DNA of 64,000 bases. It comes from Cliona cf. orientalis (lineage: Eukaryota > Porifera > Demospongiae > Clionaida > Clionaidae). The notes beneath the pieces were generated by a model. It was not told where the DNA came from, searched no databases, and saw only the letters and a list, made by a program, of their open reading frames with translations. Numbering within the stretch: position 1 is the stretch's first letter; every line of letters starts with the position of its first letter. Of the stretch, positions 1 to 64,000 are shown piece after piece. A program made the position numbers and the translations under genes. Location of the stretch: positions 682,001 to 746,000 of the forward strand of contig OZ005704.1 of the NCBI GenBank assembly GCA_963930775.1. Reading direction: 5' to 3'.

Positions 1-105
1 CAGTGGATGAAGGACTGTCAGGAGGAACTCCAGCCTCACTTTGATGAGGTCCACAAGTCAGTGTATGATGCAAGAGACAAAGGAATTTTCAGTGGTAAAC
101 TATGA
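1..105 (+). CDS. C-terminal exon of an unrecognised gene (partial)
   Basis: The window opens inside an open reading frame of 34 codons ending in TGA at 103-105. The peptide starts QWMKDCQEELQPHF and ends DKGIFSGKL; it is rich in charged residues and looks helical. I do not recognise the family. The frame is supported by an AATAAA signal about 120 bp downstream, and the gene converges on SPRTN. The 5' part lies outside the window. Confidence 0.5.
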   Translation, partial: QWMKDCQEELQPHFDEVHKSVYDARDKGIFSGKL

Positions 106-221
106 GGAATTAAAACAATATTATTATCGGCTTATCCCAATATTATTAATTTTATATAGCCTATAGTACATAAAACAACATTAAATTTTTAATTAGCCTC
201 TAGTGAATTATTATTGATGTG

Positions 222-227
222 AATAAA
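222..227 (+). promoter_or_regulatory. Poly(A) signal for the left-edge gene
   Basis: AATAAA lies 117 bp after the stop of the partial gene. Together with the minus-strand signal at 272-277, it means the two converging transcripts end within about 50 bp of each other. Confidence 0.6.
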
Positions 228-271
228 CGACCCTGTACCACATTTGCCATCTTTTAACAACCAAGATTAAT

Positions 272-277
272 TTTATT
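272..277 (-). promoter_or_regulatory. Poly(A) signal for SPRTN
   Basis: TTTATT on the plus strand reads AATAAA on the minus strand, 37 bp downstream of the SPRTN stop codon. Confidence 0.6.
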
Positions 278-313
278 CACCGAAATAATTATGAGTACGA
301 TGATTAATCAACT

Positions 314-1350
314 TCATAGATTGTCCTCGTCCACTATCCGTGACTCTTCCTCTGCATCGAAGCAGTAAGCAATGTGAGTGTTGATTATGGCCTGGGGGAT
401 GTTGGACATCCCACAAACAGGGCAGGTTTTGAAGTCCAAATCTCCAGTCGTTGTTGGTGAGCCTGACCCGCTTGCTATCTCTACTATATCATCATCATCT
501 GGCTCAACATAATCTGCTGGATCATCAAGATCAATAACACTATCATTTGTATCAGTGCGGTCAAGAATCACTACAGCCGAAGAAGACGATGGCCCTGCAG
601 CCTCTTGGCTTAGGTCAATGATCAAGTCCGATTCCGATTCTGGGTGGGTGGTGAAATTTGAAAATGATTCAATGGGATTTTCTTGTGCTTTAGGTGAGTC
701 AGCAGAATCTAAGATTATGACTTGATCCAGTTTAGGCCTTTTAGCTGCCGGTTTCGAGTTCGTATGTGAGTCAGAGAAATACTTCCTGATATCCTCACTG
801 GCAGTTTTACCCTTTTTCAGACGAGTAGGAGAGCCCCTCCCTTGATCATCTCTGGGGCGTTTTTGAGCTGAATTTCTGAGCCTCTCTGCTTCCTGCTGCC
901 TCTTCTCTGCAGCCATTCGCACCTTATCACGCATACTCAGCCCTCCATCGTCAACTCCGGCACTTGAAACTCGATCTCTACTGTCACACAGTCTGTGTCC
1001 AGTACCTTCAAATGGCTTGACCTCGCTAACAGGCACACCTGATTCACTTTTATTAGAACCATCTTCATTCTTTTTAAATAAATCCTTGATATTCATCGAT
1101 TTGTCCGGTTTTTTGTCATTATCGCACTTTGACTGTTTAGCGGCTTTCTTTTTCTTTCCGTAGTTTTCGGGTTCTTTGATTTTCTCATAGGTTCCCCCAC
1201 AGTTCTGTTGGTGCTGAGACCACCAGGGGTCTCTAGGAGATGGAGCTCTGTTCATAGCTCGCTTCACCAGACCGTAGTATGGATGTCTGAACTGACAAGG
1301 ACCATTGCACTTCCACCAGTGCTGACGATACTGACGAACCTGGTGTGTGT

Positions 1351-1409
<59 letters not shown>

Positions 1410-2281
1410 GTACATGTGAAACTGCAAAATAGATACTAGTAGATGGCTATACCTCATCATGGAAGCTGTGGTATACCTATAAGAACAAAGAGAAGTCAGC
1501 ATACACGACATAAAACACCAATGAATGCTGCTATACTTGAACACTTACGGTGATCTTGGCTCCAGTCATGTTATTGATGCGATCCATATGGGAAAGAAAC
1601 TTGGGCCCATGACCATCATGATCCTATCAATTGAATCAATGATTCCGTTAATATAATACCAACAGGAACGGTTTACTTACTCTGTAGTTTTCAGTCACAA
1701 ATAAATAGGCATGGATCATCTCGTGCTATTGAGGGGGGGGGGGGGGGGGGGTGGTGGAAGACGTACATGTAGCTGTTACTAATTTTCACTTTTAAGCATC
1801 CACCTACCAAAAGGGTTTGTACCAAGTCCTGCCGTGGACGTAGTTTCAGAAGTGGCTGACTCAGTTTGATGGAACAGAGTCCACCTCTTCCTTCATAGAC
1901 ACACACACCAGCACATCTGATGAGCAAAATTAATTACCATGTAAATTTATGCAATTTTGGGAATTTTTGGGGTATAGGGGTGCCATGGGGTGCTATTTTA
2001 ATCACTTACAGGGTCATCCTTGGGCTCCATTGCACGGCCACTCCGCTACTGACGAGCTTCCGCCAGAAAAACATGGCATCGTACTGTACGAATAGGTCGT
2101 GTATGTTGGGATTGGGGTCGCTCAGTTCCAAGCTCTTGTCCACGATGGATTTGGGATCCCAGCTACTGTCAGCGGACCAATTTTCCTGTGTTCTTTCATG
2201 CTTTCTTTGTTTGGTCTGTGTCTCTTTGTCAAACGCCTGCTGAAGGGAAAGAGCTATCGCCAAATCCAGATCCTCGTCCAT
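314..2281 (-). CDS. SPRTN: SPRTN (Spartan), DNA-protein crosslink metalloprotease
   Basis: Six exons join in frame to 516 aa: 2281-2010, 1916-1808, 1725-1681, 1623-1549, 1476-1453 and 1339-314. SPRTN is known as the replication-coupled protease that degrades DNA-protein crosslinks; human SPRTN is about 489 aa. Visible here are an SprT domain with the zinc-protease motif HEMIH (exon 3), DHDGHGPKF and the HWWKCNGPC zinc region. A basic/disordered tail follows with an SHP-like p97-binding box FEGTGHRLC, a weak PIP-like SEDIRKYF, and a C-terminal UBZ4 finger CPVCGMSN with H and C ligands near the end. The start is the ATG that opens DEDLDLAIALSLQQ, the usual SPRTN N-terminus. An (AG)n tract and a G19 tract lie in two introns. 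The gene is head-to-head with HAP2. Confidence 0.95.
1351..1407. repeat. (AG)n microsatellite in SPRTN intron
   Basis: A nearly pure GA dinucleotide run of about 55 bp sits a few bases from the splice acceptor of the last SPRTN exon. On the sense strand it reads (CT)n and probably serves as an oversized polypyrimidine tract. Confidence 0.9.
1733..1751. repeat. G19 homopolymer in SPRTN intron
   Basis: Nineteen consecutive G on the plus strand lie just upstream (sense direction) of the 45-nt exon carrying HEMIH. On the sense strand this is a C run. Confidence 0.9.
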
Positions 2282-2419
2282 TTTTCATTTTTTTTTTGTC
2301 GAGTCAGCACAACTAGCTCGTACCCGGGACGACCCCGTTCCAAGCTAAATTGGCGGCGCGCGCGGTTGCTATGGACTTCATGTACGTTCATGTATAATGT
2401 GGAAGGATCTCATCGAGCA
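2282..2419. promoter_or_regulatory. Shared SPRTN/HAP2 upstream region
   Basis: Only 138 bp separate the two ATG codons, so both 5'UTRs and core promoters must lie here. The segment has a GC-rich core (GGCGGCGCGCGCGG around 2351) and no TATA box that I can see. A short upstream frame (MDFMYVHV) lies just before the HAP2 start. Confidence 0.6.
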
Positions 2420-5400
2420 ATGAAGTTCTTATGGACCGTTTTTGCCTTATTTTTGGCATTTTACGTATTTGATATTGAGGCTTCTGTGTTTGCAAAGTCA
2501 ACTAAGACTGAGTGTGTTCTGCATGAGAAAGAAGGTGCGGATTTGATGACAAAAGATGGTAATCCTTGCAAGCAAAAATTGGTGGTAGCATTGACTATCA
2601 CTGGCAATGACGTAAGTCTTAAAATTTAATATCTAATTTCATAACACTAGTCCTATTAATTATTAGGGTAAAGCTCAGACTATTGAAGCAAATGTTGCAC
2701 GGATAGTGGATAAAACTGAAAAGCAGTTACGAAATGTTCAGCTTAAAAATCCAGTGCGAATCAGGATCAATAAGTCTCCCATGGTAGTTAATTACAGGCT
2801 GTATCAAGTTGGAGTAAGTAAAAACATTCATCTCTATTCTTTGTACATGTATATACTATTGCTGCCATCATAATAATTTCATACCAGAGTGTTTACAATT
2901 ATCCACATGAGCAACCAAGGCGCAAGCGTCACCGTCACTGCAAGGATGATTGGTATGCACACCACCAAGCTGTCTGTGGGTACGCCCATGACTCTGCCGG
3001 AGAAAGAATATTTGATAGCCAGGTGACAATTACTGCAAAAAGCTTATTGAAATAAGGCTATATTTCACATAATTTTTATAATTATAGGGGTTTTGCTGTT
3101 ATTGTGATATGGCAAGGAACAATCAGCAATGGCGTGGTCAAAGTGTTAATTGTATGGATCTAAGGAGAACAAACCTTGGGCACTGTCTAGTCTTTGATAA
3201 CTACCGGTAAATTGCTCATACTTTTTTTCCTTTCATAAACAAAATATGCTGATGCTAAAATTCATGTTTGTAGGTACTTTGTGTTTGGATTGTATCCACC
3301 GGAGCAGAAGTTTACGATAACCATTACAATAGAACAGCTGTCCTACAGTCGAAAAGATGGTGCCGACGTATGGACTACTATTTCCAGCCTTGAAATTGGT
3401 CCCCACAAAAGAATAGCCAAATCTGAAGACTTTTTTGTAAGTGAAAAGATTTTCAGTCCAAAAAAAACTATTGAAAGATTAAAACTGATGTATTTTATAG
3501 ATCAAAGCTGAGTATATTGCTGATTTTAATCCATCTATGTATGTCAAGAGTGCAAAACTGGCACATGCATACGTCTTGATACCTGACCAGGGATCGATAA
3601 AGAACTCCCTAGTCTATCAGGGCCAGTCTACAGCAGAACTAAACAGTTTCATCGGCTCCTTATACAATGTCTCAGAATGGATGGCAGTCAGTAAAGAGAT
3701 GTTTGATTTTACTGGCTCGACGTGTAATAAGATCGGCATTGGCTATGCTGGCTTCAGATATCAAGGTGACAGATGCACTACACCTGTTGGAAGGTAAACC
3801 ATTCCAATTTTTGAGAACTATAATAATATCAAAAATTTGCATGCATGCAGCTGTCTTGATAATCAGCCGTTTCTCTTATGGAAGCAAGATAAGGTATGAT
3901 CACAGATCATTAATATTCCTGTTAGGTTGTCCTCAGATCCTCCCAACTTTCTCACATACCGGTATTAATACTGGAAATGTGCCTAGGGACAAGGCTGTGA
4001 AAATTATTGAAAGTAGCCATTACTGTACGTATAATTATACAGAAGCTTCAGTCACAGGGGAAGAAAGGCCAGTACATGTTACACAACTATGGCAAAGTTC
4101 ACTCAGTCCCTCACACCAACGGAAAGATTAATTACCAGCTCAACTTTGTGGCCGATCGATCGACAAAGAGTGTAGTGATGCTATCCATGGTTGCTGATGA
4201 TATCAAGGTGGTGGTGCATAAGTCTCCTGGAAGGATCATTGAGGCATACATTGAAGCGTTTGAAGCTCTGGCCACCACTGGCGATCTGATTGTCATTGTG
4301 CAGAATATCGGTACCTTAACAGCTTCGTACAACGTAAGGATTAATTCTCATAGTCACATTGAAATAAATCATACATCATACATTAAGTTTTTTTTTACTG
4401 TAGGTCTTCATTATTCACTGCTCAGCAGGGATAGATCTTGTACCAGCCAAAATGTTAACACTGGATCCTAATCAAGTGGAGAATGTCACTTTTACCATAC
4501 ACTCCTTCCATGCAATTGGAAAGATTAACTACTGCAAGGGTATATATTAAATATTATTGTTAATGATAGTGTGATTGATGATAATAATTATCGATGCAGT
4601 GGAACTCTTTGACGCAGACAGTGAACTATTAGACAACATGACCGTTTCATTTGAAACACTGGATACTTGTTTCTGTTATGGTCACTGTGGATGTGCTGTG
4701 AGTTACAGCTCCACAAAATTCATATTAAATAATCGGCTTTGTTTAATTAATTTTGCCTATAGTGTGGTAATGATACGACCAACTGCCCTCCCCCTCCGCC
4801 CATGGCTAACAGCACCAGCGGTGATCTATGGAAGTGGAGCTTGCCTCGATGGCTAGAGTGGCTACCCAAACTATTCCGAGCAGAAACTGCCATGACCTTT
4901 ATGCTCATCTTCTGGATTATTATTCTCCTCTGGTGCCTGGGAAATATCAAGATATGTCACATGATCATTACGGGGGAAATCGACTTCAAAATGGTCACTG
5001 AGCCTGTCTCAATAGTGCTCTCAGTCTTAAAGAGCATTGCTACCAAAATCTTCAAGGAATTTCTTCCGGAAAAGTACGATGAATGTATAACAAGCTGTGA
5101 AAGATCCATCGTGTTCTGCTGTGCAAAGGCATTCTGTGTTCTATCACTCGGTCGAGCCCAAACTACCAATATTGAGCTAGCTGCAGAGAAGAAGGTGGGT
5201 AGAGGGTGGCGCAGGCCTCGTAACTGCAATGGGATGTGCTCGGGGGCAAAGGACGCAAGAAGGAGACACAGGAAGCAGATGAGAATCAACAAGAGAAAGG
5301 GAATGAAAAGTGATATACCATGGTATCAGAAGCCATACACCTGCACATGCAGAGTCAAGTGAGTGAAACATGCTAGAATTTAATGCAGTGGACAGTAGGC

Positions 5401-6471
5401 CACTGCTGCCAGGGTGCACATAATATTTAAACGCTAATGTGCCAAATTCATGGCTTTAAACACTATTACCTAAAATTAATTGACTCATCAATATCTCAAC
5501 ACAATTATTATTACAATGTCATGCATTCTCTAACTACAGGGACACAATGCCATGTTGTGAGATCTGCAAGGGCATGTTTTTCTTCTTCTATTGTCCCATC
5601 CTCCCACTGTTCTGGCTCCTGGAATACATCTGGGTCTTTGCTAGGCAGAAGTGGAGAAGGCACAAGAGAAAGAAGAGATATAGGGCATTGAGGGCAGCAA
5701 AGCAGAGCCAGAAGGACAAGACTTACCTCCTTCTCGACAAGTACAGCAGAGGGAAAGTTGAAAGAGAGATTCTGGACTTCAGCAAGGATTTGAAAGCCCA
5801 GAGACAGAAGAAGAAAATGGAAGGTACCACATGTTTTCAAGTGTATACTTATTATGCCTTAGCACAAACACTGGAATATTCCATTTTATTACTACCAATA
5901 CAGAAATTAAAGGGTTTGATCCAAATATTGAAGAGCTCAGTAAACTAGAAGCGGATGATGAAGGTAGACCTTCACAGGAAGAGAGCTCCTCCGATACCAC
6001 AGATGCTGATGAGGCTGGGGATCTGGAGGAACTGCTAGACCCTGGAGACCCGGTCTACTTCAACTATGCAACTGCAGAGAATACACCAGCCTCTCTTACT
6101 GTTAGTTTGAATCAATTGCAATAGAAAGTAGTCTTTGAATAAGTGTACTCATGATTTATTCTACAGGACCCAGGCAAGAGCTTTAGTATCAAGGGAAGGA
6201 TTATCACCATTGATATGGAAAATAAGCTATACAAATTTGAGCTGCACAGATATACAAATCAGGTATGTACAATCATATAAAATTAATGTGCAATGTTGTT
6301 TACTATTGAAATGCTGCAATAACGCAGGTGAAGCTAGTACGTAAAGGAAAGCTGTGTTCACTGATTCCTCCTAAACCACTCAACGGTCGTGAATTTGAGC
6401 ACAAGTTAGACTCAGTAGCTGTACCAAAACTGATCACTCTATCCCCACTGTTTCCATGTCTTAATCGTTAA
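2420..6471 (+). CDS. HAP2: HAP2/GCS1 gamete fusogen
   Basis: Fifteen exons join in frame to about 972 aa: 2420-2611, 2667-2813, 2888-3022, 3088-3206, 3274-3436, 3501-3793, 3851-3893, 4058-4333, 4404-4539, 4600-4697, 4763-5358, 5540-5823, 5904-6100, 6167-6262 and 6328-6471. HAP2 is the class II-like fusogen that merges gamete membranes. The start ATG opens a signal peptide (MKFLWTVFALFLAF). Family signatures follow: EASVFAKSTKTEC, the HAP2-GCS1 core IFDSQGFCCYC, CNKIGIGYAGFRYQ, CLDNQPF, SPGRIIEAYIEAFEAL and NIGTLTASYN. A transmembrane helix lies near residues 577-596. The cytoplasmic tail is long, basic and Cys-rich. It has a second strongly hydrophobic stretch near residues 744-766 and an acidic segment after that. 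Splicing of exons 7-8 was chosen to keep WKQDK joined to GKKGQYMLHNYG. Confidence 0.93.
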
Positions 6472-6621
6472 TCACTCATCTCCAGTATGCATGGTTGGTA
6501 TAGATCGTCACGCATGCGCATGCATTATTAATTTTTGCGTGGGTGAGGCACACCTGCACCATGTACCAGAGACGTAGCTACTACCGGTATACATTATCTT
6601 TCATCTCCTGGGCACACTAAT

Positions 6622-8533
6622 ATGGCGTGGTGTTTTGCTTCAGCTGAAGAGAGAGCAGCCACGCGCCGAAGCAGAGATATCGATCTATACCTTAAAAGGG
6701 AGGAAAAACGAGCTGCAAGTCAACGGAAAATCCTACTACTGGGACCCGATGAATCGGGAAAGTCCATGTTTTTGAAACAAATGCAATTCCTGTATGGTGG
6801 AGGATGGTCAGAGGAACACCGTCTCCAGCAGAGAACAGTTATATACTCTACCGTCCTAAACGGTATGAAAGAAGTACTCTGGTGTCTGAAACAGTTTCGT
6901 ATTCCACTTGAGAATCCAAAAAATAAGCAAAATTGTTCAGTATTTGAGGATTTGCGCGATAGGAGTGATTGTGGTATCACTACTGATGTTGGCTTCTCCT
7001 CGTATGTGGGACCATTGGTGTCGCTGTGGAGAGATCAAGGCATCCAGGAGGCCACCAAAAGGGCCAGGCTCTATACTCTAGTTAGTGATAATAATTGTCC
7101 TTCCTCAGGCTCTTGAATTAGGCCACAAATTCCAAAAATTATTAATTTTAATGATAACCCTGTATTAACGTCATCACATTCCTCATGTCACATGTACACA
7201 CACACTCATACAGAATGAGTCGTTTCATTATTTTATGAGCCGCATGGACACCGTTGGACAGCTGGTGAGTGCTCTGTTAATCTAGTCATAATTTTGTCAA
7301 GGTCATTATTAATATTAATCATTCATCGTCTCACAGAATGTACATGACATTTTAATATGAAAAACTTGACCACATCCCCAGTAGCTGCGTAGTTCATAGG
7401 GTAAAAGGTCGTCAATATAGTGCGTACACAGTCTAAGCCACATCAATGTCGGCGCCTCAATCGCAGAGATGGAGTCTGAGACCGACTCTCGGCTTCAAGT
7501 TTCGATGCTTCAATCAAAGGAGATAGACTCGACAGCACAGTACAGCTTCCAAACTTCAGATCGGTTGTGGCATGACGCGTGCTATAAATAGCGCAAGGCT
7601 AGCTTTATTTATCAACAGGATTACGTCAGCCAAGAGAACGCATGAAGTTCGGCCAGCATTACTTGTCGGAAAAAGTAGCACTCGGCTTTTAATGTATTCG
7701 CTGGATATGTATGTAAGTTAATGTATGATTCTGTGGATTTTCAGGTCTCAGAAGTGCTCTGTAAAGGCTCTGAATTTTAGCGCTATGACGACATAGGTTA
7801 CATCATAATTACAACATAATTACCTTATAACCGCAAAAAAGTAAATTTATACTGGGGATGTAATTATGTAGCTGAAGTTTATCAACCTATCCCCCTATAG
7901 GGCTATATCCCAACCCTCATAGACATCTTTCATTGTCAAAGTCTCACCATAGGCATCAATGAGCTGCAGCTGGTAGTAGGAAATAATTCTCTGACGTGGA
8001 GATTTATCTCCGTTGGTGATTCAAGAAGCTCACAGAGACGGTGGATGCATATGTTTGAGGGCGTAACTAGTGTTCTGTTCTTTGTCGCTGCAGATGAGTT
8101 TGACCAAACCCTGCCAGAAGATAGTACAACCAATCGTTTGAGAGAAAGCGTCACCCTCTTTGAGGTGATTTCAAACTACCCCTGGTTTAAATCTGTTCCA
8201 AAAATTCTGATTCTGAGTAAGTGTGATTTACTCGCGGAGAAAATCAAAATAAAGAACATCAGGGACTATTTCTCTAATTTTGAGGTACATGTAATTCATT
8301 ACTCGTATCGTGATTTTAATTATTTTATTTGTTTCTAGGGTGATCCCCGTTGTCTTGATGATGTGCAGAAATTTCTAATTGAGATGTTTGATAATGCGAG
8401 ACCTGACGGCAGCTCCATGAATGGGCTTAGTTACTTCATGACTGCTACAGACACTGCCAATGTCAATAGAATGTTCTTTGAGGTGAGGGAAGCAATCATC
8501 GGGGAATATCTAAAGCCTTATTATTTGTTATAA
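6622..8533 (+). CDS. Divergent heterotrimeric G-protein alpha subunit
   Basis: Four phase-0 exons give 362 aa: 6622-7080, 7214-7264, 7901-8284 and 8339-8533. Length and order match G-alpha: N-terminal SAEERAATRRSRDIDLYLKRE, G1 region LLLGPDESGKSMFLKQM, helical domain, YIPT before switch I, switch II region, FEGVTSVLFFVA, YPWFKSVPKILILSKCDLL, and the C-terminal ATDTANV helix. Several key residues are changed: GxGESGKS is PDESGKSM, the switch I Arg is absent (FHCQSLTIGI), DVGGQ is SVGDS, and NKxD is SKCD. There is no Gly2 for myristoylation, but Cys4 could be palmitoylated. It should hydrolyse GTP poorly, or not use nucleotide normally. The reading frame is intact across all exons, so it is more likely a neofunctionalised paralogue than a pseudogene. 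It starts 150 bp after the HAP2 stop, on the same strand. Confidence 0.88.
7400..7715 (+). repeat. Dispersed element, copy a (intron of G-alpha gene)
   Basis: This stretch is clearly similar to the reverse complement of 48535-48912. Shared blocks include GGTAAAAGGTCGTCAATA, CAAGTTTCGATGCTTCAATC, AGCGCAAGGCTAGCTTTATT and ATTCGCTGGATA-like ends, spread over more than 300 bp. No conserved reading frame spans both copies. I see no terminal inverted repeats, so a SINE or a decayed non-autonomous element is possible. Confidence 0.7.
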
Positions 8534-8832
8534 ATTCTGTTTTTGGTAGTATAATAATTAAATTTTCAACTCGATCCACTTCAATCATTCGATACCATGA
8601 CAATGCCACGCATATGTTTCACTACAATTACTATTAAGTCCATGAAAATATAATAATTATTGTTTAGCATGATCATAGCACTGTCAAAAAACTTTTTTCC
8701 AATAATACAACAGCACAATATTATTTTCAGTATCATTTTATATTATTATGCACAATATACAAGTGTACATCCAAGAAAAAGGTGGAAAAAACCAACAACG
8801 TGACAACTGCAATAGTAATAACATTCAATAAC

Positions 8833-8838
8833 TTTATT
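8833..8838 (-). promoter_or_regulatory. Poly(A) signal for ARID4
   Basis: AATAAA on the minus strand lies about 110 bp past the ARID4 stop codon, close to an A19 run on the plus strand at 8861-8878. Confidence 0.5.
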
Positions 8839-8946
8839 ATTGTAACAATGACCAAACCAAAAAAAAAAAAAAAAAAAACACCTCATGAAACATTGGGGCT
8901 GGTGATAAAGGGGTAAGGGATCAGAGTTCAAAGGGGTTTCCCCCCA

Positions 8947-11900
8947 TCAGTGGCACTCCACGGCAACAGGCGGAGTCGGTCGTCCACCTGTACCAGCTCC
9001 ACCACCTCCTTCAGAAGTAGCGGTGTTGCCAGCCGACAGAGGTGAGGCGGAGTGTCGAGAGCGCGCCCCTGCACTGCCACAGGACCCTGCCATCGCTGTA
9101 GCTGCAGCTTGAGCCTGACTAGCTGCAAGACGGGCAGCTAGAGAGAGAGAGAGAGAGACTAATAAATTGATTAGCAGTATATTATACTTTGTTCTTTTTG
9201 GGGGGGGGGGGGGGGGGGGGGGTTAGGACAGTTATGCTTCTCCAGTGTTTTATGATGCTGCCAATGGCCGAAACGTTATACTATTATAATATATTCTAGT
9301 CGGTTATCAGTACTCTTCTTACCTTCTCTCTCCTTCTTCCTTGCTTTTCTTCTCTTCCGATCGAGGTTATTCACCTCCGTCTTTAGCTCCACCCATTTCT
9401 TTTGGATGGTCTTCATTTGTTCCTCAATCAAGACCACTTTCTCAGTGCTGCTCATCACTGGCAGTTGAGCTGTGGCAGCATCACAACAAAAAATACTCAT
9501 AATTATCACACCGAAAGTACATGTAGTAAGGATTATCGCAAACATCTGCACACACACACACACCATCGAATTCAACTTACCAAAGTCCACCATAAAGTTC
9601 AACTTTGCTCTCCTGGCCTTCCTTCTCTCCTCGTACTGCTCCTCTGTCTCGTAGCTTCGCCGTCTCCTCTTTCCCGTGTCGGGCGACTGTGACCCCTTAC
9701 TCCTCGAATGATGGTGCTGCTCACTCGCCGCTGGTGGGGACCGTTCCTTCTCGCTCGAGGAATTATCCGACATTGTGGAAGATGACGGGGAGTCTTGACT
9801 TTGTGCACTCGATTCGTCCATGTCGATCCTAGCCTCTTCCGCTTCCCCTCTCTCCTGGATGGTGCTTTCTGTTGGTCGAAGTACGCCGTTCTTACCCACG
9901 AGCAGAGTAGCAGCAGCAGAAGAGGGAGCGGAGCCCGAGAAAGAGCTAGAGAGAGAGGAACTTGAAGAGGAGTGGTGGAGTTTCTTTGAAGAGGAGTTGG
10001 ACGGGTGAATTGGCGAGCAGGGAGGAGAAGGGGACAGCTCGGTGGCCGACTGACTCATGGAGGAGGGGGAGTCAACCGGATGCTGTGGAATCGAGGAGGA
10101 GTAAGACTCGGGGCGAGTAGAAAACGCATCCACATCAATCTTCTTCAAAGGAATACTGGGGCGAGCTCGTGGAGAAGGGCTGTGCCTGGCTGCCGAGACG
10201 TGTCTCACCGGCTGTACAACAGGCTTCAGGTCTCCGCTCATCATTCCTGGGACACGCTCAGAGCAGAACAGAGCGCTGGCTGCGGCGTCAATAGCTTGCT
10301 GCTGCTGTTGCTGTAAGGGAGGTGGTGTTGGTGTACACGTAACGGTAGCTACCACAGGGGGTGGCGGTGGTGGTCCGGACGCCGCCTGCTGCATGACATT
10401 GTGCATTTGTAGCAGGTGAGGAGGAAAGATGTTCATAACTTCAGCAGCTCTACTCATCTGAGCCATCTCGGGCTTTAGCCCACCGTGGTGGATGGACGGC
10501 GGAAAATCTCTCATGGCAGCTGTTGTCACGGGCGGGGTAGCAGTCACGTTCGGCCATCCAGTTGTTCTTTCCTCGCTTCTTTCTCTCTTCACTTTCACAC
10601 TGTTGTTGTGATGTCCCTTCCCCAAACGGTCGTTCTTGCTCATAGTGCCACTACTGACATCGCACACACTGCCGTTAAGACCAGAAGCCACACCCCCTCT
10701 ATTAGTAGCTGGGGTATGCTTGTGGTTCAGCGTCACAGGCTGCTGTGATGTGGTAGTGGTCATCAATCGAACAGGCGGAACTGTAGTGAAAACAGGCATG
10801 GGCGATGATACTGAACAGACACTGTCACCCTCAATTCTCTTCAGGTCAGTCATGTGACCTCCCGAAGGGGGAGGAGTCACGGAGGATATGGGTGTGGTCA
10901 CGGGAGTGACAAAATTCGGTACCATGGTAACAGCCGGTATGTGGTTTGGAGTCGAAGTAGCCGAAGAGTTTGTAGCGAAGTGAGCTTGCGAGCCGACAAC
11001 GGGTCCAGGTGTCATTTGGTGAGGAGGTGTCTCAGTCGCTTGTGATGGTCTCCTTCTCTTGGCCCCTCTTCCACTTCCCTTCCCATTGCTGCCACTACCA
11101 CCACTCTTGCTACCACTAGCATGATGATTCTGCTGACTAGGCAAATGTCCTCCTCCATTGAGCATCTTTCCCACTGTCGACGTGGGGACAGTGACCGGGG
11201 TCAAAGGGCATGACAGGCCAGTGGCAGCGGCCGGATGCTTGTGGTGGTTGGGGGCCATCGATAGCTTCTCGTTGCCACTACTCAGAGGGGTGGGCATGGT
11301 TTCGTTGCCACTTTCCGACATCTTTCTCTTTGAGTAGTGTGGTGGTTGTTGGGGCGTGGCCATCGTACTGCTAGGGGCGGAGCTTGATGAAGGGTAAGGG
11401 ACGTTGGTGCCTGATGGTCCATCGCTGGAGGCTCGGGTCTGCATTGCCTTCTTCTTGTTTGCCTTTTTCTAAAGTAGAATGTGTGCATAATATCAAAAAT
11501 TTTCAAGGCACGTTTTCTGCAGTCCTAGAGCCAGTACTCTCTCTCAAGTATATCTACCGTATAGCCGGAAATATTGGCGGGAATTAAATTTGGCGGTTGA
11601 GCCCAAAATCAGAATATTGGTGAATTTAAATTTGGCGGTTCGGTACGGGATCGCCATACATGCGAGTAGGAAATTTTGGCAGATTTTAATTTGACGGTTG
11701 TAATATAGACAGCCAAACCGCCAAATTTTCCAGCTATACGGTATATTATTAGCGTATAACAGGCAGCCCCTTACCTTTGCATACTGCGGTCTTGTTGCCT
11801 TGCTAGGCCCCGTCACCTTCTCTGCTATCCTGGCCTCGTTGATCCACTCATCGTAACGGGTGTTCCATCCGTTATAGTGCACCAGGTAGTCCCTCCCCAT

Positions 11901-13184
11901 CTCCCCCTCCTCCAGACCGATGATCTTCGCCTCATAGAGACACTGGTTCTTGCCCTTCCCGTAGAACACCTTGATGCGGTCGCCTGACTTGTAGACGCCA
12001 GACGTTAAGATGTCGTCCTCTAGCTTGACATTGGCGTAGCCATCGAAATGAAGCGAGCAGTCATCTCCGTTACTACTACTGTTTTCAGCCTAAGGGAGAT
12101 AGAGTTACAGGTAATTTAGTGAACAATTTGACAGTAAGAACTGCATGGAGGGTAGGCTATATTAGTTTAGCACACAAATTCTCAGGATTCTTATAAAATT
12201 CGGTGTGATGAGCCACAATGCTCAACCATTCACAGTGGGTGAGATCTTTCTATTTAATGCTCACCTGGGAGGAGGAGTCTTGATCAGACACTTCCGACTT
12301 GGCGTCATTCTGCGACATGACCTCTAACCTCTCCACCTCTTCTTCTGGGTCTTCCTCCTTCACGACCACCTTGCTCATCTTTGGAGCCGGTGGCTTTTCG
12401 ACGACCGATGATCTCTCCCTCTCCTCGCTGCTTCTCTCGTCGAGGTTCCTCTTCCTTCTCTGGTTTGTCCAGCTGCCGGGGGACTCCTTCACCGACGACT
12501 GTTTGCCACCCTTGCCACCTTTCTCGTGCATCTCAAAGGCGTACAGGTATCTGAGGAAGGGGGAGGGGGAGGGGAGGGATAAAAACGATAAGATTAAGTA
12601 TACGTTTACTGTCATATTTACTTAAGTAGTTGTACAGATACTTACGCTCGTACATGTATAGGACACAAACAAAACAAAATCTTTACATGCACACATACAT
12701 ATACATAACCACAGCGTAGCGTGTGTACCAGAGCTCAACGTATGTGTACATGTCATGGGATATTATTTTTCTGTTTCACTACGCTTTCACAACAGAACAC
12801 ACCAAGGCTATAATATGATGATCGCTTATCAGCACATGCTAAACACTCATGACTTAGTAACTCACTTTTTATAAGCCTGCTTGATGGCGTATGAAGCGTT
12901 CGTCATACTGGGCATGCCCATCTGTAGGTAGAGCGAGCGCCATTTCAACTCTTGAGTCACCTTCTCCATCCCTCCGTTCTCCTTCACAAGCTTGTAGAGC
13001 TTGAATAGGTTCAGGTCCTTCTGACCCAGCGTCGGTCTTCGGACCATCGGAGTGCCCTTGGACTCGTGGAACTTCTTCAGCTTCTTGTTGAACTCTTCAA
13101 CCTCTGCTGTGACCTCGTCTCCAGTCTCCTCCTCGTCAGTGGGTGTGGCCGAACGATGCTGTGGGTGGTAGTGAGGAAGGAGGG

Positions 13185-13276
<92 letters not shown>

Positions 13277-16200
13277 GGAGGGAGGGAGAGAGAGGGGTGA
13301 ACAACAGTTGCTTATGTTCCCATGTGAACAGGGCACCAAGGGTTGAAACATTAGAGGAGACATGCGTAAAATTGAATTAGTGGGCTGTTGAGGCTTGGCT
13401 GAGGCACTAATGCATGTGGGACATTTTGCAATGACAAGCAGAATAATGTATTGAGGCTGGGGACAAGGAAACAGGTGAACTTGTGGGTCATCAGTGTTTG
13501 AATATCAGAGAGGAACTCAGCACTTTATGTTGACAATTGCCACAAAGTGACACTTGTTTACACCTCACACATTTCACTCTCTTCCTCCTCCCCCTTCTCT
13601 CTCCCTCCATCTCTTTCCTGCTCCTATCACCCCACCTCTATCATGGTAGCTTAGCTTGCATTTGTGGGCACATAACTAGATTACAAGGTGGCTACTAAGT
13701 ACATGAGGAGGCTTGGAACAGCTGTAGATAGGTTTAGAGATGCCTTGCCATGGTGATACCAAGCACTCTAACTTGACCAAAACGACAGCTTGCTGAAAGC
13801 TTTCTCAGTCTGTGTAGTAGCTAACTAACAGTATACACAGGCATACCAAAGGCAACCCCCACACATGCATTCCAACGGTATCCAAGGTAGCAGAGTACGT
13901 CAGTCTACACAAGTCGCTCACCTCGATGGTTTTGTCAAACAGATCCATGTCCCAGGGCAGCTCCCCTGTGTCCAGGTAGGCCATGGCACGCTCGATGGCT
14001 GCATAAAATCACAAATATTCATATACTGTCACAAGGTACATATATAAAGGATGGACTTCACGTACATGTGTATATATAATAATATAGTCTATCAGGTATC
14101 ACTGTCTAAGTAATTATTCAGCCTATAGCCCTATACCTTTATGCTACTCAGTGTTAGTGTAGAGAGAGAGAGAGAGAGAGAGAGTGAGAGAGAGACCCTT
14201 ACCTGGTTTGCACATGTACATGGGCTGCACATCTCCTTCCAGCATGCTCAGCAGTGGCTCCTTGTCGGGAGCAAAGTCGTGAAGTTCATCCTTTGTCGAT
14301 GCAAAACTGTGAACAAACGAAAACAATTCATGAACGACACTATTCATAATATCATAAGTATCCTCATGACTTCCATGCAAGGAGAGGGGAAAAAGGGATA
14401 TGGCTTTAAAAGGTCTAGTTACATGCAAGTTGGGACTCCTGGATAGTGCAATTCGGGACAGTCTTCTAATTAAAGGGTTATCCTCATTTCAGGGCAGGGG
14501 AGGTCTGGTCTGTCTTCTAATTAAAGGGGTTATCCTCATTTCAGGGCAGGGGAGGTCCGGTCTGTCTCAGTGTGATCCAGAAACCAACAAACTCACAGAA
14601 ACTACTCTACATGAATTACGTGGGTTTGTGGCTGGTCGCCACGGAAACCCTACTTTAGGTGCACAGTTTGCCGAAACACTACAATACTTAACGAGATTCA
14701 CATAATAATATTAATTGATAAGCTTTGTGCATAATACGGTGTGCGTCATTGTGATTACAAAACAAGGTATCAGTGGCAGGCACAATATTGCTGTAGGTAC
14801 ACAATGTAATGAGATATTGCTGTTACAGAGATTCAGATCATATATATACTGAACAGGATTGTGAAATCCATATTTAAAAGCTGGCCATACTGAGAAATTG
14901 ACATTGGCAAAGCTTACTCAACCACTCAACTGTGTAAACTTTGATGAAAATATTGGGAAATCTGTCTAAAAGGAGGGGGAGGCCCTCTTTCTAAATAAGG
15001 TCGCTAGCTAGGACTGTTGCAACACTCTTGTGGATAAGTTTCTGGACAAACACTGTGATTTTCTTTTCAAAGATGGGACATCCTTTAAGCTGTTCAGTTC
15101 AACACACTCCCACTACACTACAGTCAATAATCGCCATAATTATGACACAGATGAATGAATGTATGACTAAAGTAAGAATCCTTTAAGCTACATGTATATG
15201 AAGGATAAGAGTAGAGACCTTTCCACCAGAGTGAAAATTACCAGACACAAAAACTAATTAGTCCACAGTAGACTACCGTACATTTATGATCCATAACTAA
15301 AGCTACTTACTGTACATGCACATATGTACTACATGTAAGGTGCAGCTGTTTATTAGTGCAGAACTTACAATCTTCCGTCTTTGAAGGAGCGTAGGCAGAT
15401 GGTGTCTGGTGTTCTGTCTGATTCCTCCATCACATAGTGGGCGGGGACTATCACTGCCGGCAACCAGCAAGATCGCCTTCTGTCATTCTCAAGAAACACA
15501 GCCTAAGAGTAATAAAAAAAGTGTATACATAAAATAATACCAAGTTGCTTAGACTTATCATGGCGTTATTTTTTCTATCTTACGATCTGGATGACAGATA
15601 GACTACGCAACTCATCCCATGGGAATGAATGCCCTATCATGATGCCTACCCCTGACCTCTCTCTCTCTCTCACTCTCCACTCACCTTCCCCACTGGGAAT
15701 CTCTCTGGGTAAGAACATGGCCTCTTCCCATTCTCTTCCTCTTTGCGTGAAGGACTCTGGCTACACCGCCTTCTCTTTCGACTCGGCTTCTTTGTCGAGT
15801 GGAAAACTGGCGTTCCAAAATTCTCCGGGTCTGTCAGCGGAAGGTTGTCTAGGCTCTCACTCTTGTCAAAGTGTCTACCTCCCTTCAGGCAGAGCGAAGA
15901 TCTCTTCAATGTCCTCTCATCTCCATCATCAAACACTGTACAGCACAACACAGGAGGATAGCAGTTGGTCAAGTGCAAAGTTTGGAATACATGTACAGTG
16001 GAATGTTTGATTGGGATACTCCAAAAAATCTCTCTAGCCATGACACTATCAAGGTTCCCAGCTACACACAGAAGTGTATACAGAAAACAAGGGGGTTTAA
16101 GTCGTCGTCATAAGGACATCTACATAATTACGACTGGTATGAAGTGCTAATGTGCCTTACTGTAGCTACGCAGCCTAGGAGTCTGTGCTAAGTGTATGTG

Positions 16201-18168
16201 TGAGTGTGTGCGTGCGTACGTGCATTTGTGTACGCGCATGTGTGTGGGAGCTGGTTGCCTTGGGTCACTTATCAGACAGACCACAAACCCAAAAGTTGTA
16301 AACTCTCGGCCCGGCCAGCTAGCTAGCTCTATCACCCGGCGTGCAACAACTGTACAGCTAGCTACCGGTACACAACACAACAGAAAATTGAAAATTTACG
16401 CTGATGCAATACTGACTAATTATTGAGTGTAAGATCTCAATGATACTGTCATACATACATTATAGTGCACAGGCAAATCTAAAGGGTGACCAGTACAGAT
16501 AGGTATACATGTAGGGAGTTTCCATTGTGTATATGGGAGGACCAGATCGCTAAGACAGGTGATCAAGTATTAACTTATCACAGTTTATCATCATGTGTGG
16601 CCCATTACTCTCAATGTGCACAGTGTAAACTTTTCACAGGTACACACACAACTACTGCCGCCTGTATCAACAATACAACGCACAGCCTAGTGACCCTACC
16701 ATATACGTACATGTAAGTCTCGACTAGACTGAGCAGCGATACTACTAGGTAAGGCATGTCTGACCATATCATGGTCTGAGTGAGATATGGACTGTAACAA
16801 GAGGTCCAATTATGAAGGCAGTCAGTAGCAAATACCATTCATAGTGTCCTGATTAAAGGACGCATCTTACACATGGTAGTGTAGCTTAGCATGCGATATC
16901 AGGTGTCGCTCTGCCAATACACTCTATGCAATAGGGCCCAGCACTAGTACCCCAAATAAGCGTGTTCCTAAAGTAGTTCCATACAAGGTATCATAGCTGG
17001 TTAGTTGTACCTATGCATGTATGTACTTCAGATGCATTTCCACTTGTATACTTCTCTATACATCGGGGATTAGCGTATACCCCAAATAATAGTATTCTTG
17101 TTTATATTGTACTCTGTGGCTGGGAGACCATGCTGATTTAAGAGGTGCCCATTAAGAATTAAAAGGGGGTTCCATAGCATCAAAAGTGTCAAACACGAGT
17201 TGCGTAATGGCCAGTACATGTCGTCTGATCCATGATGGACATCGACTTAGCATCAATATCATATCCTCCCCTATAGCTACACGATATTGGACAAATTACC
17301 CTAATCGTTTTCCAAGTATCTAGCTGCTCTAACTAGTGCCCGACTTGAAAGCCTCGGAGTTTGCAAACGCAGCGCATACCAGAGCTAGAGAGCTGTAAAG
17401 CTAAGCCAGATAAATACCACCAATGATGCTGTATGCTCATTAGCGCCACTTGACACATTGGTCAATTAAAAATCGGTAACGCCACCTGTCTCCAGATCAG
17501 ACCACTCTCTGAAACTACAGCTGGGGATTGGATGCAGATTATAACATCAAGCATAATTATATAGCCATTAGTTACTTTCTGAATATTTGTTTTATTTACA
17601 TAATACTACGAATAAAAACACTCTCAATTAGGACAGCTAATATACAGACATCAAGAGGGGGTTAGTAAAGTAAAATTAATGGTGAATTTCTCTCCATGTA
17701 GCTGGGACAACGTTGAGATTTCATTTTGACTCGGGAGGTATGCGTGTTTAGGCTACCACTGAAATCTCCATTGTGCTGTTGCCCCAACAACTCAGCACAC
17801 ACAAGCATGTATGTAGACAGCATCTCTCCCTCTCTCTCTCCCCTCTCTCTCTGTCTCTGTCTCTCTCTCCCTCCCTCCCTTTCTCTCCTAAGCTATACAT
17901 ACACACTACATGGTACATGTATGCAGGTATGACTTACCGACAGTGTACGTGCTTTGGTCCGTTAGTTTCACAACAGATGCAGCGAGGTATTGGCCATCTG
18001 GCTGTCTCACCTCCACAGGGGATCCAACCTAATGGATATGAAAAAAAGGATTATTAAGATTTGAGACGAGACAGGGATAATTGGAACGAGGGTGGGATCC
18101 GGAGGTAGATGGGTAATGGGTATAGTTAATTAATAGATTAACAGGTGGTGCCTGTGGACTGCGTGTGT

Positions 18169-18200
<32 letters not shown>

Positions 18201-19058
18201 AGTTGTACTGGGATCAGGGCACCAATGAGGTGTGAAACCATGCCCAGAAAAACAAAAGATCTGATCACATGAATTCATGACATGTGTGTGTACCTATTCT
18301 CTCTTCTGTCCTTCCCCAACTCTCTCCCTCTCCCTCTCTCCCTTCCCCCTCTCTCTCTCCTTCCTCACACTTACACAACAAACACATCAACTTGACACTG
18401 ACACACGTCGACTATACACAAACACACATGTGGGTAGAAAGAAGCCAGACTCTGGCCACAGTGTGACAGGCGACAGTGAACGGTAAAAAAAACACCTGCC
18501 TTGCCTCGCCTCGCCTTTTTATCTCAGCTCGATTGAGGCCTACCTGCTTAGCTAGCTGGCTGGCTGGCTGGATGGCTCGGTGGCTGGGAAAGGAAATCCA
18601 TCATATTATGTACAAACACTCCTAGCCAGCCACCGGCCCCAGCCCCAGCCCCGGCCCCGGCCTGAGAAATGGCTTCAGAAAGCTATGCCAGGCCTTGCTA
18701 AATTTGGAAACTCCAGGAAAACCTCAAACAAAATTCTTAAAACACACTCAACACACCCCTAAGTACGTGTACGTATGCAAAATACTATATGTATGTACTT
18801 ATGTATATACATGTATATGTAAACTAAGTGTATGTCTGTATGTATGCCACACCAGTGTTATAGAGGCTCTTTCATCGCCCACCCACGAACGAACAATAGG
18901 ACCAGAGCTACATGTAGAGCAGACTAAAGTGGATGTGTTTTAAAGGACAGGGCGTGAGAGGGCAGAGAGAGTGGCTGTCGGGACTGACTGACCGAGTGCC
19001 AGCCAGCTAGGAGGGCTCTACATACGTAGGTAGTAGTTGTGGTTTGGCAACAGGCAAG

Positions 19059-19097
<39 letters not shown>

Positions 19098-21554
19098 GAG
19101 ATTTTCAGAAAGTGGCTACATGCAGTTACATACATAATACAGTAATGTAGTTAATCTTTCTAAGTACTGTCTCACATTTATTAAGCTTCTCTCTCTCTCT
19201 CTCTATGTGCTCTCTCTCTCTCTCTGGGCACACACTCATACAAGTACACATGACACTGATACACTTGCCATGTTTGTATGCAAAACCATTATTTTTTTGG
19301 AAAAATACATCACACTAACGAGCTCAGACACATCATATCAACTCTCACACGTCATACATAATATGCTCTGCTCAAGGACAACAACAGGAGCAGGGCTGCG
19401 AGTAAACAACAATCCACCAAAACACTAACACTGGCGTGGTACAGTACCCTGTACCCTCCTACCCTCCCAAGCACACCTGCTATACACTGGGGCTGTGGAC
19501 AATAGCTGGGTGACCTAAGCTCCAGGTGCTCAAGATCACTGGACAGACAGAGCAAGAGGTCAAACTCAATTTATGGGGAAGGACAGATTGATAACTTGGG
19601 TAGTAGGGGTATACCCCACCAGTTAATGTTGTGCATCTAGGCAGGGGAGATGGGGAAGAACAGATTGATAACTTAGGTACTAGGTACATAGCTATGATCA
19701 CTAGACTACAAAGCAGAGAGGGGGCAGGGGCAGATGGTGTTGGTGAGTAAAAAAAACAAAACAAAAAACTCCAGGGGTTCTACTAGTATGGGTAGACTAT
19801 CTGACTACCTATGTATGTAGGCGTTATGGGGGTGAGGGGAGGGGAGGGGGAAGGGTAAGATAAAGATAGCAACACAGACCTGAACAATGTCAGAGGCTTG
19901 TTGTGGACCATGCCAGGCCAGGCCAGAGAAAGGGTGACACTGATGTCATGTCAGTACAGCAGGGCCAGGGGAAAAAGCTGAGGTTTCAACTGGGGCAGGA
20001 CATGGGTGGACAAAGTGGTGCTAATAGCCAAATAGGTGGCAGGATGGGGGCAGCAAAATAGAGGCATTGTTTGTACACGGAAAGAGGAATAGAGTATAGA
20101 GCGTACTTGTGTATCCACATACATAATATATTTATAGGCATGGTGGAATAGATATATCTAGAAGGACAATCAACATACTTCTTTAATCAAATCAATAATT
20201 ATGATAGCCACCAGCAGTAACAAATTATTATAACAAGCTTGCTGATTAAAGCTCAGTAGGAAGATATGTTTATGTTTACCAATGTAACAACATTATAGGC
20301 AATGGGTACCTATCATATTTGATCAGCTGCCTTTGATGCCAACGAAAGATAGCAAAATAAGGTATGTACACAATGTCATACGCACCGTAGCTCCACTGAT
20401 AAAGAGACGGGGAGTCAGTTTATACCACACGCACACACTTAACACATATACACACACACAAGTATTGTAGGGATCTATCCAGGGAGGCTGGGAAGATGTA
20501 CTGCACAGTATTATGCAAAGGTTCACTCAGACCTTCACCAAAATGATTGGAATGCTACACACACCTGAACAAGGGAGTCACAAAGCTGACCTCCAAGCTT
20601 TCAAATTAAGCTATATCACCCAGACGGCCATCTCACGCTGCTTAGGCACACAATTAGTCACTAATGCAACCCGATCTCAAGGAAGCTTATTGTGCTACGC
20701 TTACTGTACTGCATGCATTATAATCACCTATGCATGCTATGTTATGTAAGAACAGTGGTGCACATGTCTTAATTATATGTACAGTCATCATGTACATGTA
20801 AGTATACATGTAGCTCTTATCTCTCTCTCTTCCTCTCTCTCCCTCCCTATAATATGGATCTCTCTCTCTCTCTTATTCTCTCTCTCTCTCTCCCTCCCTC
20901 TCCCTCATACACATACAGATACACACACAATGAGCGTAAGGTAGGAAAGATCTAATGATATCACAACCCATTCACGGAACACAGTGTGCTAAATATTACA
21001 AACTGTTGCTCACTATTCACAGCTCTGTCAGAACAAAGGGGACAACAAGAGAAGCTTGTGTACGTAAGAAAGAGCGAGACAAAAGAGAGAGAGAGAGAGG
21101 GGGGGGAAGGGAGGGGGAGAGAGAATGACAGACAGCCATTGTTACTTCGTACCTTTAGAGTCCCTTTAACAACTTCGTTGGCCACAAGGGCGGTGTTGCC
21201 TTTGCTGTATGACACCTGTGTGTATGATGAGAGTGTGTGTAAGTGTGTGTGAGTGTGGCGTGTGTGTGATGTGGATGGTAATCAGCAATGTCATCATCCT
21301 GTTTAAGAAATTGATACCATGCTATCATCTCACTACAAAGATAGAACAAAGAGATACTGGGGGCGGGAGGGAGGAGAGAGAGAGAGAGAAAGATAAAGAA
21401 AGAGACAGAGAGAGTAGGAGAAAGAGACCTCTAGCCTTACCTTACACTTCACCAACTTCTTAGCCACCTTAATGGTTGCCTCACAGAAGGCTCCCCTGTA
21501 CTTGGCACTCACTTCTGTGCCAACTGTCAGGAATGGAGGGTCATCAGAAGTTGC
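8947..21554 (-). CDS. ARID4: ARID4 (RBBP1-like) chromatin scaffold
   Basis: Thirteen exons join in frame to about 1317 aa: 21554-21441, 21215-21153, 18028-17938, 15935-15685, 15502-15369, 14306-14203, 13998-13922, 13158-12866, 12550-12265, 12089-11775, 11468-9581, 9469-9323 and 9137-8947. ARID4A/B are Rb-binding subunits of Sin3-HDAC complexes. In order: Tudor-like N-terminus ([19 protein letters not shown]), the RBB1NT block [20 protein letters not shown], the ARID DNA-binding domain ([17 protein letters not shown]...), and the chromo-barrel [16 protein letters not shown] long Ser/Pro/Gln-rich disordered exon follows, then a C-terminal coiled coil ([16 protein letters not shown]) and a final VAVECH, as in vertebrate ARID4 (LAVECR). 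The first coding exon with the start ATG, probably within 21.9-22.3 kb, could not be fixed. Confidence 0.93.
9200..9222. repeat. G23 homopolymer in ARID4 intron
   Basis: Twenty-three G on the plus strand lie between the last two ARID4 exons, close to the acceptor of the final exon and its (AG)n tract at 9141-9160. Confidence 0.9.
11557..11741. mobile_element. MITE with TA target duplication in ARID4 intron
   Basis: A 185-bp element has inverted ends: 5' CCGTATAGCCGGAAATATTG and, reverse-complemented from the 3' end, CCGTATAGCTGGAAAATTTG. It is flanked by TA on both sides (11555-11556 and 11742-11743), the target duplication of the Tc1/mariner group. The inside contains several 'aaatttggcggt' blocks. 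No coding capacity is visible. Confidence 0.75.
13191..13273. repeat. (AG)n microsatellite, about 82 bp, next to ARID exon
   Basis: This is the longest dinucleotide tract in the window. It lies about 30 bp upstream (sense direction) of the exon carrying the ARID domain, so on the sense strand it is a (CT)n polypyrimidine stretch at the acceptor. Confidence 0.92.
14461..14563. repeat. Two-copy tandem repeat, unit about 51 bp
   Basis: A unit beginning GTCTTCTAATTAAAGGG and including TCATTTCAGGGCAGGGGAGG occurs at 14461-14511 and again at 14512-14563, with only a couple of differences. It lies in an ARID4 intron. Confidence 0.85.
15936..17937. other. Long ARID4 intron, nothing coding seen
   Basis: A 2-kb intron between the RBB1NT exon and the preceding Tudor exon. 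It contains GT/CT-rich stretches (16190-16245, 17826-17885) and several tacatgta palindromes. I see no exon or RNA gene. Confidence 0.6.
18029..21152. other. Long ARID4 intron rich in low-complexity DNA
   Basis: A 3.1-kb intron. It holds a G30 run (18169-18198), (CT)n blocks (18316-18362, 19188-19225, 20819-20905), an (AG)n run (19062-19096), GGCCCC/CAGCCC repeats near 18630, and a near-repeat 'gggaaggacagattgataactt' at about 19576 and 19652. No exon is visible. Confidence 0.6.
18169..18198. repeat. G30 homopolymer
   Basis: Thirty consecutive G on the plus strand, the longest homopolymer in the window, inside an ARID4 intron. Confidence 0.9.
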
Positions 21555-22209
21555 CTATAATATGTTCATAACAAGGAGGGTATTATCACTATTTCAGCTA
21601 ATTGTATATCAACAAAAGTCCATTCACAGCCAACACCAAAAATTAATACACACTGTACAAAAATAATGTGGTGGGACTATATTTGAGGCTTGTGGCAACA
21701 TTTGAACAAGTCTCACCTACTTTGTTAGAACCCTTTCAGTAGTAGGCAGGGCTACTCAGTAGTACCGCTAAAGCGACAGGGGACACGTTCAAATATCGTG
21801 TGTTTATAGATAGGCTAGAGTTTACACAAGGGTGGGCCCATAGCATAAAATTATGGCGACACCGAATCGCCAAAAGCCCCCCTTTTTAAAAAACGCCACA
21901 AGAAATTCCTGGCTTTTTGTGTCACACGAAGGGATATGAGACAAGAGACAAGGCTAATAGCTCAAGGGGAGAGAGTACTGAGGCTGTCTCGCCAAAGGTT
22001 AGATGGCTAAAGTTAGCGAACATACCATGATGCCTTCTCCCCGACGTACGATCAAGTAGAATTTGAAAACGTATCACAGATGTCTCCGGGTCGACTTTCA
22101 CAGAAGTTTCGAGCACTTTTTCAGTCTTCTCAGCCTCCAGTGGTCTCGCCACGTCTTCGTGTACGCCTCGTCCATTCACATCACTTCTCTTTGACTTGCC
22201 CGAAGCCAA

Positions 22210-22345
22210 ACAAATCGACGTAAATTCATCGTGGGCCGATGACGTAGAAACTTGTCACGAAGTCACGTGCCACCATGGCAACCGCTCTGATCGCCCCGAG
22301 TAAAATTAAAAATGCTATGAATTTTTGAAGTGGACGCTCGTGCTT
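22210..22345. promoter_or_regulatory. Shared upstream region with a strong-context uORF
   Basis: This segment separates the ARID4 5' end from the plus-strand gene starting at 22346. The palindrome CCATGG supplies an ATG on both strands. On the plus strand it sits in the context GCCACCATGG and opens a 17-residue frame (22275-22328) that stops 17 bp before the proposed main ATG. Confidence 0.45.
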
Positions 22346-25300
22346 ATGGCAGTGGAAGTCTGCAGCGAAGTAAGCCCTTTCTAGAAGTTCTGTACACCTG
22401 TTGTTTGATAGTAGCTATGGCCCGTAGCTATCTTGCATAAACAAAATTTTTCGTATAAATTTAGATAGCTGAAGGCTTGCTGTTGTACATGAGTGTGCAG
22501 CTCAACCACTTGTCCAGAAGTTCAGTGAAGCAGTTGAACCCTCAATTAAGACTATGGTTGGAATTCCCTACGAGCACTACCAGTGAATCTCCACAGAGGG
22601 AGTGCCAAGTGCAGAGTATGTTCTTCAAAATTATTATGTGTGTATGTATGAATATATGTATGTGAATAATTTAATTTTGCAAGCTATCAATGAAAACGTA
22701 ATATTCCTTGTGTGCAGTCTTGACTAGTGGACTTGGCTGCTATTACTTGGATGGCACATCATTTCTCAACACTCTATGTAAGTTAAGTCACAATAATTAT
22801 CAGTATAATTGCTTATCTACGATGACGACCATTACCACTCCAAATAGGCCACTGTGGCTCCAGCTTCAAGCAGTGTCTGAGTTCATCGATACTATCTGAC
22901 ATACAACTACTGTGTCGCTGTATTGGAGAGCACAGCGCAGTCACATGTTGTAGTGTGAACACCACTGCCTCGCCTCCTGTGGTTCAGGAGAATGTGATTC
23001 CAAGACCTGCTCATTTCAATCCTGCCACCATCCTTGTCAAATTCAAGGTTAATATCGATTATAATATTTTGAGCCCATGGTCCATATTCCACTACACAAT
23101 TACAATAATATTATTATGCTCTCAATTTATTGACTCAATTATGCATTGATTAGGTGAAGTTGTCTGGAGAACAGCTATCCAAGTTTCTTGCTCACTTGCA
23201 CCTCCTGCATATCACCAGCCCAGAGGTACACAAGTTAATCAAAATAACTGTGATGTCCAACCATGTAAATTGTACATTAATTTTGTATACAGATCACTTG
23301 CAGTGCTGAATGTGCTGACTCTCGGTACTCCCTACATTTGGCAGCCGAGTCCTTCAAACAATTTGCCAGGAATCGCATGATCACCTCTCTCTGTCACTTC
23401 TACAGTGATCACAGGTATAGTCACTTTCCTCCTACCATAGATCTATTTCAAACAGTAATAATATTATACTGATACATGTAGTTCTCGACCAGTGAGGCAA
23501 TCAAAGCTCCGCCTACTAAAGGGAGATAGGTACTCCATCCCCGCCTGTGTTTCACTAACTAGTGGTTCAAAGGTCAGCCTGAAGGTCTACTGTACTGCCG
23601 CTATTGTGCCTCACATTGCGCTGAGGAATGGAAGAAAGATACCAGCCAACCGACTCTGCAAACACATACATGTATCCAGGCCTACATCTATACTTGTGTG
23701 TGTGTGCGTGTGTGTATTCCCACTTGAAATAGGTTTGATCTCTAACTTTTATAAAGATATCTGTGTTTGGTCCGAGTCACCTACCCCTGATTGTTGCTGG
23801 TTCTATACCCAATTTTCCTCTGGCCTCTTTAGCGGAATGGGACAGCTATGGAATGGAACTGAGACAGAGCCACCTAATCAGTGAATCCAATGGTGAGTCA
23901 TTATAGCATAGTTTTTGGCACTAATTTGTTCACTTATACCCCCATACAGATCATACAACAGTCACTCCGAGCTACATCTGTGAGATATCCAACATGAGGA
24001 TCAGGCCGTCCACTACAACCCCTCGTTCTAACTCATCGGTCCTTACAGACCGTCGCCTGCATCTATTCATCTTTCTCGAGGACACCACTCGGGACAGCGG
24101 TCTCGGTAAGAACTGTCAGTGGAAGCAGAACATGGAGCTCCATCACAAGCTGAGGGGAATATTTCAGAGTCTAGCTGTCGAGCAGTCAAAGAAGTTTCAA
24201 CAAGCAGTCCACTCGGCACTTAATAAGCTCATCTGCAACTATGGCTCCCATGCTAAGGTAGGGGTCTGTAGTCTGGTATACGGGAGGGGGAGGGGGGAGG
24301 GAGGGATCCACAAAGGAATGTGTCAACTGTTCCCCTAAGGTATAAATAGTTCCTGTGGTTGTTTTGTTGTGGTATCTGATTGAAATGTGCTAAGTACACT
24401 AGCTGACCTGCATACCTTAAACAGAAGCTTTATAAGATACAGACACAGTTTGTGTATGATCAAGGGCTTATGATAGTATAGGAATTCATCTACAAAAATT
24501 TTCTTGACTGCAGACTAAGTCAATAATGGCTACAGCCATTCCACTGATCTCGGATGCAGTGGCTAGCATCCTGAAACATTCTACAAATGGCTCATTCAAA
24601 GAACGCTGTCGTGAGATTATGGAGGTATGTAGACAGTGATTTCACATTAACTATGTGTGTTGACTGATCAAATTTTCCTTAAAAGGTTGGAGCTGGTGAG
24701 ACTGGCTTTAGTGGGTGGATTAGTGAGAGGCTGTGGAAGGCAGCAAAGGACAAATTAGGAGTCACTCCACCAACTGAGAATTCGACACCCAACCCAGATG
24801 TAAGCCTAATAAATATTGTTATCATTAGACTCAAGTGAATTAGGACCCTTGTCCCCTTCCCCCTTACTCAATTTCAACATGACGGTTACTTTTATGTGGT
24901 GTGCATTATAATTATTGCAGGAGCCCACCTCGCCTGAGCTTGTTATGGCAGCAGGTGAAAAACCAGCATCTGAATCTTCTACAGAGACTAAAAGTGCTGA
25001 ATCAGCAAGCCAGGATCATGAAGAGGAACGAAACGGTACTAGGACTCTGACCTCAATTCCTTCCGATTTATCACGGCAGGAAACTCCCGACAGCAGTCGG
25101 TCTGTTCTACTCCAGGCCAGGATAGCCAGCAATCTGGCAGCATCACAAAAAACTAGGATTAATGACGCCAATGAAGATCTCGATTTTGAAGCTCTTTCAA
25201 ACTTTGAAGACACATATTCACGAGATGGCATAGCTTCCGACTCGGATGAAACTGTTATTAGCGATTTTGATGAACTGGAAGGAGTGAGTGAGGGAGAACT

Positions 25301-26114
25301 ATCATTCTCAGACCAATCACATCCTCAGAGCCCTCTTCTACTGGGCTCTGCTACGACAAATATCACACAAAATAAAAGTCCACCTAGTGCTGATGCTATT
25401 CCCATAGAGCCAATGGACACTAGTTGTGACGATAAAAATGAAGGGAACTGCTATGATAATGGAGATAGTACAATGTACAGCCCAATGTTAGTATATCAAA
25501 ATATGAGCTCACAGGCACATTCTTCTACCCTCTGTGCACATAATGATTCAATTGCTGCTCTTCCTAACTCAGAATGTGAGGAACAGCATATCCCAGGGAC
25601 ACATGAACAAGCTAAGGAGCCTGAGGATCAAGGTGATAATAATATCGTGGATAACGATACCATGTCTCATTTGAGTGATAAGGAATGGACCGAGTTATCG
25701 TTTGAATCGCCCGTGTTTATTCAAGGTGGCAATGGAAATGACACCTCAGTTGGCAGTTTGCAGTGCTGCAGTGTTGGTACAGCAGCCATGTGTGTACAAT
25801 GGTGTACTCTACCAACAGTAGTGGGGCATGGTGAAACTCACCGATTTATAAACTCACCTCTGTTACAAAACAACAGTGCATTTGAGAGTTTGGAAGATTG
25901 TGAAGATACACTCTCTCAGTGTGAAGATGAGACTGTCTGTGTTGATGCGTTGGTCACTCCTGCTGATCATAACAGTATGCAGTGGAGTGATACTACCACA
26001 TGCAGCGATACTGTGTTGATGGCTGTAGCACCTCATCAGCCTGTTTCTACATGTACTGATTCACCGCTGTCGACTCATAACATCACAGATGAGGATTTTT
26101 GTTGGGAAGAGTGA
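22346..26114 (+). CDS. Uncharacterised protein, possibly TOPOVIBL-like
   Basis: Twelve exons are visible: 22346-22369, 22465-22615, 22718-22777, 22848-23047, 23154-23225, 23293-23414, one starting at 23482, 23833-23892, 23950-24257, 24514-24624, 24686-24799 and 24921-26114. All junctions keep phase except the donor of the seventh exon, which I could not fix. The N-terminal half looks globular (QVQILTSGLGCYYLDGTSF; SLHLAAESFKQFARNRMI). A helical block follows (LHLFIFLEDT...; AIPLISDAVASILKHSTNG; FKERCREIM). The last 398 codons are acidic, Ser-rich and disordered, ending TDEDFCWEE. From memory the helical block and the Trp-containing C-terminus recall TOPOVIBL, the B subunit of the meiotic SPO11 complex. 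That is a weak inference. No enzyme motif is visible. Confidence 0.75.
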
Positions 26115-26300
26115 ACAGATCTACTGTACCAAACAGTCCACTCATCCTGGATCCTAGAGCGTATTGTTTTGGCGACCTTTACCGAATCACAAGTACATGT
26201 ACAGAATCATGATCATGTATATTATTTTCTATTGTTGTATCCAATATAAAAATACTTCAAACCATACTTTAAAAATAATGTTATACACAGACAAAGAGAG

Positions 26301-26306
26301 TTTATT
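26301..26306 (-). promoter_or_regulatory. Poly(A) signal for the DUF445 gene
   Basis: AATAAA on the minus strand, 81 bp beyond the stop at 26387, in the 272-bp gap between two converging genes. Confidence 0.5.
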
Positions 26307-26386
26307 ATGCACTAAATGTTAGTGCAAAATGATACAAAAACTAACAACCACTCGGCCATAAATGCACTAAAAACAACCACTATGCA

Positions 26387-28318
26387 TTATCCATTAAATT
26401 GAAAATTGAAATTGAGCGAGAGCCTAAGTCCTTGGGTCACCACACCGCTGATGACACCAAAAATACACCCCCAGACAATGATCCAACCTAAGTGTCTGTG
26501 AATCAAGCTCCTCATCAACTGACCTATGCTCTTCTTGGACATTTCTTCCACCCGACACGCCAGATAGCGGTCCATCTCCTCACGAAACCGGGACACACTG
26601 ATCGCCTGCATGACATTGTGGATACCAAAAAATTACATTAAGATCCATGGTTGTTTTCTTTATTAAACTCTTTTCAAGTGACTGTGTGTATTGTAAGGAT
26701 AGCATGGTTTGTTTCTAACGAATAAGGAAGCATGCCAAAATTTGTAAACTATGAGACATTGAAAACTTTCAAGTTTAGCTGTCCACCTAATACACCATAC
26801 CCTACAGTGCTTACTACAGACAATCAATCATGTAAGGATGCAGAGCTACTGCTGTCAACTTATATATACTTGACCAGTTTTAACATGATGAACTATGTAC
26901 ATACATTTGCCATGCAGATGTATGTTGTCATGCATAATAAATAATAATTATTGTATCAGAACAATAACAGTTACTACAACCTGTTACATGCTGTACAAAA
27001 TTCTGACATTGTGTATGATACTATAATACACTATGCAGAGCACACACGCACCTGCTCCACGTCAGGTTGGCGCATTAAGTCCAACACATACGGTGCTGAC
27101 TCAGCACACAGCGAGACGACAGCCGGCCTGATCATCGGCTTCACCTTCTCCCGGGTCAGCCCGAGAGCTTGGAGGTAGTAAGCCTCGGGCTGGGAGTAGA
27201 GGTAGTCCAATCTTTGGTCGATGATTCTTTCCGCCTCTGGCGACTGGAGAGCCTGCGAAATGTTCTCAGCTATCTGCACGTTGGAGGAGAATTGGTGAAT
27301 TTTTCTCGTGATGTAGTTCTCCAGGTGTTCCGAGTCGAATAGCATCTGGAGCACGATCATTTTGATGATGTTTCTGATCTGTTTGTGCCGCCTGTAGAAT
27401 ACTCTGTATCGTGAAGGGAGTGAAACTGGTCAAGCTACGATCTAATTGGGAAATGAAGACTTTTTTTGGGGGGGGGGGGGGGGGACTATCATCAGTTCAA
27501 TAACGCCCATAAGCTGCTATGCTATCTAGCTGACACTCAATAACACATTTGCACTGAGGGAGAGGTTGGTTCATAGTCTAAGATATAGATCAATCAATGA
27601 TTGTCTTGTTAATCTCCAGTTTAGCACAGAGTCCACGAATGCATAATAATATTATTAAATATACTCTGCATGAGTTCTTGCTAAATATATACTGTAACAC
27701 TTTCACTTTACAGTTTGCTCACCCACTTCCAAACAGACATGGTATTCTGTAGAGCAGCATGATCACAGCAATAGCATTGGTTCCACCACTAGCCACTCCA
27801 AAGACACCAGCAGAAATGAGATACGTCGCCAGTCGATCCACCTCCCTGGGTAAATCGAGAGTCCTCACCACTATCAGTAGCCCCACCCCAATCAGCAACA
27901 GTATCAGAGTCAGACCAAGGCTGATCGCTCCTTTGTTTGTGAGAAGAGAGCAGATATTTTGGCAGCACCGTGAGCAGGTGCCATGCTTTCTCTTTGATTC
28001 TTCTTCATCGTAGAGGAAGGATTTGTCTAATTCATCAAGAACTGCTTGCTCTTCTACATTCAGCAGTGCAGTCTATTGGAGAGAGGGAGAGGGGAGGGAA
28101 AGAGAGGGAGAGGGAGTGAGGGTAGGGGGGAGGTGTAACAGTAGCTTGCAAAAAGTTGGGAGTGGCTGGGCAGCCTAGTAGTATTAAATAGTCGATTTCA
28201 ATACCATAATATTATTAAAATCATACAGTCATAGTTTAATAGCGTATAGTCTTACTTCTATGGGACGTCCACTTTTGGTAAATCTTTTCCTTGTGCGCCT
28301 GGTTTTAGCATGGCTCAT
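26387..28318 (-). CDS. DUF445-like multi-pass membrane protein
   Basis: Four exons give 327 aa: 28318-28256, 28072-27723, 27403-27052 and 26605-26387. The N-terminus is basic (MSHAKTRRTRKRFTKSGRPIE) and cytosolic-looking. Exon 2 has a hydrophobic helix (AISLGLTLILLLIGVGLLIVV), then AGVFGVASGGTNAIAVIMLLYRIP. That segment resembles the 'TN-IAI-MLF' signature of the DUF445 family. A soluble helical region follows (ENISQALQSPEAERIIDQRL; ALGLTREKVKPMIRPAV). The last exon has a C-terminal helix (LGWIIVWGCIFGVISGVV). DUF445 proteins are common in bacteria and have no assigned biochemical role. The family call rests on remembered motifs. Confidence 0.7.
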
Positions 28319-28473
28319 GATTGACCACACACCTCTATGGCTGCGTGCGCGTACTGTAAGTGCCAAATTAAAATTTGCCCATCTGGCAGTTTTCAACATT
28401 TCAGATTTTTCTGCAAACAATGCACCCTTTCCTTGAATTGGAGTACAATCTTAACAATATTCATTCATGTGTA

Positions 28474-29604
28474 CTACCCGGTATTTTCAACTACTAATAG
28501 AGTGTTCCAGTGTCCACAACAAACGCCCACTGCTCTCATTTTCAAGTCCAACATCACTTCAGGCCTTCTGACCACATCTTCACTCTGCCCACTACTCCTG
28601 TGTGCTCCCAGCTGTCCGTACTTACTCCAGCCCCACACATACACACTCCCATCTTCACTGACAGCCACTGAATGTCTTTCACCGCAGCCTATTGACGTAA
28701 AATTCACATCATCCTGATCCTCGGGAGGAAGTTCAATCAGAGTAGGTATTGCAACGACAGGGGTATCGTTGGAGTGGCCCAACTGAGCATGCTCATTCCA
28801 GCCCCATGAATATACGTCACCAAACTCGGATAGAGCGAGGTTGTGCCAGTGTCCGCATGCAATGGAGAGGGTCTTTATTCCAGCTAGTGCCTTCACGAGT
28901 GTTGGCTGGGTCTGTGGTAAGATGTCCCCCAAGCCGAGCTGCCCCCGGCTATTAAGGCCAAACGAGAATAGATCACCGTGACTTGATAAGGCCAATACAT
29001 GATCGATTCCACATGCCATCTGTGTAATGGGGACTCCACCAGGTACTGGGAGTGATGGACCAAATTGCAAAAAATTTAATGATGGTATTAACTTTTTATC
29101 ATCGTTTTTGGTAGTTTCAGTGGATATAGTTACTTCGCATAATATTCCATCTTGCATAAGAGCATATATCTTGTCGTTGGATAATATTCCAAACGCTGTA
29201 CACATCTTGTCACTACGAATCTCTGTGAATCTCCAATCGCCGTCACTTCTCCCCGACGCTATAAAGTATATCTTATGTGAAGCAGTCCGTATAATCATTC
29301 CTTTCGTAGTTTCTGCCTCAATCTTTGTCACATGTTCATTTAGCCTGCTCTTAGCAGTCTCTGTCACTTTAAGCCATCTTCCTCCAGTGACCGAGCTAGA
29401 CCCACTGGAGACATGCACTGAGTCCCACGCTATACTGACATGGAAGGATGGACTTGTAGACACCAGCAGTTGTTTTGGTGAAGATGGTGTGATTTCTTTT
29501 ACTGATTTCTCGCCTTTTTCATCCTGTAAGCTCCTATCTAGCTGTCCAAACCCGTTGAAACCGAGCCCCAGAAGAGCATACGCATGATACGCGCACGTAG
29601 CCAT
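28474..29604 (-). CDS. RCCD1: RCCD1, RCC1-repeat protein (intronless)
   Basis: A single open frame of 376 aa. The start is the ATG opening MATCAYHAYALLGLGFNGFGQ, which matches the GFGFCGFGQ start of human RCCD1. RCC1 beta-propeller repeats follow: FSFGLNSRGQLGLGD, DVYSWGWNEHAQLGH, SVYVWGWSKYGQLGAH, and the closing blade CGHWNTLLVVENTG. RCCD1 partners the JmjC protein KDM8 and is linked to H3K36 methylation and chromosome segregation in human cells. No intron is visible, although every other multi-domain gene here is split. It is head-to-head with BCO1 across 153 bp. Two 5' fragments of this gene occur elsewhere in the window. Confidence 0.9.
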   Translation of the reverse strand: MATCAYHAYALLGLGFNGFGQLDRSLQDEKGEKSVKEITPSSPKQLLVSTSPSFHVSIAWDSVHVSSGSSSVTGGRWLKVTETAKSRLNEHVTKIEAETTKGMIIRTASHKIYFIASGRSDGDWRFTEIRSDKMCTAFGILSNDKIYALMQDGILCEVTISTETTKNDDKKLIPSLNFLQFGPSLPVPGGVPITQMACGIDHVLALSSHGDLFSFGLNSRGQLGLGDILPQTQPTLVKALAGIKTLSIACGHWHNLALSEFGDVYSWGWNEHAQLGHSNDTPVVAIPTLIELPPEDQDDVNFTSIGCGERHSVAVSEDGSVYVWGWSKYGQLGAHRSSGQSEDVVRRPEVMLDLKMRAVGVCCGHWNTLLVVENTG

Positions 29605-29757
29605 CAGGGAAAATATGAATGGTAAAGGGTCGATAGACACTCCGGGGAGGGGAATTTAATCTTAGCCGGCCCTTTGAGCGCATGCGCATGCAATAGGCCC
29701 TCTTCTATGCTCCGGCTCTTCAACAACACTTTTTGGATGTAAAGATCGGGCTGAAAG
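29605..29757. promoter_or_regulatory. Shared RCCD1/BCO1 upstream region
   Basis: A 153-bp gap separates the two divergent ATG codons. Parts of it recur upstream of BCO2 ('ggtaaagggtcgatggacactccgg' near 34049) and near 55650, always next to an RCCD1 5' fragment. The duplications therefore carried the promoter together with both gene starts. Confidence 0.6.
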
Positions 29758-32700
29758 ATGATTCGTTCTTCGCTTTCTTCAGTCAATTGTAAGAAATAAT
29801 CCGGGCGGCAAGGATGCATGCATTAATTTTCCATGATTGGTTTATCATCTTCGACAGGCCTGTCCACCAAGAGTCGTTCCCCCTCACAGAGCTCAGACTG
29901 CGGCCCACCACAGCTCTACAGCTCAGTCGAGGAACACCCTCAACCTGTGGAGGGAAAGATTCATGGTATGATATGATCACATCAAAGTGCATTATTTTTA
30001 ATAACGCCTGTTTCTGTACTAGTGATTCATGCAGCAATAACAAAGTAAAATTGATGTTATTATGATCGTAGATACACATAAGAAATAGCAGAGAACATAT
30101 GCCACCTTATAGTACAGTAGTTTGTGTGATTTTAACCAATGTGTAACATTAGATCATAATAATAATATATTTTTTAGGAGAGGTGCCACGATGGCTTAGT
30201 GGTCGACTCATTAGAAATGGCCCCGGTCTCTATGAAATTGGTGACACAAAGTACAATCATCCTTTCGATAGCCTAGCCCTGCTGCATAGCTTCACTATTA
30301 GTGAAGGTAAGCATTAAATTATTTGCCCAAATTTGTGTCGAATCTACCAGGATTCCCTCAGGTAAGGTGTCGTATCGAAGTCGTTTCTTGAGGAGTGATA
30401 CCTACAAGAAGAACATGGCTGCTAACAGGATCGTTGTATCCGAGTTAGGAACAGTGGCTCATCCAGATCCTTGCAAGACATGGTTTCAAAGGTATGTATG
30501 ACACTGTGTGTAATTTACTAGAAAAATTTTTGCCAGGAAAAATATTCACACCGATATAATATTTATCACACTGATTTTTTTATCCTGTGTTAAAGATTGC
30601 GTAGAGGATAATATACATTATGACCTATGATATGTAACCTTTACTGTATTAGCAAAAATTTTTTTACGAAACATTTTCTGCAATACAAAGATAGCTGGGC
30701 TTCCAGTGAAGATTATCATTGTACATAAACTGCAGGGTATCTACATTATTTCAACAGCTGCGAGATCCTGCAGGTACTATGACTGATAACTGCCTTGTCA
30801 GTGTTTTTCCAGTGGGTAGTGAGCTGGTTGTGGCAACTGAAGGCAATTTTATCCATCAGATTGACTCTGAGACTTTGGACTCCGTAGAAAGGGCAAGTTG
30901 ATCACATGGCATTGTACTGTGATGCCCCAAATCACTTACGGTGCTTAAATTTGCATTTGCAGCATCAGATATCGAACTATGTTGCTGTTAATGGTGCCAC
31001 TGCTCACGCACACCAGGACACTGATGGAACAGTTTATAATTTGGGAAACTCTTTTCTCAATGGAGCAATGTACAATGTGATCAAGATTCCACCTCCACAG
31101 CAGCAAGGTGAAGATTTTAACTTCCCCTGAGGCACTTGTACGCTTATACGATACTTATTTCCGTCTGGCAGGTGAAAAACTTCTAGCAAAGGCAACCATT
31201 CTAAGCAGTATTCGTGCAAAGGATAAATATTCACCGGGATACTATCACAGGTATTAAAACAATGAAAGGAAGTGTCACTGATTTTTATTTTGGTAATTGA
31301 TGTATAGTCAGTCACTCCTTCATATTTTTATCGTAATTATTATTATGTGTTGATCAATGCCTATCATGATTAATTCAGCTTTGGCATGACCGAGAATTAC
31401 ATTGTGTTTGTGGAGCAACCGTTCAAGTTTGAGCTGATGAGATATCCCAAATTGTTACTACAGAGAAAACCACTTAAAAAAATATTCAGTTGGAATCCGA
31501 AAGAGAATGTAAGTTGTTTCATCTTATTTCATAGCCCCTCTCCATACATTTCACGAGTGTATTTGTCCCTGACACAGATACGGTTCTATGTTGTTGAAAA
31601 GGACACTGGTAAGGTGGTTGATAGCCACTTCGTTGCTCCGAGCTGCTGCATCTTCCATCACATAAAATTTAATGCCTATGAAGAAGATGGTAAATCAACT
31701 TGTAATATAAGACTCTATAAGTGGGGTATATAATTATAGTGCTAAAGATCTTGGTGCATCAATACCATATAGCGGGAAACTTGTTGGACACTTAATTTTG
31801 GTAAATTGGGTATAATGATCACACCTTGATAAAAATTTAACATGCATACCAATGCTAATCATTCAGAGAGCCGTTTTGCCAAATTAAAATAATACCCATG
31901 CACTATAAATAAATTAAATATTATGTTAGGTATCTATGACATTGAATCTTGGTTGCAATTGTTTCAGGGCACATTGTGGTAGATCTCTGTGCAACCACAA
32001 ATGGTGCTGTATATATGGATATCACTCTGGATACCATTGGGAAGGCAAAGATCAACTCTAGTGCTAGACGCTATGTGCTGCCACTTAACAGTAGCGGAGA
32101 TAAGGTATAATAATTAATATATCCCACCTAAGTATACCTAAGTATTATATCAGCCGGGGTATAACTAGGATATTTTCCCTCCCTGAGGGGTACAAGGGAA
32201 AATATGATCCATATTTCCCTCCCTCTGGCTATGACCTTGACCAATCAGAGCCATTGTTTAGTTCACACAAGCAGTCATATCATCATACCTACTATATGTG
32301 CGTGTGCATCAGCACAGTGCTACTTCTCATTGCACCATGGTTGCACACAGACTATACTGTACATAGGCAGTAGACATTGTTTACATAGACACGGAAACAC
32401 ACGCACACTAATTGACACTAATCAGGAACCAATTAGCTATCACTCGATCTGGCAGTTCTACCACGTGGCAAGTTCAACTGCAAGTGAACAGGCTGTACTA
32501 GCTGCTAGTCCAAGTCTCAGTAGCCATTGCCCGAGTTTGTTGAACAGTGAAACTATTCTATTTGTTTTCGAAGCTACCTGACTGTCTTCTCAGTGTTCAC
32601 GGAAAGCTGAAGCACTGATTGATTCAACTAGCCATGGTTCCGTGACTCAAGCCATCCGTCATCGGGTGTTTCTTTGCTGGTTTGTTTTTACTGTGTAACT

Positions 32701-33719
32701 CTTTCTGTTCGGAACTATTGTTGCTAGGTTAGAACGGTTGTTGCTATGCATGTAGACTACGGTGCGTGTGACTTTTAGCCAATCAGGTGGGATATATAAT
32801 AGTTATAGCACGGTTGCCAGGGATTTATGGCAACGTAAACCGCCCTTGTCCTCGGGCTACGCCCTCGGACTCGGGTCGGTTTACTGCCATAAATCCCTGG
32901 CCCCGTGCTATAACTATAACATTTATTATCTGTTGAATGTCTGGTGGTGAATCAAAATTTGGTCTGTTTAGGATTCAAACTTGGTCACTCTGAAAGATAC
33001 CAAAGCATCTGCAATGCTGCAAGATGATGGTAGCATTCTTTGCAATCATCAAGAACTCTCTTCTCTCTGTAAGAAACTTAATCAAAGTTGCATGATATGC
33101 CTGCAGCTGATGGCTTCTCATCATACTTTTGATTGCACACAATGATATAGCATTTGAATTTCCTCAAGTGAACTACGAACACTACAATGGAAGGAAATAC
33201 TAATTTATGTATGATCTTGGGATGACTACTCCTGCGGACCCTGCAGATGTGAGTAGTATATAGCTATAATAATGATATTGCTATAATCATAACTTCTTTA
33301 ATTGTTGACTGAGAAGATATTGAAGGTTGATGTGATGAATGGTGCTATCAAGTGCTGGAGTGAGGCTGACTGTTCCCCTTCAGAGCCTGTGTTTGTCCCA
33401 CGCCCAGACGCACATGCAGACTGAGGATGATGGTTAGTTGAACTTAATATCATAGAATCAGCCTGAAATAGGCATCTAATTAAATAACTGGCACGGTTAC
33501 GAAACTAGTATTATAACCCTCATGGAGCCTTGATTAATTTTAGACTATTGTGTTTATTCCACTATAGGACTGCTTTTGTCGGTAGTGCTCAATGTTGAGA
33601 GAAAGCGCTCTCCCTTTCTTCTTCTGGTTGATGCCAAGACAATGGAGGAGACTGGAAGAGTGGAATTTGAAGGAGTGCAAATGCACAAGGACATTCACGG
33701 CATATTTCAGAATTTTTAA
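29758..33719 (+). pseudogene. Carotenoid cleavage oxygenase copy 1 (BCO1), 3' end disrupted
   Basis: Fourteen exons match BCO2 one for one: 29758-29788, 29858-29965, 30178-30306, 30362-30491, 30736-30892, 30963-31107, 31172-31250, 31379-31508, 31578-31689, 31968-32104, 32972-33068, 33151-33248, 33317-33432 and 33568-33719. The family cleaves or isomerises carotenoid double bonds with four Fe-binding His. Visible are [57 protein letters not shown] and IFHH. Exon 12 has a stop codon where BCO2 has Gln (KY*FM versus KYQFM). Exon 13 has a 4-base insertion (GCACATGCAGAC versus GCACAGAC). Both fall before the last His motif (HKDIHGIF), so the product would lack an iron ligand. A 2-residue insertion follows the third His motif. 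The exon-5 donor is GCAAGT. Confidence 0.88.
32799..32917. mobile_element. Foldback element in BCO1 intron
   Basis: A 119-bp snapback has arms of about 41-44 bp, starting ATAGTTATAGCACGG and ending CCGTGCTATAACTAT. The second arm block GCCAGGGATTTATGGCA pairs with TGCCATAAATCCCTGGC. The loop is CG-rich (CCTCGGGCTACGCCCTCGG). It is the right part of an insertion of roughly 800 bp (about 32130-32930) that is absent from the matching 52-bp BCO2 intron. Confidence 0.8.
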
Positions 33720-33814
33720 TTAGATTATTCAAGTATTTATTTTATAGTCTGTTGTACTAATGGATGGTTCAATTCCGTTCTGTTGTAGTTCCCATTGACA
33801 GGCAAACTATGTCA

Positions 33815-34075
33815 ATCTTTGTCACGTGTTCTCTCAGCCTGCTCTTAGCAGTCTCTATCATCTTCCTCCAGTGATTGAGCTGGAGACATGCACTGAGTCC
33901 CATGCCATGCATGCTATACTGGATGGACTTGTATGCTTTGCATGGTGAAGATGGTGTGATTTCTTCAACTGATGTATCGCCTTTTTCATCCTGTGAACTC
34001 CCATCTACGTAGCTGTCCAAACCCGTTGAAATCGAGCCCCCTAATATGGTAAAGGGTCGATGGACACTCCGGCTT
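33815..34075 (-). pseudogene. RCCD1 5' fragment (duplicated)
   Basis: This stretch reads as a degraded copy of the first third of RCCD1 (29320-29640). Shared blocks include ATCTTTGTCACGTGTTC, CCTGCTCTTAGCAGTCTCT, GAAGATGGTGTGATTTCTT and TCCAAACCCGTTGAAA. It has deletions and no start or repeat domain. It was carried along when the RCCD1/BCO1 head-to-head unit was duplicated, and it sits in the same divergent position relative to BCO2. Confidence 0.88.
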
Positions 34076-34145
34076 TCAAAAAATTTTTTGGGTGTGGCTG
34101 GTTCAGCTGAAGCGGTTGAAAGATAGTCTCGTGACTAGTTGAAAG

Positions 34146-37100
34146 ATGATTCGCTCTTTATGTTCTTCGCTTTCTTCAGTCAATTGTAAGTAATAATCCG
34201 GTGCGGCAAGGATACGTGCATTAATTTTCCATGATTGGTTTATCTGACATCTTCGCCGGGCAGGCCTGTCCACCAGGAGTCTCTTTGTCCGTTCCTCCTT
34301 CGTTCCCTCACGGAGCTACTGCCCACCACAGCTTTACAGCTCAGTCGAGGAACACCCTCAACCTGTGGAGGGAAAGATTCACGGTATTGCCAGGGAATCT
34401 GCATAGTCACATAAAAATACACATTCACACCCTGTTTCAGTGATATTTAGTATGTGTTTTAATATAAATATTTATTAGGTGAGATCCCACCATGGGTTAG
34501 TGGTCGGCTCATCAGAAATGGCCCTGGGCTCTTTGAAGTTGGTGATACAAAATACAATCATCTTTTTGACGGCCTAGCCCTGCTGCATAGCTTCACTATT
34601 AATAAAGGTCACGGCCCAAATTTTGTGCTATCCATGTGTTGAATTAGTCTCGCGCGCCACACCCCCCAATCCGAGTGAAAGAGTGTCTCGTGACCATGCA
34701 TACAACGAGTTGTTCTGCATCCAATCAGATTCGAGATTTGAATTTATTGCTTGGCAACGATTTACACGCGCCGCGCGCACAATACAGTCGGCCCCGCGTT
34801 GTTTGCGGTTACCTGTGACGTGTTTTGTAATTATTGCATTCCGACGGAACAACTAGCTGTACGCATGGTCACCAGACCCTCTTTCTCTTGAGATTGAAGG
34901 GTGTGGCTAGTGAGACTAGTGTTGAATCTGATTGTTCCCTCAGGCAAGGTGTGGTATCGAAGTCGTTTCTTGAGGAGTGATACCTACAAGAAGAACATGG
35001 CTGCTAACAGGATTGTTGTGTCTGAATTTGGAACAGTAGCCCATCCAGACCCGTGCAAGACATGGTTTCAAAGGTACATGTGCAATATCATTAGCAATAA
35101 ATTTTACACTTATGTGTTATACATAAACTGCAGGGTGTCTACATTGTTTCAACAGCTGCGAGATCCTGGAGGCACTGGGACAGACAACTGCTTCATTACC
35201 GTTAATCCAGTGGGTAGTGAGCTGATTGTGGCAACTGAAGGCAATTTTGTCCATCAGATTGACTCTGAGACTTTGGACTCTGTAGAAAGGGCAAGTTGAT
35301 CACATGGTATTGTAGTGTGCCCCAAATCTCTTATGAAGCTTAATTTTACATTTGTAGCATCAGCTGTCAAACTATGTTGCTGTTAATGGTGCCACAGCTC
35401 ACTCACACTGGGATACTGATGGTACAGCGTACAATTTGGGGAACTCTTTTGTCGATGGAGCAATGTACAATGTGATCAAGACTCCACCTCCACAGCAGCA
35501 AGGTGAAGATTTTAAGCTCCCCTGAGGCACTTGTAAGTTTTACACAATAATTGCTTATTTCCAGGTGAAAAGCTTCTAGGTAGGACAACTATGCTAAGCA
35601 GTATTCCTGCAAAGGATAAGTATTCACCAGGATACTATCACAGGTAAAAACGATAGCCATGACATTTACTGTATTTCTTCAATAAATTCAGCATGAAAAT
35701 AATAATATTGCTTTAGCTTTGCCGAGTTAATATTCAACATTCTGTCTGTGTGCGCATTCTATTCCCGTTTATAGCATATACACGTGACGACCTTTGCCGA
35801 AAATTAGAGACTATAGGGTGCCGAATAATTTGAAGGGCCAAATTTTTAGAAGAAATACAGTACTTAGGTCTTTTATTTGCTTGTTGATGTATAATCAGTC
35901 ACTCCTCTGTAATGTTCTCCCCTTGGCACATCGTATTGATCCATGAAAATTAGCTTTGGATAACCATTCCTTTGCCTGCTCAGGCGAATCTTAAAAAAGC
36001 AGAGCCACTTAGGTGCTATGCACACTTACTTCTCTCATAATTTAGCTTTGGCATGACTGAGAATTACATTGTGTTTGTGGAGCAGCCGTTCAAACTGGAG
36101 CTGAAGAAGTATCCCAAGTTGCTACTACTGGGTAAACCAACTAGTAAAATGTTCAGTTGGAATTCTGAAGAAAACGTAAGATAGTTCATCTTGTTTCATG
36201 GCTTCTCTCTGTTTCACGAGTGTGTATAATATTATTATCCTGACACAGATAAGATTCTATGTTGTTGAAAAGGCCACTGGTAAGGTGGTTGATAGCCACT
36301 TTACTGCTCCAAACTGTTGTATCTTCCACCACATAAATGCCTACGAAGAAGATGGTATTTGAACTATTATAGTCCTTAACTATACTGGACAGCAGAAACT
36401 TTGGCAATTTGGTGAACTGGGTAAAGGTCATCAACACTAACTAGAGCACTAAAGTGCAGAATGCTCGGTGCAAATGCAGCATATTACCACAAGTAGTGTA
36501 CGGAGGGGATTTTACCCTAGATTACAGTACTGGGGGCTGAAAAATGGCTGACCAAAGAATGAGCTATATTAAACGAAATCCCTTAGTTGAAAACCTTTGG
36601 AGTTCGGCAAAAAATCGGCTGTATTTTCATTTTGTTGCATAAAATTAATGTCCTACACAGGCAGTAGAGTGCAGTGGCAGATCCAAGCCGGAGGGGGATC
36701 CAGGGGTGCACATGCAGTACCCCCCTTTGAGCTGCACCTAGGAAGTATACTCACTGACTGATGTTAGGCTAAGTGGAACCCCCCTTTCTGGCTATGGAAC
36801 TAAGAAAACTGCTGCTATAGATGGCTCACCTTAGAATGCCTTAGAAGAAATTCATTCGAATTGGACTGGTATACGGCTGGTAGTTTTTCTCAAAACGATC
36901 GAGATTCTATCTGAAAGTAGGCATAGCTACTAAAAATTTGCACACAACAGTACCCCCCCCCCCCCCCCCCCCCCCCACTAGAAATCCTGGATCCGCCACT
37001 GGAGTGATAACAAATAGATTGACTACTGTAACCCTCATGCGCATGTGTGCCGAGAAAAAATAAGCCAGCCAATATATGCATACATGCTCATTCAGATCAC

Positions 37101-38160
37101 CAACACCAACTGCATGAGAGCCATTTTGCCAATTAATTTTAATGCTCCCCACTATACGGTAATATCTGTGACGTTATAATTTATGTGATTGTTCCAGGGC
37201 ATATTGTGGTTGATGTTTGTGCAATCCAAAGTGCTGCTGTGTACGTTGACTCCTCTTTGGACACTTTGGGGAAGACAGAGATCAACTCTAAAGCTAGACG
37301 CTATGTGCTGCCACTTAACAGTAGTGGAGATAAGGTACATATTGATATAGCTATTGAATGTCTAGTGGAAGGTCTAAATTATTTAGGATTCAAATTTGGT
37401 AACTCTGAGAGACACCAATGCATCTGCAACACTGCAAAATGATGGTAGCATTCTTTGCAATCATCAAGAACTCTCTTCTCTTTGTAAGCATTAAACACTT
37501 TAGCTTGCATACCTACAGCTGATGGCTTGTCATCATAATTTTCATTGCTAGCATTCGAATTACCTCAAATAAATTACAACTACTACAATGGAAAGAAATA
37601 CCAGTTTATGTATGGTCTTGGGATATCTACTCTTGCAGACCCTGCAGATGTAAGTAGTAGTTGTCTAGCATTATACTATATATAACCTGGCTTTTTTTTG
37701 AGAAGATATTGAAGGTTGATGTGATGAATGGTGCTACCAAGTGCTGGAGTGAGACTGACTGTTCCCCTTCAGAGCCTGTGTTTGTCCCGCACCCAGACGC
37801 ACAGACTGAGGATGATGGTTAGTGCTGAAATCAGGAATTAATGCTGATCATGCACACAGCTGCAATACTAGTATGCAGAGAATTGGTCAATACAACCAGA
37901 TACCCACGGCTAATAGGGCATCCAGTTAAATAACCGGCGTGGTTGTGTAACTAGTGTATAGTTGCACCCTGTATACACTTCATTGGTTAATAATGTTTAT
38001 TCCACTAGGACTACTTTTGTCAGTAGTGCTCAACGTTGAGAGAAAGCACTCTCCCTTTCTTCTTCTGGTTGATGCCAAGACAATGGAGGAGACTGGAAGA
38101 GTGGAATTTGAAGGAGTGCAAATGCACAAGGACATTCACGGCATATTTCAGAATTTTTAA
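34146..38160 (+). CDS. Carotenoid cleavage oxygenase copy 2 (BCO2-like), intact
   Basis: Fourteen exons join in frame to 543 aa: 34146-34185, 34264-34383, 34479-34607, 34944-35073, 35134-35290, 35358-35502, 35565-35643, 36046-36175, 36249-36354, 37198-37334, 37387-37483, 37552-37649, 37706-37817 and 38009-38160. The length matches RPE65/BCO enzymes (about 530-580 aa). The four His ligands appear in [31 protein letters not shown] and [14 protein letters not shown] is the metazoan palmitoylation-site motif. The N-terminus [19 protein letters not shown] is Arg/Ser-rich with no acid residues, like a mitochondrial presequence; vertebrate BCO2 is mitochondrial. The exon-5 intron starts with GC (AAAGG|GCAAGT). 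A MITE sits in the exon 3-4 intron. The substrate cannot be told from sequence. Confidence 0.92.
34645..34918. mobile_element. MITE with perfect 9-bp target duplication
   Basis: A 274-bp insertion in the BCO2 exon 3-4 intron. The inverted ends are TAGTCTCGCGCGCCACACCC and, reverse-complemented, TAGTCTCACTAGCCACACCC. It is flanked by GTGTTGAAT on both sides (34636-34644 and 34919-34927). The BCO1 intron has the empty site, so insertion followed the gene duplication. A 9-bp duplication suits the Mutator-like group; no coding region remains. Confidence 0.88.
36953..36976. repeat. C24 homopolymer in BCO2 intron
   Basis: Twenty-four C in the 843-bp intron between exons 9 and 10 of BCO2. The intron also carries other unplaced repeat-like sequence (36480-36980). 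Confidence 0.9.
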
Positions 38161-39488
38161 TTAGATTATTCAAGTACTAATTTTAGAGTCTGTTGTACTA
38201 ATGGATGGTTCAATTCCATGAAGCTATTGGCTTGGCTTAAACTGAGTTAGTGATTATACCACTGTACATGTACACTAAACTACATTATTCCCTGCATTGA
38301 GCTATTATTATATAGTGTGGTTGTAGCTACCAACTCAGTGATTGAGGGCTGGTTGAATTGGTATGTGTGCTATGGTTTCTAAGATATTATTCAACACATG
38401 GGCAGCTGCAAGTGATTATGTTATTAAATACTCAGTTGTGAGTAAAATCTTGGCCCCAGCACCTCCCAAGAAAACAATTACACAAGAATTTAGTGCCTGA
38501 GAGACAGAAAAACTCTTACCCGGCCTGATGATTTAGCAGCAGTGCCTTGTATTTAGGTGGAATGGGAATGAGCCCAGCTGGCTGTTCATGCAAGACTACA
38601 AGTTGTTTTTTTTGGCACACACTTGCCACGAAGCCACTGGTCATCTAATCTATACTCACTAATACCATGGTAACACAGCCACATGTGCACAGCCAAGTCA
38701 AGTTTTGAATGGGTGAGAACGATCGATCAAGGGACACACACACTCTACCACCGGGTGGGTCACCCTCCCTATCAGTGCAGTCCTTTGTGTGCCTACAACA
38801 ATGGGGGAAAACAAAAAAATATATCCTCTCAGCACTTTAATAACAACAATATTATAGCTTAGAGCATCCACCGGCCCTACCCACATCAGTGCACCACAGC
38901 ACAGCTGCATCAATACTCCAGCCACGTACACATCACCAGATCCTCTTCCTCAATATTATCAAGAGTGTAATATTATTATCTCTTCATTATACAAGTATAA
39001 AAACAATTGAATAAAATTGAAGGATGAAGTAGGGATGGCAGGATCAAAAAGTACACAAACAAGATTTGTAAGGGATAATCGCATCTACTATATGGTTCTG
39101 GCATATACAATTGATTTGATGAATGATCTTGGTCTTGTTAGATAGATAATTTGCTGGAGATTTTGATTTTCACACTTAGAAATTTCACAAAATTACCTAT
39201 TTTGAGATATTTGGATATTTGCAATGTATTACATATATGGCATATCCGGGCCATCCCTACTTATAGAGTCTACCGACTCTATGATTATACTCTTGATATT
39301 ATTATATCTGTCCCTTTTGTCACAAATTGTAACTGCTCCTGGCCCTATTAGTATACACACATGTGGCAGAAAAATAATTTATAATGTTCAAAAAACAGCC
39401 ATATCTCCTCAACTGCTCAATGGTCTGGATTTTATTTGACACCTCCTCTATCATTGTGGCCAAGGAGAATTGAAATTACAATGTCATA

Positions 39489-39578
39489 ATTATGGTAGTG
39501 GTCGTCACAGGAATAATGAATAATGCCATCTATAGTAAGCATAGTTATACTTTTGACTGTGACGACCACTACCATAAT
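39489..39578. mobile_element. Small inverted-repeat element (also at 57565-57658)
   Basis: The ends ATTATGGTAGTGGTCGTCAC and its exact reverse complement close a 90-bp element. The duplicate segment carries the same element with more changes, so it predates the segmental duplication. No coding capacity. Confidence 0.75.
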
Positions 39579-40705
39579 ATTGGTATCTCTGTGCTAAATT
39601 CACATCCTCTATCCTAGGTGATCATGACACTGGCCCACTTCATCACTCATCCATCATGCTTTGAACCCACGCTATCTGCAGGATATGCTGTGACTTGCAC
39701 AGTTGAAGGAAAAAAGACAATTTATTGCAAGTGCATACATTATAATAATATTCACACAACAATAAAACAGGAAATGTAATGTCAGTACTTTGATAAAATA
39801 ACACAAGAAATAGGTCAACAAATCAATCATGATTAATACAAACAAGACAACATTAATTTTTTTATCGTCTCAATTAGTCTCTACTGTAACATCAGTGAAC
39901 AGTACTGTCATTTCTTACTTCCAGATTATCAATATAAGTCGTCATCAATGTCATCAAAATCTTCGAGACTGCAAATTAAATGCATACATCACATACCCGT
40001 AAATGTTGCCATAATTATGTGCTGAAACAAAATTAATCGTACACAGACATGACCAGACCATTCCATTTGTGTACTTAACTTATGCTGATGCTTGGAGGGC
40101 TGCTGGCTAGCAATGTTAGACCACATAATGTACAAGGAACAATCAATACATGTGTACTCCCATACTCCTCCCATCACCCCCCCCCCCCCCCCCCCCCAAA
40201 CATCTGAATGCAACCAAAAATTGTCTGTAAGAATACTAACACTTGGAATTGGTTTACCACCCACGAACAATAGTCTGGGGTAGTCCCTTTTAGAAGGGAT
40301 TGGCAGTCCCAGGTACCATAAACTTAGCTACAGAAAGTACATGTACACACACACACACACACTATGCACTGGTATAAGAACCGGGGGGGATGGGGGGCTG
40401 AGGCTGAGCCCCACTATATTTTGAACCGTTCAGCCCCCCCCCCCCCTCCCACAGCCTACCCAGTAAATTATGTACTACCTACACCCAGAAATTTTACTCG
40501 GGCATACTTGAATACTATTATTAAGATTTACACTGATTTTATCGGTTTTGTATTAGGATATTTATGCATGTAGCCTCGATTCTGTGTATACACATAATTT
40601 ACTGTCTCAGATGAGCAGGCTTTAAATTGGAGTGTAACAGTTGAACTTCAGCCCAACAAAATCTCGAAAATTTATAATAGCTATGTCAACCAATGTGCTT
40701 AGAAT

Positions 40706-40869
40706 CACTGGCATAGGAAGCATGGGTGCAACGGGTGCTGGTGCACCCATGAAATTTCTGAGTGGAACACACACAGTCATACTTTGCTCTAAAGTGTTTA
40801 TGTTATCGATTTAGTGTACACATGGGAATCAGAGCACCCATTTACCAAATCATCTTCCTACGCCTATGC
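40706..40869. mobile_element. MITE-like insertion specific to duplication copy I
   Basis: A 164-bp block (CACTGGCATAGGAAG ... CTTCCTACGCC) is missing at the matching place in copy II (near 58785). AGAAT is present on both sides (40701-40705 and 40870-40874). The ends are an imperfect inverted pair, GGCATAGGAAG and CTTCCTACGCC. The empty site in copy II supports a true insertion. Confidence 0.75.
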
Positions 40870-41436
40870 AGAATGCACCAGAATCGCTGTAAAAGGATGT
40901 GAAAATTAAAATTTTCCTGGGGGAGCATGCCCCCAGACCCCCTAGGCATGGCCTGCCATTGGCACAGCTACCCAACTGCCAATTCTCAGCCCCCCTACTC
41001 CAAAATATCTTCTTATGCCATTGCACTGCTATGCAGCACATCCGGTCTACAACCAGCCACAAAAATGCGGAAGTTATCCTAATTAATGATAATTGTCAAT
41101 AAGCTGAGCGTGCAGCTGTATTAAAGTACAGCTAGCTAGCCATAGCTACGGTCAGTGAGGTAGTAGCTACTGAATTGAGAGCCAGCGGTGACGGTTCTAC
41201 GTGGTTGACATCGTTATAATTTTAAGAAGAAACTAGGAAACACAGAAAAAAAATTACAAGGTACTTGATAATGAACTAGCCGTACACTGCCTGAGGCAAA
41301 GAAGCAGGTGCCACCGACAAAGATGGCTGCCAGCGCTCGAAAAGAAGCACTCTCTCCCTCATAGTAGGCTATTTGGAATGTGCTACTACACCAGAGACTA
41401 GTGAGAAACTAAATGAGACAGCGTACACTACTTGTG

Positions 41437-41474
41437 CGCGGCTAGGTCGATGTTCAAAATTCGACATAGCCGCG
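41437..41474. other. Stem-loop beyond the LRR array
   Basis: CGCGGCTAGGTCGA pairs with TCGACATAGCCGCG around a 10-base loop. The copy at about 59348-59385 is the same apart from its surroundings. Function unknown; it lies 200-240 bp past the last LRR exon on that gene's sense strand. Confidence 0.55.
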
Positions 41475-41673
41475 ACAAAATGGCGGCCGTACGAGCGGGA
41501 GGATAAAAGAAGCTATGGCGGCTCTCGTGAAGAAACAGGCCACTCGCCGAGCTCTACGCTTGTAGCGCGTCACCGACTGATGTCAGTGAGTAGCTGAGAG
41601 AGACGGCGTAGTGTACTTGTGCGTGGCTAGGTCAGGAAATGTTCTACTGTACATGAAAACAACAGTTGTGGAC

Positions 41674-42866
41674 TTACCCTAACACTATGCCTTTCTCTTT
41701 AGCAGCTTCTCTAAGAACTCTTCTTCCTTCGTCGGTAATGGCGTCGTTGCCACGGAGGCTGTGGGTGGAAGGAGAGGCCGACCGCCATGACACACTAACT
41801 CACCTAGCTAGTCTAGTAAGTAGACAACATTATTGTAGCTAGGTCAACTTACTCCAACCTCTGAAGATTAGCCATTGTCTTGATGGCGTCGGACAGGACC
41901 TTGGCTCCTTCATCGCCGATGGAGTTGTAGCTGAGGCTGTGAGTGGAAGGAGAGAGGAAGACACCGACCGCCATGACACACTAACTCACCTAGCTAGTCT
42001 AGTATGTAGACAACATTATTGTAGCTAGGTCAACTTACTACAACGTCTTAAGATTAGCCATTGTCTTGATGGCGTCGGACAGGACCTTGGCTCCTTCATC
42101 GCCGATGGAGTTGGTGTGGAGGCTGTGAGTGGAAGGAGAGAGGAAGACACCGACCGCCATGACACACTAACTCACCTAGCTAGTCTAGTAAGTAGACAAC
42201 ATTATTGTAGCTAGGTCAACTTACAACAACGTCTCAAGATTAGCCATTGTCTTGATGGCGTCGGACAGGGCCTTGGCTCCTTCATCGCCGATGGAGTTGC
42301 TGTCGAGGCTGTGAGTGGAAGGAGAGAGGAAGACACCGACCGCCATGACACACTAACTCACCTAGCTAGTCTAGTAAGTAGACAACATTATTGTAGCTAG
42401 GTCAACTTACCGCAACGCCTTAAGATTAGCCATTGTCTTGATGGCGTCGGACAGGGCCTTGGCTCCTTCATCGCCGATGGAGTTGCCGTCGAGGCTGTGA
42501 GTGGAAGGAGAGAGGAAGACACCGACCGCCATGACACACTAACTCACCTAGCTAGTCTAGTAAGTAGACAACATTATTGTAGCTAGGTCAACTTACCGCA
42601 ACCACTGAAGATTAGCCATTGTCTTGATGGCGTCGGACAGGGCCTTGGCTCCTTCATCGCCGATGGAGTTGTCACTGAGGCTGTGAGTGGAAGGAGAGAG
42701 GAAGACACCGACCGCCATGACACACTAACTCACCTAGCTAGTCTAGTAAGTAGACAACATTATTGTAGCTAGGTCAACTTACCGCAACCCCTTAAGATTA
42801 GCCATTGTCTTGATGGCGTCGGACAGGACCTTGGCTCCTTCATCGCCGATGGAGTTGTTCTGGAGG
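41674..42866 (-). repeat. LRR exon-cassette array I (6 cassettes plus cap)
   Basis: Six 84-bp exons repeat with an exact 186-bp period: 41936-41853, 42122-42039, 42308-42225, 42494-42411, 42680-42597 and 42866-42783. A cap exon lies at 41758-41674. Each encodes one ribonuclease-inhibitor-type LRR (NSIGDEGAKxLSDAIKTMANL). All cassettes are phase 2-2, so any number keeps frame. The 102-bp introns are almost identical. Exons differ mainly at two codons after the leading Leu (SY, HT, DS, DG, SD, QN) and near the exon end. The cap (RGNDAITDEGRRVLREAAKEKG) reads into TAA, which overlaps a GTAAGT donor-like site. Confidence 0.93.
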
Positions 42867-45800
42867 CTGTGAGTGGAAGGAGAGAGGAAGACACCGACAC
42901 CGACCGCCATGACACACTAACTCACCTAGCTAGTCTAGTAAGTAGATAACATTATTGTAGCTACTCTGTAGCTGTTAATTATAATTAGTAGGTAACTAGC
43001 ATTAAGTCTAGGTGTTTATTAATGTTGGTATTGTTAATAAGAAACAATTTAGAGGAATTGTAATCTTATCACCATGGCAACAGTAGTAAGTAATAGTGAG
43101 TATGATAATACGCAAGGTACAAGTTGTGGTAAAGTTCGATGCCGTCATGGCAACCACATTAATTACCGGATGTTATTAAAGTTAATTAACGCCGCTAGGC
43201 AGCAGCTGCATTTAGCCAAAGGCTAGCTGTTGCCTTTGGCTATGGCGGTTTCAAAAAGAAGCCCGAAGCTGTTGATTTAAAAGGCAGAGCTGGTTTGTAG
43301 GCTACTTTTAAATTTAAAAACGCTTGTTCATCTGCTTGCTTTTAGTCTCGCAGCGTTCACTTCTTTCAGGATGAACGCACGGAAAGAACTAAACGCTGCG
43401 GTGGGAGCAGTCTAGCTTGCGAGAGTAGCTTGCTTTGGAGGGCAGGCTACTTGCTGTCAACGTTTAATTTGTCAGTATGACGCCCTTCCCACGAAGGTTA
43501 CGTATGTACGGTGTCAATAGGCAGTTTTTACAGTAGGCTCTGAAGACGGTAATAAGCTAGCCTAAATTGCGAGTGGTGAATTGCACTAGCCTGTAAACTA
43601 AAGGTGCCCAAGTGGGACATTTGTGGCTATTCAACAGCGTAATTGTCAAACATAATTATTATAGATTCGTGCTCAAAAAATTATTACAACCTGGCAAAAC
43701 AACTAAGCATTAATACACGTACCATTTTCCTTTAAAGTTTAATATCGTTGAGCCTCTCAGTTCAGTACAGTGTTACATCTATCATATCACGACAAAGAAC
43801 TTCAGCTGCACCAACTACTTTAGCTTTTTACTTGCAAAATAAAACACTGCCAGTAAACGTGCAGCTGCCAGAAATTAAACTTCCCACCGCGTACGTAATA
43901 TCAAACTTGATTGGCCAATACCAGCTAGCCCCACCCAACTATGCACATGCACAAGCAATGCCTATATAGCTAGGTAGCTAGCTACTGCCCGGTACTCTCC
44001 GCAATTTTGCGCGTGCGAGGCGCGCATAGAGGAAAGTACGAGTTCGAGTCTAGTTCACCAGACCTTAGACTACGGCTGGACTACTAGCGCCAAATTCATG
44101 TACTCAAGATATTCAAGGTCATGTTTTTTTTATCCTTCCTGAATAAAGCCTTGCACCCCTCATCACCCATGGAACAGACTCCTAGGTACACTTTGAATTG
44201 TCTACAGTGGATGAGAAAGTAGCCCACGGAAAGACAATCTGCTGGACTGAGGCTGATCCCCTGTAGACCTTCCAGCTCCCCTTTGAGTTCCTTGGCTACC
44301 AGCTGACACAAAGTTTCATCTTGAGCTTCAAAGAGACAGTGTAGCAATGAGATGAGAAGCGGTTGGGATTTGTGGCCCAAGCTGGAGCCACCTGAATCCA
44401 GATCAGAGTTGGTACCTGAATGAGGTGTTAATACTGTCGCTTTCTTTTCTTCCATGCGCTTCCGTACAACTCTGATAACGATATCATCCATTCCTTGTGT
44501 TTTAAGTTTAGTTTTGGCAGCATAAAACTGGAACACAGTGCTAAAGCGAGCCCGACCAAAGACTCTGAGTTCCTCACTAAACAAACACCTAGCTACACTT
44601 TTGAGTCGTGAATGTTGTCAAATTTATTTTGCATGTAATATAATAATTGACTAAATACAATAATAATAATTTAATTATTGCTATTGTAAAAAAAATTCAA
44701 GACTATTTAATTGTAAATTAAGCAATTATCACCATGGTAACAGTTGTCGAGCTACTTTTAAGCAAATTAAATTAAATGTGATGCTTGTCTTGTGGTATTA
44801 AACATTATTAAAATTATCACCATGGTCACCAAATAATTTTGTAGACTTGTCCTGAGGGCCTACCTATGGCCGTGCACTAGAGGGCAGCTGTTTTCTGCCC
44901 TAACTCGAGGCATTCCCGCCAGCTATGGCAATTTCAAACAAACAAGAAGCTTGGCCATAGGACCTGTCATGCTATGAACGGTCCCCCCTATGAGTGGTCC
45001 CCCTGGACCGTCCTTGGTCGAAACTAACGGTCCCCCCGGACCGTCCATGACGGAATAGATGGTCCCCCCGGCCGGACCATCAATAGTCGCCATAGTTGGT
45101 CCCCCCTTGCCATAAACGGTCCCCACTATTTTCTGTATGATGGGACCGTTGGTGGCAGAAACATATGGTCCCCTCTATACTATATATAGCTCAGCCTCGG
45201 GATATTAGTGGTGTGTATGGACCGAGTCTATCACTATAGACTAGTAGGTATAATTAATAGCGCTTCAAATTTGACTGTGAAATAGTGATCATTTCTATGG
45301 AAGAACATGACTTTTAATGAAATATTAATCCTGAATGAAATTAGAAGAGGCAGTCTATAGTTACAAAACCAGCCTTGTTTGTAGTCACAGTTAAAAATGA
45401 CATCTGGAATCTGTTGGCAACTCTTGTGAAACCACCGTCCTGCAGCCTTCACAGTACGCCATAGATTCTTCACCATCCTCTGGCATATGGCAGTCACAGT
45501 GGAGTTTAGCCTCGTACTCAGGCCGGGCCTGGGTACGAGGCTAAGTGGAGTTGTACTGTTTTCATAGCTGGTCGCTTACGTCTCACCATTTCGGAAGGAA
45601 AGGGGGACATCTTTCCACTCTCAAGGCATCTCAAAAAGTGTGCAGTGCTCACTTTGATGCATTAACCTTCGAGTGAAAATGGCGGGCTTTCATGCGCATG
45701 CCATTTAGCCTTAGGGGGAATGACGGGCTTTCGTGTGCACGGACCATCCATCGCAAGGGGGGACCGGATATGGCGGAAATTGACAGTCCGGGGGGGGGGG

Positions 45801-48800
45801 GGGGACCACTTAGCGCGGGGGATCAAATATTTCGTGACAGGCCTATTACAAAAACACTGAAACATTACGTAGCTAGAAGCCGCGGTGCCGGTGCTAGTAT
45901 ACAATGCATGCTTGAGGCAGTGTATAGTACAGCAAAGGCATTGAAGCGCACAAGTTTAGGGTCTAATGCCAGCTAGCAATGTGCAGCCGATTTCAACAAG
46001 TCTCCAGCAATGCCAAAATTTATGGAGCCAGCGGTATTTTGGATAGGCCTACGAGTTTAATAGCTTCGAGCTATGCTGGGTTTATATGACACTTGGAAGC
46101 GAACAAAAGTACATGGGGCAGAAACTAGCTCCTCATGCCGGCTAAATAAGACTAGCTGCATAATTATATTATGATTACAAAACAAATCTTGACTATAGCT
46201 ATCCACATTGTCATGATAAATAGCACATCACTGTAGTCAAAACAGGGCATCTTTTGCCTTCTTTCGATTTCTTGCTGTCAGCGCAGGTGTTTGAAATCGT
46301 GCGTGTGCGTACAATTTTACATAATTATTAAGTCCCACCCACCCCGTTTTCACTGGTGCGCAAATTACTTACATGAGATACTTAATCGGAAAGTAGTAAT
46401 CTTTTCCCTCTCTACGTCCGAAAAGAGCCTTGCAGCCTTCATCATCAATATAACAGCCCATCAGGTCTACCATGAAGTCATTGCAGTGAGTTAGGAAATC
46501 CCCAAGGGAGTAACAGTCAATCCGGGATTTGAGCCTGACGTAACTTAGGTCAAGAGATGATTCGAGTTCACCTACAACTAGTTGATACAATTTAGGGTCT
46601 TGTGCCTCAAAGAGACAGTGCATCAAATCAAGCAGAAGACTACCACTTTTGGACCTGGCGACTTTCTTCACGACCTCACCAATCCCAGGATTTATTAGCT
46701 TTGTCTCAGCTGCAAAGAACCGGAACACTGCTGCAAAACGATCCTCATTTCCAAATTTTGTACTGAACTTCTCTGTCTGTTCTTCATCCGTTAATTTAGT
46801 TGCCATGTGGATAGCGGCGAGCAATTCCTGAATTGATAAGTGGAGGAAATTATAAGAGAAAAGTGATTCCGTATTATCAACAAGGCTTTCTACTCCCTCA
46901 AGTAGACCAAGAGTATTGATACCAGGTTCCAATTCAAACATGACTTTATCTTTCACAATACCGTCATAAGCTATCTCACAAAGCCAGTCAAATACATCTT
47001 TATCCTTCCCTGAGAGATCATCCAAACAGTTTATCACCCTAGTATGGTTTGTTTTTTTCCTACAGTGACAAGTAAAGTTATCAGAGGGTTCCATTTTCCA
47101 AAGGTGACGAGTAATACAGTTACAAATAAGTTTTTTGAAGATTTCATACTGGGTATCTGGAAGTTTATATTCACTATTATGCTTATATAAGTACACTAGG
47201 ATACTGGCATTTAGAGGGAGGTAACAGCTGCCTTCAATCATAGGCTTTCTACTAATCGTTTTTATCAGATTATCTGCTCTACTTTCTCTCTTCAAGACGC
47301 TCTTGAAGTATTCTCTAAGATTTTCTTGATCAAATCCCAAAATTACAATTCGTGATGATACAAGTTTCTGGAGAACAATTGAAGATACCGGTCGAGATGT
47401 TATGACAAGGGAACTTCCTGATAGCTCGGCTGCAGATCCCGGTTTGATGAACTCTAGAAACCAATGTTGATGCTGTTTAGGAAGTTCATCCCAGCCATCC
47501 AATACAAAGAGTACTTCTCGTCCATTGTCTTTTTTGATCTTATTCACAGTCGCTTCAGTCCACCATTTCCCTTTTGGTAGTAGATCAGCAATGTCCTTGG
47601 CCTGGCGGACATTTGGATCACGCAATCTTACAAGTATGACAAGCTTAAACTCTTCAAACAGCTTTCCAACTGCCCATTGGTGGCATATATGGAGGGAAAG
47701 GGTACTTTTACCACTTCCAGGAGCTCCCTCAACTAACACTTTGTTAATAGTTTGGTCTTCTACAGTAAAAATATTTTCAAGTTCAATGGAATCCTTTTCT
47801 TTGTATGGCTTATCCACCCTTTCATCAATTTTCCTTTTTCGTTTAATACTATCATCAGGCTGTCCTTGCCGTAATTTATCTTCTGCCCTGATCATTGCTA
47901 ATCTGATAAATTTGTGAATGTCAGCAACATATGAAGGAGGTGGCCATTGAATCAGATCTTCTGCAGCATTGTAGTTGCTTTGATTGTGCGCTTTATAGAA
48001 GTCCTTCAGTTCCTTAGCACAGGCATCTACTGGGTCAACTGGGTCAAGATCAACTGGATTGCTGTCATTACTACTGGAAACCAATTCTATGAAAAGCATA
48101 ACGAAAATATGAGAAAATTATATGTGCTGAGCTCTTAGAGCTGGAATAGTCTTGAAAATTGGGGCCAGAGCCCAATTTTTTGTGGGAAATTATTTCATAG
48201 TGTCAATTGGAATAATATTATATTATCACTTGGAGTACATGATATGTGATAAATATTGGAAATCTAGTAAAATATTCTTCTAATAAAAAAGTATAGTAAT
48301 TGGGTTAACTGGGTTGCCGTCATGTGCTGTAGGAAGCAATGATGGTTTACACTAATTAAGACTTGAGGGGATATTATCTCCCCAGTAGCAATTTACTTTT
48401 CTGTGGTTATGAGGTAATTATAGTGTAATTATGATGAAACCTATAGTGTAATCTATGAGGTAATTATGAGAAAATTCAGGGCCTCGCTGGAGCCTTTCTG
48501 AGACTTGAAAATCAGTAAATATGTAGAGTATCTTACGCGTGTATCCAGCAAATAGATTACAAGCTGAGCGCTACTTTCTCTGAGAAGTACTGTTGGTTGA
48601 ACTTCACGTGTTTTCTTGGCTTACGTAATGCCATGGATAAATAAAGCTAGCCTTGCGCTATATATAGCATGCATCACTGCCACAAGGGGCTGGCCCGCGC
48701 GCGACTGCAGCAGCGTGACCAAACTGAACTTCGGAAGGAATACTGTGTTGTCGAGTTCGTCTCTGTGATTGAAGCATCGAAACTTGTCGCTATCAAGGTT

Positions 48801-51206
48801 GAGAGTCGGTCTTAGACGCCATCTCCATGATTTCTGGGGCCAGCATCGATCGATGTGTACGCATTCTATTGACGACCTTTTACCACATGCACCATTACAC
48901 TGTGCAGCTACTGGGGAGATGGTCAAGGGTTCATTTCAAGATAAATTTAATCGTATTGATAGCAATCTCTATCAGGAAATTTCCTCATCCAGGATCGTGA
49001 CTATATTATATAGGTTGCTAGCGTGCATAAGTATATAGCTAATTTGGGGTGAGCCTGAGCAAGCCCTGAATATATGCACGAAACAGGAAGTGGTTTTAGT
49101 ATATTATATAATATTATCTGTATCATACATTAAAGCCAAAAATTTTCGTGGGAGAAAAATTTCGCTAAGCCTGGCATGGCAAACTTAATATAATAATATA
49201 GAAACATTTTACGGGATTTATTTTCGCCAATATGGTAAAGGTCACCATATTAGTATTAATCATTAATACAGGAGAAAATAATTTATGGATATAATTTTTT
49301 GCCAACAACAACAGGTGGCAAAATTAGCAAAAAATTTCTCCTGGAAAATTTTCAGCTCTATGGTGTATCTATACTTATAATATATCATTTCAGTGAAGAG
49401 AGAGTTATAAATTTAAAAACAACACATAATGGTCCTCATGCAAGCATGCATGTGCAGATCGTATACACACTCACGACTGTGACAAAGGTATGAAAGATGA
49501 GTGTTGAGCTGCTCCAATGCTCTAGCATGTCATGAGGTGCTCAGGACTGGAAATCAATGCTAGAAATTCCCTGGACTAAATTATAGCTAAATGGTCCATA
49601 GTATCTTTACTGATAACACGGATAGGCTACTGATTGAAGGAACCTCACCTTTTCAAGTGTACGACATGCTGATAGTATGGTGGGTCATGTAGAGTATTTT
49701 TAATCATTAATTTCCAGAGATGTTTCCAAAGTTAAAATTTTGGGCATTTACAGAGGCAAATACAATATGTGCAAGAACTTACTTTTGCATGAACAACATT
49801 TGCACTTTGTAATGGCCCCAATGATGGCCGCAATGATGGTTCCAGTGGCTGTAATTATAGCAGCTGCTACAACTACTGTGGATGAAATTATTGCAACTCG
49901 ATCATCTATATTATTAGATGAGATGATAATAGATATATTACTAGCTAGTCATGATCATAATATTATATTATAGCCATTACCTCCTTTAGAGTTGTCATTG
50001 CCTCCTCCTGAGTCGCCACTACCTCCTCCTAATAGAAATTAAAATTTATAGATATGACTATTATTTGCTACTATTTATAGATATGCTACCATTGATGTTG
50101 GATTCTCTGCTAAAGACCATCACAGGAGCTGCCAGTGAGAATGATGAACTCCAGCCACACCCGTCAAGTGTAATGTAGAGGAAGAGTAGTATAATTAACC
50201 CTACAATTGAGGTAGAGGATAATATGATCACATGATTAGATTGTGAAAACATGGACTCTGTATGGTGTAGAGTATATATTACTACACACACTACATTCTG
50301 TGGCACAAGCACTGCAGTTAATTATAGCTAGCTAGCAGTCATCAACGCTCAGTGTTCAATGCTGCATATATGCAAGGTATTAGTAGTCCTGTGTATCTGC
50401 CACGCTAACTGAAAATTTCAGATAAGTAGGAGAATATGAACTTGAGCTAGGATAGTCTTGGTCTGACACTTTCGGACAAATGTCAGAGTAAAATCTATAA
50501 AACATATTAGCTAATGCACCCTTATTCTGCTGGCGATGTACATTAGTCTAAGAGGGTATAAGTGCATTCACTGATCCCGATCTCAGCATAGCAATCTATG
50601 AGGGACAGATGGTTTCTTTTGTGTAGCTATAGCAGGAAGTTGTTGAGGGGTACTCCAGTTTACCACAAATAAATACCTATATGCATGTATGTGGATTCCA
50701 CAGCCTCAAAAATTAAATATTTGAAGATCACCTATCCGCAACAATAAAACTATTTTTGTCATATTAATGCATTAATTAAGCCAATCATGATGTTAATTGA
50801 TGAACTGTGCACGTGGTAATGACTTACATGTAATGATGTTGGTAGGTCCTGGGTTGGTTTCAATGTCTCCAGCACAGAGGAGCAGTAGAGCAAGATACAA
50901 AGCATTGTTGCCCTTAGTTGGCTGCCGTTTCTGCATCATAGAGAAATTAAGGCTGTAGCTATTATACCTGAAAATCTAGCTATATAGCTAGAGTTATTGC
51001 ACCAGCAACAAACTTTAACATACTGGTCTAGTAATGAGGTTGAGTCCCATGAATCCAGGACGCCTTAGGCTGCGGATAACAGATCCTAGCCTCAGACCTT
51101 CAGTGGGCTCTTGTTCAACTGGTTCACTTCCAGGGCATTGAAGCTCAAGAAAGTTTTTGTGCAATGCAAGAAGAAAGCAGAATAGAATAAGGCCTTTTGA
51201 AGCCAT
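41674..51206 (-). CDS. 2A-containing transmembrane NACHT-LRR receptor-like gene (NLR-A)
   Basis: Proposed exons: 51206-51024, 50930-50828, 50200-50090, 50028-49981, 49875-49783, 48086-46370, six LRR exons (42866-42783 and every 186 bp down to 41936-41853), then 41758-41674. All phases agree, giving 947 aa. Domains in order: signal-peptide-like MASKGLILFCFLLAL; 2A motif GDIETNPGP; hydrophobic WLIILLFLYITLDG; short ectodomain with GGGSGDSGGG linker; TM helix AAAIITATGTIIAAIIGAI followed by KCKCCSCK; NACHT with Walker A EGAPGSGKST, Walker B VLFVLDGWDEL and VITSRPVS; seven LRRs. No DEATH or CARD domain is visible. NACHT ATPases oligomerise as immune sensors. The join from the NACHT exon (46370) to the LRR array (42866) across 3.5 kb, and from TM to NACHT, are inferences from phase only. 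Confidence 0.7.
44096..44582 (-). pseudogene. Truncated NACHT-exon 3' fragment
   Basis: This matches the last third of the NLR-B NACHT exon (FGRARFS...; TVLTPHSGTNSDLDSGGSS; LLHCLFEAQDETLCQLVAKEL). It lacks the ATPase part. Near its end a one-base shift in an A-run (AAAAAAAACATG versus AAAAGATATG) moves it out of the frame used by NLR-B, so it could not splice correctly to the LRR cassettes. It marks the broken edge of the segmental duplication and sits in what I propose is an NLR-A intron. Confidence 0.85.
44975..45810. repeat. Degenerate GGTCCCCCC repeats in inverted blocks
   Basis: At 44978-45180 the block GGTCCCCCCGGACCGTCC recurs about seven times at 15-50 bp spacing. At 45739-45810 the same motif appears in reverse orientation, including a G15 run at 45790-45804. 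The arrangement looks like a foldback element with internally repetitive arms and about 550 bp of unique middle. I see no convincing gene in the middle. Confidence 0.6.
45507..45543. mobile_element. 37-bp palindrome with 9-bp target duplication
   Basis: The palindrome runs from TAGCCTCGTACTCAGGCC to GGCCTGGGTACGAGGCTA and is flanked on both sides by AGTGGAGTT (45498-45506 and 45544-45552). Its TAG...CTA ends and duplication length match the MITE at 34645-34918. Confidence 0.75.
48535..48912 (-). repeat. Dispersed element, copy b (intron of NLR-A)
   Basis: This is the reverse-oriented relative of 7400-7715. Shared blocks include GGTAAAAGGTCGTCAATA, CAAGTTTCGATGCTTCAATC and AGCGCAAGGCTAGCTTTATT when read on the minus strand. 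It lies between the proposed TM and NACHT exons. Confidence 0.7.
49206..49260. repeat. Block shared with 63931-63978
   Basis: GGGATTTATTTTCGCCAATATGG continues as TAAAGGTCACCATATTAGTATTAA. It recurs almost unchanged near the right edge, in the same orientation relative to a NACHT exon and at a comparable distance. It is either a homologous intron of the two NLR genes or a dispersed repeat. Confidence 0.65.
49783..49875 (-). other. Transmembrane exon of NLR-A
   Basis: The exon encodes VVAAAIITATGTIIAAIIGA, then ITKCKCCSCK. It has a typical single-pass helix and a juxtamembrane Lys/Cys cluster suited to stop-transfer and palmitoylation. It is phase 1-1. Joined to the NACHT exon its last base completes an AAA codon and the frame continues KLVSSSND. 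The preceding exon (50028-49981) is a Gly/Ser/Asn linker, and the one before it (50200-50090) carries WLIILLFLYITLDGCGWSSS. Confidence 0.7.
50844..50870 (-). other. 2A ribosome-skipping motif
   Basis: The minus strand encodes GDIETNPGP, a full match to the 2A core DxExNPGP, preceded by the usual hydrophobic run (LYLALLLLCA). Skipping would occur between the GGA codon (ending 50847) and the CCT codon (starting 50846). This would release a 90-aa leader peptide and start a second chain with Pro. 2A-like signals are known from sea urchin NLR proteins and from the N-termini of some LINE ORFs. Here the flanking splice sites and signal-peptide exon favour a host gene. Confidence 0.85.
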
Positions 51207-51800
51207 TTCTAATCAGTGCCCAACTTGGGTAATAGCAGCAATTCAAGTAGCTGTAGAGAATGGAGTTAAACGCAGTTAATCGACGGGTAGATCTACTTGT
51301 TTGCACTGCAGCTGCACATGCGTAGAACAGACAGACACGCATCAGTGTTTCCTCTAGGGCTGAATTCAAGCAGAGTGGCTGAGTGTTAACATTACCATCA
51401 TTGAATATTATTATGGGATATTATATTGGCCATGAAGAGGGAATGATTTGCTTTACAGGCTTACTTATGCAATGTGCACTAGGATAGTCACTGTGTATGC
51501 TATGTGTGCATGTGCTGTGTACACTAGTACAACCACATTTCAACCACTAGTAGTGTGTCTCTGAGATGATTGTGGGAAGCCAGAGATACCCACAACACTT
51601 GGGAGCTACTACTGCAAACCACTGTTGCAGCTGTCAGCATTTTTGCAAATCAACCACTCATAAATAGGGCGGGGCGCCCCCTTTCAAGTGCAGTAGCGGA
51701 AACACTGCGCATGCGCATGACATAATTATTGGCGCGCGTAGTATAGTAGTTGACCGTCCTACAGTTCTTTATGTAAAAGTATAGAAATTGCCATGATTAT

Positions 51801-52060
51801 ATCATAGGAAGATTTTACGTGCCTTGTTCCTTGGGTTAATCATGGGAAGATTTTACGTGACTTGCACCTTGATCTAATCATGGGGACATTTTACGGCACA
51901 TGTAATGAAAGCCCAGTTGCTAAATGGATTGTATATATGGGAAGATTTTACGTAAGGTCAAAGTACTTACGTAAAATCTTCCCATATAATAGGATCCGAG
52001 AACACAATAATTAGGTGAGGATTTATGTGTGAACTTTGATCTCACGTAAAATCTCCCCAA
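51801..52060. repeat. Six direct/inverted copies of GGGAAGATTTTACGT
   Basis: Copies lie at about 51801-51820, 51841-51859, 51878-51897 and 51936-51955 (plus), and at 51966-51986 and 52041-52060 (inverted). The 51936/51966 pair forms a near-perfect hairpin (ATATGGGAAGATTTTACGTAAGG). It may be a nest of small inverted-repeat elements. No gene is seen here. Confidence 0.7.
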
Positions 52061-52492
52061 GTAAATAACAGATTACACTCCGAAGCTGGTGACGGTACCG
52101 CAACACCGTGTCACGGATCCCCCAGCAGATACTCTCACTGATCGCATTGCCTCTGATCGAAAGACTCTGAGCCCTCGGTAGCTATACAGGTCACACCCAA
52201 GCAAGCTCTGGCTCCGCGGCTCCCATGCCCCCATCCACCAATAAGACATCATAATAATACCAGCTACAATGTCATGCATGTGTATAGCTGCTTTGCATCT
52301 GCCCTATCAATAGCTGCAAATTATAATAATATGCTCCTGCCCTGCCCTGTCCCTCCTCCTTTAATATGCTGCCATTCGTTGCCCATCCCCGCATTCAAGT
52401 TGCTACCTCAGTTGCACTGTTTTTCAAGCATTGCTCATGCACTTATTAATAATGACGTCACCTTACATAATTATCCCTGCCCTGCTCGAGCG

Positions 52493-52545
52493 CTCTGCTC
52501 TGCTCTGCTCTGCTCTGCCCTGTCCTATCCTGCCCAGCTCTGCTC
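52493..52545. repeat. (CTCTG)n short tandem repeat
   Basis: About eight imperfect units of CTCTG/CCCTG run through this segment of otherwise non-coding DNA. Confidence 0.8.
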
Positions 52546-52606
52546 TTGATCTGCTAGAAACTAGTTCAGAAAATCACTATAGCTAGCTAGTCGCAAATAT
52601 TTTGAT

Positions 52607-52882
52607 TTGGCTGATTTACTTCCAGATCAACTTTTAGCCTCCCCAGCTATCAGCACACTCATCATTCTGCCCAAATCAGCATATTCTACTCGTCGCCATA
52701 AAAAGCGACAGATTCCCAACACGGCTACTTGGCTGCAGGTGTACAGTACCTATATGCTTGTGCTGGGATCTACTTTTCCTGATCAGTTACCCGAGCTCAT
52801 TGCTTATCAGCTGCTCATAGTACAGCACAGCATAAAATTTGAATACCCCTCCTGGCTGCGATATGATGTTGACTTTATATAG
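52607..52882 (+). mobile_element. Short retroelement-derived relic
   Basis: A 276-bp stretch translates to a peptide with blocks such as TATWLQVYSTYMLVLG, LPELIAYQLLIV and WLRYDVDF. These recall an ORF found beside recombinase or gag genes in animal retroelements. It is an isolated, broken fragment with no ends, polymerase or repeats nearby. The family is uncertain and the age looks old. Confidence 0.35.
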
Positions 52883-55349
52883 ACAATGGGCAGCTTCTAA
52901 TGGATTTCACTCGATCTCTGCTAAGCACGAGAATGATCACTACTGATAAAGAAAGGGTGGTATACGTCACATATTAAACTTTTTCCCTCTCGATACTCCC
53001 ACCGCAGCATTTTATTATTAAATTTTCTGATAAACACATAAATTAAATATATCATTTTTGGTCACCATACACTATCAGTTTACTCATGTGTAACTTATTA
53101 GGTATCGGAAACCTCAACCATGACCAACAGTGGTTACAGGCTATTGTTATAGCTCGTCATGGGAAACCAAGCTGTTGTGGATGGGATGGCATGACCACAT
53201 GTAGGGTAGCTAGTACCCCTACAAACACGAACATCTGTCAGTGCATACCTACTCACATGTACAAAACAATATTAGCCCAACATTCCAACACAAATTCAAT
53301 TATAATAATAATAATTATTATAAATCTCACAGACTGTAGTGGTAGCTATATAGCTAAGTTTTTTCTGGTCTGATAACTTGCACATTGTACATGTCATCTC
53401 AGTCAATTTATAAATAACACCCAGACCATGCTGGGCCATGGCATGCTTATTAAATTTAATATATTATATAGGCAGTCCATATCATTCGATTAGCTATATT
53501 ATTATTAGTGTTTACCGAAATGTGCATGACATTTCCTACACTTATTTGTAAGAGGATAGGGCAGAATTTTTGCTAACTTGAATGAATTGAATATGTAGAG
53601 AACTTGCCCTATCGTATACATTTCCTATTTGCATGCAATTCCCAAATGTTATATTATTTTCATCAGTGTAGTGCTACTTTGTATACATTCTGTTCAATTG
53701 CAGCTATAACAATTTTATATATAACTGCAAAAATAAAAAAGTTATTATTATCCAACTTGGTTTACCTCAGTTGCACTTGTTTTGCATGTTCCAGGTCACA
53801 AGTTAATCTGGTCACAAAAAGGTAGACTAAGTAATAATATGTAATTTGAGCCTGTTGACCATCAATCATACTGAATACAGGGTAACAACATTAGAAGTAC
53901 AGTTCTTTAAAGATAAAGTAATAATTAAAGTCTAAAGTTTCAAATGACCACCAAGCATTTGAAGCAGCCATAAAAACCTGAAACCACTCAGTCTGCAATT
54001 GGATCTGGCGCCATTAATCTTTATATAGAGGCTACTCAGATCCAATTGCAGACTGCACTCGGAATGCATTCCAAGACCACCAGATGGTCATGCACGAATA
54101 TTATGATGATGATCTCAGCCTAAACTTGAAAGGCTGAAACCAAACTCTTAATTACCTCCTATAGGATATCCTGATAGCTAATAATTATTCTAGGGTTTGA
54201 GTTTACTTAGGAATCAACAGAAGCCTCTGGACAGAATGACAGAATCTTTCAGTGGTTAGCTAGTCACGTTAAGCCCTGGCCATAAGCTGCCCAGGTTTCG
54301 GGCCGTATACCCGACATAATTGAGGTCTTGATTCCTGGTGCATGCAACTGGGGTAACCCAAACTGTATTAAAATTTTTAATAGTCCTTCAATTTTCATAG
54401 TGAAATCTGAGCATGAAATCCAAACCCAAACTCAGTCACTGAAAAGTATGAAACAAGTTTAATATATATTCTTGCATGATATTTAATATCATGAATCAAA
54501 TAACATGCAGAGATCCTAGTTAAAATATTAGAGCATTTTCACTCCCCCTGGCATTGTAGGTATAAAAATTATCTATGCTGGCAGTCAATAATTTGATGTA
54601 GCTAGCTATTATATTATAGCTAATTAATTTATCATAGCTTATCACGAATACGTATAATATACGTGGGTGGGGTGGGGGTATGCCCTGATCGAGCCGTAGC
54701 TTTTTCACGGAGAGAGGCTACATAATACCCTCGCGCGACACAAATTATTTTTACCCATGTTCATCGAGACCCGGAATCATATCTTACCGATTGATTCAGT
54801 AGTCAATATCGCCGGAGAAATTAGAGTTACCGTTCAGTGCAATTCTCTGGTTATGATCGAGAGATAATGATCCGTCTCTTCACTGTCACTCGAGTATAAA
54901 GTTTCAGTAGCTAAGCAATGCAGCTTATTCAGGAACCCGGCGTATTAAAAGCGCGGCTAGCGATTCAGGCCTATATTTATAGTCTCATGCCCTGAGGGGG
55001 CGGAGCTCATTCTCGTGACGTACATACGTACGTAATGTACTGCATGCACTCCATGGATCCAGGAGGTGGGCGTGGCCAGTGGGCTGAGCATAGCCATAGA
55101 TTATATATTCCCCTAATCTATGGCATAGCTGTGGACAGAGAGGGAAGCATTGGTCCAGATCATGAGGCGGAGCGATGAGCGACTCTTGAACGGATGGGTG
55201 CTCATTTGAGTGATGTATTGATGCATCAGGGATGAGCGTGGTACCAGGTCTGGTGGACGCACACACACCTTGTCTGGGTGGGGGACAGGGTGCACGAGTT
55301 CGCAATGAAGGTAAGTTAATAATATTATTGCTGACTGCGTGATAAGATA
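52883..55349. other. Intergenic, no gene recognised
   Basis: AT-rich sequence with many short palindromes and a CG-richer zone at 54660-55300. I see no exon with a recognisable product and no RNA gene, only the inverted-repeat element at 53989-54055 and a hairpin at about 55094-55133 (CATAGATTA...TAATCTATG). Confidence 0.5.
53989..54055. mobile_element. 67-bp perfect inverted-repeat element
   Basis: CAGTCTGCAATTGGATCTG (53989-54007) and its exact reverse complement (54037-54055) enclose a 29-bp loop. The CAG ends recall hAT-type termini. No clear target duplication is seen. Confidence 0.65.
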
Positions 55350-55690
55350 TTGAAGGTTGATGTGATGAATGGTGCTACCAAGTATTAATTTTAGAGTCTG
55401 TTGTACTAATGAATGGTTCAATTCCATTCCCATTGACTGGCAAACCATGTCGATCTTTGTCACGTGTTCACTTAGCCTGCTCTTAGCAGTCTCTATCACC
55501 TCAAGCGATCTTCCTCCAGTGACCGAGCTAGACTCACTGGCCATGGAGACATGCACCTAATCCCACGCTATACCCAGTAACTGGATGGACTCACAGTGAC
55601 ACTTGCATAACTTATATAGATAGCCATCAGATAAAATATAAAATGTGCATGGTAAAGGGTCGATAGACACTCCGGTATGCATTCCAAGTA
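55350..55690. pseudogene. Fused BCO exon-13 / RCCD1 5' fragments
   Basis: 55350-55382 repeats the start of BCO exon 13 (GATATTGAAGGTTGATGTGATGAATGG). It jumps directly to the BCO 3' flank (TTAATTTTAGAGTCTGTTGTACTAATG) and then to a minus-strand RCCD1 fragment (55432-55690, reading SSVTGGRSLEVIETAKSRLSEHVTKI). This is a third, heavily deleted copy of the duplicated BCO/RCCD1 junction, just upstream of duplication copy II. Confidence 0.85.
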
Positions 55691-55969
55691 CTGTAAGTCT
55701 TCTGCTGTAGTGTTCTTTGTTGATCTTCTGTGTCGGATATGTTGACACATTAGACGCAGCTACTAATGAATGTGAATGGATGCTGATAGTCTAATACAAC
55801 GGCAAATGGATACTATTAGTAGTAATGATTAATTAATATAACCCAGCTTGCGTGGTATGATGCATATGGCCGTACATTATTTCTGCAGTGTCATGGCTTT
55901 GGTGTGGATGGCAGTGAGTATTTTAGCATGAATCGTGGCAGGGATATTAAAATTTTAATTGCTCCTTCT

Positions 55970-56056
55970 TATCGTAATTAATATTATGTGTTGATCAATG
56001 CCTATCATGATTAATTCAGCTTTGGCATGACCGAGAATTACATTGTGGTTGTGGTG
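55970..56056 (+). pseudogene. BCO exon-8 fragment with its intron end
   Basis: TTGATCAATGCCTATCATGA, the acceptor TTAATTCAG and the codons [10 protein letters not shown] match BCO1 around 31350-31420. The rest of the exon is missing. From here to 56669 I see no gene. Confidence 0.85.
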
Positions 56057-58389
56057 TATAATTATGCATAATTAGATAAAAGCTCTGGGTATTATAATAT
56101 TACAATGAGTTAAATATGAGCCTGTACATGTTCAGGGTGATTCAATCTGCTGTTTTCAGAATAAGCAAAATTAAATTTTATGTGGTATAGCTAGGATTAT
56201 CTTTTTCCCCATCATGGTATAGTCACACTGAAGTCGCGATCCACCCATTTTCTTGAATTCTTGCCTCTGAAAATCTGTTATGCAGTTGGCTTATTAACTA
56301 ATAATTACCTAATCTTGTCCTATAATTATCTCTTTTTGATGTGTGAATAACATGGGATGATTTGTATCGGACAAATGACCTTCACACAGCTAGTCTTAAT
56401 CAGCAGTTGCTGAATAATAATTATTACTGTATCAGTCTCCGGAGGAAGGGGGGGTAGTATTTTTTGCTTATAGCACCCCCGTCCCCCACCCAAAAAACAA
56501 ATCAAATCGTCTTCATATAATATCCTTCTGTATATCACGTCTGGTATAGGAGGACCAAATATATTATATGTGACATAAGTAATTACACCATTCAAAGTAC
56601 AAAATACTTTCACCAACATTATAATATATGCTTATTCAAGAGTAATTAAGATTGAAGTGTCATGTGTATGGAGCTATTGGCTTGGCTTAAACTGAGTTAG
56701 TGATTACCACTGTACATGTACACTGAACTACATTATTCCCTGCATTGAGCTATTATTATAATATTATAGTGTGGTTGTAGCTACCAGCTCAGCGATTGAG
56801 GGCTGGCTGAATTGATAATTATGTGTGCTATGGTTTCTAAGATATTATTCAACACATGGGCAGCTGCAAGTGATCATATTAAATACTCGGTTGTGAGCAA
56901 AGTCTTGGCCCCAGCACCTGCCAAGAAAACAATTATACAAGAATTTAACGTCCGAGAGAGAGAAAAACACTTATCCAGCCTGATAATTTAGCAGCAGTGC
57001 CTTGTATTTAGGTGGAATGGGAATGAGCCCGGCTGGCTGTTCATGCAAGGCTATAATATACAAGTTGTTTTTTGACACACACTTGCCACGAAGCCACTGG
57101 TCATCTAATCTATACTCACTAATATACCATGGCAATACAGCCACATGTGTACAGCCAAGTCAAGTTTTGAATGGGTGAGAACAATCGATCAAGGGACACA
57201 CACACTCTACCACCGGGTGGGTCACCCTCCCTATCAGTGCAGTCCTTTGTGTACCTACAGCAATGGGAGAAAACAAAAAGTATCTGTAATAATAACAATA
57301 TAGCTTAGAGCATCCACCCTTCCCACATCAGTGCACCACAGCACAGCTGCATCAATACTCCAGCCACGTACACATCACCAGATCCTCTTCCTGTCCCTTT
57401 TGTCACAAATTGTAACTGCCCCCGGCCCTATTGGTATACAAACATGTGGCAGAAAATAATAATGTTCAAAAAACAGCCATATCTCCTCAACTGCTCAATG
57501 GTCTGGATTTTATTTTGATGCCTCCTCTATCATTGTGGCAAAGGAGTAATTACAATATCATAATTTTTATGGTGGTGGTCGTCACAGACAAAAGTTAGAA
57601 TAAGGCATCAATAGTATACATAATTATACTTTTTACTGTGACGACCGCTACCATAATATTAATTGGTATCTTTGTGCTAAATTCACATCCTATATCCTAG
57701 GTGATCATGACACCAGCCCACTTCACCACTCATCCATCATGCTTTGAACCCACACTATCTGCAGGAAATATGCCGTGACTCGCACAGTTGAAGGAAAAAA
57801 GACAATTTTATATTGCAAGTGCATACATTATAATAATCATTCACACAACAATAAAACAGGAAATGTAATGTCAGTGCTTTGATAAAATGAGACAAGGAAT
57901 AGGTCAACAAATCAATCATGATCAATACAAACAAGATAACATTAATTTTTTATTGTCTCTATTAGTCTCTACTGTAATATCAGTGAACAGTACTGTCGTT
58001 TTCTACTTTCAGATTACTGATATCTGACTCCACTGCAAATTAAATGCATACATCACATACCCGTTAATGTTGCCATAATTATGATATTATGTGCTGAAAC
58101 AAATTTAATCATATATAGACATGACCAGACCTTTCTATTTGTGTACTTAACTTATGCTGATGCTTGGAGGGTGGCTGGCTAGCAATGTTAGACCACATTA
58201 TGTACAAGGAACAATCAATACTCCCATCACCCCCCCCCCCCCCCCAAACATCTGAATGCAATCAAAAATTGTCTGTAAGAATACTAACACTTGGAATTGG
58301 TTTACCACCCATGAAAAATAGTCTGGGGTAGTCCCTTTTAGAAGGAATTGGCAGTCCCAGGTACCATGACAGAAAAGTACATGTACACA

Positions 58390-58473
58390 TAGCCTTGTCC
58401 CCAGGCCACTCCCACGTTTTCAATACTACATGTGTAACATTGAAAATGTGGGAGTGGCCTGGGGACAAGGCTA
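58390..58473. mobile_element. 84-bp hairpin element specific to copy II
   Basis: TAGCCTTGTCCCCAGGCCAC ... GTGGCCTGGGGACAAGGCTA fold into a near-perfect hairpin of about 36-bp arms. TGTACACA flanks it on both sides (58382-58389 and 58474-58481). Copy I has the uninterrupted site at about 40338-40356, so this insertion followed the segmental duplication. The TAG...CTA ends match the elements at 34645 and 45507. Confidence 0.85.
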
Positions 58474-59584
58474 TGTACACACACACACACTACAATGTAT
58501 GCATTGGCATAAAAATCGGGGGGGGGGGGGGGGGGGGAAGAGCTGAACGGTTCAACTACCTACACCCAGAGGTTTTACTCGTGCACACTTATTATTAGGA
58601 TTTACACTGATTTTATCGGTTTTGTGTTAGGATATTATGCATGTAATCTCGATTCTGTATATACACATAATTTGCTGTCTAAAGTGTTTGGATGAGCAGG
58701 CTTTAAATTGGAGTGTAATAGTTGAACTTCGGCCCAACAAAATCTCGAAAGTTTGTAATAGGTATGTCAACCAATGTGCTTAGAATGCATCAGAATCGCT
58801 CTATATAAAAGGATGTGAAAATTAAAATTTTCCTGGGTGAGCATGCCCCCAGACCCCCTAGGCATGGCCCGCCATTGACACAGCTACCCAACTGCCAATT
58901 CTCAACCCCCCTACTCCAAAATATCTTCTTTACGCCACTCTAGTGCTATGCAGCACATCCGGTCTACAACCAGCCACAAAAATGCGGAAGTTATCCTAAT
59001 TAATGATAATTGTCAACAAGCTGATCGTGCAGCTGTATAAAACAGAATACTACAGCTGGCTATGATCAGTGAGGTAGTAGCTACTGAATTGAGAGCCAGC
59101 GGTGAAGGTTCTACGTCGTTGACATCGTTATAATTTTAAGAAGAAACTAGGAAACACAGAAAACAAAATTAGAAGGTACTTGACAATGAATTAGCAGAGG
59201 CAAAGAAGCAGGTGCCACCGACAAAGTTGAAAGATGGCTGCCAGCGCTCGAAAAGAAGCGCTCTCTCCCTCACAGTAGGCTATTTGGAATGTGCTACTAC
59301 ACCAGAGACTAGTGAGAAACTAAATGAGACGGTGTACACTACTTGTGCGCGGCTAGGTCGATGTTCAAAATTCGACATAGCCGCGACAATAATGTGGCCG
59401 TACGAGCGGGAGGACAAAAGAAGCTATGGCGGCTCTCGGGAAGATGCAGGCCACTCGCCGAGCTCTACGCTTGTAGCACATCACTGACTGATGTCAGTGA
59501 GTAGCTGAGAGAGGCAGCGTAGTATACTTGTGCGTGGCTAGGTCAGGAAATGTTCTACTGTACACGAAAACAACAGTTGCGGAC

Positions 59585-60219
59585 TTACAATAACTCTATG
59601 CCTTTCTCTTCAGCAGCTTCTTTAAGAACTTTTCTTCCTTCGTTGGTAATGGTGTAGTTGCCATTGAGGCTGTGGGTGGAAGGAGAGGCCGACCGCCATG
59701 ACACACTAACTCACCTAGCTAGTCTAGTAAGTAGACAACATTATTGTAGCTAGATCAACTTACTACAACGTCTCAAGATTAGCCATTGTCTTGATGGCGT
59801 CGGACAGGGCCTTGGCTCCTTCATCGCCGATGAAGTTTTGCTGGAGGCTGTGAGTGTAAGGAGAGAGGAAGACACTGACCGCCATGACACACTAACTCAC
59901 CTAGCTAGTCTAGTAAGTAGACAACATTATTGTAGCTAGGTCAACTTACTCTAACGTCTTAAGATCAGCCATATTCATGATGGCGTCAGACAGGGCCTTG
60001 GCTCCTTCATCGCCAATGGAGTTGTCAAAGAGGCTGTGAGTGGAAGGAGAGAGGAAGATACCGACCGCCATGACACACTAACTCACCTAGCTAGTCTAGT
60101 AAGTAGACAACATTATTGTAGCTAGGTCAACTTACTACAACATCTTAAGATTAGCCATTGTCTTGATGGCGTCGGATAGGGCCTTGGCTCCTTCATCGCC
60201 GATGGAGTTGTAGTGGAGG
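59585..60219 (-). repeat. LRR exon-cassette array II (3 cassettes plus cap)
   Basis: Exons at 60219-60136, 60033-59950 and 59847-59764 keep the same 186-bp period, phase and intron sequence as array I. A cap exon lies at 59669-59585 (NGNYTITNEGRKVLKEAAEEKG, ending in TAA). Variable codons after the leading Leu again differ between cassettes. Confidence 0.93.
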
Positions 60220-63050
60220 CTGTGAGTGGAAGGAGAGAGGAAGACACCGATCGCCATGACACACTAACTCACCTAGCTAGTCTAGTAAGTAGACAACATT
60301 ATTGTAGCTACTCCCTAGTTGTTAATCATACTAAGTAGGTAACTTGCATTAAGTCTATTAATGTTGTTATTGTTAATTTAAAGGAATTTTAATCTTATCA
60401 CCATGGCAACAATAGTGAGTAATAATGATTGATTAATTGTACCGGGCAAGGTACAAGTTGTGGTAAAATTCAATGTTGTCATGGCAACCACATTAATTAC
60501 TGGATGCTATTAAAGTTAATTAACGCTGCTAGGTAATAGCTGTATTTCGCCAAGGGCATAGCTAGCTATTGCCTTAGGCTATGGCGGTTTCAAAAAGAAG
60601 CCCAAAGCTGTTGGTTCAAGGCAGAGCTGGTTTGTAAGCTACTTTTAATTCAAAAACGCTTGCTTGTCTGTTTGTTTTGGAGAGCAGGCTACTGTTCTTG
60701 CTATCAACGACGCCCTTTCCATGAAGGTGTGGCGGTACGTATGTACGCAGTTAAAAAGCAATTTTTACAATAATATAGGCTCTGGCCTAAGGCTTTTTAA
60801 AACTGAGAGTGGTGAATTGCACCAGCCTGTGAACTGAAGGTACCCAAGTAAGAGTACATCCCATATATTTTTTTACATTTTGTGGCTATTAAACAATTAG
60901 CAGGATAATGCATACACGGCTAAAAGAATGGGGGGTTCGTGCTCAAAATTATATAATTTACAACTTGGCAAAATAACTAAGCTTACACGTACCATTTTCC
61001 TTTAATAAAATTTAATGTGTCCACGAATAGTGCGATATCGTCGAGCCTCTCAGTATAGTGTCACGTCTATCATGTCACGACACAGAACTTTAACTATTTT
61101 CACTTTTTACTTGCAAAATAAACACTGCCAGTAAACATGCAGCTGCCAGAAATTAAACATCCCACCGCGTACATAATATCAAACTTGATTGGCCAATACC
61201 AGCTAGCCCCACCCAACTATGCACATGTGCATATGCACGAGCAATGCCCAGAGCTAGCTAGCGAGCTACACCCTCCACAATTTTGCGCGTGCACAGCGCG
61301 CGCATAGAGGAAAGTACGAGTTCGAGTTTAGTTCACCAGACCTTAGACTATGGCCAGACTACTAGCGCCAAATTCACGTACTAAAGATATTCAAGGTCAT
61401 ATCTTTTATCCTTCCTGAATAAAGCCTTGCACCCATCATCACTCATGGAACAGCTTCCTAGGTACACTTTGAATTGTCTACAATGGGTGAGAAAGTAGCC
61501 CACAGAAATACAATCTGCTGGACTGAGGCTGATCTCCTGTAGACCTCCCAGCTCTCCTTTGAGTTCCTTGGCTACCAGCTGACACAGAGTCTCATCTTGA
61601 GCTTCAAAGAGACAGTGTAGCAATGAGAGAAGAAGCGGTTGGGATTTGTGGCCCAAGCTGGAGCCACCTGAATCCAGATCAGAGTTGGTACCAGAATGAG
61701 GTGTTAATACTGTCGCTTTCTTTTCTTCCATGCACTTCCGTACAACTTGGACAACGATTTCATCAATTCCTTGTGTTTTAAGTTTAGTTTTGGCAGCATA
61801 AAACTGGAACACAGCACTAAAGCGAGCCCGACCAAAGAGTTCCTTGAACTGTGCCACCTGCTCACTTGGATCCATCTTGGTAGCCATATGAATGGCTGCC
61901 AACAGTTCCTGTATGGAAAGATGGAGGAAGTTGTAGGAGTGTGACGTTCCATCACTAGCAAAGCTTTCTACTCCCTGAAGTAAACCAAGAGTGTTGAAAC
62001 TACGTTTAAGGTTTTCAAAGGTTATGTGGTCTTCTATCACTCCCTTGTATGCGATCTCGCAAATGCATTCAAACTGATTTCGAATAGCAGTTGGGAGCTC
62101 ATCCAGTGACTCTATTCTAGGTATACAAAGTTGCTCCTCCTTCTTTTTCAGATGCCGAAGTATGCAGTTACGGATAAGTGCAGAGAAAATGCCAAATTGA
62201 GTATGTGGAAGTTCACCATCACACTTGAAAATGTGGACCAGGATGCTGGCATTCAAAGGCAAGTAGCAGCTGCCTTCTACAACTGGGTTTTCTTTGATTC
62301 TTTGCTGCAGTTCCTTAACCTTGCCATGATCGTCTCCCAAGCATCCAGTAAAATAATTCTGCAGTTCAGCTTTTGTGAACCCCAAGATTTCAATTCGAAA
62401 TTTAACAAGCTCATGAAGTTTCGTTGACGAGATGGGGCGAGATGTGATGACCACAGAGCTTTTGTGTAGTTTATTGAGTTGTAATATGTCTCTGATGATG
62501 GAATGGCGTTGTGATTTCTCTGGTAGCTCATCCCAGCCATCAAAAATGAAGAGAACACCTTCTCCATCACGAGCAGTTATTTCCTTCTCTGCATTTTGTC
62601 CCATTGTGCTGTCTCGTTTTGGTAATAAGTCAGCTATGCTCTTGGCATTTTGAACTATTTCTTCACGCAATTTCACCAGTATGACTTGACTGTATTCTTT
62701 CAATAATCGACCAGCTACCCACTCATGGCAAATGTGCAGAGAGAGGGTACTCTTTCCACATCCTGGGGCTCCTTCAATCAATATTTTCTTTTGTTCAGGT
62801 TTTTCAAAGATTTTTTTAAGTGTGACGGGAACCTTTCTTCGTAAAATATCATCTATCTTGCCTGTAATAGTCTCACGTGTGAAATGATCATCAATATTTC
62901 TTCGCTGCACTTGTTCTGGCATGATCATTGCCAAACTAAATACTTTTTCAGTTACCGGAGGAGGCCAGTCGTCATCGCCACTAAAGCTAGCTTGAGTCTT
63001 GGCTTTGTAGAGTGATTTCAAGTGCCCAGTAAACTCTTCTAACTTGTTAT
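59585..63050 (-). CDS. NACHT-LRR gene NLR-B (5' end outside window)
   Basis: A NACHT exon of 1669 bp (63050-61382) is followed by three LRR exons (60219-60136, 60033-59950, 59847-59764) and a cap exon (59669-59585), all in compatible phases. The NACHT part starts DNKLEEFTGHLKSLYKA with no death-fold domain. It has Walker A EGAPGCGKST, Walker B VLFIFDGWDEL, sensor-like VITSRPIS and the helical region SYNFLHLSIQELLAAIHMATK. The exon has an acceptor TTTGCAG and enters in phase 1, as in NLR-A, so upstream leader and TM exons are expected beyond 64000. It is a paralogue of NLR-A and the intact source of the fragment at 44096-44582. The frame is open throughout. Confidence 0.88.
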
Positions 63051-63084
63051 CTGCAAACAGGGTATTAAACATAAATTTCATCAT

Positions 63085-64000
63085 GCTAAGCTATAGTATT
63101 CACCATACAGCGAGCTAATAGCATCATCATGCACTCATTAAAGTAGCTCACAATAATATTGCAATATTATAGCTTTAGAAATTGTTTATGGATTACGTAC
63201 ACATGCACATCCTCTATACTGTTCTTAGTCACATGTTATTATGTGTATAGTCATTTCTACAAGCTAACATACAATAAATAATTTTTCAGGGGCGGCTGAG
63301 GGTAGGTCAGTTTGGGGGGGGGGGGGGGGGCAGTCAGGCACCCAAAAGTTTTATAACAAATGTCATTATATATTTAGTACAGTTCAGTAAAGAGCTTGTA
63401 GCTAGCTAGTTAGGTCCGCCTTCATGGCTGTTACATAATTTTTGGAATTTTGGTTCAACGAACTTGAACTGATGATAGTAGGTGAGTTAATTGCCAGAAA
63501 TACAGTGTACATGCATCATAATAATAATGTAGGCCTAACTATAGCCATCCAGTTTGGGGGGGCAAGGCCCACTGATCTTAACTTTGGGGGGGGGGGGGGG
63601 GGGGGGGGGGCGATTGCCCCCCCTGCCCCCCCCCCCTGTTCCGCCTCCCCTGTTTTTGATAACCAATTCAGTGTCGACTGGAGAAACTGCTGATCGCTTC
63701 CTTGGCCTGTATAGGCTGAGCCTCATGCAAATATGTCAATCCAAATCACGAGCATTGCGTTTTATTATTATGACATTGTAAGCATATTAATGGGGCTGTT
63801 TATTAGCCTAAGGGTGATTACATGTACACATTATACAATCCAAATAATCAGCTATCATATTATAATAATTATAGTACTACCTGCTGGATGATTCAATGCA
63901 ATTTGCTTGGCCAGGATTTATTTTATAGGATTTATTTTCGCCAATATGGTAAAGGTCACCGTATTAGTATTAAGGCCACTCCAATATGATTCACTGTTTC
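63085..64000. other. Upstream intron or flank of NLR-B
   Basis: No exon seen. It contains G17 (63314-63330), G25 (63586-63610) with adjoining C runs, and at 63931-63978 the block shared with the NLR-A TM-NACHT intron. Confidence 0.55.

Follow-up and report, generated by a model that had tools for sequence, protein, structure and literature searches.

A candidate two-product NACHT-LRR receptor gene in a sponge, with a 2A motif between two signal-like segments

2A-like leaders are in print for sea urchin NLRs, as the first-pass annotation of this locus had noted: in SpNLR2A, as described in passages of PMC4981915, the 2A sequence is itself the signal, forming a 26-residue N terminus, and the NLR goes to the cytosol when skipping occurs. 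Membrane NLRs have also been described. Dysidea avara has NLRs with transmembrane (TM) domains, "as first reported in A. queenslandica" (excerpts of PMC12909245); sponge membrane NLRs appear as well in parts of PMC6208332 and PMC8242945 and, through citations, in Yuen 2014, and anthozoan NLRs carry three to five N-terminal TMDs (passages of PMC5094078). In artificial polyproteins, a signal before and another after 2A yields two exported products, as with IL-12 (passages of PMC2978324 and PMC11512398), and some translocated sequences 5' of 2A inhibit skipping (same excerpts of PMC2978324). Our literature searches did not find an N-terminal 2A and a membrane NLR in one protein. The terms NACHT, NLR, and sponge are absent from the main text of PMC12846837, and "2A-like" matches in PMC5890393 were rejected as an unrelated protein name.

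The window analysed here, a 64,000-nucleotide stretch of the Cliona cf. orientalis genome, contains a gene (gene A) modelled from the genomic sequence as 13 exons on the minus strand (51206-41674). The exons follow the order signal, 2A, hydrophobic, Gly/Ser, TM, NACHT, and seven LRRs; all the parts named in the first-pass annotation are present on one strand with GT/AG at the exon boundaries and compatible phases, and joining them gives an open frame of 956 codons with zero internal stops. From this we infer splicing as a 13-exon message. The phases first assigned hold for junctions 2-3, 3-4, 4-5, and 5-6 (phase 1), the NACHT exon (1-2), and the LRR exons (2-2), but not for junction 1-2, which is phase 0 because homology with two paralogues (L009 and L011) extends to the GT donor at 51023. 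Exon 1 reaches 51024 and is longer than the plain signal exon first proposed.

Exon 1 (51206-51024, phase 0 end) carries an ATG, a hydrophobic signal-like segment, and a conserved stretch, SVIRSLRRPGFMGLNLITRP, and exon 2 (50930-50828) encodes KRQPTKGNNALYLALLLLCAGDIETNPGP with the 2A motif GDIETNPGP; the junction of the two creates RPKR. NPG occupies residues 87 to 89, behind exon 1, so that the skip site would be 89/90. Exon 3 (50200-50090; Kyte-Doolittle [KD] score 2.05) carries a second signal-like segment, whose h-region, WLIILLFLYITL, spans residues 96 to 107 immediately after NPG|P. The 2A motif is flanked by two hydrophobic signal-like segments, a location that the first-pass annotation had missed. 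Exon 4 (50028-49981) encodes a Gly/Ser-rich linker, a short putative ectodomain, and exon 5 (49905-49783; KD 2.52) a TM segment followed by KCKCCSCK. By hydropathy alone (KD, 19-residue window, threshold 1.3), the first 230 residues contain three hydrophobic stretches; 2A precedes two of these, and one resembles a TM segment. Hydropathy suggests that the predicted receptor carries a TM anchor, unlike a classical cytosolic NLR. The Lys/Cys patch following the TM segment agrees with the positive-inside rule. Two C14 loci gave matches to the TM exon (41% and 38%; E 0.4 to 0.5), which were rejected: L063, the one of the two that was read (L064 being the other), encodes a polytopic membrane protein and has no NACHT.

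Three copies of the leader were found in the genome: that of gene A, that of a tandem paralogue (B), and a third on C1. Exon 2 is identical between A and B and 71% identical between A and the C1 copy, and D(V/I)ExNPGP is retained in all three. The leader exons align with the C1 copy and the introns do not. Between these two copies, exon 1 has a dN of 0.131 and a dS of 0.456 (dN/dS about 0.29), and 2A plus exon 3 has a dN/dS of about 0.24. The last 21 codons of exon 1, a stretch picked post hoc with the alignment already in view, differ at six synonymous codons and one nonsynonymous codon. This conserved stretch upstream of 2A might aid the 2A reaction instead of forming a peptide. Viral contigs contained no relatives of exons 1 to 3. 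The possibility that the 2A exon is a retroelement scrap was rejected on the basis of its conserved splice sites and of two paralogues that lack a frame repeated at 2A sites on C1.

The NACHT exon (exon 6, 48086-46373) contains Walker A GAPGSGKST and DGWDE and matches PF05729 (E 1.2e-20; score 74.4 bits, cut-off 26.7); a profile of four such NACHT exons matches NLRP3 chains, with a best E of 9.4e-23. The seven LRR exons (42866-41674) match PF13516 (LRR_6; E 7.5e-35). Six are 84 bp long (42866-42783, 42680-42597, 42494-42411, 42308-42225, 42122-42039, and 41936-41853) and the last, at 41758-41674, is 85 bp and ends in TAA; six of the seven form a tandem array with a 186-bp exon-plus-intron unit. 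With a NACHT and C-terminal LRRs gene A has the composition of an NLR, on condition that splicing joins the LRR exons to exon 6, and it falls outside the NLRC and NLRD subclasses, having no Pfam match to a CARD or Death domain at E up to 0.1. The intron between the NACHT and LRR exons also holds a NACHT remnant that the first-pass annotation did not mention: it corresponds to the 3' portion of a NACHT exon of the B/C5 type (44562-44096, minus strand) and is 92.7% identical to L078. Gene A, which carries this remnant, may be a recent chimaera.

Paralogue B has a leader and LRRs like those of A around a different NACHT exon. Its NACHT exon (63050-61382) and four LRR exons (60219-59589, stop after the last) lie in the window on the minus strand, and its leader and TM exons lie outside it at C16:746.7-748.6 kb (L009 and L052). 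Identity to A is 88 to 97% in the leader blocks and at least 81% in the LRR-side blocks, against 49% (protein) in the NACHT exon. Exon 5 of B is in frame but altered relative to A, and a phase-1 GT donor ends it in both genes. The main homology of B with two C5/C14-type 2A-NLRs starts at 63053 and 63051, at the start of the NACHT exon. B and L078 also have in common a 297-bp stretch (70%) upstream of that exon, at 63914-63655, and the shuffling breakpoint is therefore not settled. On C1, the leader is followed by the second signal, a TM exon of its own, and then the first of the Ig-like exons that it precedes; the junctions beyond exon 2 are in phase 1.

The 2A motifs exceed chance: a codon pattern for 2A occurs 152 times in the genome and its reverse zero times; 147 of the 152 sites have coordinates, and five are unlisted. 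Of the 27 arrays of LRRs of this type, 26, with A and B among them, have a 2A 4 to 12 kb upstream on the same strand, and none has an opposite-strand 2A in the 15 kb upstream; at least 25, again with A and B among them, show 2A, NACHT, and LRR array in order on one strand. NACHT loci number at least 200 after merging, and all NACHT counts are lower bounds. For at least 36 of the 147 2A sites with coordinates, a NACHT follows on the same strand at a distance of up to 10 kb; on the opposite strand, none of the 147 has one so placed among the matches listed. An earlier pairing, which left out 16 C1 sites as repetitive, gave 12 2A-NACHT pairs, of which all but C6:9294534 (11.3 kb apart) were read. 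Thirteen of the 15 sites read among those 16 have one repeated frame in common; 18427111 and 32630860 do not.

We consider it somewhat probable that gene A encodes an immune receptor made as two products, a small exported peptide and a membrane NACHT-LRR. The ribosome would skip at NPG|P and split the message. Product 1, of 89 residues, would enter the ER through the exon-1 signal and carry a conserved basic stretch up to the furin-like RPKR, followed by the 2A tail. If 2A skips, the exon-1 signal would be left off the receptor, and exon 3, behind NPG|P, would be its own signal: product 2, of 867 residues, would begin Pro-TNIIT-WLIILLFLYITL and expose about 30 luminal, Gly/Ser-rich linker residues, followed by one TM and a Cys/Lys-rich juxtamembrane patch (a candidate for palmitoylation), with the NACHT-LRR in the cytosol. 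The membrane-anchored NACHT-LRR with NACHT inside, as first proposed, agrees with this anatomy, except that the exon-1 signal would not be on the receptor. The leader would be a phase-1 module spread by exon shuffling, onto two NACHT exons here and an Ig-like body elsewhere. Several points count against this explanation: positive charge is absent from the n-region of the second signal (PTNIIT), and of the only three leader copies found two are near-identical. The inhibition of skipping by some translocated sequences, the alternative role of the conserved stretch, the unsettled breakpoint, and the NACHT remnant, all described above, count against it too. A more specific version is doubtful. It would make the gene bicistronic, with a secreted furin-released peptide at a fixed ratio to the membrane NLR, whose ligand, decoy, or partner the peptide would be; because each product would have its own signal, skipping would set NACHT topology (cytosolic if skipped, possibly the opposite if unskipped), and the cassette would be a portable membrane anchor for NACHT and Ig-like bodies.

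Dual targeting of the kind reported for S. purpuratus NLR 2A leaders (passages of PMC4981915), in which skipping gives a cytosolic NLR, its failure an exported one, and exon 3 is unused as a signal, seems unlikely for gene A. In its favour, of 13 other 2A-NACHT loci read, one has a hydrophobic stretch compatible with phase 1 in the interval from 2A to Walker A, and that one is weak, so the usual 2A-NLR among the loci read looks urchin-type. When that screen was rerun with a 150-residue limit on frames lifted and A and B serving as positive controls, it recovered both A exons and exon 5 of B but missed exon 3 of B, and its single positive (C4:11258548, KD 2.08) is judged spurious. An alternative in-frame ATG just 5' of exon 2 would nearly give gene A the SpNLR2A leader layout. 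Against dual targeting, 2A precedes exon 3 as well as the TM exon in A and B, which leaves product 2 with two hydrophobic segments irrespective of skipping. An inactive 2A, leaving one polytopic protein in which exons 3 and 5 span the membrane and the NACHT-LRR is luminal, or in which exon 3 is cleaved, is improbable; we know of no precedent for a luminal NACHT ATPase, and the 2A consensus is retained in every leader copy found. In favour of this reading, a signal sequence placed upstream is able to inhibit 2A in cells (passages of PMC2978324).

Alternatively, the leader and TM exons (51206-49783) could form a small membrane-protein gene of their own that stops short of 48086. The intron between exons 5 and 6 is 1.7 kb long, and read-through into it would meet a stop after about a dozen codons. 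This reading is very unlikely, given that the leader-TM-NACHT-LRR order recurs in B with the same phase-1 donor and that the 2A-NACHT-LRR order recurs across the genome. Gene A might also be an unexpressed product of unequal recombination: 49257-44562 matches B in two short NACHT patches only (69% and 73%), and the NACHT remnant lies downstream. The open codons, intact NACHT motifs, and diversified LRR concave residues speak against this, and we regard it too as improbable.

Variation among the LRR exons falls mainly in concave-face codons. In 41 units from seven arrays (terminal exons and one 75-bp exon of 42 excluded), diversity is 0.453 at 15 concave sites and 0.031 at other coding sites; in the introns of the seven arrays it is 0.004 to 0.037. 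The arrays combine high repeat identity with diversity at contact residues, within one genome, and the concave face would be the variable recognition surface. Fungal NLRs (PMC4986451) and brown algal ROCO LRR exons (PMC11378527) likewise have near-identical repeats diversified at contact residues; the fungal repeats are WD, ANK, or TPR, and in the algae each LRR has an exon to itself and selection falls on the concave face. Gene A differs from both in belonging to a NACHT-LRR family of an animal, one that has a 2A leader.

Gene A resembles SpNLR2A, so far as the passages of PMC4981915 describe it, in having a 2A consensus in the N-terminal part of a NACHT-LRR with a tie to ER targeting. It differs in that its 2A is not an extreme N terminus that is itself the signal: a signal exon precedes the skip site, and a second signal-like segment and a TM come after it. 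With the sponge and anthozoan membrane NLRs, as excerpted, it shares TM segments in a NACHT-LRR protein, N-terminal in anthozoans, although those anthozoan NLRs have three to five TMDs and the passages of PMC5094078 do not mention 2A. The layout was first put forward as one not known to be a described class; membrane NLRs are already in print (PMC12909245 and PMC5094078, in part), and it is for their combination with 2A that we found no report. Like the engineered polyproteins in passages of PMC2978324, gene A has signal-like segments on both sides of 2A and a furin-like site plus 2A in the same order, but its parts are encoded in a genome rather than artificial. If the two-product reading is correct, an animal would co-express two exported products of one immune gene via 2A, as bioengineers do, with a membrane NLR whose second signal is positioned to survive skipping and whose recognition surface would evolve through a concerted turnover of exons, as happens in brown algae and in fungi.

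We modeled gene A as 13 minus-strand exons with GT/AG ends that join into a single frame of 956 codons, from exon 1 (51206-51024, a signal-like start followed by a stretch conserved among paralogues) to a TAA stop read at 41676-41674. The leader, TM, NACHT, and LRR exons that a first-pass annotation had placed on one strand are all present, and the exon anatomy is real. The phases proposed there hold for the NACHT exon (1-2), the LRR exons (2-2), and leader junctions 2-3 to 5-6 (phase 1), but not for the exon 1-2 junction, which is phase 0. A Pfam scan of the model detects NACHT (E 1.2e-20) and LRR_6 (E 7.5e-35), while neither a Death nor a CARD domain appears up to an E value of 0.1. At an E cut-off of 0.001, a profile of four NACHT exons of this type finds 36 distinct PDB sequences; NLRP3 ranks first (9.4e-23), and NLRC4 scores 2e-8. 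By eye, other open reading frames in the window, which spans C16:682001-746000, resemble SPRTN (314-1435), a G-protein alpha subunit (6547-7116), a chromo-barrel protein (9276-12089), and an RCC1-repeat protein (28474-29655).

Alternatively, the leader could belong to a separate gene lying upstream of a NACHT-LRR gene. Across the assembly (216.8 Mb, 149 contigs, at least 104 matches to Pfam NACHT), 97 LRR-core matches group into 27 arrays. A same-strand 2A motif lies 4-12 kb upstream of 26 of these, and none of the 27 has an opposite-strand 2A within 15 kb. Among the matches listed, 25 arrays, including those of gene A and its tandem paralogue B, show the order 2A-NACHT-LRR; the two exceptions have no listed 2A and no listed NACHT, respectively. 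Conversely, of the 147 2A sites with coordinates, at least 36 are followed within 10 kb by a NACHT on the same strand; among the matches listed, one site has a same-strand NACHT upstream and none has one on the opposite strand. Both paralogue B and this genome-wide order speak against the leader being a gene of its own; a single gene is the best reading of the receptor.

2A-NACHT-LRR genes form a clustered family on contigs C5, C1, C13, and C14, with leaders ending like LLLISGDVEENPGPVGG where read. Dense clusters of a DVELNPGP motif at C13:231857-349042 and C18:5667613-7508269 have no NACHT within 10 kb among the matches listed and possibly represent another 2A-led family. On C1, between 18.0 and 34.1 Mb, one repeated, mobile-element-like frame is shared by thirteen 2A sites, most of them GDIEVNPGP. 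Taken together, the NLR numbers, the introns, and the Ig-like and 2A genes suggest an animal genome, probably that of a sponge.

Three copies of the leader were found: those of A and B and one at C1:5393877. Exons, but not introns, can be aligned between A and the C1 copy, with dN 0.131 and dS 0.456 for exon 1 and dN 0.192 and dS 0.809 for the 2A plus exon 3; the last 21 codons of exon 1, a stretch picked post hoc from the alignment, carry six synonymous differences and one nonsynonymous difference. The exon 1-2 junction forms RPKR, a furin-like site (R-X-R/K-R in PMC2978324), in each of the three copies, of which two are near-identical. The NPG|P skip site falls at residues 89/90 and is directly followed by TNIITWLIILLFLYITLDGCGWSSSFSLAAPV (hydropathy 2.05), which has the shape of a signal sequence, then by a Gly/Ser linker, a TM segment (hydropathy 2.52), and KCKCCSCK. 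In the C1 copy, the leader and second signal are followed by a TM exon that differs from that of A and then by a first Ig-like exon, each read as phase 1-1. A total of six Ig-like ORFs lie 3' of this TM exon, two of the three scanned passing a Pfam Ig cut-off, and beyond them is a 490-aa ORF (L066:77-1549) with only weak TPR matches. Their order and strand suggest that these ORFs are part of the C1 leader gene.

From the order and conservation of these parts, we infer a two-product, double-signal mechanism, in which skipping would release an exported 89-aa product and an 867-aa membrane receptor with its NACHT-LRR region in the cytosol. According to PMC2978324 and PMC11512398, artificial polyproteins with a signal on both sides of 2A export both products, and furin sites ahead of 2A are described in the first of these papers; gene A carries the same part order, but genome-encoded. 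PMC2978324 also shows that 2A can be inhibited in the translocon by the sequence lying 28-48 residues upstream of the peptidyl-transferase center. Since the conserved exon 1 stretch sits at about this distance, it may be an insulator for 2A rather than part of an exported product. Directly 5' of exon 2, an in-frame ATG ATG (50931-50939, the acceptor being read through) could serve as an alternative start, yielding a sea-urchin-like N-terminal 2A.

We compared gene A with 13 other loci, namely 11 of 12 paired 2A-NACHT loci and two genes of the C5/C14 type. NACHT comes after the 2A exon in these loci, and in some of them an exon that by eye looks Death-like lies between the two. A hydropathy screen from 2A to Walker A, which recovered exons 3 and 5 of A and exon 5 of B but missed exon 3 of B, found a phase-1-compatible stretch in just one of the 13, and a weak one, so most 2A-NLRs read resemble the sea urchin type (PMC4981915). 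The first-pass annotation knew of no described class with this layout. Membrane NLRs are published for sponges (PMC12909245; receptor classes of H. panicea, PMC8242945) and for anthozoans (PMC5094078, which doubts a link with sponge forms), a D. avara NLR with a predicted TM increases after microbial challenge (PMC6208332), and StopGo is described as rare among cellular genes (PMC12846837). The combination of 2A, second signal, and TM was not found in the literature searched, which covered neither Yuen 2014 nor a survey of 2A sequences from 2025.

The LRR array of gene A consists of six 84-bp exons, repeated in 186-bp units, and one terminal exon; that of B has three and one. The 84-bp exon is phase 2-2, so loss or gain of a single exon stays in frame. 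Introns and framework are nearly identical and the concave-face codons hypervariable: over 41 units from seven of the 27 arrays (41678-42866, 59589-60219, and loci L077-L081), per-site diversity is 0.453 at the 15 concave LxxLxLxx nucleotides versus 0.031 at other coding sites. Array by array, it is 0.322-0.502 at concave sites, 0.006-0.087 at other coding sites, and 0.004-0.037 in introns (0.462, 0.009, and 0.004 in gene A). One codon not in the concave set, codon 13 (Ala/Val), is variable too; third positions of the hypervariable codons vary little, with the exception of codon 2 and, in part, codon 3. Homogenized repeats with diversified contact residues recall brown algal LRR exons (PMC11378527) and fungal NLR repeats (PMC4986451).

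Paralogue B begins 15 kb from gene A, with its leader outside the window (66565-64686 in window-like coordinates) in blocks 88-97% identical to that of A. Leader introns 1, 3, and 4 and the initial 500 bases of intron 5 are 79-98% identical and LRR-side blocks 81% and more, whereas protein identity between the NACHT exons is 49%. Within 49257-44562 of A, only two short NACHT patches match B (69% and 73%); adjacent to it, at 44562-44096 on the minus strand, lies what remains of the 3' end of a B-type NACHT exon, 92.7% identical to L078, a C5/C14-type locus. Two different NACHT exons therefore occupy the same leader-LRR frame. The main homology of B to the C5 and C14 2A-NLR genes starts where the NACHT exon does (63053 and 63051), and L078 additionally matches 63914-63655 of B at 70%. 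The simplest reading of these alignments is that the leader-TM cassette was joined to a C5-type NLR.
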